Source of the DNA: an uncultured Pelagibacteraceae bacterium
GTDB lineage: Bacteria; Pseudomonadota; Alphaproteobacteria; Pelagibacterales; Pelagibacteraceae
Length of the DNA stretch: 48,862 nt
Assembly: GCA_902621345.1 (NCBI GenBank)
Contig: CACNLV010000003.1
Location: 1 to 48,862, forward strand
Direction of reading: 5' to 3'
Part shown: piece by piece, positions 1 through 48,862 of the stretch
Numbering within the stretch: the stretch's first letter is position 1
How the letters are laid out: each line of letters opens with the position of its first letter
The notes under the pieces: model-generated
Told to the model about the DNA's origin: nothing
The model's database searches: none
The model's input: only the letters and a program-made list of their open reading frames with translations
Program-made: the position numbers and the translations under genes

Positions 1-1159
1 TTAATGAAATATAAAAAGGTGTTTTAGTATCCTGGTTTGCAAAAAAAAATGTCGAGAATACTTTAATTAATGCGAATGCAGGTAATCCCAAACCAAAATA
101 GTAAAGGGCATTTGCTGAGTTAGTTACAGAAAGTTCGTCAAAAGAACCATAACCAAATAATGCAGAAATAATTTGTTCTGATCCTACAATTAAAGCGACA
201 GAGGCAGGTAAACTTAAAAACATACTAAGCTCAAGTGCTTTATTTTGAAGTAAAAGTATTTTGTTTTTTTTTTTTAAAAAAACGTGTTTAGAAAGTTGCG
301 GTAAAACAACAACTCCAATGGCTATTCCAGCTATTGCGAGGTTTATTTGATAAATTCTATCAGCATAGTATAGGTAAGATACGGCACTGGCTTGAAAAGA
401 TGCAATTATAGTGCCTACTAAAATATTAATTTGCGTAACACCAGATGAAAAAATACTAGGTAAAAGTTTTTTAAAAAAAAATTTAACCTTATTATTTATT
501 TTAAAATTAAAGCTAAATTGAACAGCATAAAATTTTTTTGTAAATTGATATAAGAAAGCAAGCTGAAATATTCCTGCTCCTGAAACTCCATATGATAAAT
601 AATAAACCAATTCATCGTTGAGAAATTTACCAAAAAATAAAATAGATATTAAAACAATATTAAGAATTATTGGTGCTGCAGATGCAGCAGCAAATTTATT
701 ATGTGAGTTAAGAATTGCTGCAAAAAAAGAAGATAGACTTACAAACATTAAAAATGGAAGAGTTATCCTTGTTAAATTTACAGCTAACTGAATTTTTTCT
801 GAATTATCAACAAAACCTGGTGCTATTAATCTCACAAAAGCTGGCATGAAAACTTCAATAATTAAAACTAAAAACAAAAGACCTAAAAATAATAAATTAA
901 AAATTTCGTTTGCAAATTTTTGTGATCCAGATTTTTTTTTTACTAATTCTGAAGTATAACTTGGTATAAAAGCTGCATTAAAGGTTCCTTCTGCAAATAA
1001 TCTTCTAAAAGTATTGGGTATTCTGAATGCTACAAAAAAAACATCTGCTAAAAAACTTGTTCCAAGAAAAATTGCTATCAAAACATCTCTTAAATAACCA
1101 AGTAATCTACTGATAATAGTATAAAAACCAAAAGTCCCTGTTGACTTAACTAAATTCAT
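1..1159 (-). CDS. murJ: MurJ (MviN) lipid II flippase, 5' part only
   Basis: This gene is read leftward from the ATG at 1157-1159 and runs off the left edge after 386 codons with no stop. The family is usually about 510 aa, so the C-terminal quarter is missing. MurJ flips the peptidoglycan precursor lipid II across the inner membrane. Visible evidence is the N-terminal MurJ signature (LLGYLRDVLIA near residue 20, then FRIPNTFRRLFAEGTFNAAF near residue 45) and many hydrophobic helices such as LLFLGLLFLVLIIEVF and ISILFF. It is divergent from the malic enzyme gene, with 50 nt between the two starts. The truncation is due to the window edge, not a mutation. Confidence 0.93.
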   Translation of the reverse strand, partial: MNLVKSTGTFGFYTIISRLLGYLRDVLIAIFLGTSFLADVFFVAFRIPNTFRRLFAEGTFNAAFIPSYTSELVKKKSGSQKFANEIFNLLFLGLLFLVLIIEVFMPAFVRLIAPGFVDNSEKIQLAVNLTRITLPFLMFVSLSSFFAAILNSHNKFAAASAAPIILNIVLISILFFGKFLNDELVYYLSYGVSGAGIFQLAFLYQFTKKFYAVQFSFNFKINNKVKFFFKKLLPSIFSSGVTQINILVGTIIASFQASAVSYLYYADRIYQINLAIAGIAIGVVVLPQLSKHVFLKKKNKILLLQNKALELSMFLSLPASVALIVGSEQIISALFGYGSFDELSVTNSANALYYFGLGLPAFALIKVFSTFFFANQDTKTPFYISL

Positions 1160-1169
1160 AAATCATATT
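1141..1169 (+). promoter_or_regulatory. candidate sigma-70 promoter for the malic enzyme gene
   Basis: TTGACT (1141-1146) is followed by a 17-nt spacer and CATATT (1164-1169), about 40 nt before the start of the malic enzyme gene. The -35 matches the consensus at 5 of 6 positions and the -10 at 4 of 6. It overlaps the first codons of murJ on the other strand. This is a motif match only, and AT-rich DNA gives many such matches. Confidence 0.35.
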
Positions 1170-1209
1170 AGTCTTAATTTTACCCCATTTGTACACCTAA
1201 TTAACACAA

Positions 1210-3492
1210 ATGAAAAAAACAAAAATTGATCATTACACTGATAAAGAAGCTTTAGACTTTCATAAAGATAAAAAGCCAGGCAAGATTGAGATATCTTCTT
1301 CAAAAAATATGACAACGAAAAGAGATTTAGCTTTAGCATATTCTCCTGGAGTGGCGGCTCCTGTAAGGGCAATAAGCGATAATCCTGAAGCTGCATTTGA
1401 CTATACTAGTAAAGGAAACCTTGTTGCAGTTATTAGTAACGGCTCAGCTATTTTAGGTATGGGAAATTTAGGTGCTTTAGCATCTAAACCAGTCATGGAA
1501 GGAAAGGCAGTTTTATTTAAAAGGTTTGCTGATATTGACTCTATTGATCTAGAAATAGACTCTGAGAATCCAGAAGAAATAATAAATAGCATAAAAAATT
1601 TTGCTCCAAGCTTTGGTGGTATTAATCTTGAGGATATTGCTGCACCTGGTTGTTTCATAATAGAGGATAAGCTTAAAGAAAATCTTGATATACCTGTATT
1701 TCATGATGATCAACACGGTACAGCAATCATCACGACTGCAGCATTAATTAATGCTTTAGATATCAGTAAAAAAAAAATTGATAAAGTAAAAATAGTTGTA
1801 AATGGTGCAGGAGCGTCAGCAATGGCTTGTGCAAATTTATTTAAAAAAACTGGAGTGCCTAATAAAAACATCAAGATGGTGGATAGAAAAGGTGTCATTT
1901 ATAAAGGTAGAGAAAACTTGAACCAATGGAAATCAAGTCATGCTATTGAGACAAAAGACAGAACTCTAAGCGACGCAATTAATAATGCTGATGTTTTTTT
2001 AGGATTATCTGCAAAAGGCATATTAACTAAAGCGATGGTAAAAAAGATGGCAAAAAATCCCATAATATTTGCTTGTGCAAATCCTGACCCTGAAATTATA
2101 CCTGAAGAAGTTGAGGAAGTTAGAAACGACGCGATAGTAGCAACTGGGAGATCAGATTACGCCAACCAGGTAAATAATCTCATAGGTTTTCCCTATATAT
2201 TTAGAGGGGCATTAGATGTAAGAGCAAAAACGATAAATGAAGAAATGAAAGTTGCCGCTGCACATGCAATCGCAAATTTAGCAAAGGAGGATGTGCCGGA
2301 CGAAGTTGTTGCAGCAATGGGAGGTGAAAGACCTCATTATGGAAAGGATTATATAATACCATCAACATTTGATCCAAGATTAATTAGTGTTATTCCAGCA
2401 GCTGTAGCCAAAGCTGCGATGGAAACTGGAGTTGCTAGAATTAATATTAAAGATTTTGATGTCTACAAAGATCAACTTAAACAGAGGCTAGATCCTACTG
2501 TTACAATCCTACAAGGTGTAAACAATTATATTAAGAAAAAACAAAAAAAAGTTGTATTTGCAGACGGGGAAGATGAAAATATGTTAAAGGCTGCAATTGC
2601 ATTTAAAAATTCAGAATTAGGAATTCCAATTTTAGTAGGAAAAGAGGAATTAATTAAAAATCAAATTAAAAAAATTGGTTATAATGAAAATTTTGATATT
2701 GAAATTGTAAATTCAAAAGATAAGGAGAAAAGAGAGAAGTATGTTAAATATCTTTTTAAAAAACTCCAAAGAGAAAAGGGAATGTTAGAAAGGGACTGTG
2801 ATAGACTCATCAGAAATGACAGGGTAATTTGGGCATCGTGTATGGTTGCTTGCAATGATGCAGATGCTATGGTTACCGGTAATACTAGAAGATATTCCTC
2901 ATCACTTGAAAAAGTAACCCAGGTTGTAGATCCAAGACCTGGAGAAATCATGTTCGGTTTAAATTTGGTTGTTAATAGGGGTAAAACAATTTTTATTTGT
3001 GATACATCAGTAATTGAATATCCCGACTCAAAACAATTAGCTGAAATGGCTAAATCCGCAGCGAGAGTTGTAAAACTTTTCGGATTTGACCCAAAGGTAG
3101 CTTTTTTATCACACTCTACTTTTGGTGAACCTGCTACAGATAGAACAAAGAGATTAAGCGATGCAGTCGAAATTCTAAAAAAAGATAAAGTCGATTTCAA
3201 ATTTGATGGAGAGATGCAACCAGATGTGGCTTTAGAAGAAATTTATAAAGAATTATATCCATTCTCTGAAATTGTTGGGAACTCAAATATCTTGGTAATG
3301 CCTAGTCAACACAGTGCAGCTATTTCATACAAAATGATTAAATCAATGAGTAGAGCAAAAGTAATTGGGCCGCTGCTTATTGGTTTAGGTCTACCAATTG
3401 AGATAGCACCATTGAGATCATCCACGTCTGAAATTTTAAATCTAGCATCAATAGCTGCCTATTCCGCTGATGTTATTAAATATGATAAATAA
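1210..3492 (+). CDS. maeB: NADP-dependent malic enzyme with C-terminal phosphotransacetylase-like domain
   Basis: This 760-aa fusion is the usual length for MaeB. The malic enzyme part decarboxylates malate to pyruvate with reduction of NADP. It shows SPGVAAP at residues 45-51, FHDDQHGTAI near residue 164 and a dinucleotide-binding NGAGASAMACANL near residue 198. From about residue 430 the sequence is a phosphate acetyl/butyryltransferase-like domain (KKVVFADGEDENMLKAA, VTGNTRRYSSSLEKV, MPSQHSAAISYK). In MaeB proteins this domain is regulatory, binding acetyl-CoA, and is usually not an active Pta. It stands alone, divergent from murJ, and converges on the BON lipoprotein with one base between the stop codons. 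Confidence 0.95.
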   Translation: MKKTKIDHYTDKEALDFHKDKKPGKIEISSSKNMTTKRDLALAYSPGVAAPVRAISDNPEAAFDYTSKGNLVAVISNGSAILGMGNLGALASKPVMEGKAVLFKRFADIDSIDLEIDSENPEEIINSIKNFAPSFGGINLEDIAAPGCFIIEDKLKENLDIPVFHDDQHGTAIITTAALINALDISKKKIDKVKIVVNGAGASAMACANLFKKTGVPNKNIKMVDRKGVIYKGRENLNQWKSSHAIETKDRTLSDAINNADVFLGLSAKGILTKAMVKKMAKNPIIFACANPDPEIIPEEVEEVRNDAIVATGRSDYANQVNNLIGFPYIFRGALDVRAKTINEEMKVAAAHAIANLAKEDVPDEVVAAMGGERPHYGKDYIIPSTFDPRLISVIPAAVAKAAMETGVARINIKDFDVYKDQLKQRLDPTVTILQGVNNYIKKKQKKVVFADGEDENMLKAAIAFKNSELGIPILVGKEELIKNQIKKIGYNENFDIEIVNSKDKEKREKYVKYLFKKLQREKGMLERDCDRLIRNDRVIWASCMVACNDADAMVTGNTRRYSSSLEKVTQVVDPRPGEIMFGLNLVVNRGKTIFICDTSVIEYPDSKQLAEMAKSAARVVKLFGFDPKVAFLSHSTFGEPATDRTKRLSDAVEILKKDKVDFKFDGEMQPDVALEEIYKELYPFSEIVGNSNILVMPSQHSAAISYKMIKSMSRAKVIGPLLIGLGLPIEIAPLRSSTSEILNLASIAAYSADVIKYDK

Positions 3493-3493
3493 T

Positions 3494-4087
3494 TTAATTT
3501 TTTTGAATTCTTAAATTGTCAACTAGTAATATACTTGCGATTACATTTTCTACATCTAAAATTTCATTTGCTTCTTCGATAACCGCATCCTTTTCATCAG
3601 TTGTTGTTGCTATGCCATAAATATAGATTTTTTTCTTATATGTATCTATTTGATAATTGGTTGCCTTAATTGTATCGTTAAATATTAATGCTGTTCTTAA
3701 TTGTGAGGTAATTAGTAAATCTTTTGCAGATTGTTTGAAATTAAAATCCTCTTTAATTTTTAAATCATTTTTTACAGACCTCACTCCTTGTGTTTCCCAT
3801 GCAAGCTTTGTTAGTTTAAGCTTTTCCTCCGGGTCTTCAACTTTACCCGTTATAAATATTCTACCATCTATAACTTTTGTTTTTACAGATAGAAAATAAT
3901 TCTTATCCAACAATAAAATTCTTGTGCTTAAATTTTTTTGCATTATTGAGTCATCTATTTGTGTTCCAAGAGATCTTGGGTCTATCGCTACGCTAACTCC
4001 AGTTCCAAATATCCCAGTTGATGACACTCCAACACATCCACTAAAAATCAGTCCAATCAAAAAAACCAATATAAACTTAATTTTCAT
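3494..4087 (-). CDS. BON-domain periplasmic lipoprotein
   Basis: This 197-aa protein has a lipoprotein signal: charged MKIKF, a hydrophobic run and the lipobox FSGC, so Cys17 should be lipidated. Two BON repeats follow (about residues 55-120 and 125-190), recognisable from the GRIFITGKVEDPEEKLKLTK and KKIYIYGIATTTDEKDA strands. BON domains bind membranes or envelope components; OsmY and DolP are better known members. I chose the ATG at 4085-4087 over one 15 nt upstream because it gives a clean signal peptide. It overlaps the end of rsmI by 11 nt and is probably co-transcribed with it. The exact function is unknown. Confidence 0.85.
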   Translation of the reverse strand: MKIKFILVFLIGLIFSGCVGVSSTGIFGTGVSVAIDPRSLGTQIDDSIMQKNLSTRILLLDKNYFLSVKTKVIDGRIFITGKVEDPEEKLKLTKLAWETQGVRSVKNDLKIKEDFNFKQSAKDLLITSQLRTALIFNDTIKATNYQIDTYKKKIYIYGIATTTDEKDAVIEEANEILDVENVIASILLVDNLRIQKN

Positions 4088-4937
4088 TTTTAATATCAAC
4101 ACAATATTTATAAATTATTTTTTTTGAAACTGGATTATTTTGATGAATAAGGTTTGTAATTTCTTTTATGCTTAATTTATTAATCATTTTTTTAATAGTA
4201 TTTTTATCTGATTCACTTAATTCAAGCGAATTTTTTTTATTTATTTTTTCTGAAATTACGATTGTTAATTCACCCTTCAAGCTTTTTTCAAAGAGTTTTA
4301 ATTCATTAATGTCTAATCTGATAAATTCCTCGTATAATTTTGATATTTCTCTACAAATTAAAATTTTCCTACCTGAAAATTCCTTTTTTATATAAGGTAT
4401 TATCTTGTTGATTTTTTTAGCTGAAATAAAAAAAATTATAGAACAATCTAATTTTTTAGTATTTTCTAAGATTTTCGATATTTCATTATTTTTTTCAGGA
4501 AAAAAACCATAGAAAAAAAATTTGTCTGAAAACCCGCTTGCCGACAATGCTGTGGTAACTGCCGATGGACCCGGTAATGGAATAATTTCGATTTCATTTT
4601 TTACGCATTCTTTTATTAACAAGCCTCCTGGGTCAGAAATGTTTGGTGTTCCAGCATCTGAGATCATTGAAACTATTTGGCCTTTTTTCAATATGCCGAT
4701 AATTTTTGATAAGTTTTTTTTTTCATTAAATTTATGATTTGAAATCAATTCCGCATCAATCTCATATTTATTTAATAAATTTTTTGAAACTCTAGTATCC
4801 TCACATAATATAAAATCAGATTTTTTTAAGGTTTCTAAGGCCCTAAAAGTTATATCGTTTAAATTACCTATTGGGGTTGGTACTATATATAAGCCTTTTT
4901 TTAGTTCTTTATTTGTTGTTTTAGAATTTACGATCAT
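4077..4937 (-). CDS. rsmI: 16S rRNA (cytidine1402-2'-O)-methyltransferase RsmI
   Basis: This 286-aa SAM-dependent enzyme 2'-O-methylates C1402 in the decoding centre of 16S rRNA. It belongs to the tetrapyrrole-methylase fold. Key motifs are VPTPIGNLNDITFRALETL near residue 19, the CEDTR loop near residue 45, SDAGTPNISDPG near residue 93 and PLPGPSAVTTALSASG near residue 120. Length and start match the family. In many proteobacteria rsmI lies next to an LpoA-type gene, as here (divergent, 30 nt apart). The YraN-type nuclease often found nearby is absent from this spot. Confidence 0.95.
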   Translation of the reverse strand: MIVNSKTTNKELKKGLYIVPTPIGNLNDITFRALETLKKSDFILCEDTRVSKNLLNKYEIDAELISNHKFNEKKNLSKIIGILKKGQIVSMISDAGTPNISDPGGLLIKECVKNEIEIIPLPGPSAVTTALSASGFSDKFFFYGFFPEKNNEISKILENTKKLDCSIIFFISAKKINKIIPYIKKEFSGRKILICREISKLYEEFIRLDINELKLFEKSLKGELTIVISEKINKKNSLELSESDKNTIKKMINKLSIKEITNLIHQNNPVSKKIIYKYCVDIKNEN

Positions 4938-4967
4938 ATTTATGTATAATTAATATAATATCATTAA

Positions 4968-6128
4968 ATGTTTAAAATTTTTAAAATAATTTTTGTTAAT
5001 GTAATAATCATTTTATTTATTTCGAAATTTGGTCACACCAACGAAGAAAAAATCAAGATAGGTTTATTGGTCCCAATGTCTGGAGAAAAAAATAAACTTG
5101 GGCAATCAATTATTAAATCTACCAGACTGGCTCTAAAAGATATTGGTACAGATAAAATAGAGATATATCCAAAAGATACAGAGTTAGACCCCAATAAAAC
5201 ACTTCGGTCAGCTATTGAGTTAAAAAAATTAGGTGTAAAAATTATAATAGGTCCAGTTTTTTTTGAAAATATTAAATATTTAAATGAAGTAAATGATATT
5301 ATATTTTTATCTCTTACGAATAAAACAGACAATCTGCCAAGCAATGTTATTAGTAGCGGCGTAAACTCTGTCTCACAGCTAAATGCAATAAAAAAATTTG
5401 CAGAACTTAACAAATTAGAGAGAACAATCTTACTAACTCCAGATCTTGACTACAAAACCGAAATTAAGAGAGCAATTAAAAAATCTAAATTGAAAATTTC
5501 AAAACATTATATTTATAATATTGAGCCTACAAAATTAACACAACAAATTGAGGAAATTACCAATTATAAAATCAGAAAACAAAATTTAGCTGATGAAATT
5601 AGAAGAGTTGAATTATCAGATTTAGAGGAGGAGATAAAAAAAAGAAGAATAGATAAATTAAACAAAAAATACACAATTGGAAATGTTGATTTTGACTCTC
5701 TTGTCATTTCTGATTTTGATGAAAGTTTAAAAAGCGTAATCACATCATTTTTATATAGTGACGTATCTCCGAAGGATAAATATTTTATAACTTTAAATCA
5801 ATGGTTTGATGAAAGCTTGCTTTCCGAAAAAAATATTCAACCATTATATTACCCATCTATTAATAAAAAAAATCTAGAGAGTTTTTCAAATAAGTTTTCA
5901 AAATTTTACAATGAAAAACCTAATCATTTATCACTACTTAGTTATGATCTTATTGGATTGATTTATTATCTGTCTTTAAAAAATGACTTATCTGATACCA
6001 AGCTATTGTTTAAAAAACAAAGTTCTTTCAAAGGAAAAATTGGAGTATTTGATATTAAGGATAATAAAATAAATCATAAATTAAATTTTTATCAAATCCA
6101 AAATGGATCCTTCAAAGAAATTTTTTAA
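4968..6128 (+). CDS. LpoA-like penicillin-binding protein activator / periplasmic ligand-binding protein
   Basis: This 386-aa protein has an N-terminal hydrophobic export signal (about residues 4-22). A type I periplasmic-binding fold follows: KIGLLVPMSGEKNKLGQSI near residue 30, then LKKLGVKIIIGPVFFENIK near residue 85. In alphaproteobacteria such proteins beside rsmI are usually called LppC/LpoA-type penicillin-binding protein activators. The same fold occurs in branched-chain amino-acid binding proteins, but no ABC transporter genes are nearby, which favours the peptidoglycan role. No lipobox Cys is visible after the signal, so it may be soluble or membrane-anchored. It overlaps the 3' end of rdgB by 17 nt, tail to tail. 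Confidence 0.7.
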   Translation: MFKIFKIIFVNVIIILFISKFGHTNEEKIKIGLLVPMSGEKNKLGQSIIKSTRLALKDIGTDKIEIYPKDTELDPNKTLRSAIELKKLGVKIIIGPVFFENIKYLNEVNDIIFLSLTNKTDNLPSNVISSGVNSVSQLNAIKKFAELNKLERTILLTPDLDYKTEIKRAIKKSKLKISKHYIYNIEPTKLTQQIEEITNYKIRKQNLADEIRRVELSDLEEEIKKRRIDKLNKKYTIGNVDFDSLVISDFDESLKSVITSFLYSDVSPKDKYFITLNQWFDESLLSEKNIQPLYYPSINKKNLESFSNKFSKFYNEKPNHLSLLSYDLIGLIYYLSLKNDLSDTKLLFKKQSSFKGKIGVFDIKDNKINHKLNFYQIQNGSFKEIF

Positions 6129-6711
6129 TTTTTTTAAAAGCGTTGAAACGATGATCCATTTTATATTTCTTTGAAAAAGTCATTTGACCGAAGGTTTTAT
6201 TATCATTTTTTGGAATAAATATTGGATCATATCCAAAACCGTTTTTTCCCCTAGCTTTATCTGATATACGCCCTTCAACTTTACCTGTAACGCTTACTAA
6301 ATTTTTGTTTAGATAGCTTATTGATAGGGCACAAATAAATCTTGCTCTAATATTTTTTTTTCTCCAATTTTTATCTTTGTCATCTAATTTTCTAAAAACT
6401 TTATCAATTGCAATATTGAAATCTTTACCTTTTCCGGCCCACCTAGCAGAATAAATTCCTGGTTTTTTATCTAAAACATCAATTTCAAGTCCAGAGTCAT
6501 CTGCTAGACAAATAAGGTTGGTTTTTTTTGAAAAATATTTTGATTTTATTATAGAATTTTGCTCAAAAGTTTTACCGTTTTCTTTTGGACTTTTAAGCTT
6601 AAAATCTGAAGTAGAAAAAATTTGTATATTTTTAGGTATTAAATTCCTAATTTCCCTTAATTTTCCTTTATTATTAGTGCCAATTAATAGTTTTTTTAAT
6701 TTTTTTTTCAT
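6112..6711 (-). CDS. rdgB: RdgB/HAM1 non-canonical purine NTP pyrophosphatase
   Basis: This 199-aa enzyme hydrolyses ITP, dITP and XTP to monophosphates, cleaning the nucleotide pool. It shows the family start KLLIGTNNKGKLREI (residues 7-21) with the substrate-binding TNNKGK. It also has LADDSGLEIDVL near residue 69, the ARWAG motif, and GFGYDPIFIP near residue 158. Length is typical. It is divergent from grpE, with only 38 nt between starts, and that gap contains the candidate heat-shock promoter of grpE. Confidence 0.95.
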   Translation of the reverse strand: MKKKLKKLLIGTNNKGKLREIRNLIPKNIQIFSTSDFKLKSPKENGKTFEQNSIIKSKYFSKKTNLICLADDSGLEIDVLDKKPGIYSARWAGKGKDFNIAIDKVFRKLDDKDKNWRKKNIRARFICALSISYLNKNLVSVTGKVEGRISDKARGKNGFGYDPIFIPKNDNKTFGQMTFSKKYKMDHRFNAFKKIKKFL

Positions 6712-6713
6712 AT

Positions 6714-6741
6714 CTGGAAATTTTAAATTTTCTTACCATAT
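6714..6741 (+). promoter_or_regulatory. candidate RpoH (sigma-32-type) promoter of grpE
   Basis: CTGGAA (6714-6719) is followed by a 16-nt spacer and CCATAT (6736-6741). This resembles the alphaproteobacterial RpoH pattern CTTGAA...CCATWT, with one mismatch in the -35. It ends 8 nt before the grpE ATG at 6750, so transcription would begin at or next to the start codon. No Shine-Dalgarno is visible. The same arrangement precedes hslV, which strengthens the call. Confidence 0.5.
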
Positions 6742-6749
6742 AACCTGAT

Positions 6750-7382
6750 ATGGAAAAAGAAGAAAACAAAACTACCGTAGATAACGAGGATATAAAAAAA
6801 AATTTAGGTGATGATAAAAACGATAAGTCTGAAAATAATAATCCAGATAAAGACGATGAAAAAAAAGAGAAATCACCAGAAGAAAAAATTGCTGATCTCG
6901 AAGATAAATTAGCGAGAACTTTTGCAGAAATGGAAAATCAAAGGAGAAGGTTCGAAAAAGAAAAAATAGATGCATTTGAATATGGAGGTTATACTTTTGC
7001 AAAAGAGGCATTAAACTTGGTTGATAATTTGGAAAGATCAAAAAATATTTTGGAAAACGATGAAAAACTTAAAAATACAGAAGCTTTAAAAAAAACCTTG
7101 GATCATTTTGATATAATATACAAAGATGTCATTTCTATTTTTAGTAAAAACAACATTACACCCATAGAAAGTATAAATAAAAAACTTGATCCAAATCTTC
7201 ATCAAGCAATGATGGAAATAGAAGATGGTAATAAAGAGCCGGGAACAATTATTCAGGAAATACAAAAAGGATTTATGTTAAAAGATCGTCTATTAAGACC
7301 TTCTTTAGTTGGTGTTGCCAAGAAAACGACCCCAAAAGACGAAAAAACAAAAGAAAATAAACAAAATTTAAAGCATAAATAA
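6750..7382 (+). CDS. grpE: GrpE nucleotide-exchange factor for DnaK
   Basis: This 210-aa cytoplasmic co-chaperone releases ADP from DnaK. It has an acidic, Lys/Asn-rich disordered N-terminus (residues 1-50) and a long coiled-coil helix (about 50-110, including ENQRRRFEKEKIDA). The C-terminal beta domain contains NLHQAMMEIEDG and GTIIQEIQKGFMLKDRLLRPSLVGVAK, typical of GrpE. The start at 6750 is the only one preserving the full coiled coil. dnaK follows 60 nt later and dnaJ after that, so the three form a chaperone cluster. Confidence 0.96.
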   Translation: MEKEENKTTVDNEDIKKNLGDDKNDKSENNNPDKDDEKKEKSPEEKIADLEDKLARTFAEMENQRRRFEKEKIDAFEYGGYTFAKEALNLVDNLERSKNILENDEKLKNTEALKKTLDHFDIIYKDVISIFSKNNITPIESINKKLDPNLHQAMMEIEDGNKEPGTIIQEIQKGFMLKDRLLRPSLVGVAKKTTPKDEKTKENKQNLKHK

Positions 7383-7394
7383 TGTTTTGCACAA

Positions 7395-7433
7395 CTTGTA
7401 GATTTAAAATTAACACTTATATGAAACTTGGAG
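7395..7433 (+). promoter_or_regulatory. candidate dnaK promoter and ribosome-binding site
   Basis: CTTG (7395-7398), a 17-nt gap and CTTATAT (7416-7422) fit the alphaproteobacterial pattern CTTG-N17-CYTATNT. They lie in the 60-nt gap between grpE and dnaK. GGAG at 7430-7433, 9 nt before ATG 7443, is a good Shine-Dalgarno and fixes the dnaK start. A transcript from this promoter would begin close to the Shine-Dalgarno, giving a very short leader. dnaK may also be read through from grpE. Confidence 0.42.
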
Positions 7434-7442
7434 AATTTAATT

Positions 7443-9371
7443 ATGAGTAAAATTATAGGAATTGACCTTGGTACAACTAATTCATGTGTTGCGATCATGG
7501 AAGGTAGCCAAGCTAAAGTTTTAGAGAATGCGGAAGGAGCAAGGACAACACCATCTGTTGTAGCTTTTACTGACGAAAGTGAAAAATTAATCGGTCAACC
7601 GGCAAAAAGACAGGCTGTAACTAACCCTGAAAATACAATATTCGCTGTTAAAAGATTAATTGGAAGAAATTTTGAAGATCCAACTGTAAAAAAGGATGTA
7701 GAGACTGCACCATTTAAGATTATTAATTCTGATAAAGGTGATGCATGGATAGAAGCAAAAGGGCAGAAATATTCCCCATCACAGATATCTGCGTTTATTT
7801 TGCAAAAAATGAAAGAAACTGCTGAAAAATATTTAGGCCAAGCAGTTACCAAAGCTGTCATAACGGTTCCAGCTTATTTCAATGATGCACAAAGACAAGC
7901 TACGAAAGATGCTGGTAAAATTGCAGGTTTAGAAGTTTTAAGGATCATTAATGAACCAACTGCTGCATCATTAGCTTACGGTTTAGACAAAAAACAAAAT
8001 AAAAAAATTGCTGTGTATGATCTTGGTGGAGGAACATTTGATGTTTCAATACTTGAACTAGGAGATGGTGTCTTTGAGGTAAAATCTACAAACGGTGATA
8101 CTTTTTTAGGTGGAGAAGATTTTGATAATACAATTGTAGAATATTTGATTAATGAATTTAAAAAAGATAATGGAATTGATCTTAAATCAGATAAACTTGC
8201 TTTACAAAGATTAAAGGAAGCTGCTGAAAAAGCGAAAATTGAGCTTTCATCTGCAGAACAAACTGACATAAACTTACCTTTTATAACAGCAGATAAAACT
8301 GGACCGAAACACATTAACCTTAAGATGACAAGAGCAAAGCTAGAGGCTTTAGTTGAGGATTTAATCGCTAAAACAATGCCTCCATGCAAAACAGCTTTAA
8401 AAGACGCGGGTATATCTGCCAATGAAATTGATGAAGTTGTTATGGTCGGTGGTATGACTAGGATGCCTAAAGTGATTGAGGAAGTTAAAAACTTTTTTGG
8501 AAAGGATCCAAATAAGAGTGTAAATCCTGACGAAGTAGTAGCCATGGGTGCCGCTATACAAGCCGGCGTATTACAAGGTGATGTTAAAGATGTTCTTTTA
8601 TTAGATGTAACACCACTATCATTAGGTATTGAAACATTGGGTGGAGTTTCTACAAAACTGATAGATAAAAATACTACAATTCCAACAAAGAAAAGTCAGG
8701 TTTTTTCAACTGCTGAAGATAACCAGCCAGCTGTTTCTATAAGAGTTCTTCAAGGTGAAAGAGAGATGGCGACAGATAATAAATTACTTGGAAATTTTGA
8801 ATTAGTTGGTATCGCTCCAGCTCCAAGAGGTGTACCTCAAATTGAGGTTACATTTGATATCGATGCTAATGGAATTGTTAACGTTTCTGCAAAAGACAAA
8901 GGTACAGGAAAAGAGCAAAAGATTCAAATTCAAGCTTCAGGAGGATTAAGTGAAGCAGAAATAGAAAAAATGGTCAAAGAGGCTGAAGCAAATAAAGAGT
9001 CTGATAAAAAGAAAAGAGAGTCAGTAGATGTAAGAAATCAGGCTGACACTTTAATTCACTCTACAGATAAAAATTTAAAAGAACATGGCTCAAAAATATC
9101 TGATGCTGACAAAAAAGCTATAGAGGACTCCTCAACAGCTCTAAAAGAGTCTTTGAAAGGCGATAATACAGAAGAAATCAAGAAAAAAACTGAAGCTTTA
9201 GTTCAGGCTTCGATGAAGCTTGGGGAAGCTATCTATAAGTCACAACAAAATGCTAAACCAGACTCTAACAAAGATGATGGTAAAGATGATGATAAAGGAA
9301 AAAAAGACGATAATGTTGTTGATGCGGATTTTGAAGAAGTAAAAGACGAGAATAAAGAAAAAAGCGCTTAA
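7443..9371 (+). CDS. dnaK: DnaK (Hsp70) chaperone
   Basis: This 642-aa ATP-dependent chaperone folds nascent and stress-damaged proteins with DnaJ and GrpE. The nucleotide-binding domain has [14 protein letters not shown] near residue 5, [20 protein letters not shown] near residue 138, [13 protein letters not shown] near residue 191 and [10 protein letters not shown] near residue 335. The substrate-binding domain runs from about 390 ([14 protein letters not shown]), followed by a helical lid. The C-terminus ends in an acidic tail with DADFEEV. The start is ATG 7443 with GGAG upstream. An in-frame TTG at 7428 is not needed. Confidence 0.98.
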
Positions 9372-9398
9372 CTGACATCTATTTGTCCAAGTTAATAA

Positions 9399-10532
9399 AT
9401 GGCTAAAAGAGATTATTACGATGTCCTGGGCGTTACTAAAAGTGCCTCACCAGAAGAATTAAAATCTGCTTACAGAAAACTTGCTGTAAAATATCATCCT
9501 GACAAAAATCCTGGGGACAAGATCTCTGAAGATAAGTTTAAGGAAGCGAGTGAAGCTTATGGCGTTTTGTCAGATAAATCAAAAAAAGAAAATTATGACA
9601 ACTTCGGTCATGCTGCTTTTGAGAATGGTGGTGGAGGAAAAGGTGGCTTTGGCGGCTTTGGAGGTTTTAGTGGCGCTGACTTTTCAGATATATTCGAAGA
9701 TTTCTTTAGTGATTTTGGAGGTGGAAGAAGAAGTTCAAGAAGAAGCTCAAATAATAGGGGGTCAGATTTAAGATATGATTTATCTATAACTCTTGAGGAG
9801 GCTTATACTGGTAAGAAACAAAATATTCAATTTTCATCATCTGAAAAATGTAATTCTTGTAAAGGCAGTGGGTCTAAAGCAGGATACAGTCCTGATAGAT
9901 GTACTTACTGCGGAGGAAATGGTCGTGTTAGAACAAACCAAGGATTTTTTACTGTTCAACAAACATGCCCTCAATGTGCAGGAAGTGGTGAGGAAATAAC
10001 TAACCCATGTGGTGATTGTAATGGGCAGGGAAACAAACAAACTTCAAAAAAATTGTCTGTAACAATTCCTAAAGGTGTCGATGACGGTACAAGAATAAGA
10101 CTTGCTGGTAAAGGTGAAGCGGGAACAAGAGGTGGAACAGCTGGAGACTTATATATATTTGTCAATGTTAAATCTCATGAACTTTTTAAAAGATCTGAAG
10201 TTAATTTATTTTTTGAATTTCCAATTTCTATTGCAGATGCTGCTCTTGGCACAACAATTGAGATACCAACAATTGATGGAAAAAAAGCTAAAATTAAAAT
10301 ACCAGATGGAACACAAAGCGGTAAGCAATTTAGGTTAAAAGGAAAAGGAATGCCTTTCATGCGTAGAGGAGATTTTGGCGATCTTTATGTACAAGTTAAA
10401 ACAGAAGTTCCTATTTCTCTTAACAAAGAGCAAAAAGAATTATTAGAAAAGTTTAGAAAAATTGAAAATGAAAGGTCAAATCCAAGTATTAAAAAATTTT
10501 TTCAAAAGGCTAAGGATTTTTGGAAAAAATAA
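9399..10532 (+). CDS. dnaJ: DnaJ (Hsp40) co-chaperone
   Basis: This 377-aa protein stimulates the DnaK ATPase and delivers substrates to it. It has a J domain (residues 1-70) with the essential HPD in [10 protein letters not shown] Gly/Phe-rich linker (about 75-105) follows, then a zinc-binding region with four CxxCxGxG repeats: [24 protein letters not shown] and CGDCNGQG. The C-terminal peptide-binding domains complete it. It is a type I DnaJ of normal length, 27 nt after dnaK, and is followed within 4 nt by a small membrane-protein ORF. Confidence 0.98.
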
Positions 10533-10535
10533 AAA

Positions 10536-10706
10536 ATGGGTCTAGAAGAAATTATTCCAGCAATTGCTTTAATTGCCATATTAATATTAGTCTTACCAGA
10601 ATTCATAAGCACCAATATAAAAAAAAATCTGCTTTTTAAAAATCTATTTATTTGGGGTATTATTGTTTTATTACTTATGATAGTTCTATCTTTTATCTTC
10701 ATATGA
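10536..10706 (+). CDS. 56-aa two-helix membrane microprotein between dnaJ and dapB
   Basis: The ATG at 10536 lies 3 nt after the dnaJ stop. The TGA at 10704-10706 overlaps the dapB start in an ATGA junction, so the ORF fills the gap completely. The peptide begins MGLEEIIPAIALIAILILVL and has two strongly hydrophobic segments (about residues 6-21 and 38-55) separated by a short Lys/Asn-rich loop. It therefore looks like a helical hairpin in the inner membrane. I do not recognise the family. The precise stop/start coupling is the main reason to believe it is translated. Confidence 0.6.
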   Translation: MGLEEIIPAIALIAILILVLPEFISTNIKKNLLFKNLFIWGIIVLLLMIVLSFIFI

Positions 10707-11479
10707 GAAAAATTAACTTAGCTGTTACTGGGTGTTTAGGAAGAATGGGACACCAAATAATTCAATCTGTAAAATCAGATAAAAAATTTAAACTTGTAAC
10801 CGTAACTGAAAACAAAAAAACCAATAAAAAGATAAATGGTTTAAATATTTCAAAGAATAATTCAGACGTATTTAAAAAAGCTAATCTTATCATAGATTTT
10901 ACAATACCAAAATGTACTTTGGAGATATTAAAAATTGCGGCAAAATTAAAAATAAAGGTGGTGATAGGCACAACTGGCTTTACTAAAAAAGAGGAAAATT
11001 TAATAAAGAAATACTCAAAAAGGATTCCAATTTTAAAAGCAGGAAATATGAGTTTGGGCATCAATCTACTAATGTACTTAACAGAAATAACTTCAAAATC
11101 TCTTAACAATTCTTTCTTAAGCAAAATATATGAAGTACACCATAAGTATAAAAAAGATTATCCATCTGGCACTGCTCTAATGCTCGGTAAAGGGATAGCA
11201 ACTGGAAAGAATAAAAACTTTTATAATTTAATTGGAAATAAATATTTAAATAAAAAAAAATTTCCCTACAGTAAAAAAATTAATTTTAATTCAATAAGAA
11301 AGGGTGAAATAATAGGAGAACATGAGGTAAAATTTTCAAGTGGAAAAGAGATTATAACACTCAATCACGAGGCTTTTGACAGAGCATTATATTCTGAGGG
11401 TGCATTATCTGCAGGTAAATGGTTAATGACAAAAAAACCAGGTCTTTACTCGATGCGAGATCTTATGAATTTCAGATAA
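10703..11479 (+). CDS. dapB: 4-hydroxy-tetrahydrodipicolinate reductase
   Basis: This 258-aa enzyme makes tetrahydrodipicolinate, a precursor of lysine and of diaminopimelate for peptidoglycan. It has an N-terminal Rossmann motif (LAVTGCLGRMGHQI), GTTGFTKKE near residue 92 and GNMSLGINLL. The catalytic segment EVHHKYKKDYPSGTAL is near residue 147, with the His pair and the Lys of the family. The ATG at 10703 directly precedes the Rossmann strand; an in-frame ATG 51 nt upstream would add a tail that belongs to the preceding small ORF. It overlaps nth by one base (TAATG). Confidence 0.96.
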   Translation: MRKINLAVTGCLGRMGHQIIQSVKSDKKFKLVTVTENKKTNKKINGLNISKNNSDVFKKANLIIDFTIPKCTLEILKIAAKLKIKVVIGTTGFTKKEENLIKKYSKRIPILKAGNMSLGINLLMYLTEITSKSLNNSFLSKIYEVHHKYKKDYPSGTALMLGKGIATGKNKNFYNLIGNKYLNKKKFPYSKKINFNSIRKGEIIGEHEVKFSSGKEIITLNHEAFDRALYSEGALSAGKWLMTKKPGLYSMRDLMNFR

Positions 11480-12132
11480 TGACTGAAATTCAAAGGGCGA
11501 AAATCATATTAAAACATCTTAACAAAACTTATCCAAAAATAAAGGTCCCTCTAAAAAGTCGAAATGTTTTTACTTTATTAATCTCTGTTTTGCTATCCGC
11601 TCAATGTACTGACGTAAATGTAAATAATGTTACAAAAAATATTTACCCAAAATATTACAAACCTCGTCATTTTTTAAAATTAGGAAGAAAAAAAATAGAG
11701 AGACTTATTAAAAAAATTGGAATTTTCAGAGTAAAAGCAAAAAGTATTTACAATCTTTGTGGCATATTAGAAAAGGACTACAATGGAAAAGTACCAAAAA
11801 CATTTGAGGAATTGGAACGGTTGCCTGGCGTAGGTCATAAAACTGCTAGTGTGGTTATGTCTCAAGGGTTTGGTTATCCCGCATTTCCAGTTGATACTCA
11901 CATTCATAGATTAGCGCAAAGATGGGGATTAACTGATGGTAAAAATGTTATTCAAACTGAAAAAGATTTAAAAAGGTTGTTTCCAAAAAAATATTGGAAC
12001 AAGCTTCATCTACAAATTATTTATTATGGGAGAGAGTATTGCAAAGCAAGAGATTGTTATGGAATAACTTGTAAAATATGCACTAGTTGTTATCCTAATA
12101 GAAAAAAACCAATCAAAACTAAAAAACCATAA
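11479..12132 (+). CDS. nth: endonuclease III (base-excision repair DNA glycosylase/AP lyase)
   Basis: This 217-aa enzyme removes oxidised pyrimidines from DNA and nicks the abasic site. The helix-hairpin-helix LPGVGHKTASVV (near residue 115) contains the catalytic Lys. The nearby PVDTHIHRL holds the catalytic Asp. The C-terminal Fe-S Cys cluster is unusual: Cys spacing is C-x4-C-x4-C-x2-C-x2-C instead of C-x6-C-x2-C-x5-C. The second standard Cys is Gly, and two extra Cys are present. The start at 11479 overlaps the dapB stop as TAATG, implying translational coupling. Confidence 0.94.
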   Translation: MTEIQRAKIILKHLNKTYPKIKVPLKSRNVFTLLISVLLSAQCTDVNVNNVTKNIYPKYYKPRHFLKLGRKKIERLIKKIGIFRVKAKSIYNLCGILEKDYNGKVPKTFEELERLPGVGHKTASVVMSQGFGYPAFPVDTHIHRLAQRWGLTDGKNVIQTEKDLKRLFPKKYWNKLHLQIIYYGREYCKARDCYGITCKICTSCYPNRKKPIKTKKP

Positions 12133-13062
12133 ATGAAAATTTTAGGTATTGGAAATGCAATAGTTGATGTGATCTGTAAAATTGATTATGACTTTATAAA
12201 AAGAAATAATCTTACAAAAGGTTTGATGAAACTTATATTTGATCAAAGTGAGTTTTCAAACTTATTATCAAATTTGAAAATTGAAAAAACAATTTCAGGA
12301 GGTTCCGTTGCGAATTCAATAGTTGGTATATCACAATTGGGAGATAAAGTTGGATTTATTGGTAAAATATCAGATGATAATTTTGGTGTAAAATATGAGG
12401 AAGGTTTAAAAAAAGAAAACGTAAATTTTTTTTATAAAAAGAGAAAAGAACTTCTTCCAACAGGAACTTGTTTAATTTTAATCACACCTGACTCAGAAAG
12501 AACAATGTGTACTTTTTTAGGAACTGCAGGGAAAATAAGCAAAAATGATCTTGATGCAGAGGTAATTAAAAAAAGTGATTTAGTTTTTTTAGAGGGATAT
12601 TTGTGGGATGAAGGAGATCCAAAAGAAGCATTTGAAAAAGCTATTAATTTAGCAAATAAAACAGCGATGTCTTTATCAGATAAATTTTGTGTAGATAGAC
12701 ACAAACCTAATTTTTTAAATCTAGTAAAAAATAAATTAGATTTAGTTTTTGCAAATGAGGGAGAAATAATGTCACTAATTGATGCTAAAAACTTTGATGA
12801 AGTGATCTCTTTTGGTAAGGAAATAAAAAAACATTTAATTATTACTAGGGGTGATAAAGGTGCTGTTTCAATCTATGATAGTAAAATAGAGGAAATTGAA
12901 GCGAAAAAAAACCTTAAGATTGTAGATCTAACTGGAGCAGGTGATTTATTTGCATCCGGATATTTGCATGGATTTATAAATAATTTTTCTCAAAAAGAGT
13001 GCTTAGCTAAAGCAACTGAGATGTCCTCTAAAATAATTCAACAGATAGGGGCGCGATTTTAA
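12133..13062 (+). CDS. PfkB-family kinase, probably adenosine kinase
   Basis: This 309-aa sugar/nucleoside kinase starts immediately after the nth stop codon. The N-terminus MKILGIGNAIVDVICKID and the GGSVANSIVGISQLG segment (near residue 56) match adenosine-kinase-like PfkB proteins. The second PfkB signature DLTGAGDLFASGYLHG is near residue 265, with GAGD forming the anion hole and the catalytic Asp. Adenosine kinase converts adenosine to AMP and would serve nucleoside salvage here. Ribokinase or another PfkB substrate cannot be excluded from sequence alone. It converges on the ArfA-like gene with a 4-nt overlap. Confidence 0.85.
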   Translation: MKILGIGNAIVDVICKIDYDFIKRNNLTKGLMKLIFDQSEFSNLLSNLKIEKTISGGSVANSIVGISQLGDKVGFIGKISDDNFGVKYEEGLKKENVNFFYKKRKELLPTGTCLILITPDSERTMCTFLGTAGKISKNDLDAEVIKKSDLVFLEGYLWDEGDPKEAFEKAINLANKTAMSLSDKFCVDRHKPNFLNLVKNKLDLVFANEGEIMSLIDAKNFDEVISFGKEIKKHLIITRGDKGAVSIYDSKIEEIEAKKNLKIVDLTGAGDLFASGYLHGFINNFSQKECLAKATEMSSKIIQQIGARF

Positions 13063-13181
13063 ACTTTTTTAATTCTTTTAAAACTTCCTTTCCCCTTTTT
13101 TGGTTTGACTACCCTAAGCTTAAATTTTTTAGTAAAAAGTTCTTTAGCAAATTTATTTTTTTTCTGAAATTTCGTAACCAT
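13059..13181 (-). CDS. arfA: ArfA-like alternative ribosome-rescue factor, 40 aa
   Basis: This short leftward ORF starts at ATG 13179-13181 inside the 3' end of the regulator gene (29-nt overlap). It stops at TAA 13059-13061, overlapping the kinase stop. The core FKLRVVKPKKGKGSFKRIKK, near residues 20-39, matches the conserved ArfA segment (compare LFRQRVEKNKKGKGSYMRK in E. coli ArfA, from memory). ArfA recruits RF2 to ribosomes stalled on mRNAs lacking a stop codon, as a backup to tmRNA. The peptide is strongly basic, as expected for a ribosome ligand. The long E. coli C-terminal extension and its RNase III hairpin are absent. Confidence 0.78.
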   Translation of the reverse strand: MVTKFQKKNKFAKELFTKKFKLRVVKPKKGKGSFKRIKKV

Positions 13182-13722
13182 TTTTTTTACTGATAATTAA
13201 ATTTTCATCAAAGAACTTCTCTTTAATTTTTTTTCTCAACCTATGGATATGTGTCTCAACCGTATGGGTTTCTAGCTTTGATTGATATCCCCAAACTTTC
13301 TCTTGAAGTTCGTTGATTTTTATTGGTTTTTTGCTCTGAGATAAATATATAATCATATTTATTTCTTTTTCAGTTAGCTTTAACTTTTGACTATGGAGTA
13401 TCATTTCTCTAGAATTAGTATTAATAGTATATTTGCTAACAGTTATATTGGATTGTTCATTAAAATTTTTTTTCAAAAACTCAATATTAATTCTTTCTAA
13501 AAGTTTTGAGAACTTTATTGGAAAATTTTTTACCAGAACCATATTTGATAATTTAAGATCTTTAAGAGATAAAATAAGATAATCTTTATGACTTTTAAAA
13601 TTAATCTTAGATATTTCTTTTTTGGTTAAATTTATGACTTTAAAATTTAAATTTTCCTCAATTTCTGAGAATATATCAAAAAGAGACTTTGATTCATAAA
13701 TAAACAAAATTTGATTATTCAT
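13153..13722 (-). CDS. OmpR-type winged-helix regulator with degenerate receiver domain
   Basis: This 189-aa protein has a clear C-terminal OmpR/PhoB winged helix (about 110-188): KLTEKEINMIIYLSQ, then VWGYQSKLETHTVETHIHRLRKKI and KKNGYEI. The N-terminal half (1-105) has the beta/alpha layout of a receiver domain. It lacks the paired acidic residues after strand 1, a convincing phospho-acceptor Asp and the conserved Lys. It is therefore probably not controlled by ordinary phosphorylation. The start at ATG 13720-13722 is only 13 nt from the divergent L,D-transpeptidase start. Targets are unknown. Confidence 0.8.
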   Translation of the reverse strand: MNNQILFIYESKSLFDIFSEIEENLNFKVINLTKKEISKINFKSHKDYLILSLKDLKLSNMVLVKNFPIKFSKLLERINIEFLKKNFNEQSNITVSKYTINTNSREMILHSQKLKLTEKEINMIIYLSQSKKPIKINELQEKVWGYQSKLETHTVETHIHRLRKKIKEKFFDENLIISKKNGYEISEKK

Positions 13723-13735
13723 ATATAAACACAAT

Positions 13736-14230
13736 ATGGCAATTATTTTAAAAAACAAACATTCTCTTAAAGTTGATAACTTTAAATTTAAATGCTGTGT
13801 TGGAAAAAATGGGATTAGTAAAGGAAAAACTGAAGGAGACAATAAAACTCCCAAAGGTGACTTTGAATTAGAAAATTTATATTACAGAGGTGATAGATTA
13901 AATAAACCGTTTACAAAGTTAAAGTGTATTAAAATCGATAAGAGTATGGGTTGGTGTGACGACACAAGGGATAAGGCTAATTATAACAAATTAATCAATA
14001 CTAAAAAAAAAACAAAATACGAAAAACTTCATAGAAATGACTCTAAATATGATTTAATAATTCCAATAAAGTATAATTGGAAAGGAAAAAAACTCGGAAA
14101 AGGAAGCTGTATATTTTTACATTTAACTAAAAATTATAAACCAACAGCAGGTTGTATCGCATTATGCAAAAAAGACTTTTTAATTATGTTAAAGCTGATA
14201 AATCCAAAAACAAAAATTAAAATCTACTAG
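13736..14230 (+). CDS. L,D-transpeptidase (YkuD-domain) family protein
   Basis: This 164-aa protein fits the YkuD fold. It shows GDNKTPKGDFELENLYYRGD near residue 40 and a C-terminal active-site region with His in FLHLTKNY and the nucleophile Cys in AGCIALCKKDF. Such enzymes form 3-3 peptidoglycan cross-links or attach proteins to the wall. No signal peptide is visible, as in several short alphaproteobacterial members, so how it reaches the periplasm is unclear. It sits head-to-head with the regulator (13 nt) and overlaps the end of the YggS gene by 4 nt. Confidence 0.83.
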   Translation: MAIILKNKHSLKVDNFKFKCCVGKNGISKGKTEGDNKTPKGDFELENLYYRGDRLNKPFTKLKCIKIDKSMGWCDDTRDKANYNKLINTKKKTKYEKLHRNDSKYDLIIPIKYNWKGKKLGKGSCIFLHLTKNYKPTAGCIALCKKDFLIMLKLINPKTKIKIY

Positions 14231-14886
14231 ATTCTTTCACCAAAAATTGCTGACCCAATTCTTAAATAAGTTGAATAATTTTCTACTGCCTGAAGATAAT
14301 CTGAGGACATTCCCATGCTTAATTCGTTTAAATTTAAATTTTTATTTAATTTGTTTAATTCCTGAAAAAAAGGAGCTGGATCAAGATTAAATGGTGGAAT
14401 ACACATCAACCCTGCGATATCTAATTTTAAATCTCTGCAATAAAAATAGAGGTCATTTAAATCTTTTTTAAGTATCCCAGATTTTTGTTCTTCATTTCCT
14501 AAGTTAACCTGTATAAATATTTTTACTTTTTTATTTTGATTAAATTGTTCATCATAAATTTTTTTCGCAAGCTTTTTACTGTCTACGGAGTGAATAAAAT
14601 CAAAAAGTTTTATTGCTAACTTTACTTTGTTTGTTTGAAGTTTCCCTACTAAATGGATTTTTAATTCAGGTTTTTCTGCTTTTATTTTAGTCCATTTATC
14701 TAATGCCTCTTGAACCTTGTTTTCACCATAATCATGATGACCATGATTAATTAAAGGCATAATTTTATCTAATGAAAATGTTTTAGAAATTGCAATAATT
14801 TTAGATGCTTTTGTCTTGTTTAGACCTGCTTCTTTCGATTTTACAAGTTCCTCGATATGTATTAATTTTTGTACTGACTCATGCAT
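14227..14886 (-). CDS. YggS/PLPBP-family pyridoxal-phosphate homeostasis protein
   Basis: This 219-aa single-domain alanine-racemase-like TIM barrel binds pyridoxal 5'-phosphate and buffers its supply. The PLP lysine is in IIAISKTFSLDKI near residue 35. Also present are YGENKVQEALDKW near residue 53, HLVGKLQTNKVK near residue 78 and the phosphate-binding C-terminal LSMGMSSDYLQAV...LRIGSAIFG. Length is typical. The start codon shares the ATGCAT palindrome with the start of the divergent ThiE-like gene, so the two genes overlap by 6 nt head-to-head. Confidence 0.93.
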   Translation of the reverse strand: MHESVQKLIHIEELVKSKEAGLNKTKASKIIAISKTFSLDKIMPLINHGHHDYGENKVQEALDKWTKIKAEKPELKIHLVGKLQTNKVKLAIKLFDFIHSVDSKKLAKKIYDEQFNQNKKVKIFIQVNLGNEEQKSGILKKDLNDLYFYCRDLKLDIAGLMCIPPFNLDPAPFFQELNKLNKNLNLNELSMGMSSDYLQAVENYSTYLRIGSAIFGERI

Positions 14887-15438
14887 AAGATAAATTATGA
14901 AAAATACTACTTTATAAGTGAATACGATACAAACCTAATTAAATATCAAGAACGAGGAACAAATATAATTTTTAGAAATTATAATAAAAAACTGAATGTT
15001 GATAAATTAAAGATTTTACGTAATTTATGTAGAAGAAAAGGTCACCCATTTTTTTTATCAAACGATGCAAAGTTAGCAATTAGGCTAAAATTAGACGGTG
15101 TATATTTACCGTCATTTAACAGAAATTTTAATCATTTGGCTTATAGTCTAGAAAAAAAATTCATTGTTTTAGGATCTGCACATTCACTAAAGGAGTTGAA
15201 TTTAAAAAAAAATCAAGGGGTAAAGATTTTTTTTGTATCCTCGTTATTCAAAAAGAATAAAAATTACTTAGGTATTCATAGATTTAAATTTTTTGAAAAT
15301 TTTACAAAAGGAAAGCTCGTTGCTTTAGGCGGTATTGGTGAGAGTAATATTAAAAAGTTGAGTTTACTAAATATTGCAGGTTATGCAGGTATATCTTTTT
15401 TTAAAAAAAAGGCCCCTTGCAAAAAGGGGCCCCTTTAA
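14881..15438 (+). CDS. degenerate ThiE/TenI-like (thiamine-phosphate-synthase-like) protein
   Basis: This 185-aa protein matches the TIM-barrel ThiE/TenI family by FFLSNDAKLAIRLKLDGVYL (near residue 58), VLGSAHSLKELNLKK, and the C-terminal VALGGIGESNIKKLSLLNIAGYAGISFF. The HLGQ motif of real thiamine-phosphate synthases is replaced by YLPS, and the pyrophosphate-binding basic residues are not evident. It may therefore not make thiamine phosphate. The last codons (KKKAPCKKGPL) are encoded by the porin terminator hairpin. It starts in the shared ATGCAT and ends 20 nt from the porin stop, tail to tail. Confidence 0.75.
   Translation: MHKINYEKYYFISEYDTNLIKYQERGTNIIFRNYNKKLNVDKLKILRNLCRRKGHPFFLSNDAKLAIRLKLDGVYLPSFNRNFNHLAYSLEKKFIVLGSAHSLKELNLKKNQGVKIFFVSSLFKKNKNYLGIHRFKFFENFTKGKLVALGGIGESNIKKLSLLNIAGYAGISFFKKKAPCKKGPL
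15403..15431 (-). terminator. strong intrinsic terminator of the porin gene, inside the ThiE-like coding sequence
   Basis: On the minus strand an 8-bp perfect stem is formed by 15431-15424 pairing with 15418-15411 (GGCCCCTT/AAGGGGCC), with a 5-nt loop. It is followed directly by eight T residues (15410-15403). It lies 27 nt past the porin stop. On the plus strand the same hairpin is followed by a weaker TTTAATTTTT, so it may stop both convergent transcripts. The GC stem stands out in this AT-rich DNA. Confidence 0.88.
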
Positions 15439-15457
15439 TTTTTAGCTTCTAATTAAA

Positions 15458-16441
15458 TTAGAATGCAAATGTAAGAGCGAACTCATACGACTCTTTATCA
15501 GCAGTAGCAGCAGTGCTTCCGCCAACATTGTCGTTTTGGTTCATGTGACCAGCAATTGTCATACCACCCATTGTGTATGATGCTTGGAAACCCTTGTCGT
15601 GTTGCTCAGCTGAAGTTGAACCAGATGATGATGTATTATCATCGTAGTCTCTTTCACCGTAACCGATAGTTAAGTTTTCGTTTACAGCGTAAGTTACACC
15701 CCAACCGTCAGATTCATCGTTTTGAGCAGCTACAGTACCATCAGCTTCAGATGATTGGTAACCTAAAGTGAATCCTCCAATTGCATATTTAACGAACATA
15801 GTTTCGTTATCAATTGACTGTGAAGTGTTAGGATCCAATTCAGCTTGCGCATAACCAACTGTCAAACCTTCAACCATCTCTGGAGAAACTTGAATACCGA
15901 AGTCAGTATATTGACCTAAGTCTTGAGCTTGACCAGTTGCAGTTGCGTGATCATGTTGGTGAGCTAATTTTAGCACAACACCATTGAATGAAGGTGAATC
16001 ATAAGTAATTAAGTTATTACCTGATCTACCATCTATTCTTACGTCAGCACTTGCAGTAGTATCCCAAACTTCTTCATAAGCGTTTGGTGTCATATCATCC
16101 CATTGACCCATGACAGATGATCCACCATGTCCATGGAATGTTACTGTACCTAATGCGTCTGTTCCGAATGACAGACTTCTGTCATCCATACCGTCAGTTG
16201 ATGCAGGGTTGTCATTATCAAGTTCCATACTTGCTGAAACTGTAATACCACCATCTGTTTCACCTGATGCAGAGAAAACTACACTGTCGAACTGGTATGG
16301 ACCAGTAGGATTAGTTTCGTCTGTTGTTGATGCGAAAGCAAATCCAGTTGAAACTGAAACACTTCCTTCAGCTGCATGTACAGCTGTCATCGCTAGTGAA
16401 CCAGCTAATGCTGATACACCGATTTTTGTTAATTTGTTCAT
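15458..16441 (-). CDS. outer-membrane porin
   Basis: This 327-aa protein has a clear signal peptide (MNKLTKIGVSALAGSLAMTA, cleavage near AVHA/AEG) and a Gly/Ser/Thr/Asp-rich body of alternating beta-strands. It ends in phenylalanine (FALTFAF), the usual outer-membrane insertion signal. It resembles Gram-negative general porins: RSLSFGTDALGTVTFHGHGG, NLITYDSPSFNGVVLKLAHQ and NLTIGYGERDY. It should form a trimeric diffusion channel. A strong Shine-Dalgarno, its own terminator and a less AT-biased codon choice than its neighbours all suggest very high expression. Substrate preference cannot be read from sequence. Confidence 0.93.
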   Translation of the reverse strand: MNKLTKIGVSALAGSLAMTAVHAAEGSVSVSTGFAFASTTDETNPTGPYQFDSVVFSASGETDGGITVSASMELDNDNPASTDGMDDRSLSFGTDALGTVTFHGHGGSSVMGQWDDMTPNAYEEVWDTTASADVRIDGRSGNNLITYDSPSFNGVVLKLAHQHDHATATGQAQDLGQYTDFGIQVSPEMVEGLTVGYAQAELDPNTSQSIDNETMFVKYAIGGFTLGYQSSEADGTVAAQNDESDGWGVTYAVNENLTIGYGERDYDDNTSSSGSTSAEQHDKGFQASYTMGGMTIAGHMNQNDNVGGSTAATADKESYEFALTFAF

Positions 16442-16638
16442 ATTAATTACTCCTTTAATTATTTAATATTAAACGACCATTTTTTAACAAAACGTGACTA
16501 ATATTTGTTAACTTTACGGGTTTTTTCGATATAAATTTAGCAACTGTGATAATTTTACAACACAATTTACGTTTATTTTAATATGTTTTTTGAATTATTT
16601 GAGTATGTTAAAATTCATATTCTGTTTAAAGCTTATTT
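16442..16638. promoter_or_regulatory. 197-nt divergent promoter region between porin and DUF3576 lipoprotein
   Basis: This is the second longest intergenic gap. It must hold promoters for both genes. On the plus strand TGTTAAAAT (16606-16614 region) resembles an extended -10 with TAAAAT at 16609-16614, about 25 nt before the lipoprotein start. No convincing -35/-10 pair was found for the porin, although the long leader allows regulation. No tRNA, riboswitch or long inverted repeat was recognised. Confidence 0.5.
16450..16456 (-). promoter_or_regulatory. strong Shine-Dalgarno of the porin
   Basis: On the minus strand AAAGGAG lies 8 nt before the porin ATG, one of the best ribosome-binding sites in the window. 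Most genes here have weak or no Shine-Dalgarno sequence, so this one suggests high translation. Confidence 0.85.
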
Positions 16639-17220
16639 ATGAAAAATTACACAATTTCCAAGAAATTTAGCCTTCTGTCCTTTTTTGTGGCCATTTTAAT
16701 CCTTTTGAACAGTTGTGGAAGCAATTTTTTTAGAGGGGCTGATGCAAGAAAAGTTTCTCCTGATCCTCGTGAAAGGGTAAAAAAAAATTTAGAAGAAGGA
16801 AGAGGTTTTAGACTTAATGATGCTGTCAAAAACAGAGGCAGAGGCAGAAATTTTGAATTTGCAAGTTCTAATGAATTATGGAGAGCATCATTGGATATTA
16901 TAGAATTCATGCCTTTAACATCGGCAAATTATAGTGGCGGAATAATCATCACGGACTGGTATTCAAATAATTCCAATCCAAATGAAACCATTAAAATAAC
17001 TATTAGATTTCTAAGTAACGAAATAAGATCTGATGCTATCGACATCAATGTCTTCTACAAAAAATGTGATAAAGATTACAAATGCGTTGTTCAAAAAAAT
17101 AATAAAAATATAGAGTCAGAATTAAGAAGAGAAATTTTAAAAAAAGCAGCTACGTATCAAAAACAAACTAAAGCTAAAAACAAATCTTCTTATCCTGGTG
17201 TTAAGATGGGTAAAGATTAA
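16639..17220 (+). CDS. DUF3576-family lipoprotein
   Basis: This 193-aa protein has an N-terminal hydrophobic signal ending in the lipobox LLNSC, so it should be a lipoprotein with Cys near residue 26. The body has the alphaproteobacterial DUF3576 pattern: [24 protein letters not shown] (near residue 78) with the family [10 protein letters not shown], then [20 protein letters not shown]. In alphaproteobacteria this gene commonly precedes leuS-lptE-holA, as here. The role is not known, but the context suggests an outer-membrane or envelope-assembly protein. leuS follows after 17 nt. Confidence 0.85.
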
Positions 17221-17237
17221 TTTTACATTTCATTCAA

Positions 17238-19775
17238 GTGGACAGATATAATTTTAAAGAAATTGAGGAGAAATGGCAAAGTTATTGGGAAGAAAACAAA
17301 TTTTTTAAAACTCAAAAAGATAAAAATAAAAAAAAGTTTTATTGCTTGGAGATGTTTCCATATCCATCTGGTAAAATACACATGGGACATGTCAGAAATT
17401 ACACTATAGGAGATGTATTAGCGCGTTATAAAGCTCTGAAAGGGTTTAACGTGCTTCATCCAATGGGTTGGGATTCCTTTGGTATGCCAGCAGAAAATGC
17501 AGCACGAGAAAACAATCTAGACCCTAAAGAGTGGACAAATGAAAATATAGGAACAATGAAAAAACAACTAAAAAAACTGGGCCTATCTTTAGATTGGGAT
17601 CGAGAAATATCAACCTGTGATAAAGACTATTATAAGCATCAGCAAATGTTTTTTTTAGAATTATTAGAAAAGGGTCTAGTTTACAGAAAAGAAAATTATG
17701 TTAATTGGGACCCAATAGATGAAACAGTTTTAGCAAATGAGCAAGTTATTGATGGAAAAGGATGGAGGTCTGGTGCGACAGTTGAAAGAAAAAAATTAAG
17801 TCAATGGTTTTTTAATATATCAAAGTTTTCAGAAAATTTATTAGATGGTTTAGAAAAGCTAGATGCATGGCCCAATAAAGTTAAAACAATGCAAAAGAAT
17901 TGGATTGGAAAATCATTTGGATGTGAAATTGAATTTGATATAGAGGGTGATTTACCAGTAAAGAAAATAAAGTGTTTTACAACCAGACCTGACACTTTAT
18001 TTGGTTTTTCTTTCTTAGCATTATCAGTTGATCACGAGGTTTCAAATTTTTATATCAAAAATAAGGAATTTCAAAAATTTAAAGAGGAATGTTCAAAGAC
18101 TGGGACAACTGAAGAGGCTATCGCAGTTGGAGATAAAATTGGCTTTAAGACAAATCTTTTGGCTAAAAATCCACTTAATCCAAATCAGAAGGTACCTGTC
18201 TATTTTGCAAATTTTGTTCTTATGGATTACGGTTTTGGGGCAGTGTTTGGATGTCCAGCACACGATCAAAGAGATTTTGATTTTGCAAAAAAATACAAAC
18301 TAGAAATCAATACTGTAGTTAAACCATACGAGGAAAACGATAATTTCGTGGTATCTAATGAAGCGTATCCCGGACCTGGTAAAATAATAAATTCAAAATT
18401 TTTAAATGGTCTTGATGCACCAAAGAATTCTGTGGTTGAAACAATTAAAATTTTAGAGGAAAAAAAATTAGGTAAAAAAAAAATAAATTATAGATTAAAA
18501 GACTGGGGTGTATCCCGTCAAAGATACTGGGGATGTCCTATCCCAATAATCTATGATAAAGATGGTAATGCAGTACCCGTGCCAAAAGAAAATCTACCTG
18601 TTGAACTACCAGAAAATATCGATTTAAAAGTTAAAGGAAATCCTCTCGACAGTCAAAAAAACTGGAAAGAAGTTATGATTGATGGAAAAAAATTCACCAG
18701 AGAGACAGATACTTTAGACACTTTTGTTTGCTCATCTTGGTATTTTTTAAGATTTTGTTCTCCAAAAGAAAAAGGTTACGGTTTTAGTAAAGAGGAGATA
18801 GATTATTGGATGCCAGTCGATCAATACATAGGCGGGGTTGAGCATGCTATTCTTCATTTGCTATATTCAAGATTTTTTGTAAGAGCAATCAACTTTAAAA
18901 ATAAAAATTTTCAAATAACAGAACCTTTTAAAAGCTTATTTACTCAAGGAATGGTTTGCCATGAAACATACAGAGATGAAAATAATAATTGGCTTAGTCC
19001 TGAGGAAGTAAAAAAAATTGATAATAAATTAGTGAAAAAAAATGATCCAGATATGCTTGTGAAAGTAGGTGCTTCAGAATCGATGTCAAAATCAAAAAAA
19101 AATGTTATCGATCCAGAGGATATTATTTATAATTACGGTGCAGATTCTGTTAGAATATTTATTTTGTCAGATAGTCCACCGGAAAAAGATGTGCAATGGT
19201 CTGAACAAGGTATGATTTCCTCTTATAAATTTATTCAAAAATTATGGGTGTTAAATAAAAAATTTTTGGAGGAAATAAAAAAAAATCACAAGAATGATAC
19301 GGATGATGAACTAAAAAAAATAACAAATATATTTATAAACAATGTTACTGAAAATTTATCAAAATTTACTTATAATAAAATTATCGCTAATTTGCATGAG
19401 GTACACTTTTCATTATCTAAATTAATCAAAAAAAAATACTCATCTAAAACTTTAAATGAAAATTATAAGAAGATATTAATTTGTATGATGCCAGTTATTC
19501 CGCATTTTGCGAGCGAGTGTATAGAATTGTTAAAAACTAAATCAGCAATTGAATGGCCAGATTTAGATAAACAACTTTTAATTGAAGAAGAAATAAACTT
19601 TGTCGTTCAGATCAATGGTAAAAAAAGAGGTCTAATAAAAACAAGTAGAAACATTTCCGAGGAAGAAATTATAAATTTAATCAAAGAAAATAAAGAGATT
19701 AATAAATATCTTGGAAATCAAGAACTTAAAAAAAAAGTTTTTGTTCCAAATAAATTGATAAATATCATAATATAG
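17238..19775 (+). CDS. leuS: leucyl-tRNA synthetase
   Basis: This 845-aa class I aminoacyl-tRNA synthetase charges tRNA-Leu. The HIGH-type motif is [19 protein letters not shown] near residue 44. The CP1 editing domain follows, with [12 protein letters not shown] near residue 248. The KMSKS-type loop is [16 protein letters not shown] near residue 615, with the anticodon-binding domain after it. The start is GTG 17238, right before the typical [15 protein letters not shown]. It is followed within 5 nt by lptE, in the conserved leuS-lptE-holA order. Confidence 0.97.
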
Positions 19776-19780
19776 TTTGG

Positions 19781-20239
19781 ATGAAAAAATATTTTTATAT
19801 CTTTATATTCATTCCCTTTTTAATTTTGAGTTGTGATTACTCACCGATATATTCTAGTAAAAATAATTACAATTTTTATATTGAAAAAATTGAACTTAGT
19901 GGAGATGCAGAAATAAATAACATAATTAGTAAAAAACTTAAAAAATATAAAAAAATAAATAATGGAAAAAAGTTAACTATTAAAGCTTCTTCATCTTACA
20001 GCAAGATATCACAAACAAAAAACTTGTCAGGAAAAACAACAAATTATTTGGTAATTATCAAGGTAATTTTTCAAATAAAAAAAGGTGATAAATCAGAAAA
20101 ATTTACAAGTAAAGAAGAATTTTTAATTAAAAATTTAGATAATAAATTTAATGAAATAAGTCTTGAAAAAATTAAAAAGGAAAACTCTATTGATTTAATT
20201 ACAAACAAGCTGATCATTCAAATTACACAAATGCAATGA
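19781..20239 (+). CDS. lptE: LptE-like LPS-assembly lipoprotein
   Basis: This 152-aa protein has an N-terminal signal with lipobox LILSC (Cys near residue 18), followed by DYSPIY, the usual LptE opening (G/D-x-x-P-L/I-Y). The rest fits the short alphaproteobacterial LptE. LptE plugs the LptD barrel that inserts lipopolysaccharide into the outer membrane. Sequence conservation is weak in this family, so the call leans on lipobox, size and the position between leuS and holA. Its stop overlaps the holA start by 4 nt (ATGA). Confidence 0.82.
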   Translation: MKKYFYIFIFIPFLILSCDYSPIYSSKNNYNFYIEKIELSGDAEINNIISKKLKKYKKINNGKKLTIKASSSYSKISQTKNLSGKTTNYLVIIKVIFQIKKGDKSEKFTSKEEFLIKNLDNKFNEISLEKIKKENSIDLITNKLIIQITQMQ

Positions 20240-21219
20240 TTTTAAAGTATTTTGAATTGAATAGATTAAATTTTGATAAAACAAATTTTATCTTATTTCA
20301 TGGTAAAAATGAGGGTTCAAAAATCGAAGGAATTGAAAAAATTACAAAAAAATTAGAAAAAAATATTATTAATTATGATGAAAAACATGTGATTGATAAC
20401 ACAGAAGATTTTCTTGAAAACATTCTCAATAAATCGTTATTTGAAAGCGAAAAAGTTATATTAATAAATAGGTGTACAGATAAGATTGTTAAAATTTTTG
20501 AAGATCTAACAAACAGAAATATAAGTGATATTATATTCATACTTGTTTCCGAAGTTTTAGAAAAGAAATCTAAACTAAGAAACCTTTTTGAAAAATCGAA
20601 ATCTAAATTAGTATCTATAGCATTTTATCCAGATAATTTTGATACTCTTTTAAAAATTGCTCATCAAACCTTGAGAGAAAAGAATATTAGTTTATCCAAT
20701 GAATGTGTTAGCATTTTAGTAAATAAATGCGCTAGTGATAGAAAAAATCTTTTAGATGAAATAGAAAAAATAGAACTCTATTCAAAAGATAAGAAAAAAA
20801 TTTCTAATGAAGAGGTTTTTAAACTAATTAATTTAACCGAAAATCATAGCATAAACGAACTTTTAAACAATTGTTTAACTAAAAATCAGAAAAAATTATT
20901 TGATATCTTAAATAATAATATTTTTTCAAATGAAGATTATATTATTATAACGCGATCTTTACTTAAAAAAGCTAAAAACCTTCTAGGTCTGGTCAACTCA
21001 TATGGCTTAAATAAAGATATTGAAGCCACAATAAATAATGCAAAACCAGCTATTTTTTGGAAAGAAAAAAACGTTACTAAAGATCAAATAAAATTATGGT
21101 CAGCTAAAGAACTGAAAAATTTGATTGCAGAAACCAATAATATTGAATACCAGATAAAAAAAAATTCTTATAACGCAAAAAACTTTACGACGAATTTTTT
21201 AATAGAAAAATCAAATTAA
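20236..21219 (+). CDS. holA: DNA polymerase III subunit delta
   Basis: This 327-aa protein is the wrench subunit of the clamp loader, which opens the beta sliding clamp. Recognisable parts are the N-terminal FILFHGKNEGSKIEGIEKI (residues 14-32), the middle LVNKCASDRKNLLDEIEKIELY near residue 160 (typical of delta), and the C-terminal region with KAKNLLGL and WSAKELKNLIAE. It converges on parB with 3 nt between the stops, so there is no room for a dedicated terminator. Confidence 0.9.
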   Translation: MILKYFELNRLNFDKTNFILFHGKNEGSKIEGIEKITKKLEKNIINYDEKHVIDNTEDFLENILNKSLFESEKVILINRCTDKIVKIFEDLTNRNISDIIFILVSEVLEKKSKLRNLFEKSKSKLVSIAFYPDNFDTLLKIAHQTLREKNISLSNECVSILVNKCASDRKNLLDEIEKIELYSKDKKKISNEEVFKLINLTENHSINELLNNCLTKNQKKLFDILNNNIFSNEDYIIITRSLLKKAKNLLGLVNSYGLNKDIEATINNAKPAIFWKEKNVTKDQIKLWSAKELKNLIAETNNIEYQIKKNSYNAKNFTTNFLIEKSN

Positions 21220-21222
21220 TCT

Positions 21223-22065
21223 TTAATAATTTTTTTTAATCACCTCAATTAGTCTATTTAGTTGATCACTGTCATTAAAGGAAATTGTTATTGAGCCTTT
21301 GTTTCTTCTGTTACTTTTTATTGAAACATTAAGTCCTATTTTATTAGATATAGACACTTCGAGATTTTTAATGTTAGGATCCTTATTTTGAATTATCTTT
21401 TTTGATTTTTTAAAAAATTTGACAAAATTTTCAGATTGTCTTACAGATAATTTCTTATCTATAATTTTATTCGCCAAAAAGCTTGCGTTTTCTAGGCCTA
21501 CAAGAATTTTAGCATGTCCGGGACTAATTTTCCTTTCCTCTATGTAACTTAAAACGTCTGCAGGTAAATTAAGTAATCTTAGTGAGTTAGTAATATAGCT
21601 TCTGCTCTTTCCAATAAATTTTGAGACTTTGTCCTGATCGTATGAAAATTCATCAATTAGTCTTTTGTATCCTTGAGCCTCCTCTAGAGGATTTAAATCA
21701 TGTCTTTGAACATTTTCAACTATAGCGAACTCAAGCGACTTAAGATCATCTGCTTCAGTAACAACTACTGGAATATCATGAAGACCAGCCTTTCTTGCTG
21801 CTAACCATCGTCTTTCTCCAGCAATGATCTCGTACTTGGAATCATCGGAGACTGATTTTCTCACTATAATTGGCTGAATTACGCCCCGCTCTTTTATTGA
21901 GTTAGTTAGATCTTGTAGATTTTCTTCCTGAAAATTTTTTCTTGGTTGAAATTTGTTTGGCACGATATCACTTAAAGAAAGTTTATTAGTTTTAGCTTCT
22001 ATTTTAGATTCACCAATCAAGGATGATAAACCTCTTCCTAAACCTTTTTTAATTTGAGAATTCAT
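21223..22065 (-). CDS. parB: chromosome-partitioning protein ParB
   Basis: This 280-aa DNA-binding CTPase loads on parS and spreads to form the partition complex. It has an N-terminal KKGLGRGLSSLIG, then LSDIVPNKFQPRKNF near residue 31. The CTP-binding/arginine patch is GERRWLAARKAG near residue 78, and the ENVQRHDLNPLEEAQGYKRLI box is near residue 113. A helix-turn-helix (SKFIGKSRSYITNSLRLLNLP) follows, with a C-terminal dimerisation region. The gene overlaps parA by one base, and a matching parS site lies 1.4 kb upstream in rsmG. Confidence 0.97.
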   Translation of the reverse strand: MNSQIKKGLGRGLSSLIGESKIEAKTNKLSLSDIVPNKFQPRKNFQEENLQDLTNSIKERGVIQPIIVRKSVSDDSKYEIIAGERRWLAARKAGLHDIPVVVTEADDLKSLEFAIVENVQRHDLNPLEEAQGYKRLIDEFSYDQDKVSKFIGKSRSYITNSLRLLNLPADVLSYIEERKISPGHAKILVGLENASFLANKIIDKKLSVRQSENFVKFFKKSKKIIQNKDPNIKNLEVSISNKIGLNVSIKSNRRNKGSITISFNDSDQLNRLIEVIKKNY

Positions 22066-22859
22066 TATGCGGCACTTCCAATTTTATTTTCTTGCTCAAT
22101 AAATTCATCAGTGAAATTATAATAAGATTTACTACCTGGACAATTTTTATCATAAATAAGCACAGGTACGCCGTGAGAAGGTGCTTCAGATAATCTTACA
22201 TTTCTTGGTATTACTGTTTGATAAACTTTATCTTTAAAGTAGTCTCTAGCTTCCTGTTCTACTTGAGAAGATAACTTATTTCTTCTATCGTACATTGTTA
22301 AAAGTATTCCTTGAATCTCTAAAGAAGGATTAAGATTTACCTTTATTCGTTCAATAGTCTTCATAAGTTGAGTTAGTCCCTCTAATGCAAAAAATTCTGT
22401 TTGAAGGGGGACTAAAAGAGAATTAGATGATACCAAAGCCATTACTGTCAATAAACTTAAGGAAGGGGGACAATCAATAAGCACATAATCGTAAATTCCT
22501 CTAGAATTATTTAAATATGCGGTTAATTTACTCTTTAAAATAAAAGCTCTATCGCTATCGTTAGCCGTCTCAACCTCTAATCCTGACAGATCCACATTGG
22601 ATGTTATTAAATCAAGGTTTCTAAATTTGGTTTGCTTAATAACATTTGAAATGGACATCGTTCCATTTAAGATTCCATATATTGTTTGGTCAGATTGATT
22701 AGTATTTGATAATCCTAAACCAGTAGTGGCATTTCCTTGTGGATCTAAATCAATTACCAGAATTTTTTTATTTAGTTGTGTTAAAGCTGATGCGAGATTA
22801 ATGACCGTTGTTGTTTTCCCAACTCCACCCTTTTGATTTATTATTGAAATTATTTTCAC
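22065..22859 (-). CDS. parA: chromosome-partitioning ATPase ParA (Soj)
   Basis: This 264-aa Walker-type ATPase has the deviant Walker A motif NQKGGVGKTTTVINLA (residues 8-23). Also present are LVIDLDPQGNATTGLG near residue 35 and YVLIDCPPSLSLLTV (Walker B) near residue 124. ParA binds nucleoid DNA and moves ParB-parS complexes, segregating replicated origins. It overlaps rsmG by 4 nt and parB by 1 nt, in the widespread mnmG-rsmG-parA-parB arrangement. Confidence 0.97.
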   Translation of the reverse strand: MKIISIINQKGGVGKTTTVINLASALTQLNKKILVIDLDPQGNATTGLGLSNTNQSDQTIYGILNGTMSISNVIKQTKFRNLDLITSNVDLSGLEVETANDSDRAFILKSKLTAYLNNSRGIYDYVLIDCPPSLSLLTVMALVSSNSLLVPLQTEFFALEGLTQLMKTIERIKVNLNPSLEIQGILLTMYDRRNKLSSQVEQEARDYFKDKVYQTVIPRNVRLSEAPSHGVPVLIYDKNCPGSKSYYNFTDEFIEQENKIGSAA

Positions 22860-23503
22860 AATTTTTTTTTCTTTAACTTTTTAATGTTTATTATAAATGA
22901 GTCGTTACTAGTTATACTTTTTTTTTCTTCATAATCTAAATCCCAAGTTTTCAATGTTTCGTTGAGAATTTTTTGTCCACTTTTTCCCATAAATAAAATT
23001 ATATTATTAAATTTCTTAAAATTTTGATTTATAAGATCTAAAATTATAGGCATAGGTTTAAAAGCTCTCGACATTACAGTTCCTGTTTCAATTTTCTTAA
23101 TTGTAAAAATATCTTTTTGGATAATTTTTGTATTTAAATTTAATTTTTTTGAAACATCTTTTAAAAAAACGCATTTATGATGGCTTTTTTCATATAGGTT
23201 TATCCTGAGTGAATTTTTTAACTTTTTCATTATTATTGCTATAACAAGCCCTGGCATCCCCCCTCCAGATCCTAAATCACAGGTTGTATTCGAATTTAAA
23301 TCAATAAAATCAACTATTTGTGCCGAATCTATTATATGTCTTTTCCTAATTTCGCTAATTTCAGCAGTTTTCTTACTGATTATATTAATTTGCTTATTTT
23401 TCTCCCTTATCATTGAAATTAAGCTCTCAAAATCAAAGCAAGTTTCACGTGAAACATTCGGGATTGTGATTTTTGAGTAAAAATTTAAAATTGTATTATC
23501 CAT
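22856..23503 (-). CDS. rsmG: 16S rRNA (guanine527-N7)-methyltransferase RsmG (GidB)
   Basis: This 215-aa SAM-dependent enzyme methylates G527 in 16S rRNA. It shows NVSRETCF near residue 16, RHIIDSAQIVDFID near residue 54, the SAM motif CDLGSGGGMPGLVIAI near residue 75, and MSRAFKPMPIILDL in the C-terminal half. The residues VSRET are encoded by the parS palindrome at 23441-23456, a dual use known in other bacteria. It overlaps mnmG by one base. Confidence 0.95.
   Translation of the reverse strand: MDNTILNFYSKITIPNVSRETCFDFESLISMIREKNKQINIISKKTAEISEIRKRHIIDSAQIVDFIDLNSNTTCDLGSGGGMPGLVIAIIMKKLKNSLRINLYEKSHHKCVFLKDVSKKLNLNTKIIQKDIFTIKKIETGTVMSRAFKPMPIILDLINQNFKKFNNIILFMGKSGQKILNETLKTWDLDYEEKKSITSNDSFIINIKKLKKKKL
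23441..23456. promoter_or_regulatory. parS centromere site inside rsmG
   Basis: The 16-mer AGTTTCACGTGAAACA contains the perfect 14-bp palindrome GTTTCACGTGAAAC (23442-23455). It matches the B. subtilis parS consensus TGTTTCACGTGAAACA at 15 of 16 positions. It lies in codons 17-21 of rsmG, just upstream of parAB and about 9 kb from the candidate oriC. No second copy was seen in the window. Confidence 0.93.
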
Positions 23504-25374
23504 TAAGCTATATGCTTAATAGACTTTCTTTTAACATGTGACAACAAAATATAAACAGCTGCAGGAGTAACTCCATCAATTCTTAGCGCTTGGCCCATAG
23601 TTTTTGGCATGATTTCTTTAAATTTAGCCTTTACCTCATTAGAAAGACCCGAAAATTGGTCATAATCTATATTATCTGGAATCGTTAAATTTTCATCCCT
23701 CTTAAAGGCAAGAATATCCGCCTTTTGCTTTTTTAAATATCCTCTATAATGAGAGTTAATTTCAATTTGTTCATCAATCTCAATTCCAAAATCCTCAATT
23801 TCAGGCCAAATATCCCTAATTTTAACCATATCTACCCCTTTTTGAGTCAAAATTTCATCAGCAGATCTAAAAACACCATCTTTTGCAATTTTAATGTCAA
23901 ATTTAGCCGCTTTTGTAGGTGAAATTTGTAAAGTAGACATTTGAAGAGATATTTTATCAAGTTTTTTAAATTTATCCTCAAAATGTTGTTTTCTAACATC
24001 TGAAATCAATCCAATTTTAATACCTTTGTTAGTTAATCTTAAATCGGCATTATCTGACCTCAAACTTAACCGATACTCTGCACGAGACGTGAACATCCTA
24101 TAGGGCTCTGCTACTCCTTTAGTTACCAAATCATCAATCATCACCCCTATGTATGCATCTGATCTATCGAGAATAAAAGGCTCCATATTTTTTAATGAAA
24201 GAGCTGCATTCACACCTGCAATAAGGCCCTGTGCAGCTGCCTCCTCATAACCAGTGGTTCCGTTGATTTGACCAGCAAGATATAAATTTTTAATTTTCTT
24301 TGTCTCCAATGTCAGAAAAAGTTCTCTAGGATCTATATAATCATATTCTATAGCATAACCTGGCCTAATAATCTGTACATTCTCTAAACCATTGATATTA
24401 TTGAGTATTTCTTGCTGCACTACCTCAGGTAGAGAATTAGATATGCCATTTGGGTATATTGTATAATCGTTGAGACCTTCTGGCTCCAAAAAAATTTGAT
24501 GTCTTGTCTTATCTGCAAATTTTACAATTTTATCCTCTATTGAAGGACAATAACGTGGACCAACACCTTGTATACTACCAGAATACATCGCACTTTTAGA
24601 TAAATTTCTTCTAATAATTTTATGTACCTTATCATTAGTGTATGTCATCGAACATGGTACCTGCTTGTTAAAACTTTTTTTTGTTAGAAAAGAGAAAAAA
24701 TAAGGATCACTATCAGCAAATTGTTTTTCTAAATTGTCAAAATTAATCGACCTTGAGTCTAAACGAGGAGGCGTACCTGTCTTAAGTCTTCCAATTTTAA
24801 AATTATATTTTTTTAACTCTTCGCTTAAACCTGTGCTAGGTTTTTCATTAAATCTACCTGCTGGCGTTCTCTCATCACCAATATGAATCAATCCATTTAA
24901 AAATGTACCAGTAGTTAAGATTAACTTATTACACCTAACATTATTACCTTTTAGTGTTATAAATCCTTTTATCTCATTATTTAAAAAAATAAAGCTTTCT
25001 ACAGGATCAGAAAAAATGCTTAAATTACAATAGTTTACGAGTTTTTCTTGCATAAATTTACGATATAATGATCTATCAGATTGAGTTCTAGGTCCTCTAA
25101 CAGCTGGCCCTCTACTTCGATTTAATAATCTGAATTGTATTCCCGACTTATCAGCAACGTCACCCATAACTCCATCAAGAGCATCGATTTCTCTAACCAG
25201 ATGGCCTTTTCCTAAACCACCAATAGCTGGGTTACAAGACATTTCTCCTATGGTGTTTTTATTATGTGTAAATAGTGCAGTATTGATTCCAAGCCGTGCT
25301 GAAGCAGTTGCAGCTTCACATCCTGCATGACCACCACCAATAACTATTACATCAAAGAATAAATCTTTTTTCAT
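23503..25374 (-). CDS. mnmG: tRNA uridine-34 5-carboxymethylaminomethyl modification enzyme MnmG (GidA)
   Basis: This 623-aa FAD enzyme works with MnmE to build the cmnm5 group on wobble U34 of certain tRNAs. The N-terminal FAD motif is [21 protein letters not shown] (first 20 residues or so of the fold, near residue 9). Also present are [19 protein letters not shown] near residue 46, [15 protein letters not shown] near residue 195 and [22 protein letters not shown] near residue 365. A C-terminal helical domain for tRNA/MnmE binding follows. Length is typical. mnmE lies 109 nt upstream, and the gap between them carries a small inverted repeat (25386-25402). Confidence 0.97.
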
Positions 25375-25483
25375 AATATAAATTTATATCCGATTAGGAT
25401 ATTTACAAGATGTGTATTATTTTTTTTAAATAAGATTGTAATCGATATTAATCGAAGAAAGGCTAAAAATATAAATATTAAAG

Positions 25484-26815
25484 TTATTTTCCAATACAGA
25501 AATCATTAAAAATACTACCTAAAATTTCCTCCACATCAACTTTACCAACAATCATGCCTAAATGTCTGGTTGCCAATCTTAGATCCTCAGCAGCTTTATC
25601 AAAATCTTTCTTATCATTTTTATCTAGAAAATTTTTTAAATGTTCTACACATTGAACTAAATGTTGTCTATGTCTCTCTCTCGTGATTAAAATGTCTTCT
25701 TGAGAAATAAATTTATTTTTTAAATTATTTTTTATTTTGAGAATTAATTTATCAATGTTTAAATTATCTTTTAATGAAATCAATACATGATCGAATTTTG
25801 ATAAGTCTTGATCTAACTTATTTTTTATAAGATCCAACTTATTAACAACTAAAATAGCATTTCCTTTAAGCAAATCATTAAAAAAAGGGCTTAAATCAAT
25901 ACTTTTAGCATCCACCACTACTAACTTTAAATCAGCATTTTCGGCCCTCTTAAGAGATAATTTTATCCCTTTTTTTTCAATTTCATCTTTTGAATCACTT
26001 ATTCCTGCTGTATCTGAAATTATAACAGGATAACCATCTATATTTAAGTGAGTTTCAACAACATCTCTTGTTGTTCCAGCAATTTCAGAAACTATCGCGA
26101 CTTCTCTATTCGACAAATTATTTAATAAACTAGATTTACCAGCATTAGGTGGTCCTAGAATAGCAATTTTAAATCCTTCACGAATTATTTCTCCAATTTT
26201 TTGATCATTTAAGATTTTATTAATTTCACTAATTACATCTGAAGAATCATTTTTAATTCTTTCAAAATTTTCTTTAGGAAGATCTTCATCCGGAAAGTCT
26301 ATTTTGGCTTCCACAAAGGACAAAAGTTTTAATAGTTTTTCTCTAATCTGGTTAAACTTATCTGACGAGTTGCCTTTCATTATCTTTATAGCTTGCAATC
26401 TTTGAATTTCAGTTTCAGCAGAAATAAGATCAGCTATACTCTCGGCTTTTAACAAATTTATTTTGCCATTTTGAAAAGCAAGCTTTGTAAATTCTCCAGG
26501 GCCGGCAAGTCTACAATTCTCGATTTTAGCTATCTCATTTTGAACAGCCAAAATTACAGCTTTCCCGCCATGAATATGAATCTCAGCCATATCTTCGCCT
26601 GTGTAGCTCTGAGGCCCAGGAAACCACAAAATTATTCCTTCATCAATTAACTCAGAGGTATTAATGTTGTATATTCTACGGAGTGTTGCAATCCTTGCTT
26701 TAGGCAATTTACCGCCTGTTAAAGATTTAATTACTTTAGAAGTGTCTTCACCAGAAATTCTTATTATAGCAATCCCCGATACACCAGGCCCAGTTGATAA
26801 AGCATAGATGGTCAT
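25484..26815 (-). CDS. mnmE: tRNA modification GTPase MnmE (TrmE)
   Basis: This 443-aa GTPase is the partner of MnmG. It has an N-terminal formyl-THF-binding domain (ALSTGPGVSGIAIIRISG at the start, then GPQSYTGEDMAEIHIHGG near residue 68). The G domain has ILGPPNAGKSSLLN near residue 214, the TTRD switch and NKLDL. The C-terminal helical domain ends in CIGK, whose Cys is invariant. All hallmark residues are present. It is transcribed leftward together with the origin-side gene block. Confidence 0.97.
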   Translation of the reverse strand: MTIYALSTGPGVSGIAIIRISGEDTSKVIKSLTGGKLPKARIATLRRIYNINTSELIDEGIILWFPGPQSYTGEDMAEIHIHGGKAVILAVQNEIAKIENCRLAGPGEFTKLAFQNGKINLLKAESIADLISAETEIQRLQAIKIMKGNSSDKFNQIREKLLKLLSFVEAKIDFPDEDLPKENFERIKNDSSDVISEINKILNDQKIGEIIREGFKIAILGPPNAGKSSLLNNLSNREVAIVSEIAGTTRDVVETHLNIDGYPVIISDTAGISDSKDEIEKKGIKLSLKRAENADLKLVVVDAKSIDLSPFFNDLLKGNAILVVNKLDLIKNKLDQDLSKFDHVLISLKDNLNIDKLILKIKNNLKNKFISQEDILITRERHRQHLVQCVEHLKNFLDKNDKKDFDKAAEDLRLATRHLGMIVGKVDVEEILGSIFNDFCIGK

Positions 26816-26823
26816 AAAAATAT

Positions 26824-28509
26824 TTAATTATATATTTTTTCTAAGGAAGAAAAAAATTCATTAGAAAAACTTGTCTTATCAAAAAGTGGTGTTTTTAGAG
26901 CATTTTTAAAAATGTCTTTTCTCAAGTCCATTAGCATTTGTGGTTTTTGTGCTAAAGTTACAGCTTTATCAATATAATCCTCTTTATTCTTACCAATCAA
27001 ATTTAATAAGTTTAAATTTTTAATAATCGAAGACCCACATCGTGAACTAAAATTATTTCCATCCATTACTATTACAGGTACGTTCATCCAAATTGACTCA
27101 AAAGTAGTCGTAACACCATTCCATGGAAACGTATCTAAAGCTAAATCTATTAGTTTATATTTCTCTAGATGGTCATTAAAATTTTTACTATAATTCAAAA
27201 AAACGACTGAATTTTGTACCCCATATTTTTCAAATTTGCTTTTAATAACAGCTGGTGACATTGCTTGTGAAGTTTTTAAAAATAATCTCGAATTTTCTAC
27301 CTCTTTTAATATAGAAGCCCATACTTTAATAACTTCGTCGTTAATTTTTAAAAAATTATTAAATGAACCAAAAGAAATAAAATTATTTTTTTGAAAAGGC
27401 ATTTCATTTTCTGATCTTTTAAAATTATAACCTGAGTGACAATTCCAGATAGTTGGTAAGTAAATTATTTTCTCAGAATAAAGACTTTCCTCTTCAGGAT
27501 TAACCTGATTTCTATCAACAATTAAATAGTCTATTTCATCTAATCCTGTTGTATTAGTATATCCACACCACAAAATTTGTATTGGTGCTAAACGATTTTT
27601 AAATAAATTTAATCTATGATTTCCTGAAAAACCATTAAGATCTATTATTATATCAATCTCATCTTTTCTGATGATGTTAATAACCTCTTTATCGCTAAGT
27701 TTTTCGATGTGCAAAGTTTTAAAAACATATTTTTCAAACTCTTTGGTTGTTTCGTCATCCTTTTTATTATGATTGTGATAAAGGTGAATAGCAAACTTTT
27801 CTTTATCATAGACAGTAATAGCTGATCTTAAAAAATATGTAATAGAGTGCTTAGATTTAATGTCAGATGATATAAATCCTAAATTGATCTTCTTATTTTT
27901 TTTAGTTTTTAGATCTACCAATTCTTCAGAAGGATATTTAACCAATTTCTCATTTATTTTCACAGCATTTTTTAGAAATTCCGATTGAGACCAATCATAA
28001 AGATAATTGTTAAATAAATTATAACTTGCAATCGCATCTCCGTGGGGATCCAATTTAGCGATTTTTTCAAGGCATTTTATAACATTTCTTAAGTCTAACG
28101 TTCGTTTAAATACTTTAAAAATTGCTTTCAATAATTTCAAGTTATTTTCAAATAAATTTTTATTTTCTTGATAAATGTTATTTATTTCATCAAAAAAATT
28201 TTGCTCTAAAAATCTTTCATTTTTTACAAATTCAGTTTCGAAAAGAATAACCGATGCATTTATAAAATTTTTAATTGGTTCTACTAATTTAGTTTTATCT
28301 ATCTCTTTCTGATAAGATTTTCTAAAGTCATCAACAGCAAGTTTGACAGACTCACTTGAATTACTTTTCATCAATCTACAAACACCTTTTAAATTTAACA
28401 ATCCAGCAGTTCTCTGATTTTCAGTGAGTTTATTCTCAATAATTGAAATTATTGTAGAGTATTTTTTTTCCTTGAATAGTTCCAAAAAGTTAACGGTTTG
28501 ACTGCTCAT
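26824..28509 (-). CDS. SPINDLY/OGT-type (GT41) glycosyltransferase
   Basis: This 561-aa protein has a helical, TPR-like N-terminus (about 1-180) and a C-terminal GT41 domain. Motifs are KINLGFISSDIKSKHSITYF near residue 208, IIIDLNGFSGNHRLNLFKNR near residue 285, APIQILWCGYTNTTGLDEID near residue 307 and LDTFPWNGVTTTFESIWMNV near residue 462. Related enzymes transfer GlcNAc or other sugars to proteins in the cytoplasm. The acceptor here is unknown; no flagellin genes are in the window. It sits between mnmE and rho, where most alphaproteobacteria have no such gene, so it may be a lineage-specific insertion. Confidence 0.87.
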   Translation of the reverse strand: MSSQTVNFLELFKEKKYSTIISIIENKLTENQRTAGLLNLKGVCRLMKSNSSESVKLAVDDFRKSYQKEIDKTKLVEPIKNFINASVILFETEFVKNERFLEQNFFDEINNIYQENKNLFENNLKLLKAIFKVFKRTLDLRNVIKCLEKIAKLDPHGDAIASYNLFNNYLYDWSQSEFLKNAVKINEKLVKYPSEELVDLKTKKNKKINLGFISSDIKSKHSITYFLRSAITVYDKEKFAIHLYHNHNKKDDETTKEFEKYVFKTLHIEKLSDKEVINIIRKDEIDIIIDLNGFSGNHRLNLFKNRLAPIQILWCGYTNTTGLDEIDYLIVDRNQVNPEEESLYSEKIIYLPTIWNCHSGYNFKRSENEMPFQKNNFISFGSFNNFLKINDEVIKVWASILKEVENSRLFLKTSQAMSPAVIKSKFEKYGVQNSVVFLNYSKNFNDHLEKYKLIDLALDTFPWNGVTTTFESIWMNVPVIVMDGNNFSSRCGSSIIKNLNLLNLIGKNKEDYIDKAVTLAQKPQMLMDLRKDIFKNALKTPLFDKTSFSNEFFSSLEKIYN

Positions 28510-28608
28510 AATATGGAAATATATTATAAGATATTACATTGTAAACTTTTAAAAAATATTTACAGCTTGGGTGATAATATTCAATACTATAACCAATTTA
28601 AATTAATT

Positions 28609-29877
28609 TTAAGATGGTTTGTTCATAGAATTGAAGAATTCTGAATTGTTTTTTGTATCTTTTAACTTTGAACTTATAAATTCAATGGCGTCCATGGTGC
28701 CCATTGGTGCAATTATTCTTCTCAAAACATTCATTTTTTGAAGATCATTCTTTTCAAAAAGCAGTTCTTCTCTTCTTGTTCCCGATTTAGTAATATCAAT
28801 TGCAGGATATATTCTTTTATCTGCGATCTTTCTATCTAATACTGTCTCGCTATTACCTGTGCCTTTAAATTCCTCAAAAATTACCTCATCCATTCTGCTA
28901 CCTGTATCAATTAATGCGGTAGATATTATTGTTAAAGATCCCCCCTCTTCAATATTTCTAGCTGCACCAAAAAATCTTTTTGGTCTTTGAAGAGCATTGG
29001 CGTCTACACCTCCAGTTAATACTTTTCCTGAGCTTGGTATTACCGCATTATATGCTCTTCCCAGTCTTGTGATTGAGTCTAATAGTATAACAACATCTTT
29101 TTTATGCTCCGTTAATCTTTTTGCTTTTTCAATAACCATTTCAGCAACAGCAACATGGCGTTGCGCCGGTTCATCAAAAGTTGAGCTAATAACCTCTCCT
29201 TTAACAGTTCTTTGCATATCGGTTACTTCCTCAGGTCTTTCATCAATAAGCAAAACAATTAAGTAACACTCAGGATAGTTTTTGGCGATTGAATTAGCTA
29301 TGCTTTGCAAGATCATTGTTTTTCCAGCTTTAGGTGGTGAAATAATTATCGATCTTTGACCTTTACCAATAGGGCTAACTAAATCTATCAATCTAGGAGT
29401 TAAATCTTGTTTTTTATCTGGTTTTGTAACTTCAACCTCCATAATTAATTGCTTATCAGGATAAAGTGGTGTTAGGTTATCAAATGCTATTTTGTGCCTA
29501 GATTTCTCAGGCTCCTCAAAATTGATCTTGCTAACCTGAAGTAAAGCGAAATATCTTTCGCCTTCTTTTGGTGCTCTAACTGGTCCTTCTATAGTATCAC
29601 CAGTTCTTAATCCAAATTTTCTGATCTGACTTGGGCTTACGTAAATATCGTCAGGTCCCGGAAGATAATTTGACTCCATTGCTCTCAGAAAACCAAAACC
29701 GTCTTGCAATAACTGTAGGACTCCAGCTCCAGTAATTTCCTCTTTTTCTGCAACTTTTTTTAAAATAGCAAAAAGTATCTCTTGTTTCCTTAACGTACTG
29801 GCATTTTCTATACCCAATTCTTCTGCTTGGGTTATTAGCTGTTCTGACGATTTAAGTTTTAGTTCTTGTATGTTCAT
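28609..29877 (-). CDS. rho: transcription termination factor Rho
   Basis: This 422-aa hexameric RNA helicase ends transcription at rut sites. It has an N-terminal helical Rho_N region ([20 protein letters not shown]) and an RNA-binding cold-shock-like domain ([20 protein letters not shown], near residue 52). The ATPase core has the P-loop [12 protein letters not shown] near residue 180, [12 protein letters not shown] and the Q-loop/R-loop region up to the C-terminus. Length is normal. It lies in the conserved stretch between mnmE and hemE. Confidence 0.97.
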
Positions 29878-29939
29878 GAGTAAATTATTAAGGACTTAAT
29901 AACAGATTAAATATATATACTAATTTAAATTATTCAACC

Positions 29940-30374
29940 CTAGATAGGTTTGAAAATAACTATAAAAATGATCAAAATAAGCAATAATGTGGGAATTTCA
30001 TTAATGTATCGGTAATATTTAGAGGAGTGTTTATTAATATTGAATTTGAATTGGGCTAAAATTCTTCCTAAATAAAAGTGATACAAGGTTAGGGAGGTAA
30101 CAAAAATAAGTTTTAAAATCATCCACTTTTGACCTAATTGCTGAAAACCTATTTCGTGTATTAGTATCAATCCAAATATCCAAGAAAGAGCCATTGCTGG
30201 GGTCATGATATAGAAAAAAAGTTTTTTTTCCATAACTTTAAATACTTCTGTCACTTGAAGGTTATTATTATTTTCTGAATGATAAACAAAAATTCGTGGG
30301 AGATATAAAAGACCTGCCATCCAAGAAATAACCGCTATTAAGTGTAAAGATTTGAAAAGCAAATAAGTATTCAT
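29940..30374 (-). CDS. hemJ: HemJ-type protoporphyrinogen IX oxidase
   Basis: This 144-aa integral membrane protein has four hydrophobic segments (about 5-25, 52-74, 85-105 and 125-143). It matches HemJ by LFKSLHLIAVISWMAGLLYLPR (conserved His near residue 11) and GQKWMILKLIFVTSLTLYHFYLG (conserved Lys near residue 88). HemJ oxidises protoporphyrinogen IX to protoporphyrin IX, the penultimate haem step. It is grouped with hemH and hemE, which catalyse steps after and before it. Confidence 0.93.
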   Translation of the reverse strand: MNTYLLFKSLHLIAVISWMAGLLYLPRIFVYHSENNNNLQVTEVFKVMEKKLFFYIMTPAMALSWIFGLILIHEIGFQQLGQKWMILKLIFVTSLTLYHFYLGRILAQFKFNINKHSSKYYRYINEIPTLLLILIIFIVIFKPI

Positions 30375-30377
30375 AAA

Positions 30378-31376
30378 TTAGAGGCTTTTTTGAACTAATG
30401 ATTTTAGTAAAGCTATATGATCATCACTATCGTTTAAACATGGCACCATATCAAAATTTTCACCGCCAGACTCTAAGAAAGTTTCTTTACCTTGAATAAG
30501 AATTTCCTCTAAAGTTTCAACACAGTCTGAGGAAAAACCAGGACATATTGCAAGAACGTTCTTTTTGCCTAGGCCAGGTAATTTTTCTAATGTTTTGTCT
30601 GTGTAAGGCTCAAGCCATTTTTGAGGACCAAATCTTGATTGAAAAGTTGTTTGAAGTTCAATGGAGTTAAACTTTTCTGAAATAAGTCTGGAAGTTTTTT
30701 GGCAATAACAATGATATGGATCTCCTTTATCAAAATATTTCTGTGGTATACCGTGGTAAGATGCCAAAATTAAATCTGGCTTCCAATTTATTTCTTTTAT
30801 CTTTTTATTAAGTGAATTTACCAAAGCATCTATATATTGCGGGTGGGATTCATAATGAGGAATTATTTTTATGGACGGTTGCCATCTCATTTTCATTAGT
30901 GTTCTATAAACTTCGTCACAAACGGTTGCTGTGGTTGCTGCAGCATATTGAGGATACAGTGGCAGTATAACCAAATTTTCACAGCCTTTATCATGCAAAT
31001 CTTTTATTTTACCTCTAATACTTGGATTTCCATATCTCATAGCGAAATCTACAATTATATTTTCTTGAGATATTAAGTTTGATAATTTATTTGCCTGTTG
31101 TCGAGTATAGTAAAGCAATGGAGAGATGTTTTCTTTTTTCATCCAAATTTCTTTATATGCTTTGGCGGTTTTGGAGGGTCTCAAATTTAATATAAAAATA
31201 TTTAGTATGATTTGCCAGAGTACAGGATTTACTTCTATCACTCTTCTATCAGACAGAAACTCTTTTAAATATTTTCTTATGTCCAGCCAACTCGTTGAGT
31301 CAGGCGTTCCTAAATTAATTATTAAAACTCCAGTTTTGCCAAAGTTAATTTTTGGGTGTTTTTTACTATTTTCCAT
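30378..31376 (-). CDS. hemH: ferrochelatase
   Basis: This 332-aa enzyme inserts Fe2+ into protoporphyrin IX to make haem. It shows KTGVLIINLGTPDSTSW near residue 13 and the active-site His in LASYHGIPQKYFDKGDPY near residue 208. The conserved Glu is in GFSSDCVETLEEI near residue 283, and SRFGPQKWLEPYT is nearby. Its start abuts the hemE stop directly, and it is followed by hemJ within 3 nt, so the three haem genes are probably one operon. Confidence 0.97.
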   Translation of the reverse strand: MENSKKHPKINFGKTGVLIINLGTPDSTSWLDIRKYLKEFLSDRRVIEVNPVLWQIILNIFILNLRPSKTAKAYKEIWMKKENISPLLYYTRQQANKLSNLISQENIIVDFAMRYGNPSIRGKIKDLHDKGCENLVILPLYPQYAAATTATVCDEVYRTLMKMRWQPSIKIIPHYESHPQYIDALVNSLNKKIKEINWKPDLILASYHGIPQKYFDKGDPYHCYCQKTSRLISEKFNSIELQTTFQSRFGPQKWLEPYTDKTLEKLPGLGKKNVLAICPGFSSDCVETLEEILIQGKETFLESGGENFDMVPCLNDSDDHIALLKSLVQKSL

Positions 31377-32378
31377 CTAATAATTTTTTACCGTTTTTAC
31401 TAAATAGTCCATCATTTCTGGATCTGTTTCAGGTAAAACTCCATGCCCTAAGTTAAATATATAAGGGTGATCTTTAAAAATATCTAAATATCTTTTTGCC
31501 TCTTTCTTTAATTTTTCTTTATCGGTTAGTAAAATTTTGGGGTCCATTCCTCCTTGTACTGGAATTTTAATATTTCTTAAGATTTCCTTGGGATCCGCCT
31601 CATAATCAATACAGATAGCATCAGGTTTAACATTTTCACAGTAATCTTTATATTTTTTTATACCTTTAGGAAAACATATGACTGGAATGTTTAAAGATTT
31701 TGTGTATTCAACTAAATTAATACTCGGTTCATAAACATAATTTGGTAAATCTTTCTCATTTAATAACCCAGCCCAACTATCAAAAATTTGAATAATTTGT
31801 GCACCGTTTTCAACTTGATACTTGATGTGCACCTTTAAAAACTTTTCAATTATTTTTAATGTTTTGTCTATTAGATTTTTATCTTTAAAAAAGTCTTTTC
31901 TTAATCCAGATTTTGGAGATTTTTGATTTATCATGTAAACCAAAAGAGTCCATGGAGCACCAACAAAACCTATGGTGTTCTTATTTTTAGTAAGTTCACT
32001 ATTTTTAATTAAATTTACTAATTTATAAACTGGTCTAAGTTTTTCCACAAAATCAATTTCATTTAATATCAAAACATTATCTAAGTTTAAATCTCCTAAA
32101 ATAGGACCAATTCCTTTTTTAAACTCCACTTTTTGATTCAGTCCATATGGAAGCATTAAAATATCTGAAAAAATTATAGCAGCATCTAAATCAAATCTTC
32201 TTAAAGGTTGTAAAGTTATCTCTGCTGATAATACTTCATTAAGACATAATCTTATAAAATTAGGATTTTCGCTCCTAATTTTTCGAAATTCTGGAAGATA
32301 TCTACCAGCTTGTCTCATAATCCAAATAGGCTTTATTGCTGTATCATTATTTTTTAAAACTTTATAAATTGGAGTCAT
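31377..32378 (-). CDS. hemE: uroporphyrinogen decarboxylase
   Basis: This 333-aa enzyme converts uroporphyrinogen III to coproporphyrinogen III. It shows the N-terminal signature IWIMRQAGRYLPEFRKIR near residue 18, FSDILMLPYGL near residue 70, GFVGAPWTLLVYM near residue 138 and LGHGVLPETDPEMM near the C-terminus. It is the last leftward gene before the divergent intergenic region. In Caulobacter and Rickettsia hemE flanks the replication origin, matching the DnaA boxes found here. Confidence 0.97.
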   Translation of the reverse strand: MTPIYKVLKNNDTAIKPIWIMRQAGRYLPEFRKIRSENPNFIRLCLNEVLSAEITLQPLRRFDLDAAIIFSDILMLPYGLNQKVEFKKGIGPILGDLNLDNVLILNEIDFVEKLRPVYKLVNLIKNSELTKNKNTIGFVGAPWTLLVYMINQKSPKSGLRKDFFKDKNLIDKTLKIIEKFLKVHIKYQVENGAQIIQIFDSWAGLLNEKDLPNYVYEPSINLVEYTKSLNIPVICFPKGIKKYKDYCENVKPDAICIDYEADPKEILRNIKIPVQGGMDPKILLTDKEKLKKEAKRYLDIFKDHPYIFNLGHGVLPETDPEMMDYLVKTVKNY

Positions 32379-32419
32379 ATATAAATTATATATTATAAGA
32401 TTGTAGTATTATTAGGGAA

Positions 32420-32428
32420 TGTGAATAA
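32420..32428 (-). promoter_or_regulatory. DnaA box (TTATTCACA)
   Basis: The minus strand reads TTATTCACA, an exact match to the degenerate DnaA-box consensus TTATNCACA. It lies within the hemE-ppsR gap, 127 nt from the perfect box and in the same orientation. Confidence 0.75.
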
Positions 32429-32489
32429 TGGTAACTATATTTTATTAACATTTTATCAACTATTTATTCTTTAATTTATTATTATTTAA

Positions 32490-32511
32490 TAAGTAATTCA
32501 TAAATTACTTA
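32490..32511. repeat. 9-bp inverted repeat in oriC
   Basis: TAAGTAATT and AATTACTTA are perfect inverted arms separated by CATA. The repeat sits between the outer DnaA boxes and is made only of A/T-rich sequence. It could be a binding site for an origin protein or part of the unwinding region. No U-tract suggests it is a terminator. Confidence 0.7.
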
Positions 32512-32546
32512 ATCATTTGTATATTTGTTTTCCACTTAATAAATAA

Positions 32547-32555
32547 TGTGGATAA
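32547..32555 (-). promoter_or_regulatory. perfect consensus DnaA box (TTATCCACA)
   Basis: The minus strand reads TTATCCACA, the highest-affinity DnaA-box sequence. It lies in the hemE-ppsR gap with a weaker TTTTCCACT box 10 nt to the left in the opposite orientation. Confidence 0.85.
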
Positions 32556-32640
32556 AACCCTTATTTTACAAGCTATTTTAAATAAAAAATAAATTTGTTT
32601 AATCTTATTAAAATATTACAAAGATATTAACAAAATATAC

Positions 32641-33471
32641 ATGATTAATACTTATCAAATATTCTTAATTTCTGATTCTACAGGTGAGACTTTGGATAGA
32701 ATTTTTTTATCTTTAAAGGCGCAGTTTAAAAATATTGATTATAAAGTTAATTCATACTCTTTTACTAGAACCGAAAATCAAATATCTAAGATTCTTGACC
32801 TAGCTGAGGAAGAAAAAAATTCAATAATTTTATATACAATTGTAGACAACAATTTAGCTAAAAGTTTAGCCAACGCATGCAACAAAAAAGGAATACCCTG
32901 TTTTGGAGTTTTGGGAAGCCTGATATTAAGTTTTTCAAAATTATTTAATCAAAAAGCATCTCATGAACCTAGCGGGCAACATGTTTTAGATGAAGAATAT
33001 TACAACAGAATTGAAGCTATTCAATATACGATGAATCATGATGACGGTAATTTGCTATTAGATGTTGAAAAATCTAATATAATCTTATTAGGTGTTAGCA
33101 GAACAAGCAAAACACCTACATCCATATACTTAGCAAATAAAGGTTATAAAACAGCGAATATACCTTTGGTTAATCAAAACTCCATCCCTAAAATCTTAAG
33201 AGAAAACCCACAGAGTTTTTGTGTCGTGGGTTTAACAGCTGAGGCCGAGAGACTAGTTGATATAAGAAAGAATCGCATTAACTCGTTGAAAGATGGAAAA
33301 AATCAAGATTATACTAATTTAGATAAAATTAAAAAAGAGGTTGAGGACGCGAAAAATACTTTTAGAAAATATAAGTGGCCAACTATAGATGTTACAAGGA
33401 AATCTGTTGAAGAAACAGCTGCATCTATAATCAAAATTTATGAAATTTTTTTAAGCAAAAGAAATGGATAA
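32641..33471 (+). CDS. ppsR: PpsR/PDRP-type pyruvate, phosphate dikinase (or PEP synthase) regulatory kinase-phosphorylase
   Basis: This 276-aa bifunctional ADP-dependent kinase/phosphorylase switches PEP synthase or pyruvate, phosphate dikinase off and on. It shows IFLISDSTGETLDRIF near residue 7, the strongly conserved HEPSGQHVLDEEYYNRIEA near residue 107 and the P-loop-like LLGVSRTSKTPTSIYLANKG near residue 150. It directly follows oriC, as the RP001-type gene does in Rickettsia. It overlaps maf by 8 nt. The target dikinase is not in the window. Confidence 0.93.
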   Translation: MINTYQIFLISDSTGETLDRIFLSLKAQFKNIDYKVNSYSFTRTENQISKILDLAEEEKNSIILYTIVDNNLAKSLANACNKKGIPCFGVLGSLILSFSKLFNQKASHEPSGQHVLDEEYYNRIEAIQYTMNHDDGNLLLDVEKSNIILLGVSRTSKTPTSIYLANKGYKTANIPLVNQNSIPKILRENPQSFCVVGLTAEAERLVDIRKNRINSLKDGKNQDYTNLDKIKKEVEDAKNTFRKYKWPTIDVTRKSVEETAASIIKIYEIFLSKRNG

Positions 33472-34054
33472 AAAAATAATATTAGCATCAAAAAGCAAAG
33501 TAAGAAAACAAATTTTGGATAAAAACAATATTTCTAATATTGTAAAACCCTCAAATGTTGATGAGGATATTATTAAAACAAGTTTAATGAATGAAAAAGC
33601 TAGCCCAGAGATTATCTCAAAAAATCTTGCAGAAGTGAAAGCAAACAAAATTAGCATGAAGTATCCTGATCAACTAGTATTAGGTGCAGATAGTGTTATA
33701 GACTTAAAAGGAACACTAATATCAAAACCAGAAAATAGAAAAACTGCATTAGAAATTTTAAAGAGACTGAACGGAAAGGCTCATTATTTGATAAGCTCTG
33801 TCTGTATATCTAAAAACGGAATGATGATTTGGAACTACACTGATAAAGCCAAATTAACTATGAAAAATTTTACCGAGGAAGAATTGGAAAAATATTTAAC
33901 CAAAATATCGGATGAAGATCTTTATGCTTATAATGTTTACCAAATTGAGAGTGTCGGCAAACATTTATTTAAAAGGATTGAAGGTGATGAAGAAACAATT
34001 ATGGGTTTGCCAATAAAAAAAATTAAAGAATATTTGAAAATACAAGGAAATTGA
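33464..34054 (+). CDS. maf: Maf-family nucleoside triphosphate pyrophosphatase
   Basis: This 196-aa enzyme family hydrolyses dTTP, UTP or modified nucleotides, or acts in septum inhibition. It shows IILASKSKVRKQIL near residue 4 (the usual form is SxSPRR, so the Pro-Arg pair is replaced here). Further motifs are LVLGADSVIDLKG near residue 68 with the catalytic Asp, SKPENRKTALEILKRLNGKAH near residue 86, and the C-terminal YNVYQIESVGKHLFKRIEGD. It is the second gene of the rightward operon and is followed after one base by aroE. Confidence 0.92.
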   Translation: MDKKIILASKSKVRKQILDKNNISNIVKPSNVDEDIIKTSLMNEKASPEIISKNLAEVKANKISMKYPDQLVLGADSVIDLKGTLISKPENRKTALEILKRLNGKAHYLISSVCISKNGMMIWNYTDKAKLTMKNFTEEELEKYLTKISDEDLYAYNVYQIESVGKHLFKRIEGDEETIMGLPIKKIKEYLKIQGN

Positions 34055-34055
34055 C

Positions 34056-34850
34056 ATGAAAAAATTTTTAGTTATCGGGAATCCAATTGATCATTCTTTG
34101 TCTCCCAAACTTCACAACCATTGGTTAAAACAATATAATATTGATGCTATATATGATAAAATCAAACTTGAGAGTAGTGAAATAAAAAGTTTTATACTAG
34201 ATATAAGAAAGCAAAAAATAGCCGGTTGCAATGTGACTGTCCCTTTCAAAAAAACAGTTATACCTTTTTTAGATAAATTGAGCCCAGAAGCAGAACACAC
34301 CCAATCAGTTAACACAATTACTTATAGCAATGGTGATCTAATTGGACACAATACGGATATAGCTGGCTTTGAATCTGCAATAAAAAAATTAAATTTTAAT
34401 ATGAAGGACAAGAAAGTTTTAATTTTGGGGGCTGGAGGCGTAGTTCCCTCAATAATTTTTGCTTTAAAAAATATGCATGTTGAAGAGATAACAATTAGCA
34501 ACAGAACTAAGGAGAAGGCAGAAAATTTGAGAATTTTATTTGATAAACTTAAAATTTTAGAATGGGGAAATATGACCGATTTTCACATGCTAATTAATGC
34601 TACAAGTCTTGGTTTAAATAATGAAACAATAAACTTAGATTTCTCAAAGCTTGGAAATGATAAATTATTTTATGACGTTATTTATAATCCTCATGAAACT
34701 CATTTTTTGAAAATAGGAAAGCAATTGGGATATAAGACAGAAAATGGAAAAACTATGTTTGTTTACCAAGCTCAAGAAGCATTTAAATTATGGCACAAAA
34801 TAGAACCAAAAGTTAATGCAGACACATTTATGCTTTTAGATAATGATTAA
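34056..34850 (+). CDS. aroE: shikimate dehydrogenase
   Basis: This 264-aa enzyme reduces 3-dehydroshikimate to shikimate with NADPH in the aromatic amino-acid pathway. It shows the substrate-binding VIGNPIDHSLSPKLHN near residue 6, GCNVTVPFKKTVIPFLD with the catalytic Lys near residue 65, GHNTDIAGF near residue 96 and the nucleotide-binding LILGAGGVVPSII near residue 121. Length is typical. It overlaps coaE by 8 nt; the maf-aroE-coaE-dnaQ order is standard in alphaproteobacteria. Confidence 0.97.
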   Translation: MKKFLVIGNPIDHSLSPKLHNHWLKQYNIDAIYDKIKLESSEIKSFILDIRKQKIAGCNVTVPFKKTVIPFLDKLSPEAEHTQSVNTITYSNGDLIGHNTDIAGFESAIKKLNFNMKDKKVLILGAGGVVPSIIFALKNMHVEEITISNRTKEKAENLRILFDKLKILEWGNMTDFHMLINATSLGLNNETINLDFSKLGNDKLFYDVIYNPHETHFLKIGKQLGYKTENGKTMFVYQAQEAFKLWHKIEPKVNADTFMLLDND

Positions 34851-35415
34851 AATTGGAATTTTAGGAGATATCGGATCTGGAAAAAGTTTTATAGCAAAAT
34901 CATTTGGTTACCCAGTATTTAATGCTGATAATGAGGTGACCAAAATATATCAAAAAAACAAGATTTGTTTTACAAAATTAAAAAGAAAATTACCAAAATA
35001 TATTAAGAAATTTCCGATAGATAAAACCGAATTAACAAATGCAATTTTAAGCGATAAGAACAATATAAAAAAAATCATCAAAATAGTTCATCCACTTGTT
35101 AGAAAAAAAATGAATCTGTTTCTTTTAAAAAATAAAAAGAGAAGGTTAGTAATTCTAGATATTCCTTTATTGTTAGAGAATAAAATAGAACATAAAAATA
35201 TGATTTTAGTCTTCGTTGATGCAAAAAAAATAGATATTACAAGAAGATTGAGTAAGAGAAAGGGTTTTAACAGCAAAATTTTAAAAAGATTTAAAGAAAT
35301 TCAACTCCCACTTGATTATAAAAAAAGAAAATCTAAATATATTATTAAGAATTTTTATACTAAAAAAATAGTAAGAAAAAATGTCAAAAATTTTTTAGGG
35401 AAGATTTTAAAATGA
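34843..35415 (+). CDS. coaE: dephospho-CoA kinase
   Basis: This 190-aa kinase adds the 3'-phosphate in the last step of coenzyme A synthesis. It has the P-loop GILGDIGSGKSFIAK near residue 4, FNADNEV (catalytic-region Asp) near residue 25, IVHPLVRKKM near residue 82 and LDIPLLLENKI near residue 102. Length is at the short end of the family. Its stop overlaps the dnaQ start in an ATGA junction, implying coupled translation. Confidence 0.95.
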   Translation: MIKIGILGDIGSGKSFIAKSFGYPVFNADNEVTKIYQKNKICFTKLKRKLPKYIKKFPIDKTELTNAILSDKNNIKKIIKIVHPLVRKKMNLFLLKNKKRRLVILDIPLLLENKIEHKNMILVFVDAKKIDITRRLSKRKGFNSKILKRFKEIQLPLDYKKRKSKYIIKNFYTKKIVRKNVKNFLGKILK

Positions 35416-36077
35416 GAGAAATTGTTTTAGACACCGAAACTACCGGCATCTCTGTTAAGGACGGTCATAGAATTGTTGAAATAGGTTGTATTGAACTTGA
35501 TAATTTGATTCCAACTAAGAACAAATTTCATTGTTATTTAAATCCAGAGAGAAAAGTCTCTGAGAAAGCTTTTGAGGTCCATGGTTATACTGATGAGTTC
35601 CTATCAAAACAGAAAAAGTTTTCAGAAATTATGGATGAATTTTTAAAATTTATAAAAGACAAAAGACTAATTATTCATAATGCTGAATTTGATTTATCTC
35701 ACTTAAATAATGAACTAAAAATTTTGGGAAAAGAAAATATTAATAATGAAATAGTAGATACATTAATCTTAGCTCGAGATAAATTTCCAGGATCTCCCTC
35801 AAATTTAGATGCTTTATGCAAAAGATATAGAATAGATAATTCGAGACGAATTAAGCATACTGCTTTAGTAGACTGCGATCTATTGGCTAAAGTTTATATA
35901 AATTTAATAGATCAAAAGGAACCTACTTTAGATTTTAGTATTAAAGAAATGGTTGACAATGAAGAGAACAATAAAAAGATAAATTATTTTAAAAAAGTTA
36001 TAAAACCAACTCAAGAGGAACTTGATAACCATATTCGTTACCTCAAAACACAAATTAAAAAAAATTTTTTCAATTAA
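35412..36077 (+). CDS. dnaQ: DNA polymerase III epsilon subunit (3'-5' proofreading exonuclease)
   Basis: This 221-aa DEDDh exonuclease proofreads replication. Exo I is VLDTETTGISVKDGH (residues 5-19), Exo II is IIHNAEFDLSHLNNEL near residue 95, and Exo III is KHTALVDCDLLAKVYINL near residue 154 with the conserved His and Asp. A C-terminal tail, rich in Lys and Asn, presumably binds the polymerase alpha subunit. It converges on secB with an 8-nt overlap. Confidence 0.95.
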   Translation: MREIVLDTETTGISVKDGHRIVEIGCIELDNLIPTKNKFHCYLNPERKVSEKAFEVHGYTDEFLSKQKKFSEIMDEFLKFIKDKRLIIHNAEFDLSHLNNELKILGKENINNEIVDTLILARDKFPGSPSNLDALCKRYRIDNSRRIKHTALVDCDLLAKVYINLIDQKEPTLDFSIKEMVDNEENNKKINYFKKVIKPTQEELDNHIRYLKTQIKKNFFN

Positions 36078-36492
36078 AATTTTTTTTATATAATTCCTCG
36101 AAATCCACCTTTTTTTCAACCTTAATTGCTGGGTAACCGGAGTTATGAAGTAAGTTTACTAATGTTTTTTCTATCTCAGGAAAAATTTCTTTTTGAACCT
36201 CAACTAAAACAATTTTTTCTAAAATCTTTTTTTCTTTTAGATTTTCATCGACTTGCACAACAGATGTGTATACGAATTCAAAAATTGATTTTTTTACGTT
36301 TTCTTCTTTATCATGAAACCTTATGGAGGTATCGATTTCTATTAATCTACTCTTTATTGCTTTTGACTCTATATTAATTCCTAACTGATAACGAGAAATG
36401 TTATCTTTTACATACATATATGTTTCGGCATCTGGTGTTTCGCTTGACATATCTTTGATGTATTTAGCTAAAATTTTATAATTTTTTGTCAT
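36070..36492 (-). CDS. secB: SecB protein-export chaperone
   Basis: This 140-aa cytoplasmic chaperone keeps precursors unfolded for SecA/SecYEG. It shows the SecB opening YIKDMSSETPDAE near residue 11 (family form YIKDLSFENPNAP), FVYTSVVQVDENLKEK near residue 71 and LLHNSGYPAIKVEKKVDFEELY at the C-terminus, where other SecBs have GFPP. Conservation is moderate, but position beside dnaQ matches alphaproteobacteria. Its start overlaps the fxsA stop by 17 nt. Confidence 0.88.
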   Translation of the reverse strand: MTKNYKILAKYIKDMSSETPDAETYMYVKDNISRYQLGINIESKAIKSRLIEIDTSIRFHDKEENVKKSIFEFVYTSVVQVDENLKEKKILEKIVLVEVQKEIFPEIEKTLVNLLHNSGYPAIKVEKKVDFEELYKKNFN

Positions 36493-36901
36493 CTTCTTTT
36501 TCTAAATCTTGATATTCACCATCAATAAATTCCTCTTTTTTATTTTTCTTAACTTGAACTTTAGATGATAGTATTTTTAAAATAAGGTTTCTAGTTAAGG
36601 GAAATATCAAAAGAAAACCAATTATATCTGTTACGAAGCCGGGGATAATTAGCAACATAGCGGCGACAGTAATAGCCGCACCTGATATTATTTCATAAAT
36701 GGGCGATTCATTTTTAACCAATTGCGTTAAACCAGACCTTAAGGTGTTTATACCTTCGTATCTGGCATAGAATACTCCAAGAATTGCAGTTACAAATATC
36801 AATGTAATTGTCGTTAAAGCTCCAATTTGAGACCCAATTTTTATTAATAGGTATATTTCAATAATTGGGACAAGTATTATTGCAGTAAGAACTGAGTTCA
36901 T
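36476..36901 (-). CDS. fxsA: FxsA-family membrane protein
   Basis: This 141-aa inner-membrane protein has hydrophobic segments near residues 4-21, 27-46 and 70-103. The FxsA pattern is present: PIIEIYLLIKIGSQIGALTT at residues 13-32, then GAAITVAAMLLIIPGFVTDIIGFLL, with its Pro-Gly-Phe turn. The tail is charged. In E. coli FxsA overproduction relieves phage T7 exclusion by the F factor; the natural role is unknown. It is transcribed with secB and is divergent from the Tim44-like gene (57 nt apart). Confidence 0.93.
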   Translation of the reverse strand: MNSVLTAIILVPIIEIYLLIKIGSQIGALTTITLIFVTAILGVFYARYEGINTLRSGLTQLVKNESPIYEIISGAAITVAAMLLIIPGFVTDIIGFLLIFPLTRNLILKILSSKVQVKKNKKEEFIDGEYQDLEKEDDKKL

Positions 36902-36958
36902 TTGTCTTTAATTTAATTGCTAGTTGAAATTATTCAACATAGTAATTACAATTAGTCA

Positions 36959-37555
36959 ATGAATTATAGTTTTGAATATATAGACATCATCCTTTTGGCA
37001 ATGATAGCGGGCTTTATCTTTTTAAGATTGAGAGGAATTTTAGGCAAGAGAACAGGATTTGAAGGTAAAGTTAATCCACAATTTGAGAAGATTTTAAAAG
37101 AAGCTCAGGCAGAAAATTCAGTTAAAGTTAAAGAAAATTTTGATGAAGAAGCTCAGAAAGAATTTTTAAAAGGCGCCAAAATTGCTTATGAAACAATAAT
37201 TACTGACTTTAGTGATCAAGATAATAAAATTACTAACAGCAAACCTTTATTAAGTGAAAAAATTTATTCTCAATTTAAAGCTGCTTTAATTGATAGAAGT
37301 AAAAGAGGTCATTCTGCTGAGATAACTTTTATTGGTATCAATTCAGCAAAAATAAAAGAACACAACAAAATCGGTTCTATTTTAAAAGTTACAGTAGATT
37401 TTGTTGCCGAAGTCATAACCTGTATTAGAGATAAAGAAAAAAAAATAGTTTCAGGCGATCCAGAGACAATTAAAAAGATTTACGATACCTGGGTATTCTC
37501 CAGAGATACAAAATCGAATAATCCAAATTGGCAACTAGTAGATACTTTAACTTAA
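36959..37555 (+). CDS. Tim44-like domain membrane protein
   Basis: This 198-aa protein has one N-terminal membrane segment (IDIILLAMIAGFIFLRLRGILG, within residues 8-30) and a C-terminal Tim44-like domain (about 60-195). The pattern includes FLKGAKIAYETIITDFS and LLSEKIYSQFKAALIDRSK. In mitochondria Tim44 anchors Hsp70 at the import channel; bacterial homologues occur across alphaproteobacteria, usually in a Tim44-MltA-Smr cluster. Here MltA is absent and Smr follows with no gap. Function in bacteria is not settled. Confidence 0.88.
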   Translation: MNYSFEYIDIILLAMIAGFIFLRLRGILGKRTGFEGKVNPQFEKILKEAQAENSVKVKENFDEEAQKEFLKGAKIAYETIITDFSDQDNKITNSKPLLSEKIYSQFKAALIDRSKRGHSAEITFIGINSAKIKEHNKIGSILKVTVDFVAEVITCIRDKEKKIVSGDPETIKKIYDTWVFSRDTKSNNPNWQLVDTLT

Positions 37556-37975
37556 TTGATTACAAAAATTTCTAAGAAAGATAAAAAGATTTGGGAAGAA
37601 TTTTTAACTAAAAAAGAACCTTTACCAAATAAAGATACAGTATTCTCTGAAAAAAAAACTTTAAAAGTTAAAACTTTTGATTTTCATGGCTTTTCTTTAG
37701 ATGAAGCAAATACAACTATAAATAAACTAATTAAGGACTCTTACAAAAACGGGGTAAGGAAATTAATTATCGTTACAGGTAAAGGCATTCACTCAGATAA
37801 TGAAAAAAATCCTTACTCTTCAAAAGATCTTGGTATTCTAAAATATTCTATGCCGGAATACATAAAGAATAACCCAGAATTAATGATATTAATTAATGAA
37901 ATAAAAGATGCTAGTATTAAGGATGGAGGAAGTGGTTCATTTTATATTTTTCTTAAAAATAATTTAAAAAAATAA
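37556..37975 (+). CDS. Smr-domain protein
   Basis: This 139-aa protein begins with TTG immediately after the Tim44-like stop; no ATG gives a sensible N-terminus. The Smr domain is visible as FDFHGFSLDEANTTINKLI near residue 41 (family D-L/F-H-G), then VRKLIIVTGKGIHS near residue 67 and DGGSGSFYIFLK at the end. Smr domains bind or cut nucleic acids (MutS2-like). Its position behind a Tim44-like gene is conserved in alphaproteobacteria. It converges on hslU with 78 nt of unremarkable AT-rich DNA between. Confidence 0.87.
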   Translation: MITKISKKDKKIWEEFLTKKEPLPNKDTVFSEKKTLKVKTFDFHGFSLDEANTTINKLIKDSYKNGVRKLIIVTGKGIHSDNEKNPYSSKDLGILKYSMPEYIKNNPELMILINEIKDASIKDGGSGSFYIFLKNNLKK

Positions 37976-38053
37976 TAATTTTGCTGGTCAAGTAAAAATT
38001 AAGAAATTTAGAAAGAATTTAAAACAAAATTAGAGAATTAGAATCTTTAACTT

Positions 38054-39427
38054 TTAAAGAATAAATTTTGATAAATCGGTATCTTTAACCAGATTATCCA
38101 AATTTTTGTTTATATAGTCTTTATCAATAGTAATTTTTTCACCGGATCTATCAGTTGCGGTAAAGCTGATTTCATCTAAAATTTTTTCAATAATTGTGTG
38201 TAATCTTCTTGCTCCAATATTTTCAACCGTCGCATTAACTTCTGATGCAATATTGGCTATTGCATCTATACCATCCTCAGAAAATTCTAATTCAACATTT
38301 TCAGTTTTTAAAAGTGCAACATATTGCTTAATCAAACTGTAATCTGGTTCTTTTAAAATTCTTTTAAAATCCTCACTTGTTAAAGCTTCCAATTCAACTC
38401 TTATTGGTAATCGTCCTTGTAATTCAGGTAATAAATCTGACGGTTTAGCGAGTTGAAATGCACCAGAGGCAATAAATAAAATATGATCTGTTTTGATTGG
38501 ACCATATTTGGTATTTACTGTAGTTCCCTCTATTAAGGGCAATAAGTCTCTTTGTACACCCTCTCTTGAGACATCACCGCCAACTCTATCTGTTCTTCCA
38601 GAAATTTTGTCAATTTCATCTAAAAAGACTATACCATTATTTTCAGTTGAAATTTTTGCAGCTTTAATAATTTTATCCTGCTCAATCAATTTATCAGACT
38701 CATCATTTATTAAAATTTCATGAGATTCTTTTACGGTCATTTTTTTCTTTTTTTCTTTGGCACCCATAGATTTTCCAAGCATTTCACCAATATTAATCAT
38801 ACCAACATTAGCTCCCGGCATTCCTGGTATCTCAAATGAGGTAGAATTAGATCCTGTGTCATTAACGGCAATTTCAATTTCATTGTCGTCTAAATCACCA
38901 TTTCTTAATCTTTGTCTGAAACTTTCTCTAGTGGCTGCGCTCGCTTTCTTTCCAACTAAAGCATCTAAAACTTTCTCTTCAGCAAGTTTCTGTGCTTTCG
39001 TTTTTACTTCTTTTCTTTTTTTTATTTTTTCCATTGAAATAGCTATTTCAACTAAATCTCTTACTATTTGTTCTACATCTCTTCCTACATAACCTACTTC
39101 TGTAAATCTTGTTGCTTCAACTTTAACAAAAGGAGCTTCGGCTAGTTTTGATAATCTTCTTGATATTTCAGTTTTTCCTACGCCAGTTGGACCAATCATT
39201 AGAATATTTTTTGGTAAAACCTCATTTTTCATTTCTCCTTTCAGAGCTTGTCTTCTCCATCTATTTCTTAGTGCAACAGCAACGGCTTTTTTTGCTTTAT
39301 TCTGTCCAACAACAAACCTATCTAATTCAGACACTATTTCTCTTGGTGAAAGAGAACTACCTAAAAACTCTTCTTTAGAGCCAATTTTATCTTCTGGGTG
39401 TAGCCGTGTGACGTTAGATTTATCCAT
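38054..39427 (-). CDS. hslU: HslU ATPase of the HslUV protease
   Basis: This 457-aa AAA+ unfoldase has the conserved start [34 protein letters not shown], spanning about residues 26-60. It also has the Walker [21 protein letters not shown] near residue 75, [14 protein letters not shown] (pore loop), [11 protein letters not shown] (Walker B), and the C-terminal [10 protein letters not shown]...DTDLSKFIL, whose last residues dock into HslV. It unfolds substrates and feeds them to HslV. Its start overlaps the hslV stop by one base. Confidence 0.97.
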
Positions 39428-39942
39428 TATATCTTTTCAATTTTGACATTATTATTTGTAAAAACACAAATTTCTGCCGCAACCTCAATTGCTTTTTTTG
39501 CAACTTGTTCAGCATTCATTTCTGTTCCAATTAAAACTTTCCCTGCTGCTAGCGCATAGTTTCCCCCAGAACCAATCCCAATTACATCTCCCTCAGGCTC
39601 CAAAACATCTCCTGTACCTGAGATTATATAGCTGTTTTCTTTGTCACCAATTGCCATTAGTGCTTCGAGTCTTCTTAAATATTTATCTGTTCGCCAATCT
39701 TTTGCTAACTCTACTGCTGCTCTAGACAAATTTCCTGCATGTTTTTCTAATTTGGCTTCTAGTCTTTCAAACAAAGTTAAAGCATCTGCTGTAGATCCTG
39801 CAAATCCTGCAACTACACCCCTTTTATCAATTCTTCTTACTTTTGACGCGGTGCTTTTAACGACTGTATTTCCCATACTTACTTGTCCATCACCTGCAAC
39901 CACCACTTCATTGTTTTTTCTTACTAATACTATCGTTGTCAT
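39427..39942 (-). CDS. hslV: HslV peptidase of the HslUV protease
   Basis: This 171-aa proteasome-like threonine peptidase starts [11 protein letters not shown], so removal of Met exposes the catalytic Thr that the family needs. This fixes the ATG at 39940-39942. [21 protein letters not shown] near residue 18 and [20 protein letters not shown] near residue 49 are characteristic. No Shine-Dalgarno is visible. A heat-shock-type promoter ends only 7 nt upstream, suggesting a leaderless mRNA. It is divergent from the his cluster, as in many alphaproteobacteria. Confidence 0.97.
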
Positions 39943-39949
39943 AGCTTAT

Positions 39950-39977
39950 AAATGGATACTAAATTTAATACTTCAAG
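39950..39977 (-). promoter_or_regulatory. candidate RpoH (sigma-32-type) promoter of hslVU
   Basis: On the minus strand CTTGAA (39977-39972) is followed by 16 nt and CCATTT (39955-39950), then 7 nt to the hslV ATG. CTTGAA is an exact heat-shock -35 and CCATTT fits the -10. HslUV is a classic RpoH target. The spacing equals that of the grpE promoter. No ribosome-binding site could fit between start point and ATG. Confidence 0.58.
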
Positions 39978-40033
39978 CCCAAGTTTAGTATTATTGCCAT
40001 AATTGAATAATATATGTATACCTCTTTTTAATT

Positions 40034-40624
40034 ATGAAGCGTAAAGGCAAAATTAGTCGAAAAACTAAAGAGACCAGCATCAGTGTTGATTTGAATATTG
40101 ACGGGAAAGGTAAATATAAAATTGATACAGGTATAGGTTTCTTAAATCACATGCTAGAACAGTTATCTAAACATTCCTCCATTGACATGATTATAAAAGC
40201 AAAAGGAGATACTCATATAGATCTTCATCACACCACTGAGGATACTGGTATTGCGATAGGCGATGCTCTTAAGAAAGCTTTGAAAAAATCTGTTGGTATA
40301 AGAAGATATGCTCATGCAATGATACCTATGGATGAAACCTTATCTCGTGTAGCACTTGATATCTCTAATAGACCTTATTTGATTTGGAACGTTAATCTTA
40401 AAGTAGAAAAACTTGGAGAAATGGATACAGAACTTTTTAAAGAGTGGTTTCAAGCATTTTCACAAGCAGCTGGAATCACTTTACACGTTGAAAATATTTA
40501 CGGTGATAATAGTCATCATATTATTGAGTCTTGTTTTAAAGGTTTGGCAAGATCATTAAGAACAGCATTAGAGATAGATCCAAGGAATAAAAAAACAATT
40601 CCTTCTACAAAAGGTTCTTTATAA
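40034..40624 (+). CDS. hisB: imidazoleglycerol-phosphate dehydratase
   Basis: This 196-aa monofunctional enzyme lacks the phosphatase domain seen in E. coli HisB. It catalyses the sixth step of histidine synthesis. It shows [20 protein letters not shown] (near residue 33), the metal-binding [15 protein letters not shown] near residue 65 and the C-terminal [19 protein letters not shown]. It opens the his cluster and is followed by hisH after 5 nt. Confidence 0.97.
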
Positions 40625-40629
40625 GTTTA

Positions 40630-41256
40630 ATGAAAGTCACAATTGTTGATTATAATTCGGGCAATATTAGCTCGGTGATTAATTCATTCGAGGAGGTAGC
40701 CAAAGATAAAGTAAATATTGAAGTAACTTCAAATTTAGACAAGATTAAATCAAGTGATAAATTAGTTTTACCAGGCCAAGGCTCATTTAAAAGCTGTGTA
40801 GATGCTTTAAATAATATCAGTGGTTTAATAGATACACTAAATGAATATATAATTAATAAAAAAAAACCATTACTTGGTATTTGTGTAGGTTTACAAATGT
40901 TTGCAGATGTTGGGCATGAAGAAGCTGAAACGAAAGGTTTAGGTTGGATATCTGGAAAAGTTTCAAAAATAGACAATCAAAATGGAAAATATAAACTTCC
41001 TCATATTGGATGGAATCAAATAAATATTGTCAAAGATAGTAAAATTTTTAAAAGTATAGAAAATAATTCTCATATGTATTTTGTGCACAGTTATGAATTT
41101 ATACCAGATGATAAGAGTGTGATTGCAGCAACAACAAATTATAGCTCAAATATTGTTTGTTCGATTGAAAAAGATAATATTTTTGGAACTCAGTTTCATC
41201 CAGAAAAAAGTGATACGGTGGGATTACAGCTTATTAAAAATTTTATAAAGTTATAA
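40630..41256 (+). CDS. hisH: imidazole glycerol phosphate synthase glutamine amidotransferase subunit
   Basis: This 208-aa class I amidotransferase releases ammonia from glutamine for HisF. It shows VDYNSGNISSV near residue 5, LVLPGQGSFKSC near residue 45 and the nucleophile Cys in LLGICVGLQMFADVGHEE near residue 80. The His-Glu pair is in GTQFHPEKS near residue 190, completing the catalytic triad. Its partner hisF lies about 1.7 kb downstream, separated by an FkbM gene and hisA. Confidence 0.97.
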   Translation: MKVTIVDYNSGNISSVINSFEEVAKDKVNIEVTSNLDKIKSSDKLVLPGQGSFKSCVDALNNISGLIDTLNEYIINKKKPLLGICVGLQMFADVGHEEAETKGLGWISGKVSKIDNQNGKYKLPHIGWNQINIVKDSKIFKSIENNSHMYFVHSYEFIPDDKSVIAATTNYSSNIVCSIEKDNIFGTQFHPEKSDTVGLQLIKNFIKL

Positions 41257-41260
41257 AAAA

Positions 41261-42115
41261 ATGAAAAATATTGATTTATCATCCTATAGTGGACAAAAAA
41301 TTCCAGTTTTGATGAAAAAAGCAGATGAATTATTCAAAGAGGGTCTTGAGGGTAAAATTCATGCACATAAAATTTACAATACAATTTTAGATCAAATTCC
41401 CATTCAATATGATGGAAACAACTTCCATGTTTTAAGAGGAATTTTGAGGCAAAGGATTTGGAACTGTGAGAGAAATTTTTTCTGGAATGAAAAGTTTTTT
41501 TCACAATCTGGGCAAGATAGAATTTTAAAAAATCATTTTTTTAAAAATAAAAAAAAAGGTTTTTTTGTTGAAATAGGTGCTTTTGATGGAGTAGAGGGCA
41601 GTAATTGCTTATATTTTGAGAATAATCAAGCCTGGAGTGGAATTGCAGTAGAGCCATCTAAAACTCAATTTTCTAAATTAAAGAAGAACAGAAAATGTAG
41701 TGTATTAAATCATGCAATCAGTTCCTCTGAAAAAGAAGTCGAATTTTATGAAGTACATCAAGGGCTTGCTCAAATGAGTGGAATAAATGATATTAATTAT
41801 TCTACTAAAGATATAGTTGAAAAAGATATTAAAAGCAAAATAAACAAATATAAACTTAAAACTACAACATTTAATAAAATTATTCCTTTCGACAAAATTA
41901 TAGATTATTTGTCCATTGATATTGAGGGTGGTGAGTTGGAGGTTTTAAAAACGATTGATTTCACAAAATATGTTATTAAGGTAATTTCTGTTGAAAATAA
42001 CAATCCTGAAAAAATTAATTTTAATTCTTTTTTTAAAGAAAAAAACTTTTCTTTTTTTGATAGAATAGGAGTTGACGAAATTTTTTTTAATAACAAGTTC
42101 TTCAAACTAGATTAA
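41261..42115 (+). CDS. FkbM-family SAM-dependent methyltransferase inserted in the his cluster
   Basis: This 284-aa protein has a helical N-terminal extension (about 1-80) and an FkbM methyltransferase domain. Motifs are FSQSGQDRIL near residue 84, the SAM-binding GFFVEIGAFDGVEGSNCLYF near residue 103, then IAVEPSKTQFSKLK and the acidic strand DYLSIDIEGGELEVLKTID near residue 218. FkbM enzymes methylate hydroxyl groups on sugars, polyketides or other small molecules. It sits 4 nt after hisH and 15 nt before hisA, so it is probably co-transcribed, yet no histidine step needs it. The substrate is unknown. Confidence 0.87.
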   Translation: MKNIDLSSYSGQKIPVLMKKADELFKEGLEGKIHAHKIYNTILDQIPIQYDGNNFHVLRGILRQRIWNCERNFFWNEKFFSQSGQDRILKNHFFKNKKKGFFVEIGAFDGVEGSNCLYFENNQAWSGIAVEPSKTQFSKLKKNRKCSVLNHAISSSEKEVEFYEVHQGLAQMSGINDINYSTKDIVEKDIKSKINKYKLKTTTFNKIIPFDKIIDYLSIDIEGGELEVLKTIDFTKYVIKVISVENNNPEKINFNSFFKEKNFSFFDRIGVDEIFFNNKFFKLD

Positions 42116-42130
42116 ATAAAAATTGAAATA

Positions 42131-42847
42131 ATGAAGATTTTTCCTGCAATAGATATTAAGGACAAAAGGTGCGTGAGACTAGTCAAAGGAGAATTTGACA
42201 ATAAAACCGAATATAAAATGTCACCACTTGAACAAGCCGAAAAATATAAAGACCATGGTTTCGAGAATTTACACATCATCGATCTAGATGGAGCTTTAAC
42301 TGGAGAAACTGTTAATCTAGATGTTATTGAGAACATAGTTAGTAAATATGATTTAAAGGTTGAAGTAGGTGGTGGCATTAGAAATCTTAACAGTATTAAA
42401 AAATACATAGAGGTTGGTGCCGAGAAAGTTATCCTTGGAAGTGCTGCTATAAAAGAAAAAAGCTTTTTGAAAGAAGCTTGTGAAATATTTAAAGATAAAA
42501 TCGCCCTTGGCTTAGATGCAAAAAATGGATATTTGTTAGTATCTGGATGGAAGGAGAATTCAAATAAATTGACATTAGATTATTTAAAGGAAGTAAATAA
42601 CTATGGTTTTAGTAGATTGATTTATACTGATATAAATAGAGATGGCATGAAACAAAGTCCAAATTTTGAAGAAACATCTAATGTTTCAAATATTTCAAAC
42701 TGTCCAGTAATTATATCCGGTGGAGTTTCATCAATAGATGATATTAAGAAAGCTAAAACTTTAAAAAATGTTGAGGGTATTATAATTGGGAAAGCAATTT
42801 ATGATGGAGATATTAAATTGAGTGATCTAGCCAAGGAATTAATTTGA
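42131..42847 (+). CDS. hisA: ProFAR isomerase (HisA)
   Basis: This 238-aa TIM-barrel isomerase opens the ribose of ProFAR in histidine synthesis. It shows IFPAIDIKDKRCVRLVKGEF from residue 3 with the catalytic Asp, the phosphate-binding VEVGGGIRNLNSIKKYI near residue 77, and IYTDINRDGMKQSPN with the second Asp near residue 166. The C-terminal phosphate site is VIISGGVSSIDDI. Its TGA is followed directly by the ATG of a 29-codon ORF. Confidence 0.97.
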   Translation: MKIFPAIDIKDKRCVRLVKGEFDNKTEYKMSPLEQAEKYKDHGFENLHIIDLDGALTGETVNLDVIENIVSKYDLKVEVGGGIRNLNSIKKYIEVGAEKVILGSAAIKEKSFLKEACEIFKDKIALGLDAKNGYLLVSGWKENSNKLTLDYLKEVNNYGFSRLIYTDINRDGMKQSPNFEETSNVSNISNCPVIISGGVSSIDDIKKAKTLKNVEGIIIGKAIYDGDIKLSDLAKELI

Positions 42848-42937
42848 ATGAATTCATTTGATTATTTAAGTCTTTATTTAATCGTAATAATATTGTGTTT
42901 TGTTAGTGTAAATTATCTTTACAGAATATATTTTTAA
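42848..42937 (+). CDS. 29-aa single-helix membrane microprotein between hisA and hisF
   Basis: ATG 42848 follows the hisA stop with no gap, and TAA 42935-42937 ends 2 nt before the hisF ATG, so the ORF occupies the whole 92-nt gap. The peptide is [20 protein letters not shown] followed by VNYLYRIYF. It is one hydrophobic helix (about residues 8-20) with an aromatic, weakly basic C-terminus, consistent with an inner-membrane microprotein. I recognise no family. Exact filling of the gap supports translation, but chance cannot be ruled out for such a short ORF. Confidence 0.48.
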
Positions 42938-42939
42938 AA

Positions 42940-43695
42940 ATGTTGAAAAATAGAATAATTCCTTGTTTGGATGTAAAAAATGGCCGTGTTGTCAAAGGTA
43001 TTAACTTTGTAAATTTAAAGGATGCAGGAGATCCTGTTGAACAGGCTAAAATTTATAGCGACGGTGGAGCAGATGAAATTTGTTTTCTAGACATAACAGC
43101 ATCAAATGAAAATAGAGATATAATTTATGATGTTGTAAAAAGAACTTCCAAGAAATGCTTTGTACCTTTAACTGTGGGCGGTGGAATTAGAAGTGTAGAG
43201 GACATAAATAAATTACTTAGCTGTGGTGCAGATAAAGTTTCAATAAATACAGCAGCTGTTGAAAATTCAAAAGTAGTTATTGAGAGTTCAAAAAAGTTTG
43301 GATCCCAATGCATTGTTGTAGCAATTGATGCTAAAAAAAATGGAGATAAATGGGAAGTCTTTACACATGGGGGAAGGAACAATAGTGGAATCGATGCATT
43401 AGATTATGCAAAAAAAATGGAGGAGAATGGTGCAGGAGAATTATTAGTAACCTCAATGGATAAAGATGGAACACAAGAGGGCTATGATATTGATTTAATG
43501 ACTAAAATTGCATCAAGAGTAAATATACCTTTAATAGCATCTGGTGGAGTTGGAAATTTAGATCATTTAGTAGATGGTATAAGATATGGTAATGCAAGTG
43601 CTGTTTTGGCAGCTTCTATATTTCACTATGGGAAATACTCTGTAAAAGAGGCTAAGGAATATTTGGACTTAAAAGGAGTTCCTGTTAGAATTTAA
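42940..43695 (+). CDS. hisF: imidazole glycerol phosphate synthase cyclase subunit
   Basis: This 251-aa TIM barrel uses ammonia from HisH to form imidazole glycerol phosphate and AICAR. It shows [19 protein letters not shown] from residue 4 with the catalytic Asp, [18 protein letters not shown] near residue 77, and [16 protein letters not shown] with the second Asp near residue 168. [15 protein letters not shown] is near residue 193. All catalytic residues are present. hisE follows after one base. Confidence 0.98.
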
Positions 43696-43696
43696 T

Positions 43697-43984
43697 ATGT
43701 TAAGCACATTAGAAAATTTATTTAAACTTGCACGTGAAAGAAAAGAAAAACCAGTTGATGGTTCTTATACAAATAAATTATTATCTAACAAATCTTTAAG
43801 TAAATCAAAAGTTTTAGAGGAAATAAATGAGTTAATTGATGCCGTAGAGAAAGACACCAATAAAATTCACGAAGCTGCAGATGTATTTTATCATTTGATA
43901 ATTTATCTCGAGGCGCATAATATTAAGATTGAGGATATAGAGAAGGAGTTAGGAAAAAGAAAAAAAATTAATGAGCAAGATTAA
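43697..43984 (+). CDS. hisE: phosphoribosyl-ATP pyrophosphatase
   Basis: This 95-aa MazG-like enzyme hydrolyses phosphoribosyl-ATP to phosphoribosyl-AMP in the second step of histidine synthesis. It shows GSYTNKLLSNKSLSKSKVLEEINELIDAV, starting near residue 22, with the metal-binding EExxE-like helix, and EAADVFYHLIIYLEAHNI near residue 59 with the second acidic helix. HisI is separate and not in the window. It overlaps the following small ORF by 14 nt. Confidence 0.94.
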   Translation: MLSTLENLFKLARERKEKPVDGSYTNKLLSNKSLSKSKVLEEINELIDAVEKDTNKIHEAADVFYHLIIYLEAHNIKIEDIEKELGKRKKINEQD

Positions 43985-44312
43985 AATTGTTTTAGTCTTT
44001 TTAATTTGTTTTGGTATTTATAAAGGCTATGTAGCTTTTTCTGAATTTGAAATAGGAGTTTCCGATAGAATTACTGAGTTGGAAGAAAATGTTGATATTG
44101 AAAGACAAGGAGAAGTTATAGCTCTTATGATGTATTTGGGTGATCCTTTGGAATTAAAAGAACATTTATTAGTTGAAAAAGAATCTAAATGTTTAGACAT
44201 GAAGCGGATAGCCGAGGAAACATCTTTTGCATATTATGAATGTGTTGTCGTTGATGCTAATTTAAAAGGTGGGAAAATAATTAGTGTAAATAAAGAACTA
44301 GAGATTCTATAA
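43971..44312 (+). CDS. small exported or membrane-anchored protein of unknown function
   Basis: This 113-aa protein has an N-terminal basic start and a single hydrophobic segment (IKIVLVFLICFGIYKGYVAF, residues 4-23), then a soluble, acidic periplasmic-type domain. Two Cys (in ESKCLDMKR and YYECVVVD) could form a disulfide. No family is recognised. It overlaps hisE by 14 nt and the HIT gene by one base (TAATG), so it belongs to the same transcript. A role in histidine synthesis is not implied. Confidence 0.75.
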   Translation: MSKIKIVLVFLICFGIYKGYVAFSEFEIGVSDRITELEENVDIERQGEVIALMMYLGDPLELKEHLLVEKESKCLDMKRIAEETSFAYYECVVVDANLKGGKIISVNKELEIL

Positions 44313-44677
44313 TGACTTATGATGACAACAACATTTTTGCGAAAATTTTAAGAAATGAAATTCCTTGCAATAAAATTTATGAGGATGAGTTTGTCTTATC
44401 TTTTTACGATATTAACCCTCAAAAAAAAATTCACGTTCTTGTTATACCAAAAGGAAAATATGTAGACCTCGATGATTTTTCGGTAAATGCTTCATCCGAA
44501 GAGATGGTAGGATTGTTAAAAGGGATAAATAAAGTTGCGAAAAAGCTTAAAATTTCAGTTGATATAGGAAAAGGATATCGAGTATTAGCAAATATAAGTG
44601 AACATGGAGGCCAAGAAGTACCTCATCTACACTTTCATTTATTTGGAGGTGAAAGAGTTGGAAAGATGGTTGAGTGA
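44312..44677 (+). CDS. HIT-family (HinT-like) nucleotide hydrolase
   Basis: This 121-aa histidine-triad protein hydrolyses purine nucleoside phosphoramidates. It shows NIFAKILRNEIPCNKIYEDE from residue 7, HVLVIPKGKYVDLDDF near residue 42 and the histidine triad VPHLHFHLFGG near the C-terminus, where the central His is the nucleophile. Length is typical for HinT. In alphaproteobacteria a HIT gene often follows hisE, as here. It overlaps the GNAT gene by 4 nt (GTGA). Confidence 0.94.
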   Translation: MTYDDNNIFAKILRNEIPCNKIYEDEFVLSFYDINPQKKIHVLVIPKGKYVDLDDFSVNASSEEMVGLLKGINKVAKKLKISVDIGKGYRVLANISEHGGQEVPHLHFHLFGGERVGKMVE

Positions 44678-45177
44678 GTAAAAACGTTGATAGAAACTAT
44701 TTAGAAATACATTCATTGAATGATTTGGTTGAATCAAAAAATCCACCCAGTGAATATTTAGTTGAATTAATAGATCCACCTAATTTTCAGTTAAATAAAT
44801 TTTTTTACAAGAATATCGGAAAACATCACAGTTGGAAAGATAGGTTACAATGGCAAGAAAATCAGTGGATCGATTTTACAACTAATAAAAATTTAAAAAC
44901 TTTTGTTTTAAAAAAAAAAAAGGATCTTGTGGGATATTTTGAGCTCATTATGCATACAGAAAAAAATGAGGTTGAAATAGCTTATCTTGGATTATTAAAA
45001 GAATATCAGAACCAGAAGTTAGGATCTTATTTATTATCTACAGCAATAAAAAATTCTTTTTATTACAAACCTCATAGAGTTTGGGTTCATACTTGTTCTT
45101 TAGATCACAAAAATGCTTTAAATAATTATTTATCTAGAGGTATGAAAATTTTTATGAGGGAAACAATACAAATTTAA
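44674..45177 (+). CDS. GNAT-family N-acetyltransferase
   Basis: This 167-aa protein starts at GTG 44674, overlapping the HIT stop. The GNAT fold is shown by FVLKKKKDLVGYFELIMH (strands 2-3), EVEIAYLGLLKEYQNQKLGSYLLSTAI (strand 4 and the acetyl-CoA loop, Q-x-x-x-G-S form) and VWVHTCSLDHKNALNNYLSRGM, all within residues 75-160. It should transfer an acetyl group from acetyl-CoA to an amine. The substrate is unknown. The context gives no strong hint. Confidence 0.86.
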   Translation: MSKNVDRNYLEIHSLNDLVESKNPPSEYLVELIDPPNFQLNKFFYKNIGKHHSWKDRLQWQENQWIDFTTNKNLKTFVLKKKKDLVGYFELIMHTEKNEVEIAYLGLLKEYQNQKLGSYLLSTAIKNSFYYKPHRVWVHTCSLDHKNALNNYLSRGMKIFMRETIQI

Positions 45178-45182
45178 AAAAA

Positions 45183-46043
45183 ATGAGTTTATTTAAAAAA
45201 ATTAGAGATTTTTTAACTGTTAGAAATTATAGAAAAAAAAAGGATAGATTTATAGGCAATATAAACGATATAAGAGAGTTATTATTAAACCATCATCAAT
45301 ATTTATCTAAAGTAAACAGTAAAAATTCATTAAACTTATATGGAGGAAAAATATTTTCTCAAACAGATGAAGATGGGATTACCATAGAAATTATAAAAAG
45401 ACTTAATTGTTTAAATAATGGAAGTTTTATCGAATTTGGGGTTGGTAACGGCACTGAGAATAACACTTTAATTCTAAAAGCATTAGGTTGGAGAGGTTTT
45501 TGGGTTGGTAATCAAGAATTAATTATTGACTATAAAAATTCTCAAAACTTTTCTTATCTAAAAAACTTCGTAAACTTATCTAATATTATTGACCTGATTC
45601 AAGAAGGTTTGAGTAAAATCAATAAAGCTCAAGTTGATGTTATATCTTTGGATCTTGATGGAAACGATTATTATTTTTTAGAAAAAATAATTGAAAACAA
45701 AATTAGACCAAAACTTTTCATTATTGAGTATAATGCTAAATTTCCACCACCGATAAAATGGAAAATTGCATACAATGACAATCACAAATGGAAAGGTGAT
45801 GATTATTTTGGAGCATCTTTGTCTACATATAATGATTTTTTAGAAAATAAAGGATATAAATTGATATGTTGTAATGCTTATACTGGTGCAAATGCTTTTT
45901 TTATAAAAAAAGATTATGCTAATTTATTTAAGGAAGTTCCAGAAAAAATTGAAGATATATACATGAAACCAAGATATTTATTAAATAATAATATGGGATT
46001 TCCAAATTCTTTAAAAACTATAAATATGTTTTTTAATTCTTAG
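45183..46043 (+). CDS. FkbM-like methyltransferase-fold protein
   Basis: This 286-aa protein has a basic N-terminal helix and a Rossmann methyltransferase-like domain. Motifs are FSQTDEDGITIEIIKRL near residue 60, GSFIEFGVGNGTENNTLILK near residue 80 (SAM-binding type), and DVISLDLDGNDYYFLEKIIE near residue 156, followed by FIIEYNAKFPPP. The layout parallels the FkbM gene at 41261 but the two proteins are clearly divergent. It may modify surface glycans. Its 3' end overlaps lolA by 11 nt, tail to tail. Confidence 0.78.
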   Translation: MSLFKKIRDFLTVRNYRKKKDRFIGNINDIRELLLNHHQYLSKVNSKNSLNLYGGKIFSQTDEDGITIEIIKRLNCLNNGSFIEFGVGNGTENNTLILKALGWRGFWVGNQELIIDYKNSQNFSYLKNFVNLSNIIDLIQEGLSKINKAQVDVISLDLDGNDYYFLEKIIENKIRPKLFIIEYNAKFPPPIKWKIAYNDNHKWKGDDYFGASLSTYNDFLENKGYKLICCNAYTGANAFFIKKDYANLFKEVPEKIEDIYMKPRYLLNNNMGFPNSLKTINMFFNS

Positions 46044-46578
46044 GTAAAAGAAAAAGATTCTTATTGATTTTTTGATTTATAGTAATCGAAGATAAATAAA
46101 TAATGTTAAGATTTTGATATAAATCTACCGTTTGCCACCCTTTTAAATTCAGAGTTTTTTTATCAAAAAATAAGTTTATCTCATTTTCATTTTTATAAAA
46201 CTTAAAAGCCAAAATATTCTTATCTGAGTAATAATTTTCTGATTTACTAATCTTATCTATCAGAAAATTTTTATCCAATATAAGATCAAGAGGAGTTTTT
46301 TTTAGAGGATATATATAATAACTAGAAATAGTTTTAATTACGATTGATATCCCGTTTGAGACTAAAATTTTTTTATTATTTAAATCATATTCACAAAAAA
46401 TTTTTTTTGGATATTGTAGTGTGCATTTCCCTTTCTCAATTTTATCATTTATGTTTTGTTCAAAATTAAATGATATATTTTCTATAAAAGTCAGTCTCTT
46501 AATTATGTCATCTTTAGTGGACGCTGAACTCTCATTAACTAAAAAAAAAAATAGTATCAAAAAATAGTATTTTTTCAT
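46033..46578 (-). CDS. lolA: LolA-type periplasmic lipoprotein carrier
   Basis: This 181-aa protein has a signal peptide (MKKYYFLILFFFLVNESSAS). Its beta-rich body resembles LolA: RLTFIENISFNFEQNINDKIEKG near residue 28, CTLQYPKKIFCEYDLNNKKILVSNG near residue 52, then a C-terminal LNLKGWQTVDLYQNLNIIYLSSI. LolA carries lipoproteins from the LolCDE complex to the outer membrane. It overlaps ftsK by 4 nt, and the ftsK-lolA pairing is common in proteobacteria, which supports the call. Confidence 0.87.
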   Translation of the reverse strand: MKKYYFLILFFFLVNESSASTKDDIIKRLTFIENISFNFEQNINDKIEKGKCTLQYPKKIFCEYDLNNKKILVSNGISIVIKTISSYYIYPLKKTPLDLILDKNFLIDKISKSENYYSDKNILAFKFYKNENEINLFFDKKTLNLKGWQTVDLYQNLNIIYLSSITINQKINKNLFLLPKN

Positions 46579-48701
46579 TTTAGAACATCACGCTTTCCAA
46601 CATGATTAGCTTTACTCACAACTCCCTCTGCCTCCATCATGTCAATAATTCTTGCTGCTCGATTATATCCAATTTGTAATTTTCTTTGCAAAAAAGACGT
46701 CGAGGCTTTACCCTCTGACCTGATAATTTCGACAGCATTTTTGTATAATTCATCTTTATCCCCCTTATTTCCTGAATTCTCAACCATTTCCTTTTCATCA
46801 ACAAAATTCAAAATCTCATCAATATAATCAGGTTCTGCCTGGGATCTTAAAAAATTATTAATTTTTTCAATTTCATTTTCAGAAACATAGGGCGCATGAA
46901 TCCTTACTATTTTATTAGCAGATGACATAAAAAGCATGTCTCCCTTTCCTAATAATTGTTCAGCACCTTGTTCACCTAAAATAGTTCTACTATCTATTTT
47001 TGAGGTTACTTGAAATGAAATACGAGTTGGAAAATTAGCTTTAATGGTACCTGTAATAACATCAACACTTGGTCTTTGGGTTGCCATTATAATGTGTATT
47101 CCCGCTGCCCTAGCCATTTGTGATAATTTTTGAATATAGTTTTCTATTTCCTTACCAGCAACTAACATTAAGTCAGACATCTCATCTACAACAACTACGA
47201 TATAAGGCATTGGAAGTTTATGTTTTAAGTTATATCCATCAATATTTCTTACACCCTCTTTTGTCATTAATCTGTATCTACTTTCCATTTCTTTAACTAC
47301 CCAACCCAAAACTGAGGCTGCTTTTTTTGCTTCAGTAATTACTGGGCAAAGCAAATGAGGTACACCCTCGTAGGTCGAAAGTTCAAGCATTTTTGGATCA
47401 ATCAAAATAAATTTACATCTATCAGGATGATGTCTATACAGTAACGAAAGTATAATTGTATTTATACAAACTGATTTTCCCGACCCTGTAGTACCTGCAA
47501 TCAGTAAGTGGGGCATTGATGTTAGATCTCTTACTATTGGATCTCCAGATATATTTTTACCTAATGCGATAGGCAAATTTATGTCCTTTTTTTTAAAATC
47601 TGGATTATTGATAATTTCACTTAAATAAACATTTTCTCTCAGAGAGTTAGGTAACTCAATTCCAATTGTATTATTTCCTGGTACAGTAGATATTCTTGCA
47701 GATTCAGAACTTGTATTTCTTGCAATGTCATCAGAAAGATTCACTATTTTAGAAACTTTAATTCCAGCAGCAGGCTCAAACTCATTTAAAGTGACCACTG
47801 GTCCATGACTGATTTTTTTTATTTTACCTTTAACACCAAAATCTAAAAGGATTTTTTCTATAAAAGATGGATCTATAATATCGTTTTTGCTTAATTTAGA
47901 CCTTTCATTTTTTTTTGGAGTTTTAAGTAATTCTAGGGAAGGTAATTTATATTTTGTTTTATTATTAGCGATAGTATTTTCAGCTTTTATGAATGGTAAG
48001 TCCTCTTGAATTAAACTTTTTATTTCTTCTTGAGGAATGTATTCTTTGATAATTTCATTTTTATTAGTATAGGTTTTTTCTTTTTGATTAAATACAGATC
48101 TAAATGATTTTTTAATTATCTCTAATAATCCTACAACATTAAAGTTCACACTTATCAAAAAAAAAATCAAGATAATTACAATTAACGCATAATAAGAAAT
48201 TATTTCATTTGAGCTTATAAACGAATTTAAAAAAGTACTATTAAGATATTTACCAATAAAACCACCATTACCGTTGACATAAAGGTAAAACGAATCTTTA
48301 TAAAAATAGCTAAAAAAAAGAGCACCGAAAGTAGAGTAGATAATTATAAAAAATAAGTTTTCTAAAAATATAAGAATTTCTTTTTTCCTAAAGATGTTAA
48401 TCCCGGTTAAAGTAAATGTTATAGGTATTAAAAAAGCAATAAGGCCTAAAGATTGGAGAAAAAGATCTGAGGTATAACTTCCTCTAAAACCTAAATAATT
48501 TTTAATTTCAAAATTTTCAGGAAATATAAAATTTGGATCTTCTGGCGAATAAGATATTAGTGCTAAGAAAAGAAGGATACCTAAAAGTGTAATAATAATT
48601 CCAGAGATCTCAATTAATCTCTTAGTAATAAAAATTATTATTGAATTGCCAAGTTTTTTTATATCCATAGCAGATGAATCAAATATATATCTTTGTATCA
48701 T
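46575..48701 (-). CDS. ftsK: FtsK/SpoIIIE DNA translocase
   Basis: This protein of up to 708 aa pumps chromosome ends through the division septum and activates XerCD at dif. About four N-terminal membrane helices (residues 25-190) are followed by a short linker. The motor domain has HLLIAGTTGSGKSVCINTI near residue 400 (Walker A), YIVVVVDEMSDLMLV (Walker B) and MATQRPSVDVITGTIKANFP. A C-terminal winged-helix gamma domain (SFLQRKLQIGYNRAARIIDM) reads polar sequences. An alternative start at ATG 48666-48668 (MDIKKLGN) would drop 11 residues. I cannot decide between the two because neither has a Shine-Dalgarno. Confidence 0.96.
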   Translation of the reverse strand: MIQRYIFDSSAMDIKKLGNSIIIFITKRLIEISGIIITLLGILLFLALISYSPEDPNFIFPENFEIKNYLGFRGSYTSDLFLQSLGLIAFLIPITFTLTGINIFRKKEILIFLENLFFIIIYSTFGALFFSYFYKDSFYLYVNGNGGFIGKYLNSTFLNSFISSNEIISYYALIVIILIFFLISVNFNVVGLLEIIKKSFRSVFNQKEKTYTNKNEIIKEYIPQEEIKSLIQEDLPFIKAENTIANNKTKYKLPSLELLKTPKKNERSKLSKNDIIDPSFIEKILLDFGVKGKIKKISHGPVVTLNEFEPAAGIKVSKIVNLSDDIARNTSSESARISTVPGNNTIGIELPNSLRENVYLSEIINNPDFKKKDINLPIALGKNISGDPIVRDLTSMPHLLIAGTTGSGKSVCINTIILSLLYRHHPDRCKFILIDPKMLELSTYEGVPHLLCPVITEAKKAASVLGWVVKEMESRYRLMTKEGVRNIDGYNLKHKLPMPYIVVVVDEMSDLMLVAGKEIENYIQKLSQMARAAGIHIIMATQRPSVDVITGTIKANFPTRISFQVTSKIDSRTILGEQGAEQLLGKGDMLFMSSANKIVRIHAPYVSENEIEKINNFLRSQAEPDYIDEILNFVDEKEMVENSGNKGDKDELYKNAVEIIRSEGKASTSFLQRKLQIGYNRAARIIDMMEAEGVVSKANHVGKRDVLK

Positions 48702-48732
48702 CTAATTTTTGTTGTTAAAATTAAAATTTATT

Positions 48733-48862
48733 ATGAATATATGTATTTTAGGTAATGGGTTGACAAGTTTAACGCTAGCTAAAAGTTTAGTTAATAAGGG
48801 GATATGTGTTGATATTATCTCTAACAAAAAAAAGGATAAGATTAATTATGATCGTACCATAG
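48733..48862 (+). CDS. UbiH-like FAD-dependent monooxygenase, 5' fragment
   Basis: This ORF starts at ATG 48733 and leaves the window after 43 codons. It begins MNICILGNGLTSLTLAKSLV, an FAD-binding Rossmann fold with GxGxxS and a following acidic turn, then INYDRTI. A D-R-T-I segment at this point is typical of the UbiH/UbiF ubiquinone hydroxylases. Such enzymes hydroxylate the ubiquinone ring. The call rests on a short fragment; another FAD-binding oxidoreductase is possible. It is divergent from ftsK with 31 nt between starts. Confidence 0.65.
   Translation, partial: MNICILGNGLTSLTLAKSLVNKGICVDIISNKKKDKINYDRTI

Follow-up and report, generated by a model that had tools for sequence, protein, structure and literature searches.

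A 262-bp gap between hemE and ppsR as the likely chromosomal replication origin of a SAR11 bacterium, with a predicted relaxed DnaA box code

The 262-bp gap between hemE and ppsR (positions 32379–32640) is very probably the chromosomal oriC of a Pelagibacteraceae (SAR11) bacterium, at which DnaA would bind and replication would start. It lies in the window analysed here, the 48,862-nt contig C3 of an assembly of 1,190,016 b in four contigs (G000), and we classify it as an alphaproteobacterial origin of the hemE type in a CtrA-less variant. The location is the expected one; the relaxed box code, the phased spacing of the boxes and a conserved unwinding (BUS) layout are the new detail. The preliminary description had proposed a probable oriC at this position, and the proposal is supported by boxes conserved among relatives, a box cluster with no equal in the scanned 40% of the genome, retention of the gap where one or the other flanking gene has been lost, and the nearby parS and parAB.

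NCBIfam models identified hemE, ppsR, maf, aroE, coaE and dnaQ on the window, with hemH, hemJ and rho on its left side; COG1806, the family of ppsR, corresponds to DUF299 (PMC1914354). hemE (minus strand) and ppsR (plus strand) point away from the gap, confirming the divergent transcription described earlier. The gap is also, as had been claimed, the longest gene-free stretch among the 55 retained open reading frames of the contig (next gap, 197 bp) and very AT-rich, with a GC content of 14.9% relative to 29.1% for the contig. Only 7 of the 48,601 262-bp windows on the contig, the gap itself included, are as GC-poor; the contig minimum (14.5%) falls in the 262-bp window starting at 32377, so that the gap coincides to within 2 bp with the AT-richest 262 bp. 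The closest relatives of PpsR are Pelagibacteraceae records (identity up to 91%). A search for PpsR loci returned 71, from which five loci of other alphaproteobacteria (L068–L072) and one on a contig that ends before hemE (L017) were left out; the remaining 65 relatives and the window gave a comparison set of 66 gaps, equivalent to approximately 32 effective sequences, with gap lengths of 260–283 bp. The features are as follows (counts refer to these 66 loci).

21223–22065, minus strand: parB (PF02195, PF17762).
22065–22859, minus strand: parA (PF13614).
23441–23456: parS, the sole site in G000 with at most one mismatch, inside rsmG beside parA and parB.
31377–32378, minus strand: hemE, left flank of the gap (TIGR01464 above cut-off).
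32379–32403: AT-rich tract on the hemE side, where melting is predicted to begin (DUE); 23 of 25 bases are A or T, and it adjoins the trio-like block.
32404–32415, plus strand: four DnaA-trio-like triplets, TAG TAT TAT TAG, laid out as in the BUS rules of PMC8287927.
32416–32419: GGAA, the 4-bp spacer that separates the trios from the box, read from the sequence.
32420–32428, minus strand: DnaA box TTATTCACA, the BUS box; TTATTCACA in 33 of 66 loci, overlapping the best-conserved 9-mer in the gap.
32442–32450, plus strand: array box 1, TTATTAACA; of the 66 loci, 24 carry exact TTATNAACA and 44 have an AACA end (counted over the 14 commonest states).
32453–32461, plus strand: array box 2, TTATCAACT, 11 bp after box 1; TTATNAAC[ACT] in 52 of 66 (among the 14 commonest states).
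32464–32472, plus strand: third array position, degenerate in this genome (TTATTCTTT); 30 of 66 loci have TTATTAACA.
32547–32555, minus strand: DnaA box TTATCCACA, a conserved 9-mer, from the site states over the 66 loci.
32556–32571: conserved block AACCCTTATTTTACAA, with the second most conserved 9-mer at 32563–32571.
32624–32632, plus strand: ppsR-edge box ATATTAACA, with a conserved 9-mer at 32623–32631; at least 42 of 66 loci carry TATTAACA (states of 32625–32633).
32641–33471, plus strand: ppsR (DUF299/COG1806), right flank of the gap (NF003742 above cut-off).

The two boxes reported earlier, TTATTCACA and TTATCCACA, were recovered exactly at 32420–32428 and 32547–32555 (both minus strand), and the two weaker ones can be read from the sequence as TTATCAACT (32453–32461) and TTTTCCACT (32528–32536). 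The inverted repeat is likewise present (arms 32491–32498 and 32503–32510); its arms recur in just 2 of the 66 loci, and it is therefore probably incidental. The description of the box set as sparse applies against the E. coli consensus alone and no longer holds once the lineage variant TTATNAACA is counted.

The SAR11 sites read TTATN[A/C]ACA, a predicted relaxed form of the DnaA binding site. This pattern occurs 2.95 times per gap versus 0.19 in dinucleotide shuffles and is found in 65 of the 66 loci. The gaps of the 65 relatives hold 192 sites in 17,850 b and their surroundings 141 in 782,403 b, giving densities of 10.8 and 0.18 per kb, a 60-fold difference; these shuffle and density ratios overstate the number of events because related sequences are not independent. 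The sites are furthermore phased: pairs on the plus strand spaced by 11 bp number 64 versus 0.0 in shuffles and occur in 53 of the 66 gaps (13 are without one), with 52 of the 65 relatives' gaps holding a pair and a single pair in the 782,403 b outside. Within the 476,577 b of G000 scanned (40% of the genome), the gap is the sole cluster of three sites per 262 bp and the sole 11-bp pair. Genome-wide, TTATNAACA itself shows no enrichment (189 sites versus 199 for the reversed control). Boxes of the form TTATNCACA occur twice in the window gap and at least once in 35 of the 66 loci (0.71 per gap versus 0.03 shuffled). With 55 copies of TTATNCACA in the genome, approximately 0.7 pairs within 262 bp are expected by arithmetic and two are observed, so the pair count was rejected as proof of an origin; the box evidence is strong because it is conserved over 66 loci, the count alone being weak. 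The second TTATNCACA pair lies at C2:29371–29479 of G000, in an apparent rRNA–tRNA spacer.

Ranking of conserved 9-mers over the 66 loci gave 32418–32426, 32563–32571, 32547–32555, 32448–32456, 32429–32437 and 32623–32631, in that order; four of the six overlap boxes, the second and fifth being non-box sequence. The block AACCCTTATTTTACAA (32556–32571) matched none of the motifs tried. At 32547–32555 the loci carry TTATTAACA (43), TTATCAACA (8), TTATTCACA (7) or TTATCCACA (2); as the site drifts between CACA and AACA ends, we read it as the site of one protein that tolerates changes at the sixth base. In the relative G001, none of the 11 TTATCCACA sites is at the gap.

The left end of the gap resembles a basal unwinding layout of the BUS type, defined as a DnaA box with at most two mismatches located 0–16 bp from at least three NAN trios, with a trio–box spacer region averaging 4 bp (PMC8287927). 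The window has a box with one mismatch, a spacing of 4 bp and four trios. Reversal of the boxes is described as inactivating. The orientation of the box relative to the trios in the window agrees with what we take to be the B. subtilis layout. In the two box-proximal triplets the first base is T in all 66 loci and the second base is A in 63 and 61, respectively; the third triplet from the box has A in 40 of 66. At fixed spacing, three or more trio-like triplets stand in a row beside the box in 33 of the 66 loci. When the spacing is left free at 2–8 bp, 53 of the 66 gaps match a strict BUS rule, 32 of these having the match next to hemE, versus 2.95 per 66 in shuffles. The same rule found no match in the 31 gaps from other families of the class in which hemE and ppsR diverge (33 loci looked at; of 115 genomes, 68 gave a PpsR match, and 30 loci were taken from these); 14 of these 31 gaps hold an exact TTATNCACA, and their lengths (308–1,064 bp) all exceed those of the 66 Pelagibacteraceae gaps. 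A loose trio–box string had 21 matches in 18 of 61 genomes versus 3 for the reversed control; its use as a unique marker was rejected, as it also matches C4:8976 in G000. The DnaA protein of G000 aligns over residues 22–465 with 8btg, the B. subtilis DnaA, and by manual count on this alignment it keeps the ISM isoleucine I190, the arginine finger R264 and the RDHTT motif. The roles of I190 and R264 as ISM isoleucine and arginine finger are those given in PMC8287927.

The segregation genes provide further context. With a parS consensus that we take to be correct, the G000 site was placed 8.9 kb from the gap, and parS and parAB together lie 9–11 kb away. A site with at most one mismatch was found in 12 of 15 further genomes; G176, G036 and G002 have two-mismatch sites alone. 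In the seven genomes where both were placed, the parS–gap distance ranges from 7.2 to 19.5 kb (G020, 7.2; G034, 8.8; G000, 8.9; G001, 9.7; G033, 10.2; G044, 10.3; G146, 19.5 kb).

Could the gap be merely a divergent promoter region, conserved for transcriptional control of hemE and ppsR? The two genes do diverge from it, and conserved positions extend to both start codons; nevertheless we consider this highly improbable. The box density is 60-fold above the surroundings in the 65 relatives, the contig's next longest gap measures 197 bp, and a gap of 273–353 bp (tblastn borders) stays in place with rho for hemE in one genome or maf for ppsR in three. The former is G146, a single-contig genome of the same family and another genus, where rho occupies the hemE position beside a 353-bp gap (tblastn borders) with a similar site order (three exact TTATAAACA and one TTATGAACA). 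In G146 (gap C1:141329–141681), mnmE, parS and parAB lie approximately 16–22 kb away; its left flank is rearranged, since rho stands at the hemE position while these genes are so distant. In the second family of the order, where none of the 15 searched genomes gave a PpsR match, G033, G034 and G044 have a gap of 273–295 bp between hemE and maf (tblastn borders), in which a TTGTAG- or TTGTTG-like block precedes a TGTGG-type box. These three gaps are poor in exact patterns: each has a single exact TTATN[AC]ACA, and on their hemE side the trio pattern has no match. The gap thus outlives the loss of hemE (one genome) or ppsR (three of three examined), which argues against a promoter-only reading. 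A DnaA-titrating or DnaA-resetting locus, of the datA or DARS kind known to perform these functions, would also appear as a DnaA-box cluster, as the gap does; this reading is scarcely credible given the AT-rich tract and trio layout, flanks shared with the experimentally mapped Cori, and the lack of any other such cluster within the scanned 40% of the genome.

An origin at another place, either next to dnaA or at the C2/C3 junction where the skew is lowest, is very unlikely in our judgement; the evidence in its favour comes from GC skew. Contigs were ordered as C2(+), C3(+), C4(−), C1(+) by synteny with a 451-kb contig of G001 and the closed genome G020, which places dnaA (domain match 140,971–141,438 on C2) approximately 63 kb from the gap on the inferred order. 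Skew was computed from sampled stretches, except for G001 112.5–222.5 kb and G000 from C2:128,001 through C3 and C4, which were covered continuously. The preliminary description had named a cumulative skew minimum within about 1 kb as support; the minimum instead lies approximately 31 kb to the left (−678 at C3:1237 versus −457 at the gap, where there is a local minimum at 32680). This position is nearly equidistant from the gap (31 kb) and dnaA (32 kb), and skew therefore does not settle between hemE and dnaA. In G001 the minimum is 33.5 kb left of the gap. A raw-skew fit for G000 prefers 176 kb on the scaffold, with the gap (204.8 kb) 1.7 log units worse; after strand correction the gap is 2.4 log units below the best position and dnaA stays inside the supported interval. 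For G020 the raw fit prefers 168 kb (hemE 4.8 units worse), and the strand-corrected fit is flat, with hemE 0.1 below the best and nearly all positions within 2. The skew maximum is roughly opposite the gap in both genomes (G000, approximately C1:600–656 kb; G020, approximately 616–640 kb, where the gap is located near 1,262 kb). In the skew, the coefficient for gene strand (0.16) far exceeds that for replication arm (0.014 at hemE); with this and the minimum some 31 kb off, skew was dropped as a deciding test. Against an origin at dnaA, the 8 kb around that gene (C2:138001–146000) hold one TTATN[AC]ACA site and no cluster, and parS and parAB lie 9–11 kb from the hemE gap. Skew is described as insufficient in several alphaproteobacteria (PMC1914354), and the Hyphomonas origin was reported close to hemE by marker frequency after an unclear skew (PMC6650430). 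Pelagibacter ubique is described as lacking dif/Xer (PMC2731167).

Regulatory sites were compared between the 66 gaps and their shuffles. CtrA sites of the form TTAA-N7-TTAA are absent from the window gap and occur at 0.27 per gap versus 0.30 shuffled. No CtrA scored over the NCBIfam cut-off (model RespRegCtrARhodob) in 41 Pelagibacterales genomes, a model that placed 1 of 14 control genomes over its cut-off. A CtrA reading of the TTAA-N7-TTAA-like spacing was accordingly rejected. Among the four OmpR-type regulators found in G000 with PF00486, one scores over cut-off as PhoB; among the matches listed, the remaining three reach no cut-off and have better fits than CtrA. At 13153–13854 of the window lies a response-regulator-like gene, in which Pfam recognises the C-terminal winged-helix domain alone, the N-terminal half being without a match. 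IHF sites (WATCAN5WTR) number two in the window gap and occur in 34 of the 66 loci (0.71 per gap versus 0.31 shuffled). GANTC is absent from all 66 gaps, where shuffles predict approximately 7.5 in total.

Several known systems share parts of this arrangement. The low-affinity DnaA-ATP array of E. coli oriC consists of 9-mers two bases apart, with an 11-bp period. The SAR11 array shares that period, whereas its sites follow one consensus and adjoin a trio block. The hemE–COG1806 origins of Caulobacter crescentus (Cori) and Rickettsia, cited in the preliminary description as precedent and borne out by the flanks given in PMC1914354, resemble the gap in both flanking genes, AT-richness and DnaA boxes. 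The gap differs from them in being shorter (262 versus >400 bp) and in having chance-level CtrA sites, no CtrA over cut-off and clade boxes that are mostly TTATNAACA; CtrA sites are described as present in Cori and missing in some relatives (PMC1914354), and Pelagibacter as having no ctrA ortholog (PMC2877005). The B. subtilis BUS has in common with the gap a DnaA box, a 4-bp spacer and at least three NAN trios (PMC8287927), whereas the SAR11 layout is at hemE, approximately 63 kb from dnaA, with boxes partly of the AACA type and unwinding that is predicted. The identical 9-mer TTATTAACA is given as a putative DnaA box in Mycoplasma hominis, M. mobile and M. arthritidis; these boxes are located upstream of dnaA (two in M. 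hominis, one in the others), with no 11-bp array in the account given there (PMC2751442). For Pelagibacter ubique HTCC1062, oriC is stated to have been assigned by hand, in a passage that does not describe its anatomy (PMC4033161). Titles and abstract openings in the open-licence literature yielded no paper on SAR11 origin boxes; as subscription papers and DoriC fall outside that scope, the location may well be recorded there.

As a working model, DnaA would bind TTATTCACA at 32420–32428, and the array at 32442–32472 together with the boxes at 32547 and 32624 may gather further DnaA through cooperativity or looping. The DnaA oligomer would then extend onto the trios (32404–32415) and part the strands in 32379–32403, where the helicase would load. 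Since no CtrA was found, control to one initiation per cycle would fall to DnaA itself and the weaker boxes, rather than to CtrA repression as in Caulobacter.

SAR11 are among the most abundant marine bacteria, and knowing the origin exactly gives a fixed reference point for estimating growth rates from metagenome coverage; the case also illustrates that, in AT-rich genomes, GC skew and box counts based on the consensus alone can be misleading. The gap offers a short natural test piece for the model of DnaA box and trios, and an example of how initiation may be controlled in an alphaproteobacterium that lacks CtrA. We tentatively suggest, as a possibility somewhat short of an even call, that Pelagibacterales initiate without CtrA on a relaxed TTATN[A/C]ACA code, with an array of AT-shifted boxes, phased at 11 bp and adjoining a BUS, as the whole initiation switch; among complete origins of alphaproteobacteria this would be one of the smallest, retained in one piece while neighbouring genes come and go.
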